Of a stretch of 39,491 bases of DNA, positions 1-39,491 are shown piece by piece. The stretch is from a virus. The notes below the pieces were generated by a model, which was not told where the DNA came from, made no database searches, and worked only from the letters and a program-made list of their open reading frames with translations. The position numbers and the translations under genes are program-made. Every line of letters starts with the position of its first letter. The stretch's first letter is position 1. The DNA lies in IMG/VR virus record IMGVR_UViG_3300001680_000198, positions 1 to 39,491 of that record; one strand, given 5' to 3'.

Positions 1-1
1 G

Positions 2-52
2 TTTGAAGCAATGTACTATGATAAGATTAACCCGTTAGGTCACGTGGCCTAA
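2..52 (+). CDS. IS3-family transposase OrfB, C-terminal fragment (partial)
   Basis: A plus-strand frame runs from the window edge to a TAA at 50-52 and encodes FEAMYYDKINPLGHVA. It ends 13 bases before the terminal inverted repeat, which is where an IS3-family OrfB (DDE integrase-type transposase) usually stops. Only 16 residues are visible, so the call rests mainly on position inside the IS. The catalytic DDE residues would lie in the missing part. Confidence 0.65.
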   Translation, partial: FEAMYYDKINPLGHVA

Positions 53-65
53 CTTAAATAAAAAT

Positions 66-91
66 GTCTCCGACAAACCCGGTACGGTTCA
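66..91 (-). repeat. IS terminal inverted repeat (right)
   Basis: A perfect 26-bp reverse complement of 39402-39427. The match stops at the next base inward, so 26 bp is the full uninterrupted length. Confidence 0.95.
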
Positions 92-514
92 TTGAGCATC
101 TTTAACTTCTTTTAATGCTTGATTAGCTGTACTGACTGAATAAGTGTAGTCAAGATCATATTGATCAACTTTATGACTCTGCTCTTGTAAGTTTAACCAA
201 ATTTTATCTAAGTCTTTATTTAGAACTTCAGGTCTAAAAGTATTATTAAAGCTTTCAAAATTTGTTGTTCTTTCTAGCTTTGTTTTCCTGAATATTTCTA
301 GTTTTTGATTAGCTAATAAAGGGGTATGGAATTCTATGCCGTTTACATCTTTTAGATAGTTATAGTCGTTAGCATGAACGACTACATCATTCAATTTAAT
401 AAATAAATTTTCCTTATCTTCAATAAAGAAATTTACTGTATAAACTGAGTCAGCACCATTCGTTACGTATTTTGCATACGGTACAATTTGTTGTACTGTC
501 ATTGTTATTTTCAT
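89..514 (-). CDS. T7-like tail fibre, N-terminal part (gene split by IS)
   Basis: This encodes the 141-residue amino-terminal part of a podovirus tail fibre. The segment resembles the T7 gp17 N-terminal domain (Phage_T7_tail family) that docks the fibre to the tail: a short beta-rich domain with NQKLEIFRKTKLERTTNFES near the middle and NKDLDKIWLNLQEQSH at about 98-113. The stop TGA (91-89) lies entirely in the IS, as the first three bases of the terminal repeat. The natural gene continues at 39401. Joining Q141 to A at 39398 gives DAQARADDAYELADL in frame, for a fibre of about 591 residues. The ribosome site is weak and Met5 is an alternative start. As it stands the product lacks the shaft and receptor-binding end. 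Confidence 0.88.
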   Translation of the reverse strand: MKITMTVQQIVPYAKYVTNGADSVYTVNFFIEDKENLFIKLNDVVVHANDYNYLKDVNGIEFHTPLLANQKLEIFRKTKLERTTNFESFNNTFRPEVLNKDLDKIWLNLQEQSHKVDQYDLDYTYSVSTANQALKEVKDAQ

Positions 515-547
515 TCCTAATTAGGTTTTAATTTTTATTGTTTTTAA

Positions 548-566
548 CTCTATTAATAGAGCTATT
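548..566. repeat. AGAGCTATT-type intergenic motif (fibre leader)
   Basis: A 14-bp perfect palindrome, CTCTATTAATAGAG (548-561), followed by CTATT, lies in the 53-bp gap between terminase and fibre. Related sequences recur in other spacers (2545, 14616, 15558, 18930, 27208, 31817). Function unknown; see findings. Confidence 0.6.
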
Positions 567-567
567 A

Positions 568-2214
568 TTAAAAGTCAAGTTTCATCTCTGAATATTGATT
601 AGAAGCTTGCCAATTGTTGTTATGGTTATATGTTGGATAGTGATTGTGTGTACCAATACGGACGGCTTCCGCAGAAATTGCTCCTGCTAAACTATCAACA
701 TAGTCATCCTTGTTATTCGTTACAGAAGGATCAAATAAGCGCATCTCTTTTACTTGAGGACTATCTGTTCCATTAACTTGTAAAACAGATTGATGTGCAT
801 ATAAGTAGCCACTTAATAACGGAGCTTCAAGTGTGCCTAAAATACGTTTATTTTTATTTTGAGTTTCATGTAATTCACGTACACCGCAGTAGATATTTCG
901 TTTCTTGAATACTGATCTAAGAATTGAAGGTACATGACCACCTATTCCATTAGTCTCTACGATTATTGAAGGAAGCTTAAACTCTTCTACGATGTCAGCT
1001 AATTGATAAGCTTGACCACCTACTATTTGTCCTTTGTCATCTGTAACTGCTATTTCACCTGTTAAGGCTACTGATCTATGCCAGTACAGTTTTCCGTTCT
1101 CATCCTGAAGGACCAAAGCAACTGCTGATACATCTGACTTAGTTTTACCTGATGATGGATCTAGTTTTAGAGTAGCTGAGACTATCCTCTTCTCGCCTAA
1201 AAGCATCTGAGTCTGTCCATTGGCTCTATGCCAGGTTACTTCTTCGTCATAAGGTACGAGTCTGTCAGGATCTAATCGGATCTCACCTACAGGCTTAGCA
1301 TGGAGCTGATATTGGCTATCCCATTCATTGACTGTATTACATTGCTTTCTACGATCTTCCATCACTTCAGGAGTGAAACGATCTGACCATAAAGCATCTG
1401 CATATACATCGAGTAAGCCATGTTTAGCTGTCAGCTTGATTAAGTAGTCATGTTCCCTTTTCTCAACTTTATAATCGTCATACTCATTCAATAGTTTAGC
1501 TTGTGTACCAATACCACTAAACAGGTATTCAGGCTTAAATGTAGTTGAGACTTCTAGCTCTCCTGAAGTAAAGCGTGCTTCATGTTGGAACATGCGAAGG
1601 ATTAAGCAGTTAGCCCCTGCTTCTTGGATCTGTGTATATAAGCTGTCAAAGCTATGCGGAGTTCCAATAAAGAGTCGTTGTGAACCAGGTACAAGGATAT
1701 GGACTTGTTCTGATAATCGGTATCTCAGCTTCTCTCTTGATTCAGGAGTAGCTGTAGTAGTTGGTGTTTCTACGTCATCATTTTGAATGAAGGTAGAACG
1801 TGCGCCTGTGACGTTAGATAAGATACCTCTAGCATGTAAGTTGCCATGCTTAACGTCTGAAGATCCGTGTATCCACCATTTCTGTGTTTCACCCTTTGCT
1901 TTCTGTTTATTCCAAGTTAAGGGATGTTTTTCTAATACTTGTTGAGTTCCACGACTACATTTATAAGCATCGGGATCTGTCGCTCCTTGATGGAGTATTA
2001 ATTCATCTGCATTCTTATATAGTCTGTATGCGTTATATACATCTAATATGGTGGACTTGGCATGACCACGAGGAAGCATGAGCAAACCTAAATTGCCAAA
2101 GTCTTCAAGCCACTCACAAACTGTTATATGGAAGTCGGGAATCTGCCATTGATTGACTAGACCCCACATCAAATAGAACTCAACAAAGTTAGCTGTATTA
2201 GCTTTCTTTGCCAT
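568..2214 (-). CDS. terL: terminase large subunit (DNA packaging ATPase/nuclease)
   Basis: The motor that translocates DNA into the prohead and cuts it. The 548 residues show an ATPase half with Walker A LPRGHAKST (47-55) and a Walker B-like FIQNDDVET (142-150). A RNase H-like nuclease half follows, with plausible catalytic acids D352 (KLDPSSGKTKSD), E420 (IIVETNG) and D507 (DDYVDSLAG). Size and motifs fit T7 gp19-type terminases. The start overlaps the preceding small gene by 17 bases, indicating translational coupling, and the tail fibre follows. All key residues look intact. Confidence 0.92.
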   Translation of the reverse strand: MAKKANTANFVEFYLMWGLVNQWQIPDFHITVCEWLEDFGNLGLLMLPRGHAKSTILDVYNAYRLYKNADELILHQGATDPDAYKCSRGTQQVLEKHPLTWNKQKAKGETQKWWIHGSSDVKHGNLHARGILSNVTGARSTFIQNDDVETPTTTATPESREKLRYRLSEQVHILVPGSQRLFIGTPHSFDSLYTQIQEAGANCLILRMFQHEARFTSGELEVSTTFKPEYLFSGIGTQAKLLNEYDDYKVEKREHDYLIKLTAKHGLLDVYADALWSDRFTPEVMEDRRKQCNTVNEWDSQYQLHAKPVGEIRLDPDRLVPYDEEVTWHRANGQTQMLLGEKRIVSATLKLDPSSGKTKSDVSAVALVLQDENGKLYWHRSVALTGEIAVTDDKGQIVGGQAYQLADIVEEFKLPSIIVETNGIGGHVPSILRSVFKKRNIYCGVRELHETQNKNKRILGTLEAPLLSGYLYAHQSVLQVNGTDSPQVKEMRLFDPSVTNNKDDYVDSLAGAISAEAVRIGTHNHYPTYNHNNNWQASNQYSEMKLDF

Positions 2215-2536
2215 CCTTTTTAGTACCCTTTTTACGTTTAGTCAGCTCTTTACGAACTGATTGAAGGAGCTTCTCAGCTTCAGCTTCTTTTTGTTTTTCT
2301 TCTTCTTCTGTCGTTGTTATTGCTTGTGTCTTATTACGGTTTTCAAGTAGCTGTTCGATACGTGCTGCTATAGCGAGTGTTTGGTTAGCAGACTTATATA
2401 GCCAAAATGCATCACCTCTACCTACTTTCGTTTCTTTGTCACAGTCATTAGCACGTTCAACTAGATCAACTGTATCGAGTATGGCTATATCCTGAATACG
2501 GACTAGCTCTGACTTATATTCTTCTATTTTGCTCAT
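2198..2536 (-). CDS. probable terminase small subunit
   Basis: This is a 112-residue protein ending in a strongly charged, coiled-coil-like Glu/Lys tail (EEEEKQKEAEAEKLLQ). It sits directly before, and overlaps, the large terminase, the position of the small DNA-recognition subunit (gp18-like) in T7-type phages. The frame is open up to 2638, but those upstream codons overlap the end of the previous gene and its terminator, so ATG 2536 is the better start. The terminase role is inferred from position, size and charge; no diagnostic motif is visible. Confidence 0.6.
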   Translation of the reverse strand: MSKIEEYKSELVRIQDIAILDTVDLVERANDCDKETKVGRGDAFWLYKSANQTLAIAARIEQLLENRNKTQAITTTEEEEKQKEAEAEKLLQSVRKELTKRKKGTKKDGKES

Positions 2537-2544
2537 TATTTTAG

Positions 2545-2566
2545 TTCTATTAATAGCTCTATTATT
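2545..2566. repeat. AGAGCTATT-type intergenic motif (terminase leader)
   Basis: On the minus strand AATAATAGAGCTATTAATAG lies between a terminator (2576-2600) and the terminase start at 2536. It belongs to the same family as 548-566 and could be part of a promoter or operator that restarts transcription here. Confidence 0.5.
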
Positions 2567-2575
2567 TTTATTGTT

Positions 2576-2600
2576 AAAAAGGCTAGTAAATCTAGCCTTT
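2576..2600 (-). terminator. intrinsic terminator after secreted-protein gene
   Basis: On the minus strand a GGCTAG/CTAGCC stem (extended by flanking A:T pairs) with a 5-base loop is followed by five T residues. It lies just past the stop at 2607 and insulates the secreted moron from the terminase genes. Confidence 0.75.
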
Positions 2601-2606
2601 AGTGTT

Positions 2607-3014
2607 TTAGTCTTTGGTCCAACCATTTTTATCTTCAATATACATAAGTACAGCTAAACCTCTTGCATATACAGCTTCTTTTTTAGGATTAGAAAAATCG
2701 TAATAAACATCACCACCTTCGGATAATTCATTTGATCTATCTGTATAGAGATAAAAACCTTTATTTAAACTATATGCATCACCATCTGCTGCATCTTTTT
2801 TAATATTCCATTCACCCTTATAACGATAACTAGAAGGTATGCTTTGCCACTGTTTAGCGAGTGCTGTAAAAGCCTTACAGTTATTGTTTGTGACTGCACA
2901 ATATTCTGTATTAGGAGCTAATGAAGGATTTTTATATATCTTCATCATTTCAGGTAATCCAGCAAAGCTAGATGAAGAACACATAATTGTTAGAATAATT
3001 AAAAACTTTTTCAT
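2607..3014 (-). CDS. small secreted protein, function unknown (moron)
   Basis: A 135-residue protein with a clear Sec signal peptide: K2-K3, a hydrophobic run FLIILTIMC, and a likely cut after SSSSFA (residue 18). The mature part is polar, has a Cys pair (TEYCAVTNNNCKAF) and many Tyr and Asp residues. It lies between an internal virion protein and the terminase genes but has its own terminator, so it behaves like an inserted cargo gene (moron). Export to the periplasm suggests a role in lysogenic conversion or superinfection exclusion, but that is inference; I do not recognise the family. Confidence 0.7.
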   Translation of the reverse strand: MKKFLIILTIMCSSSSFAGLPEMMKIYKNPSLAPNTEYCAVTNNNCKAFTALAKQWQSIPSSYRYKGEWNIKKDAADGDAYSLNKGFYLYTDRSNELSEGGDVYYDFSNPKKEAVYARGLAVLMYIEDKNGWTKD

Positions 3015-3054
3015 GGCATTTTTGGATTAGTTGATGTTTTTGAATTATATACTA

Positions 3055-5619
3055 TTACTCTTTAATATTGATGTCAGGAGCTTCTATAGAATCATTATCA
3101 AGATCCCACCAATATGAAGTGTTATGATTGTTTTCTTGTCTACGTTGTTTACGTTCTCTGTACCCTTCATCGAATAGTTCCTGCATCTCTGCAATCACTA
3201 AACGGTCAAATACGAGTCTCGAATACCATACGTTCTGAAAAGGTATATTGTTCTTAGCCACATTAATAGCTTCAGCTCCATAGCTTGATTCACGTTCTGA
3301 TAAATAGGCTTCTCCTGCACCTGATACCATTGTTCCGAGACTCATTGCATCTTTAAAAGCAGCAGGAATAATAAAGTCCTTAACACTACGCTCTGTAGGA
3401 TCGGCTGTTGCGCTCAAAGCATCAGCCAAGAAGCTAGCAGACCCTCCTTTAACTATTGATTTTAAATAGAAATCTAGTGTTGTAGGATCATCTAAATCTT
3501 TACCTTGTGTTAGGTTTTGGATCTGAGCAACGATAGCACCCATAAAGGTTGTATAAGCAAATAACTTAGCTAGATATACAAACTTCTCTTGTGGTGTACC
3601 TTGAGCCATAGCTCTAGTCCATTGACGTGTAATCATAGCAAGCGGAAATTGTTTAAATTGCATAAAGAATCTAGTTAATTCGTTTGTCATCGTTCCACGT
3701 TCACGACCTAGACCCATCATAGTAGTTTCTCTAGCCCCGACCTCAAGAACCGCTGCATTAGTCTCTGTATAAACATGATTCATATATTTATTTGCTAACT
3801 GTTCTTTTAATCTGAAAGCATGGTCAGCTAGTTCTTGAGCTGTATAGCCTGTTTTATCAAAGTTGTAATAGTTAAGAATATCTTCATCTGACATTTTAAA
3901 TATGTCTTGATTGGTTATAAGCTTTTCACCTGTTGGAGCTTCTGTTCTTGTAACAAGTTGAAGAGCATTCCATTCATGTTCAGTGATACCACCACCTTCA
4001 AGCATCTTCTTATCTTTAGGTCCAAGTTCAGCCCATTTCTTAGCTGAGTTCAGATTAGATACATGATGCATAAGGGATACACCAAAAGCACGTTTAGCTG
4101 AAGCTGTAATATGGTTTAAGCCTGAAGATCTGATAACTGCATTTGCAATCTTTCTTGTATTGGTATTGGCTTTAGCTAGTTTAGTAGAAGCTGATGCTAA
4201 ATCGTCATCACCGAAGCGCACAAGGGCATTGGTCATTTCCCTTACACCGAGTCCGATAGAGATAGCAAAGTCTCTGTCTTCTTTATTGGCAAACTGTTTT
4301 AGATGTTTTCCGAATACTTTTGAATAAGCCATTCCATGCATTTCTGAAGCTAATTTCATAGTTGCCTGATCTGAGAATGCTGTAATAAAAGCACTACCCA
4401 TCTTAGTAGCAACGGTCCATGATCTGAGCATACCGCCTACTTGAGCTAAGTTGCTGTCGATTGGAAGAGCTTGTCCTGCTAATTCATCATAGTGCTTGTT
4501 AATTAGAGCTGCTTGCTTTTGAATCTTACGATGTTCTTTAACGTACTTTGGATCTTGCATCATCTGATTAAGCAGATCATGTCCAAGTTGTTTGACTAAT
4601 TTTTCAGGATTGCTACCAAACGTCTGCATGAGTCCAATTTCTGTTGCCATACGTCTTACATGGTTAGATAACAGATCATGGAAATTTACTTCTCCAAAGT
4701 CTTCTTGATACTTCACCCAAGCATCCGCATCTTTAAAATGCACTTCCCTATGATGTTGGTGAAGCCCCTGCATATTCATCCCTACAGGTAGATCTGTTTC
4801 CGATTGAACCAAGTGAGCCTGTACTGAAGCCTTGTTATGTCCTTCTGATGCAATGGTGTGATAGACAGCTTTTAGAACTTCAGCTATTTCAGCTTCAGTC
4901 ATACGGCTACCATCTTCTTTTCTGTACTTGGATCTATCAGTTAAAGGTAATGTGTACTTAACCCACGCGTCCTGTCCTGCCTGAATGACTTTGTAATGAC
5001 TATGAGATTGAGGAATACCGTAGTTAGCAAGCTTCTTAATATCACCGCCATAACGGTTATAGTGGAGTCTGAGCTGTTCTAATGTGTCTTGTACTGACTT
5101 AGCTAGTCCTGCAATTTCTGTATCACCTGAAGGCTTGCCAAAGATCTCTTTAACTAAAAGTTTTACTTTATCTGCATCTATTAAATAGCCTAAGCCTTTT
5201 TGAGTTTTAGTAAATACATCTGCCAAAGCTCCCATATATCGAACTTCAATAGCCTGTATGTTGTGTTCAACTGATTGAATACCTGATTGATCAGTATGCA
5301 TAACCAATTTGCGATTCATGGCTTCTAACGGATTAAGCTTTGAATGAGAGGTCAGTTCATAGACCAATTGTTCACGGATCTCTAAATCATTAACAAGATT
5401 GGTTACTTCTTTAATATGCTGATCGGTATAGTTCTTGATTGCTCGATCTGCAATTGCTTCAGCACGTTCTTCGTCTGACATACTCTTCCAGGCTTTAATG
5501 TCTTCGGAAGGAAGTTCACGACTTGCTTTGATAAATTGTTGTTCTAACAGATCTGCTTCTTTATCAGATAGTTTTCGTCCTAATTCAGCTTCTACGGCTG
5601 ATTTACATTTGTTCTTCAT
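3055..5619 (-). CDS. large internal virion / DNA-ejection protein (854 aa)
   Basis: This is a very long, mostly helical protein encoded in the T7 gp14-gp16-like block before the terminase genes. It starts with a charged helical region (about 1-100) and has repeated amphipathic and glycine/alanine-rich stretches. A conserved-looking segment (GRERGTMTNELTRFFMQFKQFP, with FVYLAKLFAYTTFMGAIVAQ shortly after, about 645-720) could insert into a membrane. By position it should be ejected with the DNA and form part of the trans-envelope channel. No peptidoglycan-cleaving motif was seen; that activity seems to sit in the preceding gene. Family assignment is positional. Confidence 0.7.
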   Translation of the reverse strand: MKNKCKSAVEAELGRKLSDKEADLLEQQFIKASRELPSEDIKAWKSMSDEERAEAIADRAIKNYTDQHIKEVTNLVNDLEIREQLVYELTSHSKLNPLEAMNRKLVMHTDQSGIQSVEHNIQAIEVRYMGALADVFTKTQKGLGYLIDADKVKLLVKEIFGKPSGDTEIAGLAKSVQDTLEQLRLHYNRYGGDIKKLANYGIPQSHSHYKVIQAGQDAWVKYTLPLTDRSKYRKEDGSRMTEAEIAEVLKAVYHTIASEGHNKASVQAHLVQSETDLPVGMNMQGLHQHHREVHFKDADAWVKYQEDFGEVNFHDLLSNHVRRMATEIGLMQTFGSNPEKLVKQLGHDLLNQMMQDPKYVKEHRKIQKQAALINKHYDELAGQALPIDSNLAQVGGMLRSWTVATKMGSAFITAFSDQATMKLASEMHGMAYSKVFGKHLKQFANKEDRDFAISIGLGVREMTNALVRFGDDDLASASTKLAKANTNTRKIANAVIRSSGLNHITASAKRAFGVSLMHHVSNLNSAKKWAELGPKDKKMLEGGGITEHEWNALQLVTRTEAPTGEKLITNQDIFKMSDEDILNYYNFDKTGYTAQELADHAFRLKEQLANKYMNHVYTETNAAVLEVGARETTMMGLGRERGTMTNELTRFFMQFKQFPLAMITRQWTRAMAQGTPQEKFVYLAKLFAYTTFMGAIVAQIQNLTQGKDLDDPTTLDFYLKSIVKGGSASFLADALSATADPTERSVKDFIIPAAFKDAMSLGTMVSGAGEAYLSERESSYGAEAINVAKNNIPFQNVWYSRLVFDRLVIAEMQELFDEGYRERKQRRQENNHNTSYWWDLDNDSIEAPDINIKE

Positions 5620-5637
5620 TCAATTCTCTTATTCTTT

Positions 5638-8067
5638 TTATGCTGCTTGTTTTAATGCACACTTGGCTAAGGTACTCATTGCTTTAGCCATCATTTGTAT
5701 ATTGTCTTGTTCACGGATTAGTTTGTCTTTCCATTGAGCTGCTGTCAGATCTTCACCTGTCTTTTTAGAAGAGATAACCAGGTCAGGATTAGCAATTAAT
5801 TTATCTATAGTCTGCTGCCCTTTAGGAATCTGAGATAGGTATCCAAAAGCTCGACCTTCATCAAAGATACGATCTAAGGCTGTTTCTAGTTCTTTATTGC
5901 CTTTATGGTCTACAAAATTACTCTTATTTGAACGTCCTACGTGAATAGATTTAGTTTGATGTGCATCATCTACCGTTCTACGCACGTATGAGCCACGATA
6001 TTGAAGCTCTTGAACTGTATTTCCATCCTTGTCTTTATAAGTACGTGTCAGTTCTTTATGGTATTTATTGTCTTCCCATCGTTGACGCTCTTTCCAGTCT
6101 GTTGCAATGCTTTCGTCAGGTTTAAACTCTTTTGCAGGATCATCTATCCTATCCTTCACTTTAATCGTATTTGATGTATGAGGTACTGATACAGTCTCAC
6201 TTTCTGCAAAAACATCATCAATCAATTTACTGAGTTCTGCATCTGACATAGGTTTGTAGTTTGGATCAGGAAGATCAGGAACTAGATTTCCATGTTCATC
6301 TAATACCATGTTTGGAAGGTCTAGCTGTTCTGTTGTCAGATCTCCTGTTACTTCGTTCCATGCACCTTTTTGTTCAAAAGCAGCTATATCGTGTGGACTG
6401 ATAAACAAATCATCTACTTCAGGAAGGTTATCTAGGTCTAAACGATCTACTGTACCTTCATAGCTTGATTCAGGTTTAATAGGAGCTTGTTCTACATTTG
6501 ATTCTGTTGCAGATTCAAAAACATGGCTTGTAGGTTGACCATCTACCATATTGGAATAGTTATTCGCTCTAGCTTCATGTGATTGCCAATCAAAAGCTTT
6601 ACCACTTTTTAATTTAGACTGACCTCTAGCCCATCCGATAACTGATCCTGTACCACCTAAAGCAGCTCTAGCTTCATTATTAGATATATTCTTTTTATCG
6701 AGGAAAGATTGTTTCCATTTAGGATTAGCTTCTATTTCTTTTCTTAGAAATTCGAATTGAGCCTGTAATGATTCATTAGTACGTTTAAATGTTCCATCTG
6801 CATTTACTAAACCTTTAGCTGTCATGTGTGCTTGTAAAGCTTTAGCTCGATCACCTTGCCAACTAAAGATACCACCATTCTGTTTATGATTCGCTTCATC
6901 TTTATGGAAACCAAACATCGTACTGATATTAAAATCGTTCTCTCTCCCTAACTCCCCTATCAAAGCTCTAGCTTGTGCAGGACTGAATCCTGCTGCTTGT
7001 GCAAGTTGATATGTATCTTTAACAAGTTGATCTTTCTTGGGAGCTACAGGAGCTTTAATATCAATTTTATTAACTGTATTGTTAGAGCTATTGTTTTGTT
7101 TATTACTTGAAACAACATTATGATTAGTTTGAAGATACTTCTTTACATCATCTAAGGTTTTAAGTTGACCACCTGTAGCTTCTGCTATGTTGACCTTCTC
7201 CCCTTTCATCACCTGTTCAATCGCTTGATTGATATTAGTTTGATGTTGAGCTAGATCATCTACTGTCTCTGCTACGTTAGGCATACTCGCTATATCTGCA
7301 TCTGCTTGAGCTTGTTCAACTGTTGCATTCAAATCTGCTTCAGCTTTATGGACTTCTGCTTCAGGTAAGTCTGCATTCCCTTTAGCATTCATATAACGTC
7401 CTGCTGCAAAGAAAATTGTACCAATACCCAAATTCATCAAAATCGCTGTAGGATCTGTAGCCATATCTTTGTATTGTTCAGCTTGTTTTTCATATCCCTT
7501 ACCATCTAAATAAGCTCCTTCTGCATAAATAGATGCTTGTCCTACGGCTGTTGGAGCTACTACTAAGGCTGCATAGTCAGCTACTAGAGACTTTTTAAAT
7601 ACATTGGATACAGGTAGAAAAGCTAAAGCTGCATTCGTAGCACCATAAATATTAGAAGCTGTATCTGCTGTTTCCTGATCTACACCTAATTGCTGTGTAA
7701 GTTTGGTATGTTCTGTTGCTCTTGTACCTAAGCCTACTGTAGTAGCCATTCCATAAGGTCCTAATGGTGCGCCTACCGTACCTGCTGCTACAACTTCAGT
7801 AATACCAGAAGCGACTTGTCCTGCTTGACCTTGATTAAGCGGAGTAAAGGCTTCATTCACTTGTTGCATACGTTTATCTGCAACTTCATCACCTTCTACA
7901 AATCGGCTTGCAGCATTAGATACGGATGTAACACCTTTAGCGACACCTGATACTGCTCCTAGTCCGATGTCAGATAGTGTTCCACGTTTGAACTTCTTAG
8001 GATCTGTTAATTTCGTTTCATCAAAGGCTAAGTCTTGTTCTGTAAATTCTCCACTTAATAAGCCCAT
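5638..8067 (-). CDS. internal virion protein with phage-tail lysozyme domain (809 aa)
   Basis: A large ejection-type protein. The N-terminal 230 residues are glycine/alanine-rich with hydrophobic stretches (GAVSGVAKGVTSVSNA; MNLGIGTIFFAAG) that could enter membranes. The middle (about 350-510) resembles the phage-tail lysozyme family (Phage_lysozyme2): LAQAAGFSPAQARALIGELG, then NGGIFSWQGDRAKALQAH, then YSNMVDG. It would cut peptidoglycan during infection, the task of the transglycosylase part of T7 gp16. A conserved C-terminal domain (about 660-780) follows. The gene is 13 bases from the previous one and 18 from the next. Confidence 0.78.
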   Translation of the reverse strand: MGLLSGEFTEQDLAFDETKLTDPKKFKRGTLSDIGLGAVSGVAKGVTSVSNAASRFVEGDEVADKRMQQVNEAFTPLNQGQAGQVASGITEVVAAGTVGAPLGPYGMATTVGLGTRATEHTKLTQQLGVDQETADTASNIYGATNAALAFLPVSNVFKKSLVADYAALVVAPTAVGQASIYAEGAYLDGKGYEKQAEQYKDMATDPTAILMNLGIGTIFFAAGRYMNAKGNADLPEAEVHKAEADLNATVEQAQADADIASMPNVAETVDDLAQHQTNINQAIEQVMKGEKVNIAEATGGQLKTLDDVKKYLQTNHNVVSSNKQNNSSNNTVNKIDIKAPVAPKKDQLVKDTYQLAQAAGFSPAQARALIGELGRENDFNISTMFGFHKDEANHKQNGGIFSWQGDRAKALQAHMTAKGLVNADGTFKRTNESLQAQFEFLRKEIEANPKWKQSFLDKKNISNNEARAALGGTGSVIGWARGQSKLKSGKAFDWQSHEARANNYSNMVDGQPTSHVFESATESNVEQAPIKPESSYEGTVDRLDLDNLPEVDDLFISPHDIAAFEQKGAWNEVTGDLTTEQLDLPNMVLDEHGNLVPDLPDPNYKPMSDAELSKLIDDVFAESETVSVPHTSNTIKVKDRIDDPAKEFKPDESIATDWKERQRWEDNKYHKELTRTYKDKDGNTVQELQYRGSYVRRTVDDAHQTKSIHVGRSNKSNFVDHKGNKELETALDRIFDEGRAFGYLSQIPKGQQTIDKLIANPDLVISSKKTGEDLTAAQWKDKLIREQDNIQMMAKAMSTLAKCALKQAA

Positions 8068-8080
8068 CTTTTTATCCTTG

Positions 8081-10108
8081 TTATTTCCAAATTCTCATAA
8101 TGTACGGTTTTGCTGTTTTAGGATTCTTCATTACTTTGCCATTAGGCTGTAAGAACATGAACCATCCAGTAGCATTAGGTACAGGTTGTACTACGTGTGT
8201 TTTTAAAATGTCTTCGTCAGGAGGAAGATAGCCTGTCTCTTTTCGATACTCAGTTCTGAAATGATTTTTAATATGATCTTCAAAGCTTGTTTGAGTAAAG
8301 CCATACGGCATAAAGATGTAATTAGTATTTTTACCTAACTTCTGCTTATACGTTCCTCCTGTAGCAATATCGAATGCTTGTTTAGCCATTTCCTTATTGA
8401 TCAGTGGATTACCTTTTTCATCACGTTTAATGATGTTCTCACCACGTTTAGCGAGTCCTAGATAAATGGAATAAGCTAAGTTTTGATAAGCTCGATGTTC
8501 ATTTGTACCAATCGCTGTAGCATTGCCAAATTCAGATTGAATCGCATTATGAAACTCTTTCTCTACGCCAAGTACAGAAGCTTGTCCTGCATTGAGGATC
8601 TGCTTTCCTTCTAAAGCAACTTCTGCTGCTCGGATATTGGTATTGTGTAAGGTAATATCTAATTGGTTAAGTTTAGCGATACCCATATAGTCATAAGCAT
8701 TCTTTTCACCACCAATTAGGCTGAAATACTCTTTTTGAGCATCTTTATTCTTTCCTGCCATTTTGGTTAGATCGGTTAGCATTGCCTTCTGTTGTTTAGG
8801 CGTTGCATCAAAATAACGATCTTTGAATGCTGTACGTTCTGACTTATTCCATTGGAGCAGTGAGCCTACGCCACCATTTGCTTTCTTTTGATCTGCTAGT
8901 AGATCTGTTGTTATCTGAGCCTTTTTAAAGTCAATTTGACCTGTTCCAATTTGTTCAGGAGTAACGGTATAAAGCTTATGACCTGTTTGAGCTTGTACTG
9001 AAGCTACAGGATCATCATTCGCTCGTTGTTTAGATGTAACTGCAATGCTTTTGAATACGTTTAACTTCTTCTGTAAGAGAGTCGCATCTTCTTGTGGTGT
9101 ATTTTCCAGTTCTGAAGTCAGTCTTGCAATACTACGTTCCTGTTCAATTGGTGAAGCATCTCTAAACTTTTGAGCGTCTTTATTTAAAGCAATCGCTTCT
9201 TTGACTTCTGACTCATACTTTGTTCCTTTTACTGCTTCTAGTGTTTGATTAACCAAACTTTCAGATAGTGGATAGCCTGTAAAAGCATCTGCTACAAAGT
9301 CTTTGGTTAGCTGTGCATGTTCCTTATCCAGCTCCTTAGCTTTAATTTCAATACCTCTATTAATACGGCTAATAGCTGATTCAATATTTGCCTTATATGC
9401 ATCTCTAGTCTCAATTTTCATGTGAGGAAAGACTGTATCTACATTCTTATGTAGTTCCTGTAGAGCTGTAATATCTTCTTGAGCTTCTAGGTTACTAAGT
9501 ACACCCTTACCATCTGATAGATCTCTACGTTCATTCCATTTCTGAAGTGACTCTGTACGCTGTTCAGGCGTTAATACAGGATTACGTTTAACTGTATCTT
9601 CATATAATGCAAAAGCCTGATCCCTATTTTCAAGTTTAAGCGTAGCTTCTCCTACTTGTTCAAAGTCTGCATTGATGAACCTACGTTCTGTTTCAAAAGC
9701 CAATGGTTTAATGCCTGCTTGAGAGTCGTTATACATCTTTTCTGAATAGAAGTTGAATCGTTCTTTCTGCTTCTCAGGAATACGACCTACATAGTTTTGA
9801 GCAAGTTCATCTGTACGTTGTCTTAAATAGCTTTTAGCTATAGCTTCATCAAACTCACCTGTAACTAATTTCTGTTTAGTCTCAGTAATATAGTCCTGGT
9901 ACTCAGCTCCATATTTAGAAGCTTCAATGTTGAACTGATACTGATCCTTTTCATCTTGGATCTTCTGTTCTTTGATAGCGTATTGTTGACCTACTTGAGC
10001 CAAGTTCCCAACTGCTTGAGCAACTTGTCCTGCTCCTGAATCTAATACACGACCAGGTTGAGCTTGTGGCATCACATTACCAAAGTTACCTAAAGGAATC
10101 TTTGCCAT
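8081..10108 (-). CDS. internal virion protein, gp15-like (675 aa)
   Basis: A long, almost wholly helical protein rich in Gln, Lys and Glu, with an N-terminal segment MAKIPLGNFGNVMPQAQPGR typical of podovirus internal core proteins. Placed between the gp14-like and lysozyme-bearing proteins, it matches T7 gp15, the middle ring of the ejectosome. I chose ATG 10108 rather than 10120 because AGGGTGGG lies 8 bases upstream of it; this start slightly overlaps the end of the preceding gene. No enzyme motif is seen. Confidence 0.75.
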   Translation of the reverse strand: MAKIPLGNFGNVMPQAQPGRVLDSGAGQVAQAVGNLAQVGQQYAIKEQKIQDEKDQYQFNIEASKYGAEYQDYITETKQKLVTGEFDEAIAKSYLRQRTDELAQNYVGRIPEKQKERFNFYSEKMYNDSQAGIKPLAFETERRFINADFEQVGEATLKLENRDQAFALYEDTVKRNPVLTPEQRTESLQKWNERRDLSDGKGVLSNLEAQEDITALQELHKNVDTVFPHMKIETRDAYKANIESAISRINRGIEIKAKELDKEHAQLTKDFVADAFTGYPLSESLVNQTLEAVKGTKYESEVKEAIALNKDAQKFRDASPIEQERSIARLTSELENTPQEDATLLQKKLNVFKSIAVTSKQRANDDPVASVQAQTGHKLYTVTPEQIGTGQIDFKKAQITTDLLADQKKANGGVGSLLQWNKSERTAFKDRYFDATPKQQKAMLTDLTKMAGKNKDAQKEYFSLIGGEKNAYDYMGIAKLNQLDITLHNTNIRAAEVALEGKQILNAGQASVLGVEKEFHNAIQSEFGNATAIGTNEHRAYQNLAYSIYLGLAKRGENIIKRDEKGNPLINKEMAKQAFDIATGGTYKQKLGKNTNYIFMPYGFTQTSFEDHIKNHFRTEYRKETGYLPPDEDILKTHVVQPVPNATGWFMFLQPNGKVMKNPKTAKPYIMRIWK

Positions 10109-10110
10109 AA

Positions 10111-10668
10111 TTAAGCCCACCCTGAAGCATTTTGTTTAAGTCTACTTGTATCCATTGTTAATGAATTAGATTGGATGTTTGATACAGGTTGAGTTGTAGT
10201 TGATGCTTTGCTCATTTGAGAAGCTTGTCCTGCACCTGATAAGATCGTTGATCCTGTATTTAAGATACCGCTTACTGTAGCGTTACGAGCTTGAGCCTTA
10301 TAAGTTGAAGCATCTGTTTTATATTGTGCTGATTGATTCTTAGCATTAAAGAATGATGTCCAGGCATCTTTAGATGAGTTCAAACTAATATCGTCTTCTA
10401 TTACATCTACGACTGTATTCTCTGCATTCAGATCTAGTCCGTTACTTGCCATCTGAGCTTGAGCTGCTGATGCTTGTTTCTTTCCTAGTTCACGAATACG
10501 AGAAGCTTCTACCCTTCCTGCACTTTCTGCATTTCTAGCATTTTGTTCTGCTTGTTTAGATTGTGCTTTAGCTTGGTTACGTGCGCTAACTGCTGCATAA
10601 GCTGTAGATGCTGCTGCTAAAGCTGTACTCACCCACATAGCGACTGCTGCTGCTCCTGCTGCTGCCAT
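10111..10668 (-). CDS. internal virion protein, gp14-like (185 aa)
   Basis: An alanine-rich N-terminus (MAAAGAAAVAMWVSTALAAA) is followed by a helical Gln/Ala/Arg region (KAQSKQAEQNARNAESAG) and SNGLDLNAENTVVDVIEDD. This pattern is typical of the small internal virion protein that inserts in the outer membrane (T7 gp14 type). It is the first of four consecutive ejection-protein genes and has a good GAGGT ribosome site just upstream. Confidence 0.8.
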   Translation of the reverse strand: MAAAGAAAVAMWVSTALAAASTAYAAVSARNQAKAQSKQAEQNARNAESAGRVEASRIRELGKKQASAAQAQMASNGLDLNAENTVVDVIEDDISLNSSKDAWTSFFNAKNQSAQYKTDASTYKAQARNATVSGILNTGSTILSGAGQASQMSKASTTTQPVSNIQSNSLTMDTSRLKQNASGWA

Positions 10669-10698
10669 ACTTACCTCATTATTATTTTTATTATGTTT

Positions 10699-11163
10699 TT
10701 ATAGCTTCATCTCAAGAAATGAGCCTGTATGTTCAAAGCCAAACTTCTTGTAGAAGCTTATTGTTCTTTCTGTGTTGATCTTAGTTGCTGTGCCACATTG
10801 GATGATTGTTGCTCCTGCTTCTTTAGCCCATTCAATAAAAGCTGTGACAAGCATATAAGCTACTTTACTACCTCTATTATTAGAGCTAACAAATAAACAG
10901 TAATCAAAAGCCATAAGGCTTGTAGCACTAAACCATTCTCTCGTTAGTCCACCTACAAAACCGCCTAAGATCTTTCCTGTTTCATCTCTACAGACGAGTA
11001 CGCATCCTTGTGATGGATACAGTATTAAAGTTTGAAGATGTGTTTTAACTGTTGCTAGGTCCATTGGACGCTGTGAGTATGTTGGAGATTCATTCCAAAA
11101 TTGAACTGCTATTTCTAACAGCTCAGGAATGTCTAAAATTTTTGCGTGTTCTACTGTGTACAT
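10699..11163 (-). CDS. GNAT-family N-acetyltransferase
   Basis: This is a 154-residue protein with the GNAT fold pattern: a starting strand and helix (MYTVEHAKILDIPELLEIAVQF), a central strand ILGGFVGGL, an acetyl-CoA-binding turn (LFVSSNNRGSKVAYMLV, about 90-106) and a C-terminal IQCGTATKINTERTISFYKKFGFEHTG motif. Its ATG overlaps the stop of the 217-aa gene (TAATG). Similar acetyltransferases occur between tail and internal-virion genes of podoviruses. The substrate is unknown; host or phage protein, or a small molecule. Confidence 0.85.
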   Translation of the reverse strand: MYTVEHAKILDIPELLEIAVQFWNESPTYSQRPMDLATVKTHLQTLILYPSQGCVLVCRDETGKILGGFVGGLTREWFSATSLMAFDYCLFVSSNNRGSKVAYMLVTAFIEWAKEAGATIIQCGTATKINTERTISFYKKFGFEHTGSFLEMKL

Positions 11164-11816
11164 TATTCCTCTTCAATAAGATCTTGATAAAAATCAAGGT
11201 ATAGTCCTGTTCTTTTATAAATAGTTTCAGATTTGATGCTACCTGAGAATGTAAGTGGCTGCTCTTTAGTTTCTTGATCAAGAAACCCTAGTGTTTGTAG
11301 TACTTGATTTTTAGAAGCACCGATAGAAGTAAACGCCATCGTGCTTAGATCATCACCTGTTCGAGGAAGCCCTTGTTCTGTATGATTTTCCACATTGTAT
11401 AAATCTCGCTCTATTTGAGTCAGGATATGCTGATTAAGCTGTTCTATTACGTGAAAGTATTGATTTAACTTTTCTTCTGAAATTTGTTTTTTTACATATC
11501 TTTCAAAGGCTTTTGCCATAAAAATTGCCTGCTTTTCGAGGAATGTCTTCTCTAATATTTTAAAAACCTCTATGCCCAATCTTTGATTATCTGGGTTATC
11601 TTCTAAAAAGCGGTTTACTTCTTCTTGGTCTAAATCTAGTGTTTCAAGAAAGGTTTTAACTTGCAGATAATAAAGAGCGTCATTTGTTAGCTTGGCATAT
11701 TCTTTTATTTCTGCGGCACTATTTTTTATAGCACTCCCCATATTGAAGGTCAGTGAGTCTGCTACAGCTATACCTGCATTTTTTGCAAATATTTTTATGA
11801 TATCCATGTTAGACAT
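11163..11816 (-). CDS. unknown 217-aa protein in the virion operon
   Basis: I do not recognise this family. It is a mostly helical, acidic cytoplasmic protein. The first 30 residues carry a mildly hydrophobic helix (IFAKNAGIAVADSLTFNMG), and the middle is coiled-coil-like with many Gln, Glu and Lys. It is translationally coupled to the GNAT gene and separates tail tubular B from the ejection proteins, so the pair looks like a cargo insertion in an otherwise standard structural order. There is no clear Shine-Dalgarno; Met4 (11807) is an alternative start. A defence, anti-defence or host-takeover role is possible but unsupported. Confidence 0.6.
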   Translation of the reverse strand: MSNMDIIKIFAKNAGIAVADSLTFNMGSAIKNSAAEIKEYAKLTNDALYYLQVKTFLETLDLDQEEVNRFLEDNPDNQRLGIEVFKILEKTFLEKQAIFMAKAFERYVKKQISEEKLNQYFHVIEQLNQHILTQIERDLYNVENHTEQGLPRTGDDLSTMAFTSIGASKNQVLQTLGFLDQETKEQPLTFSGSIKSETIYKRTGLYLDFYQDLIEEE

Positions 11817-11849
11817 TGAGGTAATACTCTTATTTTTAATAAGTTTATA

Positions 11850-13973
11850 TTACCTTTCATTAATGTTCTGTTCCATCACTACAGCTGTTATATGAAGCGG
11901 TAATGGTTCAGATTGTTCAATGATTAGTTTAAAGCTGTCAAAGTCAGCCCATCCGTTCATCTCGATTCTCTTATTGCCTGTAAAGGGTTTAGGAGCTTCA
12001 AATAAGTTCTCTGTAAACTGCTTCAGCTCGACCATCTCCCCATTCACTGTAGGATTGAGAGATTCATATAGATACAGGTTGATATGGTTGATCTTGATAA
12101 TGCTTGGACTTGATGTTGCAGGACTACCTTGTAGCTCAGGAGCAAATAAACTTACTCTCGATGTGAACTTGCGACCTATATAGACCTGATGGACTGATGG
12201 ATCACAATCAATGGTTAATGTATTGCCTTGTCTGTTTAAGATTGGAAGTGAGTAGGTTGAATTGCCGTCTTTGTAATAAGCAGCTACATCATTTCCTAAT
12301 ACGCCAATCTGTGTATGTTCGATGATACAAGGATTGTTATGCTGTACGTTGACTTTGATTACTGAGTCTAATAACAGCTCTTCCTTCATCTGTTCAATCT
12401 GTACTGTTCCATTTCGATTGACTAGAAAATAAAGTCTGTCAGATCCAGTCGTAGAAGGTAATGACGTTACGCTTAATACTGTTCCACCTATATCATGTGT
12501 TGACCATGCTATAACTGACTGCTCTCTATTCAGTGTTAGGCTTGCTAATTTTCCGTTGCCTAATGCAAACCAAATAATAGAATCAGGTTCAGCACAATAT
12601 ACCATCTCTTTAAAACCACCATTCTTCTTAGCAATGTGACTTGCTAATACTGTCAGTTCTGAAGATGTTAGTGAGTCAATGGAATAGTCATAGAGCAATG
12701 TACGGACTCGTTCTGCTCCACGTTGTACGAAGATAAGTTCTGATCCTACTTTCAATGGCTTGATGTTTTCTGTTGACCCAAAACTTGTATGTTCTAGGAT
12801 TGAAGTATTAGTAGGTGTCATTGCATTCTGTGAACTGATGACTAATTCAGATCCCCCTGTCATTACACATATACCTCTTGATTGAGCTAGATGTAGTACG
12901 TTGGTTAATTGGTCTGAACTTGCTGATACTGTAAAACTGTCTCCATCTGCTACTGTTGGAAGGAAGTTTGTTACATCCCCTACCCTACTCAGCCATACAT
13001 AGTTTGGATAGGTTTTAGTTCCTGCTATCACAAGACGCTGCTGATACATTGTCACGGCTCTTGGATACCCTAGATTGACTTCAAAGATGTCTTGTTTAAG
13101 AGTCCAGCTATTGCCTATAGCTTCAATATCAGTATTTAGTTTTAAAAGAATCTCACCGAGTACTGTACTTGGACTGACATACTTATCTATTCGTATAATA
13201 CCTTCATTGATAAATACAAATTTATTAACATCTGCTGCTGTAAAAGCTTGTGCTTCTGTTACAGAAGTTGTACCCCAATACTCATCTGGTATTGTTCCAC
13301 CTTGAGAGGGTTGTCCTAATGTGGGTGTATTTCCTTGAGTGATCTTTTTAGCTCTAAAGTAATACCTTGTACCGCTAATTGTATGATGACAAATATCACC
13401 CACCTGATAACGCTTAGTACTGTCATATACAGCATAAGCTGAAGCAGTTAATGTTACTGTCTTTCCTGCATTCTTTTCGTTTGGTTTAAGCGGTAATGTT
13501 GGAGTAGTCACTTCTTCCAGTGGCGGTACATAAAAATCAAATTCATCATAAGCCCAATTGGTTAAGTCTTCTGAAGCTCTTACCCAGGCTAATGGATGCT
13601 CGCTGTGTGCTATAAAGAATTGATACCTATTTTGTGTATAGTTAATTTCTTTTATATCTTGAACTGTATATGGAGTTACTAGGCTTTTAATTAATGTTCC
13701 GTTGCTATCCAATACATCTATTGATAGAGCTTTAAAAACAAGTAGGTAGGCTACTGAATGACTGATAATGAATGGAAGGATTCTAACTGCTCCTTCTGTT
13801 ACTGCTGTAACTGCCGTACCACCTCTACGCTTTAAGCCCCCTTCTACAATTGGAAGAAAGTTCAGCATCTCTTTTGTGCCGTTCCTATATTGCTGTAGAT
13901 CGGTACGCATCCATATATGTGGACTTAGTTCGCCTGAAGTGAAGTTGTTTTTAATTAGGTTGATCTTAGCCAT
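11850..13973 (-). CDS. tail tubular protein B (gp12-like, tail nozzle)
   Basis: A 707-residue protein with the signature opening of T7 gp12-like nozzle proteins: INLIKNNFTSGELSPHIWMRTDLQQYRNG, then FLPIVEGGLKRRGGTA. Long beta-rich repeats follow, including the conserved VTMYQQRLVIAGTKTYPNYVWLSRVGDVTNF (about 310-340) and TGGSELVISSQ. It forms the distal tube through which DNA leaves. Its start is one base past the stop of tail tubular A, as usual for this pair. Confidence 0.92.
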   Translation of the reverse strand: MAKINLIKNNFTSGELSPHIWMRTDLQQYRNGTKEMLNFLPIVEGGLKRRGGTAVTAVTEGAVRILPFIISHSVAYLLVFKALSIDVLDSNGTLIKSLVTPYTVQDIKEINYTQNRYQFFIAHSEHPLAWVRASEDLTNWAYDEFDFYVPPLEEVTTPTLPLKPNEKNAGKTVTLTASAYAVYDSTKRYQVGDICHHTISGTRYYFRAKKITQGNTPTLGQPSQGGTIPDEYWGTTSVTEAQAFTAADVNKFVFINEGIIRIDKYVSPSTVLGEILLKLNTDIEAIGNSWTLKQDIFEVNLGYPRAVTMYQQRLVIAGTKTYPNYVWLSRVGDVTNFLPTVADGDSFTVSASSDQLTNVLHLAQSRGICVMTGGSELVISSQNAMTPTNTSILEHTSFGSTENIKPLKVGSELIFVQRGAERVRTLLYDYSIDSLTSSELTVLASHIAKKNGGFKEMVYCAEPDSIIWFALGNGKLASLTLNREQSVIAWSTHDIGGTVLSVTSLPSTTGSDRLYFLVNRNGTVQIEQMKEELLLDSVIKVNVQHNNPCIIEHTQIGVLGNDVAAYYKDGNSTYSLPILNRQGNTLTIDCDPSVHQVYIGRKFTSRVSLFAPELQGSPATSSPSIIKINHINLYLYESLNPTVNGEMVELKQFTENLFEAPKPFTGNKRIEMNGWADFDSFKLIIEQSEPLPLHITAVVMEQNINER

Positions 13974-13974
13974 A

Positions 13975-14532
13975 TTAGCGACCTCTGATCAGTGAATAGT
14001 CTGAATCTTTAAAGAATTGTTGTGATGGTACTTCTTGTGCCTGTACTGCTTTTGCCTGCTTGATAAGCTCCTGACATTGCATGTAATAGCTGTCTGCTGT
14101 GCCTTGTGAGCCTGTTACAGCTTTAGTGATCTTTGATGCTAGATAAAGGATTAAGCATTCAATAAATAGGCTGTCGTATGTTTCTTCATTCTTGTTATCG
14201 AATACATAGACCAGGTTAAGTTCTGATTGATCTGAAAGAAGTCTATCTGTTTCTACAACATAGTCTTCTGTATTTGCATTGATGATTCTGATTAGATCAT
14301 CGGGTAATTGGAATTGATATGAATAGCCAAACTCAGGTTGAGTTGAGATTGGATTTAACTTAATGCGCTTGGTTGAGCATTGAAAAGGATGAAGTCTAAG
14401 TAGTGCTTTTCGACTTGAATCATAGACTGTTCTCATACGTCTAGCTGTACTTGTGTTCTCTTCAAAACTTGTAATTGAATCTGCTCCAATTAAAGATAAA
14501 GCTTGATTTGCTATGTCTGTCTTTGTCGTCAT
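13975..14532 (-). CDS. tail tubular protein A (gp11-like adaptor)
   Basis: This 185-residue protein matches T7 gp11-type adaptors that join portal to nozzle. It opens TKTDIANQALSLIGADSITSFEENTSTARRMRTVYDSSRKALLRLHPF, a highly characteristic pattern, and ends in a helical region (about 125-165). It follows a hairpin behind the capsid gene and is immediately followed by tail tubular B. Confidence 0.92.
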   Translation of the reverse strand: MTTKTDIANQALSLIGADSITSFEENTSTARRMRTVYDSSRKALLRLHPFQCSTKRIKLNPISTQPEFGYSYQFQLPDDLIRIINANTEDYVVETDRLLSDQSELNLVYVFDNKNEETYDSLFIECLILYLASKITKAVTGSQGTADSYYMQCQELIKQAKAVQAQEVPSQQFFKDSDYSLIRGR

Positions 14533-14567
14533 GTAGCTTCCTTAGTTATTGTTATTATTAGGTATTG

Positions 14568-14601
14568 AAAGCCCCCTACCCTGTTACAGATAAGGAGCTT
14601 T
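14568..14601 (-). terminator. hairpin after capsid gene (partial terminator-like)
   Basis: In minus-strand RNA AAAGCUCCUUA pairs along all 11 positions with UAGGGGGCUUU when G-U pairs are allowed. In plus-strand RNA the same arms have two C-A mismatches, so the hairpin appears selected in the late transcript. It sits between capsid and tail genes, where T7 has its partial terminator. No U-tract follows on the minus strand, so leaky termination or mRNA stabilisation is possible. Confidence 0.6.
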
Positions 14602-14615
14602 GATTTTTTGTTAGA

Positions 14616-14634
14616 TCTATAGATAGAGCTATTA
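14616..14634. repeat. AGAGCTATT-type intergenic motif (after capsid)
   Basis: TCTATAGATAGAGCTATT immediately follows the capsid stop on the minus strand and precedes the post-capsid hairpin. It is a member of the dispersed family described in findings. Confidence 0.5.
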
Positions 14635-15507
14635 AATCTTAAACTTAAACGCTACTACTTTGAGTTCATTTGTCCTAACAGCCCCTACGGACTCGATATG
14701 CCCGATGCTGTGGAAACGGTTAGCTGTTTCAACTTCTACAATCTTTAATGGAGAGATAGAGTTAATACCTACTTCTACTGCTGATTTCGTGTAAGCCACA
14801 CCTGTTGCAGATAAACCATCTGCTGCTGTAATGCCTTCATAGTGAACCCAGTTAAAGCCTAAGAAGTTACTGATCTCACCACGTTGGAGCATTTGTCCTG
14901 CAAGGTAATCTGCTGAAGTGAGAGTCGTATCTGCTAGTAAAGCATTTAGTAAGTCAGCGTTATACGTTACATAGATTTCTTCATCGTCAGCCAAGTTTTT
15001 AGTGAACTTAGTACGGATGTCGATAAGCAATTTTTTAGTGATCGGAGCTGTAGTTGTACCTAAGATTTGAGTAGCAGGAAGAGCTACGTTTGTATAAGTA
15101 TCTGCACCAACTTCTTTACGTGGAGCGTTACCAAGAAGAGCGTTATATACAACTGAATCAACCTTGCGATTCCATTTTGAATGTAAGCGAGTTAATAGTT
15201 GATCTTGTGGATTAGCTTTTAATTTAGGTAGATCCTGAATAGCCAGGCGACTGAAATTAGAGAAGTCATTCATTGTTGCTAAACGAGAAGCGAATGATGC
15301 ATCTACATAAGATGTGTTACCGAAACGATCAGGAGTTGCCAGTACATCACCTAAAGTACTCATTTCATTCACAGTAAATGAGCTACCTGTTACTGAGCCA
15401 ATATTGGTTACTGTTGATAATAGTTTAGATTCTTTTTGTTCTAATAGTGCTACATAAGTATCTGCGTACTGACGTACAAATACTGAATCAATGCTTGAAT
15501 ATGCCAT
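14632..15507 (-). CDS. major capsid protein
   Basis: A 291-residue protein directly downstream of the scaffold gene. It has the look of an HK97-fold podovirus coat: an N-terminal helix (SIDSVFVRQYADTYVALLEQKESKL), a long beta-rich loop, SRLAIQDLPKLKANPQDQLLTRLHSKWNRKVDSVVYNAL (about 85-125), and a C-terminal strand set (AVRTNELKVVAFKFKI). It is shorter than T7 gp10 and closer in size to BPP-1-type coats. A structured 212-base leader and an AAAAGGA ribosome site precede it, consistent with high expression. Confidence 0.88.
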   Translation of the reverse strand: MAYSSIDSVFVRQYADTYVALLEQKESKLLSTVTNIGSVTGSSFTVNEMSTLGDVLATPDRFGNTSYVDASFASRLATMNDFSNFSRLAIQDLPKLKANPQDQLLTRLHSKWNRKVDSVVYNALLGNAPRKEVGADTYTNVALPATQILGTTTAPITKKLLIDIRTKFTKNLADDEEIYVTYNADLLNALLADTTLTSADYLAGQMLQRGEISNFLGFNWVHYEGITAADGLSATGVAYTKSAVEVGINSISPLKIVEVETANRFHSIGHIESVGAVRTNELKVVAFKFKI

Positions 15508-15719
15508 TGTTTAAGTGTCCTTTTAATTAAGATTTTTTATTGTTTTTTTAGTTTTGTTAGAGCTATTATTAGCTCTATTTTTTATTGTGGTTGTAGAGCT
15601 TGTTGTTTGTCTCAGTTATCCATATCGGGCTGATAAGAAGTGATACAGGTCACATGCTCTACACAAGGACTCTGTATGGCTTAAAGCTTTATCTGAACGC
15701 CACTTCAGGAGCTATTGGT
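15508..15719 (-). other. structured non-coding leader between scaffold and capsid
   Basis: This 212-base gap has no plausible gene. It contains nested complementary segments: TGTAGAGC (15592-15599) with GCTCTACA (15656-15663), enclosing a GTGA/TCAC hairpin at 15640-15653, plus the TAGAGCTA inverted repeat at 15558-15577. It would form the 5' leader of capsid mRNA or a processing site. No convincing sigma-70 promoter was found in it. Confidence 0.45.
15558..15577. repeat. TAGAGCTA/TAGCTCTA inverted repeat upstream of capsid
   Basis: Perfect 8-bp arms, TAGAGCTA (15558-15565) and TAGCTCTA (15570-15577), with a TTAT loop. It is one of the clearest members of the dispersed motif family and lies about 50 bases upstream of the capsid start. 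Confidence 0.65.
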
Positions 15720-16454
15720 TTACTTTCTTAGGCTGTCGTAATACGAATCAATCTGAGCCTTCACTGACTTATGATCAGGATGTTTAGGATTAAAGAACGC
15801 TTCACTACGCATTAAAGATTGGATGTCTACGTTGACAGGTGTACCGTTTGATACTGGCTTGTCTTCTGTCATCTGTGATCCAAAGTAAGCACCCATTTTG
15901 ATAAAGGCTACGTTATTGCCGATCATTGGATCATTGATCTGTTCGTCTGTAATGCCACATGCTCTAGCAGCTTTAACTGCATTAAATATGTTCTTCTCAT
16001 AATCCTGACCCCAATCAGATTGAAGTGTCTGTACTGTTGTATCCGTATCTATCTGTGAGCTATTGGATACCAGGTTGACGGCACGTTTATCGTATTCAGA
16101 AATGAGGAAGTCGAGTTGTTTATTCGTGATCCCATGCTTATGAGCTTCAGTTAAAAACTCTTTATTTGATTCATCTGCTTTAAATTCTTCAAAGTCAAAG
16201 TCTTCACGTTCTAGTTTGTACTCATCTACAGATTTAGGAGCGACTTCTCCTGTACCTACTTTCTTTTCCAGGTAGCTGTATGATTCATTCATCTTGGCTA
16301 CAGTGGCTTTATAGTCTACTGATCCATCTTCTGCTGTTACTTTAAACTTCTCAGGAATAGCTGTTTCAATAGAGCTATCATTAACTGTACTTAATACTGT
16401 AGATGCTGTTGTATCTTGTTCAATTGTTTGCTGTTGTTCTAAGTTATCTGTCAT
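15720..16454 (-). CDS. capsid assembly scaffold (gp9-like)
   Basis: A 244-residue, very acidic, low-complexity protein. It opens TDNLEQQQTIEQDTTAST, contains EKFKVTAEDGSVDYKATVAKMNESYSYLEKKVG and SVDEYKLEREDFDFEEFKADE, and has a helical C-terminus. This profile and its place between portal and capsid genes fit the scaffolding protein that guides prohead assembly and is then released. Confidence 0.87.
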   Translation of the reverse strand: MTDNLEQQQTIEQDTTASTVLSTVNDSSIETAIPEKFKVTAEDGSVDYKATVAKMNESYSYLEKKVGTGEVAPKSVDEYKLEREDFDFEEFKADESNKEFLTEAHKHGITNKQLDFLISEYDKRAVNLVSNSSQIDTDTTVQTLQSDWGQDYEKNIFNAVKAARACGITDEQINDPMIGNNVAFIKMGAYFGSQMTEDKPVSNGTPVNVDIQSLMRSEAFFNPKHPDHKSVKAQIDSYYDSLRK

Positions 16455-16478
16455 TCTTTTTCTCTTTTTTAATTCTCA

Positions 16479-16673
16479 TTACTTAGGTTGTTCTGCTTCT
16501 TTAATACGTGCCAAGATGAAGTTGATTACATCCTGTTGACCTAAATTAAATGCTGTTTGTGTTGCTGAGTCTTTATCAAATGCTAGTTTGGTATGGAAGA
16601 TTGAAATGAGTTCATCTAATACGTCTATGCCTTCGTTACTGGTAAAAACTCTTTGATATTTATTACTGTTCAA
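16479..16673 (-). CDS. Bbp19-like small phage protein
   Basis: A 64-residue protein that starts 11 bases inside the end of the portal gene. The pattern YQRVFTSNEGIDVLDELISIFHT, then ATQTAFNLGQQDVINFILARI resembles the Bbp19 family first named in Bordetella phage BPP-1, found between portal and scaffold in podoviruses. Its function is not established; BPP-1 homologues are treated as virion-associated or assembly proteins. Confidence 0.75.
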   Translation of the reverse strand: MNSNKYQRVFTSNEGIDVLDELISIFHTKLAFDKDSATQTAFNLGQQDVINFILARIKEAEQPK

Positions 16674-18339
16674 ACATTGCTCCTAACTGATCAGGTGTCA
16701 TGTTCTTTGCTTGGTCCTTAGCTATGTCTAAGCCTGTCTGACCTACTTGTGACATGAGAGCTTGCTGTTGTTGTTGCTCTTGCATTGCTTGTTGTTGTTC
16801 TTGTTTGACTTGTCTTAACTCTGCTATCTCTTCATCTGTTCTAATCGCTTCTACAGGTACAGATAATGCATCTGCCATGACTTGTACCATTGCATCTAGG
16901 TTTAGGTTATCCATCACTGTCTGATCAATCTGTGCAATCTGAGATACGTTCATCATCAAGTTTTGAATCGCTGTTACCCATTCTAGTTTTTGAGATGCAG
17001 CCATAGGATTGATGAAATTAAAACTAATACGTGATGCTTGCATTAACTCTTTAGGAGCAGGTGGTAGTACCTGTGAACGCATTGCTAATCCCCATGTACG
17101 TTCAAGTAATACTTGTAAGTATTCAGATTGCATACGAGAGAAAATTGCGCCTAATTGATTGCGATATACCTGTACTCTTGCTTGGATCTCTGTAGCTGTT
17201 AATGGTGAACTGCCTTGAGGTGTTAATTGGTCACTCATCAAAGTACGTTTAATCTTCGCTTGGAAGTGTTGAAGGAAGTCTAGTCCTAGTCCTACTGAAG
17301 CTGATCCAGTATCCAATCGTTTAATTGCGTCTACACTGTTTGCTGCAATGATTGCATTAGGTCGAATACGAAGTGTATTAGGATTAACTACACCGTCATG
17401 CTGTGCTACCCATAAGCCACCCAAATTAAGTTCTGCTGTTTGTAGAGATAGTTTAGTTAGTTGGTTAGCTGTCTTAGCATCACTGATCACCATAGATCCC
17501 ATACCTAAACCGTAATGGCTGTCAGGTATCTTCTTGAATCGGGATACCACACATGGGAACTCTTCAAATCCTGATTCTTTTAGGATGTGTTTTGATTGAG
17601 ATTCAATTGTGTATGAAGCGAAAGGCATTGATGTTGAAACACGTTTACCTTCTTCACCTTTAACAAACTTACTGTCTCTAGGGAAGATTGCTTGAACAAG
17701 TGTGAACTTCTGATCAGGTTTCTTTTCTAATGCTGTTTTAACTTTTTCTGATACGTTGTCTATTCCAAACTCAGATACGATCTGTTCTGCTGATAACTCA
17801 AACTCCCTATAGATTGTGTCGATCAACCCATTTGCTTGTGTTGAGCTGATATAGCAGTTGCCAATAGACCAGGTATTAAATGTAAAACCGCCTTTGTCTC
17901 TATTCGTATCTGCATACAATACTGCCCATCCTGCCACTACTAGATCTGTTAGAAAGTCTGTGACTTCTGAATCAAAGTTAGATGCATGAATATTTCTAAA
18001 TAGGAATTGATCTACTTGGCTTAACCATTGTTCGCCTTGTGTGAGCTGAGAAGGTGTATCTACACCGCTTGGAACTGATTTAAACCAAATACTGACAGGG
18101 CTTGTAGTACCACTAACAATAGAGCTAACAAGTAGTTGAATACTTTCTACTGCTGTTGTGTCGAAGAGGTCTGTACGAGCCTGTTTACGTTCTTGTTCTA
18201 AAGCTAATGCTGCTACATCTGTAAAGCTTTGCTGACGTTCAGGAGCGCAATATTTATAACATTCCTTCCAATGAGCTTCGTGCTTAATTCGATCTGTTTT
18301 GAGTTGGGACAAACGCTTTAATAGTTGTTGTGCGTTCAT
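16663..18339 (-). CDS. portal / head-to-tail connector protein
   Basis: This 558-residue protein begins MNAQQLLKRLSQLKTDRIKHEAHWKECYKYCAPERQ, typical of T7 gp8-like connectors. It continues with QARTDLFDTTAVESIQLLVSSIVSG (about 55-80) and the conserved TATEIQARVQVYRNQLGAIFSRMQSEYL helix (about 385-412). The C-terminus is Gln-rich (KQEQQQAMQEQQQQQAL). The ring of this protein forms the DNA entry vertex and binds terminase. Confidence 0.92.
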   Translation of the reverse strand: MNAQQLLKRLSQLKTDRIKHEAHWKECYKYCAPERQQSFTDVAALALEQERKQARTDLFDTTAVESIQLLVSSIVSGTTSPVSIWFKSVPSGVDTPSQLTQGEQWLSQVDQFLFRNIHASNFDSEVTDFLTDLVVAGWAVLYADTNRDKGGFTFNTWSIGNCYISSTQANGLIDTIYREFELSAEQIVSEFGIDNVSEKVKTALEKKPDQKFTLVQAIFPRDSKFVKGEEGKRVSTSMPFASYTIESQSKHILKESGFEEFPCVVSRFKKIPDSHYGLGMGSMVISDAKTANQLTKLSLQTAELNLGGLWVAQHDGVVNPNTLRIRPNAIIAANSVDAIKRLDTGSASVGLGLDFLQHFQAKIKRTLMSDQLTPQGSSPLTATEIQARVQVYRNQLGAIFSRMQSEYLQVLLERTWGLAMRSQVLPPAPKELMQASRISFNFINPMAASQKLEWVTAIQNLMMNVSQIAQIDQTVMDNLNLDAMVQVMADALSVPVEAIRTDEEIAELRQVKQEQQQAMQEQQQQQALMSQVGQTGLDIAKDQAKNMTPDQLGAMFEQ

Positions 18340-18346
18340 CTAATTA

Positions 18347-18547
18347 TCACGTTCCTGTCTTCGTTCTTGGTGGACTGATTGCTGATAAAGCTGTTTGACC
18401 ATCTACCAAACTGCCTAATGCTGTACTTTGTTTGTTTTTACGTCTTACTGCTGAGTTCTCATTAGATTCTTTCTGAGCTAATTCCTTAGCTTTACGTTCA
18501 ATCTCTTCAGGTGACTCTTGCTGTACGACCTTCGGTTTTGATCCCAT
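18347..18547 (-). CDS. small gp7.3-like virion assembly protein
   Basis: A 66-residue, highly charged and probably disordered protein and the first gene of the late operon, 7 bases before portal. MGSKPKVVQ, an EE/RKAKELAQKE helix and RRKNKQSTALGS resemble the T7 gp7.3 type (tail assembly/host range) found upstream of podovirus portals. The assignment rests on position, size and composition. Confidence 0.6.
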   Translation of the reverse strand: MGSKPKVVQQESPEEIERKAKELAQKESNENSAVRRKNKQSTALGSLVDGQTALSAISPPRTKTGT

Positions 18548-18607
18548 TACTTTGTTTCCATGTTTGTTGTTTTATATGTTGTTGGGCGTTTCTTGCGACC
18601 AGGCTTC

Positions 18608-18672
18608 TTGTCCTTCGGATCAAGCCAAACGATGAAGCTGTTTGTCTTGAGCAAAGCCAAGATCCTTAACGC
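18608..18672 (+). repeat. 65-base structured repeat, copy 1
   Basis: An ungapped match to 31420-31484. The first 20 bases (TTGTCCTTCGGATCAAGCCA) are identical, then 14 bases differ completely, then 12 are identical (TTGTCTTGAGCA), then 19 with 3 differences. A TCC-TTC-GGA hairpin and a TCAAG/CTTGA pair lie in the conserved parts, and the variable block falls in the loop. This suggests a folded RNA or protein site, not coding sequence. Confidence 0.7.
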
Positions 18673-18927
18673 TGTCTAGGTGCGTCTTACCGTTCTCTTT
18701 GTTCTAAAAGATTCGTGGCATCCAATGTTGCAAAATGCGTGTGCGTGTACGTGCGTACATAGGTATATAGAAGGGCAATCTAATTCTTTATCTAGCACTT
18801 GGATCTATGCAGTCTTTTCTTTAGTTCTCATTATTGTTGTACTGTAGTCTTTGTATTGCTAGGTATTAGATAGTCTCTTTTTTAAAAAGTATATATGTCT
18901 GTTTAAATACAGATCTTGTTTATATTT

Positions 18928-18957
18928 ATTATAGAGCTATTGATAGAGCTAAAACAA
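18928..18957 (-). promoter_or_regulatory. candidate late promoter with repeated operator-like motif
   Basis: On the minus strand TTGTTT (18957-18952) and a perfect TATAAT (18933-18928) are separated by 18 bases. The spacer contains two direct copies of TAGCTCTAT, 12 bases apart. It would transcribe the whole virion operon. Without a phage RNA polymerase gene, host sigma-70 transcription is expected. The match is good at -10 and weak at -35. Confidence 0.45.
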
Positions 18958-19203
18958 AACCAAATTAGAAAGAGAAAAACTAAAATGGTTTGAAAAGGGG
19001 ATAGTCAGCCTACCTAGATAAGCTGATTAGAATTGATAGATTATTTAAAGGAAATATATAAATGACTTGCTTAGATTGTTATTCTTTTACTCAGCCTAAG
19101 CTACTGAATAAGTAATATGAACTATATCATATTATGAATATTTTGTCAACACCTAATACTATATATAGTATGCTTGAAGATTAAAAGCACTATATATTGT
19201 ATT

Positions 19204-19662
19204 CTAATTCATTGAGGGTGCTATATATTCTTGCGTGATTCTTTCTAAGTTTTCGTTACAATCATATTTAGCTTCTCTAACTTTTTTTACATCTTGTTCA
19301 TATGTATGTTTAAGTCTTTCTACGACTTTATCTCCCATACTCAACATAGCTATTTCATTCAGATATATATTCAGACAGGTTTGATCTAAATCACTTCTTT
19401 TAAACTTAGCATCTTCAATCATCATTTGCTCATAAGTCATTTGATCTGATGTTTCATTCAGATACTTCAGATGAGCATTCTGTTGAAGAGCCGCATCCTT
19501 TTTCAGCCTTTGTAAGTAAAAGAAGCCAAAAGCTTTTAGATGATTTTCTGCTGTTATTTTTAAAATTGGGTAGATAGGACTTTGAATACTATCTGAACCT
19601 GCATGAGCAATTGAGATGCTAGATACAGCTATGAGAGCGAGTAGAGAAGTTCTTAGTTTCAT
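19204..19662 (-). CDS. secreted protein, unknown (152 aa)
   Basis: It has a Sec signal peptide (MKLRTSLLALIAVSSISIAHA, cut after residue 21) and a helical mature domain with two Cys residues (TCLNIYLNE; KYDCNENLE), which could form a disulphide in the periplasm. It is the last gene of a three-gene operon with ATGA overlaps, after another secreted protein and a GIY-YIG-like protein. The length and helix-Cys-helix layout resemble its neighbour, suggesting an ancient duplication or a pair acting together. I do not recognise the family. Confidence 0.7.
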   Translation of the reverse strand: MKLRTSLLALIAVSSISIAHAGSDSIQSPIYPILKITAENHLKAFGFFYLQRLKKDAALQQNAHLKYLNETSDQMTYEQMMIEDAKFKRSDLDQTCLNIYLNEIAMLSMGDKVVERLKHTYEQDVKKVREAKYDCNENLERITQEYIAPSMN

Positions 19663-20063
19663 TTTTTGTACCTATTTTCGATCTCTAAAAGTTGCTGATC
19701 AAAAGCTTTATTACAGCTCATACCTATTTGCTTTTTATTTTCTTCAATTTCTTTTTTTGTTGGATTTATATACAGTCGATCTGCATATTCATCCCCAAAA
19801 AGATCACGATTTTTTTCAACAAGATCTATCCAGCTTCTTAAAGTTAGATTACTCAAACATAATTTTGTTTTCTTTTCACTCAAAGTTCTTGCACTTGAAA
19901 CAGCAACATCATTAGACATTTTCATGGAATCGAAAAGTTGGGTTATATACATAGCTTGAGCTGAATTAGACAATTTTGATGCAGGAAAAAAATAGGTGTC
20001 TTGATCTCTTGCTTGTACTTCCATAGTCAGTAACAGAAGTAGCATTAAATTGAGAATTTTCAT
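19659..20063 (-). CDS. secreted protein, unknown (134 aa)
   Basis: Signal peptide MKILNLMLLLLLTMEVQA (cut near residue 18), then a helical mature part with two Cys residues (KTKLCLSNLTLRSW; IGMSCNKAFD). It overlaps both neighbours by ATGA, so it is translationally coupled. Two coupled exported helical proteins on a phage-plasmid suggest a cell-envelope role such as blocking entry of other phages; that is inference only. Confidence 0.7.
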   Translation of the reverse strand: MKILNLMLLLLLTMEVQARDQDTYFFPASKLSNSAQAMYITQLFDSMKMSNDVAVSSARTLSEKKTKLCLSNLTLRSWIDLVEKNRDLFGDEYADRLYINPTKKEIEENKKQIGMSCNKAFDQQLLEIENRYKK

Positions 20064-20407
20064 TGTATAAGTTGTTGTAGAGCTTCAGATAATTGAGTGT
20101 AGCATTCAGTTGTTGAGCCGTTAAATGAGATTTTAGGCTTATAGTGAAATTCCTGCATCTCAGTTTTGAATGCTACTTCCAGGTCATAGACTGCTTCTGC
20201 TGTATCAGGAAGTTCGAGTAGGATCTCCCATTCGTATGGCATTGCCTTCACAGTACCGTATCGAGTTAAAATGTTATTGACTGTGATACCGAGCTTATAG
20301 AAGGTCTCTTCTTTATCCCAACATTTGATTAAGTAGAAGATAGGTTGACCACCGTTCTTGATTGATTGGTCTAGAAAAGACTGACGTTTGCATCCTTTAA
20401 TTTTCAT
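20060..20407 (-). CDS. GIY-YIG superfamily (T5orf172-like) protein
   Basis: This 115-residue protein contains FYLIKC, then FYKLGITVNNILTRYGTVKAMPYEWEILLELP, and DTAEAVYDLEVAFK (about 24-90). The pattern matches the compact GIY-YIG-like fold of T5orf172/MUG113 proteins: paired strands ending YL and LGIT, an Arg after the loop, then a late Glu. These can be nucleases, but the classical GIY and YIG residues are diverged and activity is uncertain. It is the first gene of an ATGA-coupled operon with two secreted proteins. Confidence 0.65.
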   Translation of the reverse strand: MKIKGCKRQSFLDQSIKNGGQPIFYLIKCWDKEETFYKLGITVNNILTRYGTVKAMPYEWEILLELPDTAEAVYDLEVAFKTEMQEFHYKPKISFNGSTTECYTQLSEALQQLIQ

Positions 20408-20433
20408 TTTAATGATCTCTTTAGCAACCCATT

Positions 20434-20457
20434 AATAGGTCTTGTAATAGGTCTTGT
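20434..20457. repeat. tandem 12-bp repeat AATAGGTCTTGT x2
   Basis: Two adjacent copies of AATAGGTCTTGT (20434-20445, 20446-20457) lie about 30 bases upstream of the GIY-YIG gene. The placement fits an operator for this operon; the binding protein is unknown. Confidence 0.5.
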
Positions 20458-20560
20458 AATTAGTTATATTGTATTAAGGCTTGTAGCGTATCGTAATAAA
20501 ACAAGGTCGGTTCTGGTTAATTGGCTACAGGTTAATGCAGAACATAATGAGTAAATTGGT

Positions 20561-20845
20561 ATGAATAACATTGTCCACAGTCGATTTGTGGCTAGTGTTT
20601 CAGATCTAAAAAAGAATCCAATGGAAGTTGTTAGCAATGGATTCGGTGAAGCTGTAGCTATTCTGAATAGGAATAATCCAGCTTTTTACTGTGTTCCTGC
20701 TGATATGTACGAAAGGCTGATGGATTTAATTGAAGATAAGGAACTGATCAAGCTAGCTGAACAAGTCGATACTGAAGAAACAGTAAAGGTATCTTTAAAT
20801 GAGTTACGAGCTAGAGTTCGCAAAAGCAGCTCTCAAGAAGTTTGA
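20561..20845 (+). CDS. Phd/YefM-family antitoxin
   Basis: A 94-residue antitoxin. The N-terminal half (SRFVASVSDLKKNPMEVVSNGFGEAVAILNRNNPAFYCVPADMYERLMDLIED, about 7-60) is the Phd/YefM DNA-binding fold. The charged C-terminal tail (KVSLNELRARVRKSS) should wrap around and neutralise the toxin. It overlaps the toxin gene by 47 bases, as in StbD/StbE-type pairs. A promoter-like TTGGCT-16-CATAAT lies at about 20520-20547; such pairs autoregulate. On an extrachromosomal element it would act in post-segregational killing. Confidence 0.88.
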   Translation: MNNIVHSRFVASVSDLKKNPMEVVSNGFGEAVAILNRNNPAFYCVPADMYERLMDLIEDKELIKLAEQVDTEETVKVSLNELRARVRKSSSQEV

Positions 20846-21065
20846 TAAATTAAATCCTCAAATCGCTGATCAATTTATTCGTAAGTTGGAAGCAATACTA
20901 GAGAATCCGAAGATACCTAAAAATAAACTGAGTGGATCTAACGATCTATACAAGATAAAGCTTAGGTCCGCAGGATATAGATTGGTGTACCAAGTTATTG
21001 ATGACAGGGTAGTGATATTAGTCCTTGACGTTGATAGACGGGACACCATCTATAAAAATATGTAA
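20799..21065 (+). CDS. relE: RelE/ParE-superfamily toxin
   Basis: An 88-residue toxin with the RelE/StbE pattern: SYELEFAKAALKKFDKLNPQIADQFIRKL, then KLSGSNDLYKIKLRSAGYRLVYQVIDDRVVILVLDVDRRD. The K and R residues of YKIKLRSAGYRLVYQV and the final R-R pair are those usually implicated in ribosome-dependent mRNA cleavage. The start is inside the antitoxin gene, and a terminator follows at 21074-21104. It looks complete. Confidence 0.9.
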   Translation: MSYELEFAKAALKKFDKLNPQIADQFIRKLEAILENPKIPKNKLSGSNDLYKIKLRSAGYRLVYQVIDDRVVILVLDVDRRDTIYKNM

Positions 21066-21071
21066 GATAAA

Positions 21072-21392
21072 TTAGCCCTCAGTCTTTGATTGTTGGGCTT
21101 TTTTAGTACGTGGTTTAGATGTTTTATTAGTTTTAGGTTTATCTATCCCTATCAATTTGGATTGCTCTATAACGATCTGATTAGCATCCAGGGCATTGTA
21201 GATACCTATCTCATGAGTAGTAATAGAAAACAGTTCAGGATGTTTGAAATAGGATTCAAATAAGGAAATAGGGATAGTTGGTCCATTTAAAATCAATTTT
21301 AGTTTGGTTGTATCTGTAAATTCAGGAATGAGGTCTGAATATGTGACAAGTACGAGTTTGTCAGCTTGATAGATTTTATATACTGAATACAT
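21072..21392 (-). CDS. unknown 106-aa protein
   Basis: This small protein has an N-terminal alpha/beta-like region (MYSVYKIYQADKLVLVTYSDLIPEF) and a very basic C-terminal tail (KPKTNKTSKPRTKKAQQSK) that could bind nucleic acid. There is no signal peptide or known motif. It is convergent with the toxin gene and its end overlaps that terminator. Upstream is AT-rich sequence with no clear promoter match. I cannot assign a function. Confidence 0.55.
   Translation of the reverse strand: MYSVYKIYQADKLVLVTYSDLIPEFTDTTKLKLILNGPTIPISLFESYFKHPELFSITTHEIGIYNALDANQIVIEQSKLIGIDKPKTNKTSKPRTKKAQQSKTEG
21074..21104 (+). terminator. terminator after toxin-antitoxin genes
   Basis: AGCCC (21074-21078) pairs with GGGCT (21095-21099), followed by five T. 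It overlaps the last codons of the convergent gene at 21072-21392. Confidence 0.7.
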
Positions 21393-21544
21393 AGTTTCTC
21401 TTTTTATTAGTAGTTTTATTTATTATTTTTGATGTCGCTTTCATATAAATATTAGTTATAGAAAACAGATACATATATAACATATTTTTATTATATTGTC
21501 AATCTTTATAACTTTTAAGAATATGAATACCAATACTACATAGG

Positions 21545-21919
21545 CTATTTATCATAGTTATTAATGGCTTTTTGAAATGAATGGCTACATGCTAAATAGT
21601 GACGTTCTTCAAAATCAGCAATAGCTTTCTTTTTCATAGTTTGATCAGGATATACAGGTATCGTATAGGCATCTTGAACAATAAAGAAAATCTGTTTTTC
21701 TTCTTTTTCTCTTGCTTCTTGATCAGTCATTTTAGCTGTAACTGACATGAGCTTTGCTGTAGCTTCAGAAGCCTTCATACCTAACTGTCTATATGTTTGA
21801 GCCGTAGAAGCTATTGTTTCAGCTTTCTTACAATGAGCTTGAGCTAATTCATATACTGATTCTGAATAGGCTGAAGTACCAGTACAAGCTATCAGTAAAA
21901 CTAAAGCTATCTTTTTCAT
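21545..21919 (-). CDS. secreted protein or lipoprotein, unknown (124 aa)
   Basis: The N-terminus MKKIALVLLIACTGTSAYS is an export signal. It could be cut after TSA (residue 17); LIAC at 9-12 also resembles a lipobox, though the signal would be unusually short. The mature part is helical, with Cys in ELAQAHCKKAE and HYLACSHSF. It is the fourth exported small protein encoded here and shares the helix-Cys layout of those at 19204-20063. Function unknown. Confidence 0.68.
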   Translation of the reverse strand: MKKIALVLLIACTGTSAYSESVYELAQAHCKKAETIASTAQTYRQLGMKASEATAKLMSVTAKMTDQEAREKEEKQIFFIVQDAYTIPVYPDQTMKKKAIADFEERHYLACSHSFQKAINNYDK

Positions 21920-22612
21920 ATTTATGAAATACCTATAATTTATTAAATTTTAGTTTAATTGGTATTAAAAATAAACAGCATACAAAACAAGATCAGGATC
22001 AGACAGTTCTAGATATGAGAGATACAGATTTATCTGTAGATCGAAATAGATTGATTACTGTCTGATAATGAAAGCTGATATACGACTGATAAGGAGTATA
22101 GAAGATTGAATGTTACAGATACCAAATCTGACAGAAACGAATACCACTACATCCGTAGGATCAGATAGAGCTAGAAATAGGAATACCAATTCTATTTAAA
22201 ACTATTTTTTATTAATTATTTATTATCTTTTAAAAGAAAGAGATAGTTAATTCTATTCTTAACTTGATTGGTATTGAAAGAAAACAGGTTAGTAGGCAGT
22301 CAGTTCAATGTTGGATATGGATACGTGCCTGTTAAGGTACGGATACAGATTAAAGATTGATTACTGACTGTTAAAGGTAAAGTCATGTTTGTGTCCGATA
22401 GGATACAAATATGGTTTTAGCTTGTTATAGGTTAAATAAAGTAAAACTAAATAGTGAAAGATATGAGAACGACTGTAAGGAGTTCGATATATCTTGTTTT
22501 CTTTCTAAACTTTAAAAATTATTTATTAGATAGATATATATTTTTTTATTAATCTTCTCTTTAAGATCGAGGTTAAATAAAGCCCTAAAAGATTGAGTTT
22601 TTTGATAGTCCC

Positions 22613-22630
22613 AAGACAAGGTTTTGTCTT
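22613..22630. repeat. AAGACAA inverted repeat, copy 1
   Basis: AAGACAA-GGTT-TTGTCTT: 7-bp arms with a 4-base loop. The same sequence recurs at 22941-22957. Likely a protein-binding site or small hairpin tied to replication control. Confidence 0.65.
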
Positions 22631-22714
22631 CCCTTATTTTATAAGCTTTTTTAGCTCTCCTTCAAAAACAATTGAAAACATTGAGTTTTGAAAGAAAGAA
22701 TCTCAGCTCGAAAC

Positions 22715-22758
22715 TTTACGAAGCATAGCGAGTGATAACGAAGCTATGCTGAAGTAAA
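22715..22758. other. stem-loop in origin region
   Basis: Outer arms TTTAC (22715) and GTAAA (22754) and inner arms AGCATAGC (22722) and GCTATGCT (22743) enclose a 13-base loop. Thirteen paired positions make chance unlikely; it may be part of a regulatory RNA or an origin structure. Confidence 0.5.
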
Positions 22759-22940
22759 TGTTTGAGCAACCAACCGACTGAACCAAATTAGCTACTGTAC
22801 CAGGTAGTAGCAGAGGGCGGTCAGTAGACATGCTTTAGGTGCTATGTCTGTGTGCGTTTATGTGTACCTAGAATCCGTACATTTTTGTTTTAAGGTTTTT
22901 CTATTTTTTATTTTATAAAACAATATATTAGAAAACGTCC

Positions 22941-22957
22941 AAGACAAGGTTTTGTCT
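22941..22957. repeat. AAGACAA inverted repeat, copy 2
   Basis: CCAAGACAAGGTTTTGTCT is identical to the first copy at 22611-22629, 328 bases apart. Confidence 0.65.
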
Positions 22958-23061
22958 AGGATACTGTCAATTTCACCTGTGATTTAGAGGTTTTTTGTGT
23001 ATCGAATTGCAGCGAAAGCCGTATAAAACCTAAGTTCAGCTAAGACTGAAAACTGTCTTAA

Positions 23062-23070
23062 TTATCCACA
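23062..23070 (+). promoter_or_regulatory. DnaA box
   Basis: TTATCCACA, a perfect consensus DnaA-binding site, lies between the AAGACAA repeats. It supports DnaA-assisted initiation at this origin. Confidence 0.6.
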
Positions 23071-23141
23071 ACTATAAATTTAAAATGAAAACATGGATTT
23101 ACCTAGACAAATAAAGGGTTTTAAGACAAAAATAGGTACTA

Positions 23142-23183
23142 CAAGACAAGATGTTGACACTATTTGTCTTGATTTGCTATAAT
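23142..23183 (+). promoter_or_regulatory. consensus promoter of the replication gene with overlapping operator
   Basis: TTGACA (23154-23159) and TATAAT (23178-23183) with an 18-base spacer. An inverted repeat, CAAGACAA (23142-23149) and TTGTCTTG (23164-23171), straddles the -35 box, so a bound protein would block polymerase. The same half-site is repeated upstream, so the replication protein or a co-regulator probably controls its own synthesis through it. Confidence 0.8.
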
Positions 23184-23243
23184 CTGTCTCAAGAGGGGAG
23201 GATAGTCTTCCACAACATTTTAATAACATAAGGAACAAAAAAC

Positions 23244-24587
23244 GTGCCAATAGGAAAAATAAGCACCGTGTTTAAAGTATATGACGCAATGATGGGTAGT
23301 GGTAAAACTACTCAAATTATAGAAAACATTAGAACAGCAAACAAAGACCAAAACTTTTTATACATCACTCCCTTACTTGATGAATGTCATCGTATCTCAG
23401 GAACAACTTATGATCCTGAGGATAATTTGAAACGTCCATTAATTACGACCCATGATGATACAAGTGTCCATTATGCTTATTTAGATGATGCACCTTTAAA
23501 AGACAGACGTTTTAAACATCCAAGCTATAAAGGTGGTAATAAAGCTGAAAGCTTACAGTATCTAATTAAAAACAAAGAGAATGTAGTTAGTACCCATCAA
23601 CTATTTATGAACTTAACCCCTTCTATGCTTGAAGATGCTAAGGACTACATATTAGTTATTGATGAAACAATCCAGGTTTATGATGTGTATTCTGAATACA
23701 CAGCTACAGAATTAGAAGCTATCTTCCGTTTAGGATGGATCTTCATTGATGATGATGATGTAACTCTTCGCTTTAACCGTGAAAACTACGGTAATAATGG
23801 CGGTGATCCAACAGGAACTAAATATGAAAACCTAGCAACCATGTGTGATCTAGGTCAGCTCTTATATGTAGACCAAAAACTAATTGTTTGGGAACTCAGC
23901 ATTGATACTCTAAGAGCTTTTAAAGAAGTTTGGATCGCTACTTACATGTTTGAAGGCTCTCAAATGTCAGCGTATTTGAAATCGTATGGCGTTGATTATG
24001 AGCTAATTCGTTTTGGTAACAAGCCTTCTCAAATTAAGCATTTAGTCACTATCTCAGATAACAAATTTATTAATGAAGTTGGTACTAAAACTACAGCATT
24101 AAGTTCAAGTCAATTTAAAACAAACAAGAAAGTATTGTGTGAACAGTTATCTAAGAACTTAGACAATTATTTCCGTAACCATGTAAAAGCTAAGAAGTCA
24201 GATAGACTTTGGACTTCATTTAAAGAAGCTCAAGGAGCTATAGCAGGATCTCGTTATAAAGACGAATGGTTAGCCTTCAATACAAAGGCGACTAATGAAT
24301 ACAAAGACAAAACCAACTTAGCTTATTTGATGAACCTGTATCCTAATCCAATGGTAGTTAAAGCTTCAGCAATGAAAGGGTATCCAGTTAAAGAAGACAT
24401 CTTTGCTCTTTCTGAAATGGTTCAATGGATATGGCGTTCTGCTATCCGTGAAGGTAATCCAATCAATATTTATGTACCAAGTTCAAGAATGCGTACTTTG
24501 TTACAGCGTTGGTTGAATGATGAATTTGAAATTCAATCAATTGAATCTCAAGAAGCTGAAGTATTAGAACAGTTGGAATTAGTTTAA
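23244..24587 (+). CDS. helicase-like replication protein (SF2-type P-loop NTPase)
   Basis: A 447-residue ATPase. Walker A AMMGSGKTTQ is at 15-24, a YITPLLDEC segment (40-48) fits motif Ia, Walker B ILVIDET (136-142) is a DEAD-like variant, and QWIWRSAIREG (394-404) resembles the arginine-finger motif VI (Q..GR..R) of SF2 helicases. It starts with GTG preceded by AAGGA and follows the operator-bearing promoter and DnaA box, so I take it as the initiator or replicative helicase of the plasmid state. No primase or polymerase is present; host enzymes must do the synthesis. It is not a standard Rep_3 or RepA protein. Confidence 0.72.
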   Translation: MPIGKISTVFKVYDAMMGSGKTTQIIENIRTANKDQNFLYITPLLDECHRISGTTYDPEDNLKRPLITTHDDTSVHYAYLDDAPLKDRRFKHPSYKGGNKAESLQYLIKNKENVVSTHQLFMNLTPSMLEDAKDYILVIDETIQVYDVYSEYTATELEAIFRLGWIFIDDDDVTLRFNRENYGNNGGDPTGTKYENLATMCDLGQLLYVDQKLIVWELSIDTLRAFKEVWIATYMFEGSQMSAYLKSYGVDYELIRFGNKPSQIKHLVTISDNKFINEVGTKTTALSSSQFKTNKKVLCEQLSKNLDNYFRNHVKAKKSDRLWTSFKEAQGAIAGSRYKDEWLAFNTKATNEYKDKTNLAYLMNLYPNPMVVKASAMKGYPVKEDIFALSEMVQWIWRSAIREGNPINIYVPSSRMRTLLQRWLNDEFEIQSIESQEAEVLEQLELV

Positions 24588-24606
24588 ATAATAGTGAAAC
24601 CTATTT

Positions 24607-24630
24607 TAGCCTGTATTATCGGGCTATTTT
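24607..24630 (+). terminator. weak terminator after helicase gene
   Basis: TAGCC (24607-24611) pairs with GGCTA (24622-24626), followed by TTTT. The short stem makes this a modest candidate. Confidence 0.4.
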
Positions 24631-24658
24631 AAGGATTGCTTATCATATTTGCAAAGTA

Positions 24659-24687
24659 TTGACAAGTTTTTTATAATAATTTATAAT
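24659..24687 (+). promoter_or_regulatory. consensus promoter of the antirepressor operon
   Basis: TTGACA (24659-24664), a 17-base spacer, then TATAAT (24682-24687): a perfect sigma-70 promoter with no evident operator over it. Such an apparently constitutive promoter before an antirepressor needs control after initiation, which the leader could provide. Confidence 0.85.
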
Positions 24688-24693
24688 TTAACA

Positions 24694-24848
24694 CATTAAC
24701 AAAACAATAAAAACATTATAAGAGTCCATAGGCAGACTCATTAAAACTCACCCATGCCTATAAACAAAACACAACTCAATATATTAAGTCTGCATCCAAA
24801 TAGGATTATAAGCGGACTCAAAATTATTTTATTCAAAGGATATAAAAT
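24694..24848 (+). ncRNA. self-complementary leader, candidate c4-like antisense RNA
   Basis: The 5' part holds a hairpin GAGTC-(8)-GACTC (24722-24739). Its loop ATAGGCA (24728-24734) is complementary to TGCCTAT (24755-24761), which covers the start codon of a leader peptide. GAGTCC (24722-24727) also complements GGACTC (24814-24819), and GCAGACT (24732-24738) complements AGTCTGC (24787-24793). The order promoter, RNA with inhibitory segments, small ORF, ant matches the c4-icd-ant immunity operon of P1/P7. Sequence identity to known C4 RNA was not tested. Confidence 0.55.
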
Positions 24849-24852
24849 ATGA
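24754..24852 (+). CDS. 32-aa leader peptide coupled to antirepressor
   Basis: A short frame, starting MPINKTQLNILSLHPNR, whose TGA overlaps the antirepressor ATG (ATATGA). No Shine-Dalgarno is obvious, so it is uncertain whether it is translated. Its start region is the predicted target of the upstream hairpin loop. In P1 the icd frame similarly overlaps ant and must be translated for ant expression; this ORF could play that part. Confidence 0.4.
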   Translation: MPINKTQLNILSLHPNRIISGLKIILFKGYKI

Positions 24853-25610
24853 CTTCATTATCATTACAAACTGCTAACTCAACTCCATTTAATACAGCTA
24901 TTAACACAGCTAACAATATTGTGAAAATGACAAGCCAAGAAATAGCAGACCTAGTTCAATCAAGACATGACAATGTGAAACGTACTGTAGAACGCCTTGC
25001 AGAATCGGGTGTAATTCAACTTCCTCCAACGGAGGGAGTTAAAAATCACTTAGGACAAGTTGTAGCTAACTATGTATTTGAAGGTGATCAAGGTGAACGT
25101 GATACCACAATTATTGTTGCTCAACTCTCACCACAATTCTTAGGTCAAGTTGTAGACCAGTGGAGATTCTTAAAACAGCAAGTTCTTGAAATGAACAAAC
25201 CTTCTTACATGATTGAAGATCGTGTTGAACGTGCTAAGAAATGGATTGAAGAAGAGACAGCTAAACAGGCTATTGAAATTAAGTTGATTGAAGCTAAACA
25301 AGTAATTGAAGTGATTCAGCCTAAAGCAGATGTGTATGACATCATTTCAAATAGCTCAAATACATACACCATAAGAGATACAGCTAAACTTCTTAAAATG
25401 CGCCCTAAAGATCTTACTGACTGGCTACAGGCTAACGGATGGATCTATGGGAAGTCTTCAGCATCTTACAGACCATTTGCAGCGCATGACCGTAACCATT
25501 TAAAACTTGTAGCTTCAAATTATGGAACTCAAGTTCGAGTGACAGGTAAAGGCTTAGTTTGGTTAGCACGTAAACTGAAAGTAGAGCTTGATTCAAGTGA
25601 TTTTGAATAA
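24849..25610 (+). CDS. ant: phage antirepressor (Rha N-terminal, KilAC/ANT C-terminal domain)
   Basis: A 253-residue regulator. Residues about 25-115 match the Rha family (VKMTSQEIADLVQSRHDNVKRTVERLAESG... YVFEGDQGERDTTIIVAQLSPQF). A helical linker (about 125-165) leads to a KilAC/ANT domain (about 175-250: TIRDTAKLLKMRPKDLTDWLQANGWIYGKSSA... YGTQVRVTGKGLVWLARKL). Such proteins inactivate the prophage repressor or act as early regulators. AAAGGA lies 8 bases before ATG. The consensus promoter and structured leader upstream imply post-transcriptional control. Confidence 0.88.
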   Translation: MTSLSLQTANSTPFNTAINTANNIVKMTSQEIADLVQSRHDNVKRTVERLAESGVIQLPPTEGVKNHLGQVVANYVFEGDQGERDTTIIVAQLSPQFLGQVVDQWRFLKQQVLEMNKPSYMIEDRVERAKKWIEEETAKQAIEIKLIEAKQVIEVIQPKADVYDIISNSSNTYTIRDTAKLLKMRPKDLTDWLQANGWIYGKSSASYRPFAAHDRNHLKLVASNYGTQVRVTGKGLVWLARKLKVELDSSDFE

Positions 25611-25818
25611 ATTTAAGGGAGCATGGGAGGAACTAGATCAGTTTCTTTCAACCTATGATTTATCAATGCTTACTGAGATGGACAAGGACCAGGTACATAG
25701 CCTATTGGAAGAGATTTATCCTGAAAGAATCCCATCAAAACGCATCATCACTTACATAGACCACAAAAAGAAAGAACATACACATACTGAGTATTTTATT
25801 AACGCTGAAGAAGCTTAA
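25588..25818 (+). CDS. small unknown protein coupled to antirepressor
   Basis: A 70-76-residue acidic protein (AWEELDQFLSTYDLSMLTEMDKDQVHSLLEE) ending YFINAEEA. There is no in-frame ATG at the front: TTG 25588, GTG 25597 or TTG 25603 could start inside the antirepressor's last codons, or ATG 25666 could give a shorter form. The repeated small early genes downstream make a real gene likely, but the start is unsure. Function unknown. Confidence 0.5.
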   Translation: MIQVILNKFKGAWEELDQFLSTYDLSMLTEMDKDQVHSLLEEIYPERIPSKRIITYIDHKKKEHTHTEYFINAEEA

Positions 25819-25877
25819 GCAATACTCAAAAGGGCGAGGGAACTCAACATTCCCTTTAAGATTAACCAGGACTAGGA

Positions 25878-26192
25878 ATGAAAAAATTATCAAAAAAAGA
25901 GTACAACAACATCGTAAAAGCAAAGATCTTACAAACAGGTTTATATAACGGACGCAATGTAGAAGAAGCCGAAATAGACGATGAGTTATTTGAACACTTA
26001 TCAGACATCAAACTCGATTACCAGAAAGGCGTTTTAACAGCCTTCAATGCTGATGCTGAAATGGCATATAACTACCTCAAATACGAAGAAGACTATGCAG
26101 ATGACCTAGACATTGATTATGGTATTGATGACTTATACGGCTCATATTCAGACAACATGAAAGACATAAAAACACATTTTGGAGCGTACTAA
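25878..26192 (+). CDS. small acidic early protein (104 aa)
   Basis: It begins with a basic stretch (MKKLSKKEYNNIVKAK) and then turns strongly acidic (EDYADDLDIDYGIDDLYGSYSD at about 70-92). The stop overlaps the next ATG (TAATG). Acidic small proteins of phage early operons often mimic DNA or bind host enzymes, but nothing specific is recognisable here. Confidence 0.62.
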   Translation: MKKLSKKEYNNIVKAKILQTGLYNGRNVEEAEIDDELFEHLSDIKLDYQKGVLTAFNADAEMAYNYLKYEEDYADDLDIDYGIDDLYGSYSDNMKDIKTHFGAY

Positions 26193-26347
26193 TGATTGAA
26201 GCTCTTGTCGCAACTTATTTAGCAACAAACTTTTTACTAGCTCTACATTTAATTGATGTGAAGCTAGATGACAAACACTCTATTTCACTACTACAACTTA
26301 TTGCCCTTAGATCAATCGGAGCTAAAGGCATTTACTATAACGATTGA
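26192..26347 (+). CDS. 51-aa small hydrophobic protein
   Basis: This short gene starts on the TAATG overlap of the preceding stop and ends just before a terminator. It encodes MIEALVATYLATNFLLALHL followed by a polar segment and GAKGIYYND; residues 4-21 could form one membrane helix. Coupling and the terminator position support expression. Function unknown. Confidence 0.55.
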   Translation: MIEALVATYLATNFLLALHLIDVKLDDKHSISLLQLIALRSIGAKGIYYND

Positions 26348-26360
26348 TTATCCTTTACCC

Positions 26361-26392
26361 CCCTGTTTCCTTAATTGGAGCAGGGATTTTTT
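26361..26392 (+). terminator. terminator of the antirepressor operon
   Basis: CCCTG (26361-26365) pairs with CAGGG (26381-26385), followed by A and six T. Confidence 0.8.
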
Positions 26393-27122
26393 ATGCTTTA
26401 ATTTTTGAATCAAGAAATTTTACAGTATCTTCTATGTTATTTTTAATCAATTCTCCTTGAAATTTTGAAATATTGAATAGATCAGTTTTAAACTTGTCGT
26501 GATCAGTGTAACTATTATAAAAATCGAAAGATATTTTTTCTTGAGAAAATAAGCTTTTTGATAAGCTAATGTAGTTAGTATAAATACTTTCTAGTTTTGA
26601 AACGGTATCATCATCTTGATTTAAGTTTTGTAGGAAAATTAAATCATTTTGAAATACACCCAGATTTTGTAATGTTTCTGATTTAATATTTTTAAATTTA
26701 TTTTGGAAGAATTTAATATCAGGAATATGGTTTTCTTTAATGGTGCAATATTCCTCATGCAAAGTCTTTAACTTGGCTATGGATGTTGATATATTTTTAA
26801 AACTATCTAATGCTTGACTATAATATTTAGAATCTATCGCCTTATTATGTTGGTCTTTCCAAGCATCGTAAAATAATATAATTAATAGGGATGATAAGAT
26901 AGAACCTATAGCAGCTATTAATGCAATTATTAATGTTGCATGATCTTTGAATTCTTCATAATCTTTAGTGATTTGAGGGAGTAATTGTGTTTTAGGATTC
27001 TGTCCTAGTCCTGTCCATAATTGATTAAAAATAAGTACAGCTATAATAATTAATAAAGCTGCTCCACAAAAACCATAAGCAGGTAAATTTCTGTAGAAAT
27101 GCCCGTGTGCTTTTCCTGTCAT
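26391..27122 (-). CDS. two-pass membrane protein, unknown (243 aa)
   Basis: Two clear transmembrane segments (YGFCGAALLIIIAVLIFNQLW, about 16-36; LIIALIAAIGSILSSLLIILF, about 63-84) are joined by a short loop. A cytoplasmic-type helical coiled domain of about 155 residues follows. It is convergent with the antirepressor operon and divergent from parA. A two-helix anchor plus a long coiled domain is seen in some phage-exclusion and abortive-infection proteins, but I cannot name a family. Confidence 0.65.
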   Translation of the reverse strand: MTGKAHGHFYRNLPAYGFCGAALLIIIAVLIFNQLWTGLGQNPKTQLLPQITKDYEEFKDHATLIIALIAAIGSILSSLLIILFYDAWKDQHNKAIDSKYYSQALDSFKNISTSIAKLKTLHEEYCTIKENHIPDIKFFQNKFKNIKSETLQNLGVFQNDLIFLQNLNQDDDTVSKLESIYTNYISLSKSLFSQEKISFDFYNSYTDHDKFKTDLFNISKFQGELIKNNIEDTVKFLDSKIKA

Positions 27123-27207
27123 ACCATCCCCCTAAAATCTAAGCCACAAATCATACCCTAACCTGTTACAAAATAGAGAAATATTTAACTGGATAAGCAC
27201 ACATAGC

Positions 27208-27224
27208 AGAGCTAAAATAGCTCT
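27208..27224. repeat. AGAGCTA/TAGCTCT inverted repeat upstream of parA
   Basis: AGAGCTA (27208-27214), AAA, TAGCTCT (27218-27224), about 30 bases before parA. It is a possible partition-complex operator or centromere element and belongs to the dispersed AGAGCTA family. Confidence 0.5.
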
Positions 27225-27253
27225 ATTGTTAAAGGTATTTGAGCATAAGAAAA

Positions 27254-27868
27254 ATGATTGTCTGTATTGCAAATCAAAAGGGTGGAGTTGGTAAAACAAC
27301 CCTTGCAACTAACCTAGCTGTAGCATTGAGTAAAAAAGGGGACACAGTTCTTGTAGATGCTGATGACCAACAATCTGCTGTTAAATGGTCAAAGCGTAGA
27401 ACTGAAAATCTGATTGATACTGAGCATCATAAAGGCGACTTGAAGAAGATCCTGCTAGACCTTCAAAAGAAATATAAATACGTGGTCCTAGATGTCGCTG
27501 GGCGTGATTCAGAAGAGTTCCGTAGTGCCTTGCAAGTAGCAGATAAGTTGATTGTACCGACTCAACCAAGCCAAGCAGACGTTGAAGTATTGCCATTCGT
27601 GCTGAAGATGTTTAATACCTTCCAAAAGGTCAATGAAAAGCTTGAGCCGTTTATTGTGGTCAACAAAGCCCCTTCAAACTCAAAATCAACTGAAGTTGCA
27701 GATTCAATTGAACTGCTTCATACGCTCCCTAAATTCAAAATCCTAAATACTGTTATCCGTGACCGCAAACAGTTCCGTGATGCTTCAGTACAAGGCTTAT
27801 CTGTGTTGGAAATGGGTAGCTCGAAGGCTAAAGATGAGTTCAATGAGTTCTTGGTGGAGATCCTATAA
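27254..27868 (+). CDS. parA: ParA partition ATPase
   Basis: The ATPase that segregates low-copy plasmids by forming dynamic patterns on the nucleoid. From ATG 27254 the protein opens MIVCIANQKGGVGKTT, with the deviant Walker A KGGVGKTT at 9-16. VLVDADDQQSA and VVLDVAGRDS give the Walker A'/B region. At about 204 residues it is a small ParA without an N-terminal DNA-binding domain (type Ib-like). An upstream in-frame TTG at 27239 is possible but less likely. Its stop overlaps the next start (TAATG). Confidence 0.93.
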   Translation: MIVCIANQKGGVGKTTLATNLAVALSKKGDTVLVDADDQQSAVKWSKRRTENLIDTEHHKGDLKKILLDLQKKYKYVVLDVAGRDSEEFRSALQVADKLIVPTQPSQADVEVLPFVLKMFNTFQKVNEKLEPFIVVNKAPSNSKSTEVADSIELLHTLPKFKILNTVIRDRKQFRDASVQGLSVLEMGSSKAKDEFNEFLVEIL

Positions 27869-28428
27869 TGAGCAAGTTAAAAGCGAAAATAGGTTTTGGT
27901 GACGACCTAGACGAGATCCAGGCGAACCCTGAAGTTGTGTTGGATGATGAGAACTTTAAGTCAGAGTTTTCACGTAACTTACTGCACAAGAACATTTATG
28001 AAAAAAGTACGATTGAACCAGGTTTAAGGGATCGTCTAAATCTTGGTAAGCATTTAACTGTACCTGTTTTCTATGAAGAGGATCGTCTATTCAAGGAAGC
28101 TGCAAAGGCTTCAATTGATGAAATGGGTAGACCGTATTCATTGAATGACTTTATTCGAGTTGCTGTTGTTAAAGCAGCCTATGATGTTTTAGGCAAGGAT
28201 GAAGCAGACAAGATCCTAGCTGAGCAGTACAACCTGATTAGGACTGAATCTACGACTGATGATGAACGTGTAAAGGAGCGTGAGAAACGCAAGCAGGAGA
28301 AGAAATCTGCAATCCGTTCAGATGCGAATGAGTATCCAAGAAGTCCGACCAAAACACGCAAACGAAAAAGCCCTGATGAATTAGCTTCAAGAGGGCGTAA
28401 ATCGAATACCAAGCCTGTTATTGGTTGA
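27868..28428 (+). CDS. ParA partner, probable centromere-binding protein
   Basis: This 186-residue protein is translationally coupled to parA. It lacks the ParB nuclease-like domain. Residues about 60-115 (TVPVFYEEDRLFKEAAKASIDEMGRPYSLNDFIRVAVVKAAYDVL) resemble a small DNA-binding module of ribbon-helix-helix type, and the C-terminus is long, basic and disordered (EKRKQEKKSAIRS; TKTRKRKSPDELASRGRK). That profile fits the small non-canonical ParB partners of type Ib systems. The DNA-binding role is inferred from position and charge. Confidence 0.7.
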   Translation: MSKLKAKIGFGDDLDEIQANPEVVLDDENFKSEFSRNLLHKNIYEKSTIEPGLRDRLNLGKHLTVPVFYEEDRLFKEAAKASIDEMGRPYSLNDFIRVAVVKAAYDVLGKDEADKILAEQYNLIRTESTTDDERVKEREKRKQEKKSAIRSDANEYPRSPTKTRKRKSPDELASRGRKSNTKPVIG

Positions 28429-28439
28429 ACCTGTTTAGA

Positions 28440-29741
28440 TTAAGCAGCTTGCTTCATTTCAGGTTTAGTTTGAAGTTTTGTTAGGTACGTTTGAATCATT
28501 GGATCTTCGTCCTTAACAACTTCAGTAATTTTTGCTTTTAGAGTCGAAAGATTATACCCACCTTTATTATCTTTCATTGAAATACCAAGATCAAAGAAAC
28601 CTTTACTGACTTCATAATCAGTTAAACCAAACCCTTTAACCAAACTGCCTACAAGCTTCGTTGTGATGTGCTGTTCAGCATTAAAGCGAGTCATAAGCTG
28701 TTCGTATTCAGGTACAACTACAGACAAGGCACAAGCTAATTTTTCCTTGACCTCAAGCCCTTGTGTACCGACTTGCTCATTTATCAAAGCAACCATGTCA
28801 GCAAAGATAGCTTTATCCCATAACAAAGCAAGTAATAGAATCCCAGACCAAGCTTTAAATGTTTCAGCCTTCACTTTAGGCGCAATCGCTTTATGTTGTG
28901 TATTGAACTGAGCTACAAGTTCAACAAGACGTTCTTCATGCTTTTCAACCCATTCTTGTTGAGTCAAACGTACACGTAGAATAGGAGTCGATGTCTCTTT
29001 ATATGACTCTTTAATTTCTTCTGAGCTGAAGATGTTTTCAAGTTTAGCAATGTTCAAGTCATCGTTATGTTCATACTTCATTGCTTGAGTATGGACCACA
29101 AACTGACAGCCTTTCTTCGCTTCATCGTATTTAGCTACAGCACTATCACGTTTAGCCTGTAATGGTACAGAGCAAATCGTCACATACTTATTCTTTACCT
29201 GATATTCCTTAATTTCCTTATTCAACACTGACTCAGCTAACAAATGGTTGAAGCTCAACAAACCTAATGTATTAGCAACGTGTTTAGCGAAATCCAAGTC
29301 TTTTGTTTCATCATTTACACGTACATCTAAGATAAAAGGACCTGTCCACTTAACCAGGCATGTAGCCTTAGCAGCAAGAGCAAGGAAGTTCTTGTAACGC
29401 TGATCTGCAATAGACAGTTGATCATCCAAAACATCTAAAGACAGCTTCATTTGTTCGGCTAATTCTGTATCCAGTTCAACACCTTCTACAGTCCATTCAG
29501 AAGCTTCAGGTTCATCGTTAGCAGCATCTTGGCTAACAGGCTGAGTGTTTGTATCAACCACTTCTTCAGGAGCTACAGCAGGGTCTACAGAAGCTTCAGG
29601 AGCATGTTCTTCAGCATCTACATTTAAGTTGTTTTGAGCTTCATAGGCTTCAATTTGTTCTTGGATTGCAGGATCACGATCTTCTACAGGGATAGTGATA
29701 AATGCGTTATAAGTTGCTTCGTTGATAAGTTGAGTTGTCAT
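28440..29741 (-). CDS. unknown 433-aa protein
   Basis: The first 100 residues are acidic and disordered (EEHAPEASVDPAVAPEEVVDTNTQ). The remainder is a folded helical domain with ITICSVPLQAKRDSAVAKYDE-type strands near 190 and WVEKHEERLVELVAQFN near 270. Start: AAGGA lies 7 bases before ATG 29741 and only 1 base before ATG 29747, so I chose 29741. It is convergent with parAB and divergent from the XRE regulator, sharing the control region with it. There is no signal peptide or catalytic motif and I do not recognise it. Replication or partition accessory roles are possible. Confidence 0.65.
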   Translation of the reverse strand: MTTQLINEATYNAFITIPVEDRDPAIQEQIEAYEAQNNLNVDAEEHAPEASVDPAVAPEEVVDTNTQPVSQDAANDEPEASEWTVEGVELDTELAEQMKLSLDVLDDQLSIADQRYKNFLALAAKATCLVKWTGPFILDVRVNDETKDLDFAKHVANTLGLLSFNHLLAESVLNKEIKEYQVKNKYVTICSVPLQAKRDSAVAKYDEAKKGCQFVVHTQAMKYEHNDDLNIAKLENIFSSEEIKESYKETSTPILRVRLTQQEWVEKHEERLVELVAQFNTQHKAIAPKVKAETFKAWSGILLLALLWDKAIFADMVALINEQVGTQGLEVKEKLACALSVVVPEYEQLMTRFNAEQHITTKLVGSLVKGFGLTDYEVSKGFFDLGISMKDNKGGYNLSTLKAKITEVVKDEDPMIQTYLTKLQTKPEMKQAA

Positions 29742-29896
29742 GTTCATTTCCTTAATTTCAGTTTGTCGTTGTGACCTCATGGAACGAACTATAAATAGGT
29801 TTTTTTAACAATGCAAGGAATTTCCAACAATTTATAGATATTTCTTTTTGTGTTGGTATTTGCTAAAATGCTTGGAAACTCCTAAAGGATAAGAAA
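29742..29896. promoter_or_regulatory. divergent control region between unknown gene and XRE regulator
   Basis: This region of about 155 bp has TTCCAACA and TGTTGG half-sites about 20 bases apart and a TAAAAT -10-like box before the XRE gene. The regulator may bind here and control both directions; the operator reading is tentative. Confidence 0.35.
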
Positions 29897-30619
29897 ATGT
29901 ACTTTGACTTTGAACCAGCAGTTGAATATCAAACTTCATTAAGTGCTATCTCAGGACTCATGCTTACTCATATTCGTAAAGCTATGGGGATTGCTCAAGC
30001 TGATATGGGTAAGATGTTCAATATGAGTCATGCAACATATAGAAGTATTGAAAAAGGTGAAACAGCAATTAATGTTGAATTTATTTTTATGTTGTGCGGT
30101 ATTATTGAAAAGAAACCTTCTTTATATTTTGAGATTTTAGAAGATATAGCAGAGCATTTAGCTAAAGTTGAAAAAGATGCTTTTAATATAGGTTGTTTTA
30201 TTACTCTTATTCCAAATAGTGATTTTCAGAAAATATTAAATAGCTATACACCTGAAGATTATGTAACAGCCCCTTCTACAGATAGAGTTAATATTTTAGT
30301 TGACCAAGATCTATATATGTTATTAACACCTGATCTTAGATTAAAATTAGCTAGTCTTACTGATAAAGTTATTATGAAAGATCAGGTAAAGGATATTATT
30401 AAAATTACCAGTGATGAAGTTGGTGACGTTGTAGAAGCATTAAAGAAAAGTGAGTTAGATGACAAAGGCTTAAATAGTATAAATCATGCAGGAACATTAA
30501 GTTCAGCTTCAGCAATTGCTTTATACGCTACTATACTAAATCCTTTAGGCTTACCAATTTTGGCAGGACTTGGACTATACAAAGCCTACAAGAAGTCCAA
30601 AGAGCAGAAGAAGAAATAA
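29897..30619 (+). CDS. XRE-family regulator, candidate prophage repressor, with hydrophobic C-terminus
   Basis: This 240-residue protein has a Cro/C1-type helix-turn-helix at about 19-75 (MLTHIRKAMGIAQADMGKMFNMSHATYRSIEKGETAINVEFIFMLCGII). A middle domain of unknown type follows, then a hydrophobic Ala/Leu/Gly segment near 208-228 (SAIALYATILNPLGLPILAGLGLY) and a Lys-rich end. A membrane-seeking tail is unusual for a repressor and lacks the S24 autocleavage domain. AAGGA precedes the ATG. It could be the lysogenic repressor targeted by the antirepressor. Confidence 0.78.
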   Translation: MYFDFEPAVEYQTSLSAISGLMLTHIRKAMGIAQADMGKMFNMSHATYRSIEKGETAINVEFIFMLCGIIEKKPSLYFEILEDIAEHLAKVEKDAFNIGCFITLIPNSDFQKILNSYTPEDYVTAPSTDRVNILVDQDLYMLLTPDLRLKLASLTDKVIMKDQVKDIIKITSDEVGDVVEALKKSELDDKGLNSINHAGTLSSASAIALYATILNPLGLPILAGLGLYKAYKKSKEQKKK

Positions 30620-30668
30620 TAAATTGGTTTAATAAATCATAATTTAATTATTAATCAATATATTCGAT

Positions 30669-30696
30669 ATTTAACATAATGGATATTATACGAAAT
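30669..30696 (-). other. XerC/XerD recombination site (dif/pdif)
   Basis: Read on the minus strand the halves are ATTTCGTATAA (XerC arm) and TTATGTTAAAT (XerD arm) with a 6-base spacer TATCCA. Both arms match the pdif/dif consensus common on Acinetobacter plasmids. Only one copy was found in the window. A lone site could resolve multimers of the circle or allow integration at the chromosomal dif locus. It sits between the XRE gene and its terminator. Confidence 0.88.
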
Positions 30697-30732
30697 GTAA
30701 CGCTAGTATTTATTATTTATCAATAACTTATC

Positions 30733-30765
30733 AAGCCTAGTTCTGTGTAAAAACTAGGCTTTTTT
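30733..30765 (+). terminator. terminator after XRE gene and dif site
   Basis: AAGCCTAGTT (30733-30742) pairs perfectly with AACTAGGCTT (30752-30761), followed by T residues. The dif site therefore lies inside the transcribed 3' region of the XRE gene. Confidence 0.88.
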
Positions 30766-30874
30766 ATGTTCCACGCTTTTTATGCTGATTTATGGTCGCT
30801 TTTGTAACCTTTTGCCAATAGGTTTGGTTAATACTTAAACAAAAACACATTTAAGCTAAAAACAAGAAGAACAA

Positions 30875-31300
30875 TTAATAACCAATAGACTTTAAGTATT
30901 TGGATAAGCGTTTAAGCGATACATCTAGAGCTTCTTTTGTTTTTTCTTCTTCAAGACCAGCTTTAAGTTGCTCAAGTAATTTGGGGTTTTTAATTAATCG
31001 TGCATGAAATTCATCATGAATAGGCACAGTGCTGTTCTGTGCATAGCTTATAGAAGCACAAAGAAGACTAGCTAAGTCAAGCACACGATGTAATGGCAGT
31101 TCTTCTGATTGTCTTGACCATTTTTCACCTGTATACCTCCAAACTTTAGCTGAAAGTTCTTTTTGTTTAGACGTACTCCATTGAGCAAGACCAATTGTAA
31201 GACCATGAGCATCTGTTTTATTTGCATGTATACCGTCTATCTTCGAATAGTCTTCAATTAAGACAATTGGCTTATGCTTCAAATGATTTGGAATTTCCAT
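30875..31300 (-). CDS. conserved unknown protein (possibly DUF6530-like)
   Basis: A 141-residue protein with IVLIEDYSKIDGIHANKTDAHGLTIGLAQWS and VWRYTGEKWSRQSEELPLHRVLDLASLL, a pattern I associate with a small uncharacterised family (probably DUF6530). The charged C-terminus (LKAGLEEEKTKEALDVSLKRLSKYL) is helical. It has its own operator-like palindrome upstream (31322-31345), suggesting tight control. Function unknown. Confidence 0.65.
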   Translation of the reverse strand: MEIPNHLKHKPIVLIEDYSKIDGIHANKTDAHGLTIGLAQWSTSKQKELSAKVWRYTGEKWSRQSEELPLHRVLDLASLLCASISYAQNSTVPIHDEFHARLIKNPKLLEQLKAGLEEEKTKEALDVSLKRLSKYLKSIGY

Positions 31301-31312
31301 TACTACCTCTTC

Positions 31313-31345
31313 AGTAAAATAGTTTACTAATATTGTTTAGTAAAC
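31313..31345. promoter_or_regulatory. operator-like palindrome AGTAAA/TTTACT
   Basis: GTTTACTA (31322-31329) and TAGTAAAC (31338-31345) are perfect 8-bp arms around 8 bases. A third half-site, AGTAAA, is at 31313-31318. Position just upstream of the 141-aa gene fits repressor binding. Confidence 0.65.
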
Positions 31346-31419
31346 ATATTTAGTAATGGTACTACTAATTGGTGTAACTTGGAATAGATAAATTAGCGTT
31401 ACCTTTCAGGTCGGGCTAG

Positions 31420-31484
31420 TTGTCCTTCGGATCAAGCCACTTCGTTTCACTCATTGTCTTGAGCAGAGCCAACATCCCTAACGC
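31420..31484 (+). repeat. 65-base structured repeat, copy 2
   Basis: Partner of 18608-18672 with the same spacing between conserved blocks; the 14 bases at 31440-31453 differ completely from copy 1. Confidence 0.7.
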
Positions 31485-31539
31485 AGAAGCAAAAGCATAG
31501 GTCTATGTTGGATATAGGTCTTTCTTCAACTTATCTACG

Positions 31540-31644
31540 ACAACCAACATCATTGAACTTTATTTTAAGCGTGTTCAATGTCAACCCCACAAGGAGGTAT
31601 GACATTGCCCCCTATGCTTAAAATTTTTTAAGTTCAATGGTTGT
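31540..31644. other. extended nested stem-loop (about 105 bases)
   Basis: Successive perfect arms: CATTGAACTT (31551) with AAGTTCAATG (31630), TTTTAAGC (31563) with GCTTAAAA (31616), and CAATGTC (31576) with GACATTG (31601). ACAACC/GGTTGT extends the base. The 18-base apical loop contains AAGGAGG, a perfect ribosome-binding sequence. Could be an ncRNA, single-strand origin or transfer origin. Confidence 0.6.
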
Positions 31645-31816
31645 CGCAGCGATAAAGTTTGATGAAGGTAGATTCAGATACCTTCTACATATTCCTTGAA
31701 TAAGGATGTCGCTTCGCTCCGCTAAAAAGCGTTTGTTTAATGGATTGCCACAGCTCCAAGAATGATGAAAGTTAGAAGCAAAAACAAGCTTATCTTTTAT
31801 AAAATATAGTTGTAAT

Positions 31817-31832
31817 AATAGAGCTATTAATA
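31817..31832. repeat. AGAGCTATT-type motif before ardA-like gene
   Basis: AATAGAGCTATTAATA, about 160 bases upstream of the ArdA-like start; a further member of the dispersed family. Confidence 0.45.
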
Positions 31833-31990
31833 TTTATAAATCATATAAAAAACATTAGTTTATAGTTGATTTAGGTACATTGTACCTATATAATAACAAG
31901 CATAAGGTGAAGAGATATAAAAAGCCTTAGAGGTACAACGTGTACCGACTGCCAGGACTAGCAGAAAACCTTAGTCTAGGATTTTACAAA

Positions 31991-32500
31991 ATGAACGCAT
32001 TCGACTTTTCTAATAAAGCTTCTGATTCTTCTAAAAACTTTCGTCTTGAAGCTTTCAGCTTTACTTTTGATTTTGGCTTAAACATCTATTTCGATGATAT
32101 GGACGACCTTCGTGACATCATTGGCGATACAGAAATCGAGTTTTGGCAAGTTGAAGGTTTACGTGAAGATACGTACATGGATGTAGACAACTTTAAAGAC
32201 CTTGAGACAGCTATAGAGCTAATCATGGAAAGGCATTTTCAAGAAGACCTAGACCTATTCAAACAGTTAAAAGCAGAGGGATACGTTTCTGATTTATCTC
32301 AAGCTCAAGAATGGCACGATGAAAACCAATTCTGTGAAGATATGTCAGATTATGACTTCGGTCACTATCTTATGCACGATGTAAGCTGCATTGAGATCCC
32401 TGAAGCATTGCAAGGTTATATCTCCTATGAAGCTTATGGACGTGATGCCTTAATAAATGACTTTGTACGTGTAGGCAATTACATCTATAGCAACCATTAA
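31991..32500 (+). CDS. ArdA-like antirestriction protein
   Basis: This acidic protein of about 169 residues has a C-terminus, IPEALQGYISYEAYGRDALINDFVRVGNYIYSNH, that resembles ArdA proteins (YIDYEAIGRDL... pattern). It is rich in Asp and Glu throughout, as expected for a DNA mimic that binds type I restriction enzymes. AGGA lies at the proper distance before ATG 31991; an upstream in-frame GTG at 31940 seems too early. The N-terminal domain is diverged. It heads a plus-strand series of small genes and lies near a restriction-modification gene, which fits entry and establishment. Confidence 0.68.
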   Translation: MNAFDFSNKASDSSKNFRLEAFSFTFDFGLNIYFDDMDDLRDIIGDTEIEFWQVEGLREDTYMDVDNFKDLETAIELIMERHFQEDLDLFKQLKAEGYVSDLSQAQEWHDENQFCEDMSDYDFGHYLMHDVSCIEIPEALQGYISYEAYGRDALINDFVRVGNYIYSNH

Positions 32501-32514
32501 GGGGAGTTATAGAC

Positions 32515-32685
32515 ATGACTATTATTTCTTTATCTCCATGCACATCTAAACTGCCTACAGTCAGCTTGTGTAAATTTTGCCGATCTGTTGTTAGTTTGAA
32601 ATTTCAATATTTCGCAGGCTGTTTTAACTGTGCAAAAGTCTCTAGCAAGAATCAGGCTATAACTTTTATTGTTATGGGAGCTTAA
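32515..32685 (+). CDS. 56-aa zinc-ribbon-like mini-protein
   Basis: A short gene with GGGAG before its ATG, 12 bases after the ArdA-like stop. It encodes CKFC (19-22) and CFNC (36-39): two CxxC knuckles 13 residues apart, a probable zinc ribbon. The function is unknown; phage zinc ribbons often bind nucleic acid or host polymerase. Confidence 0.6.
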   Translation: MTIISLSPCTSKLPTVSLCKFCRSVVSLKFQYFAGCFNCAKVSSKNQAITFIVMGA

Positions 32686-32688
32686 AAG

Positions 32689-33006
32689 ATGAATGCACAA
32701 GTATTTAAATCTGAAGCTCTTAGCCGTTTAGCTGTTCGCCTTCCTGCTGCTGTTCCTGTTATGGCAAAGGTTGATATAGATAAAATTGTTCAAGTTGTAA
32801 AAGTTGAGTCAGGAGAGGTTTATATAATTTCCAAAGATACGAAAGGGAAATATGAAAAGCCATACCATGTTTGGATGATGCACAAATCGGGTTTTATTCT
32901 GAGATCTGCAAACGGTGTACTTGGTTATCACTCTGTCATTAGAGCTTTAAATGAACTTGAAAAAACGATTAAGCTAAAAGGACAACGTACCTTAAAATTG
33001 AATTAA
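32689..33006 (+). CDS. small unknown protein (105 aa)
   Basis: Begins 3 bases after the mini-protein stop, so it is in the same operon. It appears beta-rich: IVQVVKVESGEVYIISKDTKGKYEKPYHVWMMHKSGFILRSANG. No motif is recognised. It is followed by a hairpin at 33018-33039. Confidence 0.6.
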   Translation: MNAQVFKSEALSRLAVRLPAAVPVMAKVDIDKIVQVVKVESGEVYIISKDTKGKYEKPYHVWMMHKSGFILRSANGVLGYHSVIRALNELEKTIKLKGQRTLKLN

Positions 33007-33017
33007 ATGATAATATC

Positions 33018-33044
33018 AAGCTCCTGAAACATGGAGCTTTTTTA
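33018..33044 (+). terminator. terminator hairpin carrying the next gene's ribosome site
   Basis: AAGCTCC (33018-33024) pairs with GGAGCTT (33033-33039), followed by T residues. The GGAG in the 3' arm is also the only Shine-Dalgarno for ATG 33045, so folding would hide it. Confidence 0.75.
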
Positions 33045-33290
33045 ATGAGCAAATTTGAAAATATGACCTTTGAAAACTTTTTAATTGAAGCTCCTGAAGC
33101 AGATCATATAAAAGATCTTAGAATGGATCTGGGGTTATCTGCTGCTCAGTGTGCCAAGCTTGCAGGGCTTTCAGATGGTGCATTATGGCGAAAGTATGAA
33201 GCAGGAGAAAGACAACCAAATAAACAAACATGGACTGTCTTTCTAATGGCTTCAGGTCAGCACCCTAATTTTAAACTAAATACAAAATAG
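33045..33290 (+). CDS. small XRE-type helix-turn-helix protein (81 aa)
   Basis: Residues about 23-75 match a Cro/C1 helix-turn-helix: IKDLRMDLGLSAAQCAKLAGLSDGALWRKYEAGERQPNKQTWTVFLMA. It is small enough to be a Cro-like regulator. Its ribosome site is inside the preceding terminator stem, so expression should depend on readthrough with hairpin opening, or on translation of the upstream gene. Confidence 0.8.
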   Translation: MSKFENMTFENFLIEAPEADHIKDLRMDLGLSAAQCAKLAGLSDGALWRKYEAGERQPNKQTWTVFLMASGQHPNFKLNTK

Positions 33291-33338
33291 GTTTTGAGTA
33301 GGTACTAAGTCAGTGCCTATACCCCTCAAAAAAATCGC

Positions 33339-33434
33339 CCGCTTCTTTGCTCGTATCGTGCTTAGTCATATCCCTATTTTTATCTGATTTAGGTGTATGG
33401 TCCTGTTCCGTCATGTGAAGTCGCAAAGAAGCGG
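33339..33434. repeat. 12-bp inverted repeat with 72-base loop
   Basis: CCGCTTCTTTGC (33339-33350) and GCAAAGAAGCGG (33423-33434) are perfect complements. The element lies in the gap between two convergent genes and is not coding. It may fold as an RNA or be a binding-site pair. Confidence 0.6.
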
Positions 33435-33490
33435 AAAAGGCTACTTTCTGCATGTGATTTTATATTTACGGCTGTTCTTTTAAGGCAATA

Positions 33491-33512
33491 AAAAAGGGGG
33501 GGTCGCCCCTTT
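33491..33512 (-). terminator. terminator of the restriction-modification gene
   Basis: On the minus strand AAAGGGG-CGA-CCCC is followed by further C and a T run, immediately past the stop at 33517. Confidence 0.85.
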
Positions 33513-33516
33513 GATA

Positions 33517-36500
33517 TTACATAAAGTCTATTTGATCTATCTCTTCCATAATTTCAGAAGTTCTTTGAAGCGTGGCAATGATCTTCTGATAATGCTTAAT
33601 ATCTTCAAATTGTAGAGCTTGACCTTTCCTGTCTTTAAGCCATTTTTGTGCAGGTTGATAGCCACCAATATAGAAGTTCCAGGCTACTTCAGGAACATTG
33701 GCAAAATACTGTTCATCGTTGATATAGACATTTCCATCTTTATAAACATGCTTCTCAACAATATTGTCACCGCCTTCGGGATATTGAGAAATAGCTTTTA
33801 AAGTCGAGTCTTCCATAAGATGAAGTTTTCTTAACTGGTTTCCTAATCCAACTAATTGACCAAATGTATTTTGATCTTTTGGGTATGGAACTCGTGGAAA
33901 ATCAATTTTGAGAAAATTATTATATTTTTCTCTATAAATTCTTGAATGAAGAATAGCATATACATAATCTAATATATCTATAGGTGAAAAATTTTGACTT
34001 TCAGTAGATATTTCATCCGAAAATTTTCTTTTTATAATGCTACTAATTTTGTCTATATATTTTTTCTCTAAGTTGGGTTTCCTACATATTTTGCCTTCAG
34101 TTGTTAAATCCTCATAATAAATATAAAGAGGAAGATTCATGGCATTTGAGCCAGTTTTTGAAGAAAGAAAAATCGCTTCCGTGATCGTATTAGTAACAAA
34201 AATATGAGCAAAAGATTGATCTTTATGTGCTTTAGTGCAAAGCAGACCTATGTTTCCTTCTGATTGTAAGTAGTTTCGCATAATTTTATCTACAGGCCAT
34301 CCTACAAAACCTCTTGAATTACCGGTGTAGTAAATATATTTTTTATCAAATGGCCTGTAGTTAATATGCTCTACACACGTCTGATCTTTCAAAGAATCTT
34401 GGATATCTTTTTTAGCCCAATCATATTTCCAATCTCTTACATCAGCAGGAAGATTGTATTTTTTATAAAAATTAGATTTTTCTAACATAATTATATCTAG
34501 AGCTGATTGCAAACATTTGTCAGCAGTGTCTTGGATGCATAAATTATCTCTCTTTGTTACTATTCCATTACCCTGAACAGGAAATAAGTCACTTATTTTT
34601 ATACCTTTCTCATAAATACTTTTTAATGTCGTGTCTTGAGGAATGAAGTAATATTGTTCCCCTACTGCTTTAATTTCATTGAAATTTATATCATTTAAGC
34701 TTGATTCAGAGAGGAAATTATATTTATCTTCACGTTTACCAAATACATCATAATGAAAGACTTGACCTAGTTCTGAATTCTTTTTATTTCCTGTTTTAAT
34801 AAATATATTAATAGATACGCCTTGCTGGATATCAAATACATTTTTATCTACACTTCCATCTGGAGAAACTTCTTTTTTATTCCCATTACCGTGAAGATCA
34901 ATGGTATAAATCTTGTCGTAAGTTTTAAGTAGATTCCAGCGCATACCTCTAAATGTTGGATTATCTAAAAAGCCATGAGGATTAATGAAAGCAAGTACAC
35001 CACTTCCATTTTTTTCAATAAAATTCTGACCATATCTTAAGAACTTTACATAGTCATCATTAATCCATTTAGAATTTTTTTCTTTTAATTTTTCTTTTCC
35101 ACCTGGCTCTTTCTTATAGTCTTCCATTAAACTCATAATCCATTCACCTTTATTAGCACTTTCTCCGCTATAAGGTGGATTTCCAATAATACACATGACA
35201 GGTGTATCACGTTTAATATGGTTCGCTTCATTTGCTTCAGCACTGAGCCAATTCGCAAATAAAGTACCAGTATCAGGGTGACTTTCTTCTAAACTATTGG
35301 TGAGATAAACTTTCAGTCGTTGCTGAGTATTTCCTTGTGGTTTGTAACCTGTCTCTGATAACAATAAGTTAAGCTGCAAGTGAGCCATTGCATAACTCGC
35401 CATAAGCAATTCAAAACCGTTCAAACGTGGTATCAGATCTTTTTCTACATAGTTACTCCATATCCCTTGCATACCTTCAAAATCTTGATAGATGTGTTTA
35501 ATGACATGGGAAAGGAATGTACCTGTACCTGTGGCAGGATCAAGGATCTGAACTTTATGAACTTCTTTGTCTGTTGTGATATAGCCGTCTTTATGTCGTC
35601 TATCAGTTGTTGGGTTTTTAATTTTAATAGTAGTTTTAGCTGTATCTGCTAGTCCTTCTGAAAGACCAAATTCAGTTTTAAGAACTTCATCTACTGCTCG
35701 AACAATGAAATCAACCACAGGTTCAGGTGTGTACCATACGCCACGTTTTTTACGTTCTTTAGGGTCATATTCGCTTAGAAAAGTTTCATAGAAATGAATA
35801 ATCGGGTTGTTCATTCGTGTTGAACGCCCATAAGTCTTTAAGATTTCCTCAACATTACAATGCAAGAAAATGTCTGCAAGGCTATCAACAATCCATTTGA
35901 TACGATCATCAATGTCTGGACCTGCAATATAACCAAAGAGTCTACGCAAGAAAGGGTTCGATTTTGGAATCAGTTCCGCAGCTTCTTGTCGTGAGAATGT
36001 TTTTAGAGTTGAGTCATGCAATCGGGCTGCAAACATTCCATAAGCAATGGTCTGAGCATATACATCGGCAAAACCTTTTGGCTTAATATCATGAATAAGA
36101 ATCTGCTTAAAGCCTTCAAAGTGAGCTTTTAGAGTACTGTCTTCCTGCGTATCTTCGTCATTTGTTACTGCTTTTTCTAATATTTCAGCAAGTAATTTTG
36201 CTTTGTTTGCCATCATTTTGGCTAACTTTTGCGGACTTTTGATTGTCTGCCCAAGATAGATACTGAAATTTTTAATCAGGCTCTCAAACATTGAGAAGTT
36301 TTCAGGCAAGGCTTTGATCTGATTTCCTGAAATTTCAGCAATAGAAACTTGAGCAACTAATTCACTTTCTTGATAAAAATAGAAGTCCAGGTAGTTGGTG
36401 AATACGATATTGTTTAAGGACGCTTTATAGCGGTCAAATTGTTCTTTATTTCCTGTTTTTTTCTTACCTTCTAAGTCTGTATCACCAATATCTTTAGCTT

Positions 36501-36702
36501 CAATAAAGCCAATAGGAATACTTTTTTTCTCAATAATATAATCAGGCGCACCACAAGTTTGACGTTTAGGTTCATTAATTACCATATAGTCTGAGCCAAT
36601 AATTGACTCTAATAAACTTTGCAGATCCCCTCGAAAGCTATGTTCGGTTGTTTTACCTGTAATAAATTTTGCATTTACTGCCTGAATATAATTTTGGATC
36701 AT
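33517..36702 (-). CDS. single-chain restriction-modification enzyme (type IIG / type ISP-like)
   Basis: This 1061-residue fusion combines cleavage, adenine methylation and target recognition. The N-terminal nuclease shows PD (53-54) and E68-A-K70, the PD-(D/E)xK core. A helical linker leads to an N6-adenine methyltransferase with GVWYTPEPVV (321-330), motif I ILDPATGTGTF (386-396) and motif IV NPPY (508-511). The C-terminal 500 residues resemble the type ISP target-recognition region. There is no helicase domain, so it is shorter than LlaBIII-type enzymes. It would stabilise the plasmid and exclude other phages, and would methylate the phage's own DNA. Confidence 0.9.
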   Translation of the reverse strand: MIQNYIQAVNAKFITGKTTEHSFRGDLQSLLESIIGSDYMVINEPKRQTCGAPDYIIEKKSIPIGFIEAKDIGDTDLEGKKKTGNKEQFDRYKASLNNIVFTNYLDFYFYQESELVAQVSIAEISGNQIKALPENFSMFESLIKNFSIYLGQTIKSPQKLAKMMANKAKLLAEILEKAVTNDEDTQEDSTLKAHFEGFKQILIHDIKPKGFADVYAQTIAYGMFAARLHDSTLKTFSRQEAAELIPKSNPFLRRLFGYIAGPDIDDRIKWIVDSLADIFLHCNVEEILKTYGRSTRMNNPIIHFYETFLSEYDPKERKKRGVWYTPEPVVDFIVRAVDEVLKTEFGLSEGLADTAKTTIKIKNPTTDRRHKDGYITTDKEVHKVQILDPATGTGTFLSHVIKHIYQDFEGMQGIWSNYVEKDLIPRLNGFELLMASYAMAHLQLNLLLSETGYKPQGNTQQRLKVYLTNSLEESHPDTGTLFANWLSAEANEANHIKRDTPVMCIIGNPPYSGESANKGEWIMSLMEDYKKEPGGKEKLKEKNSKWINDDYVKFLRYGQNFIEKNGSGVLAFINPHGFLDNPTFRGMRWNLLKTYDKIYTIDLHGNGNKKEVSPDGSVDKNVFDIQQGVSINIFIKTGNKKNSELGQVFHYDVFGKREDKYNFLSESSLNDINFNEIKAVGEQYYFIPQDTTLKSIYEKGIKISDLFPVQGNGIVTKRDNLCIQDTADKCLQSALDIIMLEKSNFYKKYNLPADVRDWKYDWAKKDIQDSLKDQTCVEHINYRPFDKKYIYYTGNSRGFVGWPVDKIMRNYLQSEGNIGLLCTKAHKDQSFAHIFVTNTITEAIFLSSKTGSNAMNLPLYIYYEDLTTEGKICRKPNLEKKYIDKISSIIKRKFSDEISTESQNFSPIDILDYVYAILHSRIYREKYNNFLKIDFPRVPYPKDQNTFGQLVGLGNQLRKLHLMEDSTLKAISQYPEGGDNIVEKHVYKDGNVYINDEQYFANVPEVAWNFYIGGYQPAQKWLKDRKGQALQFEDIKHYQKIIATLQRTSEIMEEIDQIDFM

Positions 36703-36771
36703 TTAATTTAATCTTATGTAAATTAATAACAATTTTAGTATCTTAGTTTATAATGAACATTCTATAAATAG

Positions 36772-36800
36772 AAAAACCCCTACTTCGTTAAAAGTAAGGG
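36772..36800 (-). terminator. terminator of the late operon (after endolysin)
   Basis: On the minus strand CCC-TTACTT pairs with AAGTA-GGGG (one mismatch), followed by TTTTT. It marks the probable end of the virion and lysis operon. Confidence 0.75.
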
Positions 36801-36808
36801 CTGTTTTG

Positions 36809-37213
36809 TCACTTAGGATACTTGGACCATGTTAATTCAAAATGTGGTCCATCGGGAAACTTCTTCCATTCACCGCCCCATTCAATTGAGACTTTAAGCT
36901 CTGAAGCTGCTTTTTTCATAGCATCTGCAATTTGATGATAGTACTTCCAATCCCATGAAATTGTACCTTTATCAGATCCTTCTGGTATTACCCACGCTGC
37001 AAGATCTACTGCATGACCTGTAAGATGTCTACTATTGGATGTTGTTGTTTTCTTTTCTTTTAAGAGTTGAGCTTGTCTTTCTTTCGTTCTAAGTCCTTCA
37101 GTAATTGTAAAATCGCATTCGGTTAGTTCAATTGCTCTCTTGACCACTTTAATAAGGTCAGGATGAACACCTTTTAAATTAGACAAGCTCTTAGTACCGA
37201 GCTTGTATCCCAT
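36809..37213 (-). CDS. endolysin, M15 L-alanyl-D-glutamate/D-Ala-D-Ala peptidase
   Basis: A 134-residue zinc peptidase that cuts peptidoglycan cross-links to release phage. The M15 signature SRHLTGHAVDL (61-71) supplies metal ligands H63 and D70, and the second motif DGPHFEL (121-127) supplies H124. There is no signal peptide, so it needs the holin encoded just upstream. It looks complete. No spanin genes were found nearby. Confidence 0.92.
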   Translation of the reverse strand: MGYKLGTKSLSNLKGVHPDLIKVVKRAIELTECDFTITEGLRTKERQAQLLKEKKTTTSNSRHLTGHAVDLAAWVIPEGSDKGTISWDWKYYHQIADAMKKAASELKVSIEWGGEWKKFPDGPHFELTWSKYPK

Positions 37214-37215
37214 TA

Positions 37216-37521
37216 TTATTCTTCTTTGTTTGGTTTTAAATCTTTAATGTTCTTGTTGAGTTGACGCTTTAAATATTTGATAACGAGTTCAGATCCTAGT
37301 GTTCCTAGTACTGCTGCTGCGCCTACTACTGCAATAGTAGGTACAGAAGCCCAAATCAAGATAGATCCTGCCATTAAGCTAGTCATACCGTTAAGTACAG
37401 CCTTAGCTCCAGTAACTTTCCATGTATCTTGATCTGAAGTTGCAACGGATTTAGCTAGGTAGATAACGAACCCTATTCCAAATAAAAAAGTTGATAAGTA
37501 AATATCACCTGTTTTAATCAT
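37216..37521 (-). CDS. holin
   Basis: A protein of about 101 residues with an N-terminal transmembrane segment (YLSTFLFGIGFVIYLAK), a second hydrophobic region (GMTSLMAGSILIWASVPTIAVVGAAAVLGTL) and a Lys-rich end (KYLKRQLNKNIKDLKPNKEE). Topology and its place before the endolysin fit a holin. ATG 37521 has AGAAGAA upstream; the longer frame to 37563 would overlap the previous gene and starts with an unlikely basic extension. Confidence 0.8.
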   Translation of the reverse strand: MIKTGDIYLSTFLFGIGFVIYLAKSVATSDQDTWKVTGAKAVLNGMTSLMAGSILIWASVPTIAVVGAAAVLGTLGSELVIKYLKRQLNKNIKDLKPNKEE

Positions 37522-37535
37522 TATTCTTCTTCTAA

Positions 37536-37808
37536 TTATTTTATTTGTAGTGCGTCTTGCCACATCTGATCTACTTCTTCTTCTGTTAAAGCTAAAGCTT
37601 GAGTTAGTTGAATAACTGTAGGATGTAGTCTAGATATTGTGTTTATATTATCAAATTCGATTTGAGTACGTTCATTCTGAGCTAACAGTTCTTTAACTTG
37701 AGTTAATAGTCCTTTGTCATACAGTACTAAGTTAAATTGACGTTTAGTTAAAGATGGCATCTGTTGTCGTTTAATTTGTACTGCTTTCTGAGGATTAATA
37801 ATAATCAT
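37536..37808 (-). CDS. phage fibre-adjacent protein, chaperone-like (90 aa)
   Basis: It starts at ATG 37808 behind a perfect GGAGGT and overlaps the previous gene by ATGA. The protein is helical (KAVQIKRQQMPSLTKRQFNLVLYDKGLLTQVKELL) and of the size of small tail-assembly proteins found after tail fibres in Acinetobacter-like phages. The chaperone role is inferred from position. Confidence 0.62.
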   Translation of the reverse strand: MIIINPQKAVQIKRQQMPSLTKRQFNLVLYDKGLLTQVKELLAQNERTQIEFDNINTISRLHPTVIQLTQALALTEEEVDQMWQDALQIK

Positions 37809-38035
37809 TCTTGACCTCCATATCCTGAAGGTTCGCCAATTGTATCTAGATCTAACTCCCAAGCATTTCTATACTCTCTAGCAGTAGGTATTAAACTGTC
37901 TTCTACTATCCAAAATGGTACGTTTAACGGAATACTAAGGGTTGCTATTTCTTCTATTGTGTATCGTTGTAAAGCTGATTCTGTTGGATGTACAACGGAT
38001 ACTATACCTTCATTATTTATATATATTGCTTTCAT
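37805..38035 (-). CDS. phage fibre-adjacent small protein (76 aa)
   Basis: The pattern ESALQRYTIEEIATLSIPLNVPFWIVEDSLIPTAREYRNAWELD is common in small proteins encoded directly after phage tail fibres; these are often called tail assembly proteins. It lies 10 bases after the fibre stop and is coupled to the next gene. Confidence 0.65.
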   Translation of the reverse strand: MKAIYINNEGIVSVVHPTESALQRYTIEEIATLSIPLNVPFWIVEDSLIPTAREYRNAWELDLDTIGEPSGYGGQE

Positions 38036-38045
38036 AAAAATCTCA

Positions 38046-39401
38046 TTAACAAAATATAGCTACGTTTGCAGTAAACGAGTCAAAGAAGCTATCTTGGTTA
38101 TTATCAATAGTGGCTATGCGTACTGCATTTATTGTTTTTAGTGCTAGGCTTGTACTTGTACTTTTATATTCAGTTACATTATTTGCTGAAGTTACGCCTG
38201 AAGCAGTACTACCTTGTGATGCTGTACCTACTAGACAGTAGTTTGCATGTGGCATTGGTTTGTCAAAATTGATTGTGTAATCACCTGTACCGTTATCTGT
38301 GATACTTAATACGTTCCCACTTGCATTAATAGATACTGTATCAATGCCTTTAAAATTGACCCATGCCCTACATGCATAAACAGGAGCTTCGCCTGTAGCA
38401 TTGAGTAGAGGCTTAATATTTGCTTCTAACTTTCCTGATACTGTTAAATTACCTTGAACACTTTGACTTCCTCCCCAGGTATTACCACCTGTTAGACTTG
38501 GAGCTGTATTAGGTGAAACTTGTTCTGCTGTTCCTGTACTTACTCTACAGATCCAAATACCAACTGCTGATACAGGTCTATTTTCGTTTGCTGTAGGTAC
38601 GACATTAGATGCTTTAAACTCCATAGGTGCATTTGATGACGAACTTACAGAGTTCCAAGAAGAGCCAGACAGTGTATTTCCTCCTGTAGTACGAGTGCCT
38701 GAAACAAAAGCACCTGTTACTGATGTATTGTCCGTATAAGCCCCACCAGAATTTCCAAGATAGGATTTCCAAGGTGTCGTACCTTGAATATCTCGAATAG
38801 CATCTGTAAGAATTGTTGATTGAAGAACTGTTTCTCCTGCTATAGATCCGTTACCATCACCACGTAGGAATAAGCCTTTAATAGAGTCAGCTAAGAAGCC
38901 GTTTAAGTCAGGCATACGGAAAGTAGTTGTGCCATTACCTGAAGAATAAGCAGCACGTTTCTTAGGATCTGCTAACCAATCTGCATCTGTAATAACTACA
39001 AATTTACTTTGTACCTTAGCCCATAGACTAGGGAAGTCTGCTCGATTAAGAAGTTGACCGTCATAGGATGCATAACCATCATCTATCGTTAATCGTGTAC
39101 CGTTATGCCAAATTGGTGTACCTAAAGGTAGAGCTAAGAAGTTAGATTCTGTTTTGCTATAAACATCTAAATTAGTTCTAGCTTGGCTTGCTGTTGTCGC
39201 ACCTGTACCACCACCACTTACATTTACTATTGTTCCTGTACCACCTGATTGGATAAGGGAAACTACTTCTTCTTTACTGTGTACATTTAAATTGGTACGA
39301 GCCGCTTCAGAAGATACAGCTCCAGTACCACCACGATTGATAGGTCTTGTTTCTGTATTAGTAAGATCTGCTAATTCATATGCATCGTCTGCTCTAGCTT
39401 G
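38046..39401 (-). CDS. tail fibre, C-terminal part (gene split by IS)
   Basis: The remaining about 450 residues of the fibre that starts at 514. From the IS edge it reads QARADDAYELADLTNTETRPINRGGTGA, two NRGGTGA/GGGTGATTASQARTNL shaft repeats, a tail-collar-like segment (GTPIWHNGTRL... ASYDGQLLNRADFPSLWAKV... TTTFRMPDLNGFL) and a beta-rich receptor-binding end with RAWVNFKGIDTVSINASGNV. Codons run through the IS repeat with no good start; internal ATG 38915 could yield only the last 289 residues. No complete fibre can be made unless the IS leaves precisely. Confidence 0.9.
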   Translation of the reverse strand, partial: QARADDAYELADLTNTETRPINRGGTGAVSSEAARTNLNVHSKEEVVSLIQSGGTGTIVNVSGGGTGATTASQARTNLDVYSKTESNFLALPLGTPIWHNGTRLTIDDGYASYDGQLLNRADFPSLWAKVQSKFVVITDADWLADPKKRAAYSSGNGTTTFRMPDLNGFLADSIKGLFLRGDGNGSIAGETVLQSTILTDAIRDIQGTTPWKSYLGNSGGAYTDNTSVTGAFVSGTRTTGGNTLSGSSWNSVSSSSNAPMEFKASNVVPTANENRPVSAVGIWICRVSTGTAEQVSPNTAPSLTGGNTWGGSQSVQGNLTVSGKLEANIKPLLNATGEAPVYACRAWVNFKGIDTVSINASGNVLSITDNGTGDYTINFDKPMPHANYCLVGTASQGSTASGVTSANNVTEYKSTSTSLALKTINAVRIATIDNNQDSFFDSFTANVAIFC

Positions 39402-39427
39402 TGAACCGTACCGGGTTTGTCGGAGAC
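39402..39427 (+). repeat. IS terminal inverted repeat (left)
   Basis: Perfect 26-bp partner of 66-91. Confidence 0.95.
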
Positions 39428-39451
39428 TCAGTATTCTGAGAGAATGTTCCG

Positions 39452-39491
39452 ATGACCAAATTAAAATATACCCCTGAAATCAGAGAAAGAG
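39452..39491 (+). CDS. IS3-family transposase OrfA, N-terminal fragment (partial)
   Basis: ATG 39452 opens MTKLKYTPEIRER and runs off the window. A basic start followed by YTPEIRERA-like sequence is typical of the helix-turn-helix OrfA of IS3-family elements. GAGAG lies upstream as a ribosome site. In intact elements OrfA is joined to OrfB by -1 frameshifting; that part is not in the window. Confidence 0.75.
   Translation, partial: MTKLKYTPEIRER

Follow-up and report, generated by a model that had tools for sequence, protein, structure and literature searches.

How an antirepressor gene with a strong promoter of its own might be restrained by the RNA at the head of its transcript is the question raised by the leader of ant in a 39.5-kb IMG/VR virus record (the window, that is, the whole stretch of DNA analysed here). 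Judged from sequence, the window and its relatives are podovirus-like phage-plasmids of Acinetobacter. The relatives, which include A. baumannii DS002 plasmid pTS37365, are Acinetobacter plasmids of 37–45 kb that share the window's capsid protein, and the window carries a head-to-tail connector gene. On one strand of the window, a promoter, a hairpin, a target complementary to its loop and a PF03374 gene follow one another in the order of the C4–icd–ant operon, and a first-pass annotation held that the locus obeys exactly the logic of phages P1 and P7, with three complementarities and a leader peptide coupled to ant.

The antirepressor leader in the window

The sigma-70 promoter named in that annotation is present at the place given, with TTGACA (24659–24664) and TATAAT (24682–24687) separated by a spacer of 17 nt and matched at all 12 positions. 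The features of the leader and its surroundings are collected in Table 1. The hairpin followed by T-rich DNA that probably ends the upstream unit was read from the sequence and is not listed by the stricter rule of our terminator scan, which returned no terminator-like site in 24560–25000. The whole leader folds better than 200 of 200 shuffled versions (z = −4.3). The evidence of a single AT-rich sequence for such a pattern is weak, since a hairpin whose loop has a 7-nt complement further on occurs in 6.4% of shuffled leaders of 300 nt. Elsewhere in the window TGCCTAT occurs at chance level. The target overlaps no evident ribosome-binding site, and the stretch after it is C-rich and G-poor (13 C and 5 G in 55 nt), a bias that, measured as C minus G, is found in 5% of windows and hence is not rare.

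Table 1. Features of the ant leader and adjoining DNA (positions are those of the window)
Feature	Position	Strand	Evidence
Probable terminator between the upstream gene (23244–24587) and the ant unit	24607–24630	+	Hairpin then T-rich DNA, read from sequence
Sigma-70 promoter, TTGACA-17-TATAAT	24659–24687	+	12/12 match; promoter-like sequence at the same position in aligned relatives
Exchangeable specificity cassette (hairpin, linker and target)	24720–24761	+	All 42 nt shared by four genomes; block replacement between L015 and L012
Hairpin S1, stem GAGTC/GACTC (24722–24726/24735–24739), 8-nt specificity loop CATAGGCA	24722–24739	+	3/4 counted pairs changed on both sides
Helix S2, loop strand ATAGGCA	24728–24734	+	Covaries with 24755–24761; 6/7 pairs changed on both sides
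Helix S2, target strand TGCCTAT	24755–24761	+	TGCCTAT, TGACTAT, TAGCTAT and TATTAGC match the four loop types
32-aa ORF (leader peptide of the first-pass annotation), probably not a gene	24754–24852	+	ATG intact only in type A; without Shine-Dalgarno
Second conserved hairpin, AGTCTGC ATCC..GGAT .. GCGGACT	24787–24818	+	RNAalifold; compensatory pair changes
Shine-Dalgarno of ant, AAAGGA	24835–24840	+	Sequence; ATG 8 nt downstream
Antirepressor ant, KilAC (ANT) domain	24849–25610	+	Pfam PF03374, 4.6e-19, residues 151–244

Covariation across relatives

From plasmids, IMG/VR and genomes we assembled 24 element-bearing leaders belonging to this antirepressor family, a small collection of related members. 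They fall into four types, which we write as stem, loop and closing stem followed by the downstream target: type A, GAGTC-C-ATAGGCA-GACTC .. TGCCTAT (the window, L007, L015 and L018); type B, TGGG-GC-ATAGTCA-G-CCCA .. TGACTAT (most leaders); type C, GGTC-A-ATAGCTA-GACC .. TAGCTAT (L016); and type D, (A/G)GGG-N-GCTAATA-CCCT .. TATTAGC (L010, L193 and L201), so that type C is represented by a single sequence and type D by three. The stem of the hairpin (S1) is thus GAGTC/GACTC, TGGG/CCCA, GGTC/GACC or (A/G)GGG/CCCT, and the fifth pair of the loop–target helix (S2) is G-C, U-A, C-G or A-U across the types, with a U-G wobble in L050.

Automatic alignment assigns the type A and type B stems of S1 to separate columns; for this reason, covariation was tallied over aligned stem segments in place of a covariance model, and RNAalifold, run on the unmodified alignment, served as a check. 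All leaders collected for the A–C group were included, L050 by manual addition because the pattern had not picked it up. On eight distinct stem segments, which were picked by type-specific patterns containing the target and hence lean towards pairing, 98.9% of the cells of S1 and S2 are paired, and 9 of the 11 pairs have changed on both sides. The covariation score of S1 and S2 together is 0.828, against a mean of 0.275 for shuffled versions (0 of 500 match it) and at most 0.201 for slid ones, and S2 in register pairs 160 of 161 cells, against at most 71 of 161 when slid. RNAalifold, given the plain alignment of types A–C, returns the S2 helix unaided together with a second hairpin (24787–24818) that is absent from the first-pass annotation. 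The second pair of this hairpin is G-C in most leaders, A-U in L016 and U-A in L194, and in L008 a G-U pair has turned into A-U. On this comparative evidence, the pairing of loop ATAGGCA with target TGCCTAT is genuine. The distance from target to the ATG of ant is nearly constant (81–89 nt in types A–C, 61–63 nt in type D), and a loop–target pair of the S2 kind is absent from one related group of leaders (L009 and L189).

Of the three complementarities first proposed, only that of loop and target (ATAGGCA/TGCCTAT in the window) holds, and it does so in all four types. GAGTCC (24722–24727) and GGACTC (24814–24819) are complementary in the window, as are GCAGACT (24732–24738) and AGTCTGC (24787–24793). 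Both matches are confined to type A, the window's own type, given that AGTCTGC and GGACT(C) form the two sides of a separate, conserved hairpin and the upstream halves are not conserved, and we reject them as conserved features. The 32-aa leader ORF is present where it was annotated, its TGA overlapping the ATG of ant (ATGA), but its frame is not conserved outside type A: the start codon is CTG in type B, where stops or indels break the frame in L003, L005, L006, L011, L013, L014, L019, L029 and L154, and in type C (L016) a TAG stop comes directly after the ATG. No Shine-Dalgarno sequence lies upstream of it. The leader peptide is therefore rejected as an icd and, as the ORF is lost in types B and C and lacks a Shine-Dalgarno sequence, control of ant through an icd-like leader peptide appears unlikely.

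Cassette exchange and type specificity

The 42-nt type A cassette stands on three upstream backgrounds (the window and L007 share one, and L015 and L018 also carry the identical cassette), with upstream genes that are only about 55–65% identical. L015 (type A) and L012 (type B) share 98–99% identity in the 1.4 kb before the cassette and 99% in the 87 nt after it, but their cassettes are 65% identical; between L018 (type A) and L002 or L017 (type B), identity is 99% over 160 nt upstream and 99–100% in the gene, but 64% in the cassette. As the flanks are near-identical and the cassettes are not, hairpin and target move together as a small block, and these alignments show a hairpin–target cassette of about 45 nt to be exchanged as a unit. 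Estimated free energies of loop with target range from −7.3 to −9.6 kcal/mol for cognate and from −5.3 to +0.7 kcal/mol for non-cognate combinations, and by these estimates the four types are orthogonal. Types A and B differ by one base pair in the loop–target helix, so a few base-pair changes should suffice to re-type the switch. Exchange together with orthogonality is how a specificity determinant should look; neutral recombination also fits.

A strain carrying two different types, which would show their compatibility, was not found. Among 176 Acinetobacter genomes, stand-alone copies of the hairpin were not seen: exact matches occur only in two known leaders, and matches with two mismatches are about as frequent as with a reversed-pattern control. 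The leaders of chromosomal antirepressor relatives (L153 and L155–L173) show no comparable conserved element. A broad pattern search for the second hairpin returned mostly unrelated contigs and two genuine new cases, L050 and L093, which lie in front of antirepressors that belong to this family but end in other C-terminal domains.

Proposed model for the control of ant

We suggest that ant would be transcribed from its own strong promoter with a leader of about 155 nt holding a minimal hairpin–target RNA switch. Hairpin 24722–24739 would expose its loop, the last seven bases of which would pair with single-stranded 24755–24761, about 20 nt on. In cis, this would give an H-type pseudoknot (that is, a stem of 4–5 bp, 1–2 nt, a helix of 7 bp, 0–1 nt and a linker of 6–17 nt). 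All four types have this geometry, so the pairing can form in cis, and the two helices may form at the same time. In trans, the loop of one transcript would pair with the target of another, the hairpin acting, we infer, as an antisense RNA. Pairing would keep ant low, both in the lysogen and when a same-type phage superinfects, through transcription or translation of the leader and not by blocking a leader peptide; termination, translation and decay are the candidate steps. The leader RNA of a resident prophage may then act on a relative that arrives with a matching loop type, the loop serving as an immunity-type label, and phages of another loop type would escape. A role in trans would need either a released hairpin RNA or leader–leader contacts, and no terminator or known processing signal that would free the hairpin RNA was seen in the leader. 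Weighing the comparative evidence, we lean slightly towards a same-strand hairpin–target switch that restrains ant and has an immunity role in trans. Its likely mode of action is modelled on the leader RNAs of P1/P7 c4–ant, P4 CI and Gifsy-1 IsrK, to which we liken it. With rather less than even confidence, we further propose that the element represents a minimal class of phage immunity RNA, structurally unrelated to C4, in which a cassette of about 45 nt sets at least four heteroimmune types, works in trans when phage-plasmids co-infect and, with selection favouring new specificity, passes among them by recombination.

The alternative that survives best, although we consider it rather unlikely, is a pseudoknot that acts only in cis. 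H-type pseudoknots acting in cis are exemplified by T4 gene 32 and IncI repZ. Here, such a structure would set the folding, stability or ribosome access of the leader, while types drift by compensatory change and neutral recombination shuffles them. This would explain all of the covariation equally well, and the geometry of the four types is that of coaxial H-type helices: the complement lies at the 3′ side of the loop and pairs with a downstream single strand, 1–2 nt precede it (a short loop 1), 0–1 nt follow it (a loop 2 near zero), the linker is A-rich and both helices covary. Neutral drift alone, however, gives no account of the repeated replacement of a 45-nt block or of an invariant 42-nt cassette on three backgrounds.

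A same-strand switch with a role in trans has partial parallels in other phages. In satellite P4, seqB of the CI RNA pairs with seqA and seqC (PMC4825925); as in our model, the immunity RNA is part of the untranslated leader of its own target operon and pairs with sites in that leader. In P4, however, the genes controlled serve replication, control is by premature termination and the target is present twice, against an antirepressor and one target seen in the window. In the IsrK–orf45–anrP locus of Gifsy-1, the 5′ leader RNA of the antirepressor mRNA pairs with a segment further down and thereby has effects both in cis and in trans, and a Rho-independent terminator releases the small RNA, which activates translation through orf45 (PMC4825925). 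There, the antirepressor start and a small ORF overlap in an AUGA, an arrangement shared by type A, the window's type; unlike IsrK, the window's leader has no conserved ORF and, in 24560–25000, no intrinsic terminator that would release a leader RNA, and no sequence relation between the two was noticed. Chromosomes of A. baumannii carry C4-like Group 1 small RNAs with variable a′ loops (PMC5320573), which share the host genus and the variable loops with our element; those RNAs match the C4 model and are chromosomal, whereas the window's element does neither and sits on phage-plasmids.

Control of the IncI/IncB kind, in which the hairpin would be bound by a counter-transcript of the other strand so that a pseudoknot that activates ant cannot form, seems very improbable. 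A hairpin loop with a downstream complement and varying loop types is also the design of repZ (Asano and Mizobuchi 1998, as cited in a passage of PMC10724649), and there too the loop pairs with a downstream site and loop variants form specificity groups. Inc RNA, however, is transcribed from the opposite strand and controls a replication initiator gene. Between the window's hairpin and ant, no opposite-strand promoter-like site reading through the hairpin was found; minus-strand matches lie upstream of the hairpin and read away from it, and the TATAAT-like letters in the second hairpin are not kept in L005, L016 and L029.

Even less probable is a true C4–icd–ant operon, in which RNase P would process a C4 antisense RNA and this RNA would shut off translation of an icd-like leader peptide to which ant is coupled. 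Part of the resemblance that suggested P1/P7 logic does stand: as in those phages (Rfam RF01695 and RF03163), a small structured RNA and its target lie on one transcript running from the promoter to a KilAC antirepressor, the hairpin is promoter-proximal with its loop complement downstream, and in type A the ORF overlaps ant as ATGA. A further likeness is that differences of a few bases in loop and target yield orthogonal types, which in P1 and P7 takes 4 nt (as cited in a passage of PMC5320573) and which in the window's family is seen in four types, their energies and their cassette swaps. That the P1/P7 logic applies exactly is not supported. With the C4 model RF01695, a covariance search gave no match in the window and 14 related records, compared with 68.8 bits for P1 as positive control; Rfam scans of the window, with the gathering score, and of its leader, with E values as high as 10, yielded chance matches only, and a scan of four related loci yielded none. 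The three-stem C4 fold with its long outer stem (about 77 nt) is absent, its place being taken by a single hairpin of 4–5 bp with a loop of 8–10 nt. P1 is annotated (AF234172) in the order P1c4, a1,b1, C4, a2,b2, icd, ant; unlike this layout, the window's family has one conserved complementarity and not a/a′ and b/b′ double pairs, no upstream a1/b1 sites were seen, the target is within reach of a pseudoknot in cis and an ATG frame coupled to ant is open in type A only, without a Shine-Dalgarno sequence. As no C4 match, a single hairpin, a single complementarity and no conserved icd come together, the leader element, by these comparisons, is outside the C4 family. The least probable reading is that the pattern arose by chance (as the frequency among shuffled leaders allows for a single sequence) or is a DNA-level element, that is, inverted repeats kept for protein binding, because the pairing persists in one place through four sequence types, in one leader (L050) by way of a G-U wobble, and DNA-binding sites would conserve letters and not pairing.

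No Rfam family covers the element, and no description of it was found in the open-access literature searched. Its design differs from the classic P1 switch, and it probably sets which sister phages are excluded. If a same-strand immunity switch is indeed at work, leader RNA control of antirepressors would extend beyond P1/P7, P4 and Gifsy to a family of Acinetobacter phage-plasmids, and RNA-coded immunity specificity could be tested in a small, defined unit.

Further observations on the antirepressor loci

The ant proteins of the window and its relatives (24849–25610; L002–L019, L050 and L093) are three-part mosaics with a common N-terminal tag, MTSLSLQTQNSTPFNTAI; several unrelated-looking middle domains combine freely with several C-terminal ones, and the protein is thus shuffled like the leader cassette. 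The leaders of L009:2600-2935 (A. baumannii pPUMA0246_2) and L189:1720-2000 (an IMG/VR relative) form a fifth class with hairpins TATTCAAA..TTTGAATA and GTGACT..AGTCAC. In A. lwoffii pZS-1 (L008:3001-4290), which is typed as a mobilizable plasmid, an IS5-family element lies about 100 bases into ant, so that the antirepressor is broken and the leader intact. A. towneri pTT1-3-2 (L181, NZ_CP114603.1), which keeps part of the phage genes, carries a relaxase and shows no ant, is apparently a phage-plasmid turning into a plasmid. A RepM replication protein gene precedes ant in A. pittii pA1254_1 (L010:1783-2715), at the position that a helicase-like gene holds in most relatives. Elsewhere in the window, an ArdA antirestriction gene (PF07275) lies at 31940–32500, and a 1061-aa protein with the methyltransferase-type motifs DPATGTGTF and NPPY (33517–36702) looks like a restriction–modification enzyme. 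Two short overlapping genes at 20561–21065 resemble, by eye only, a Phd/YefM antitoxin and a RelE toxin.
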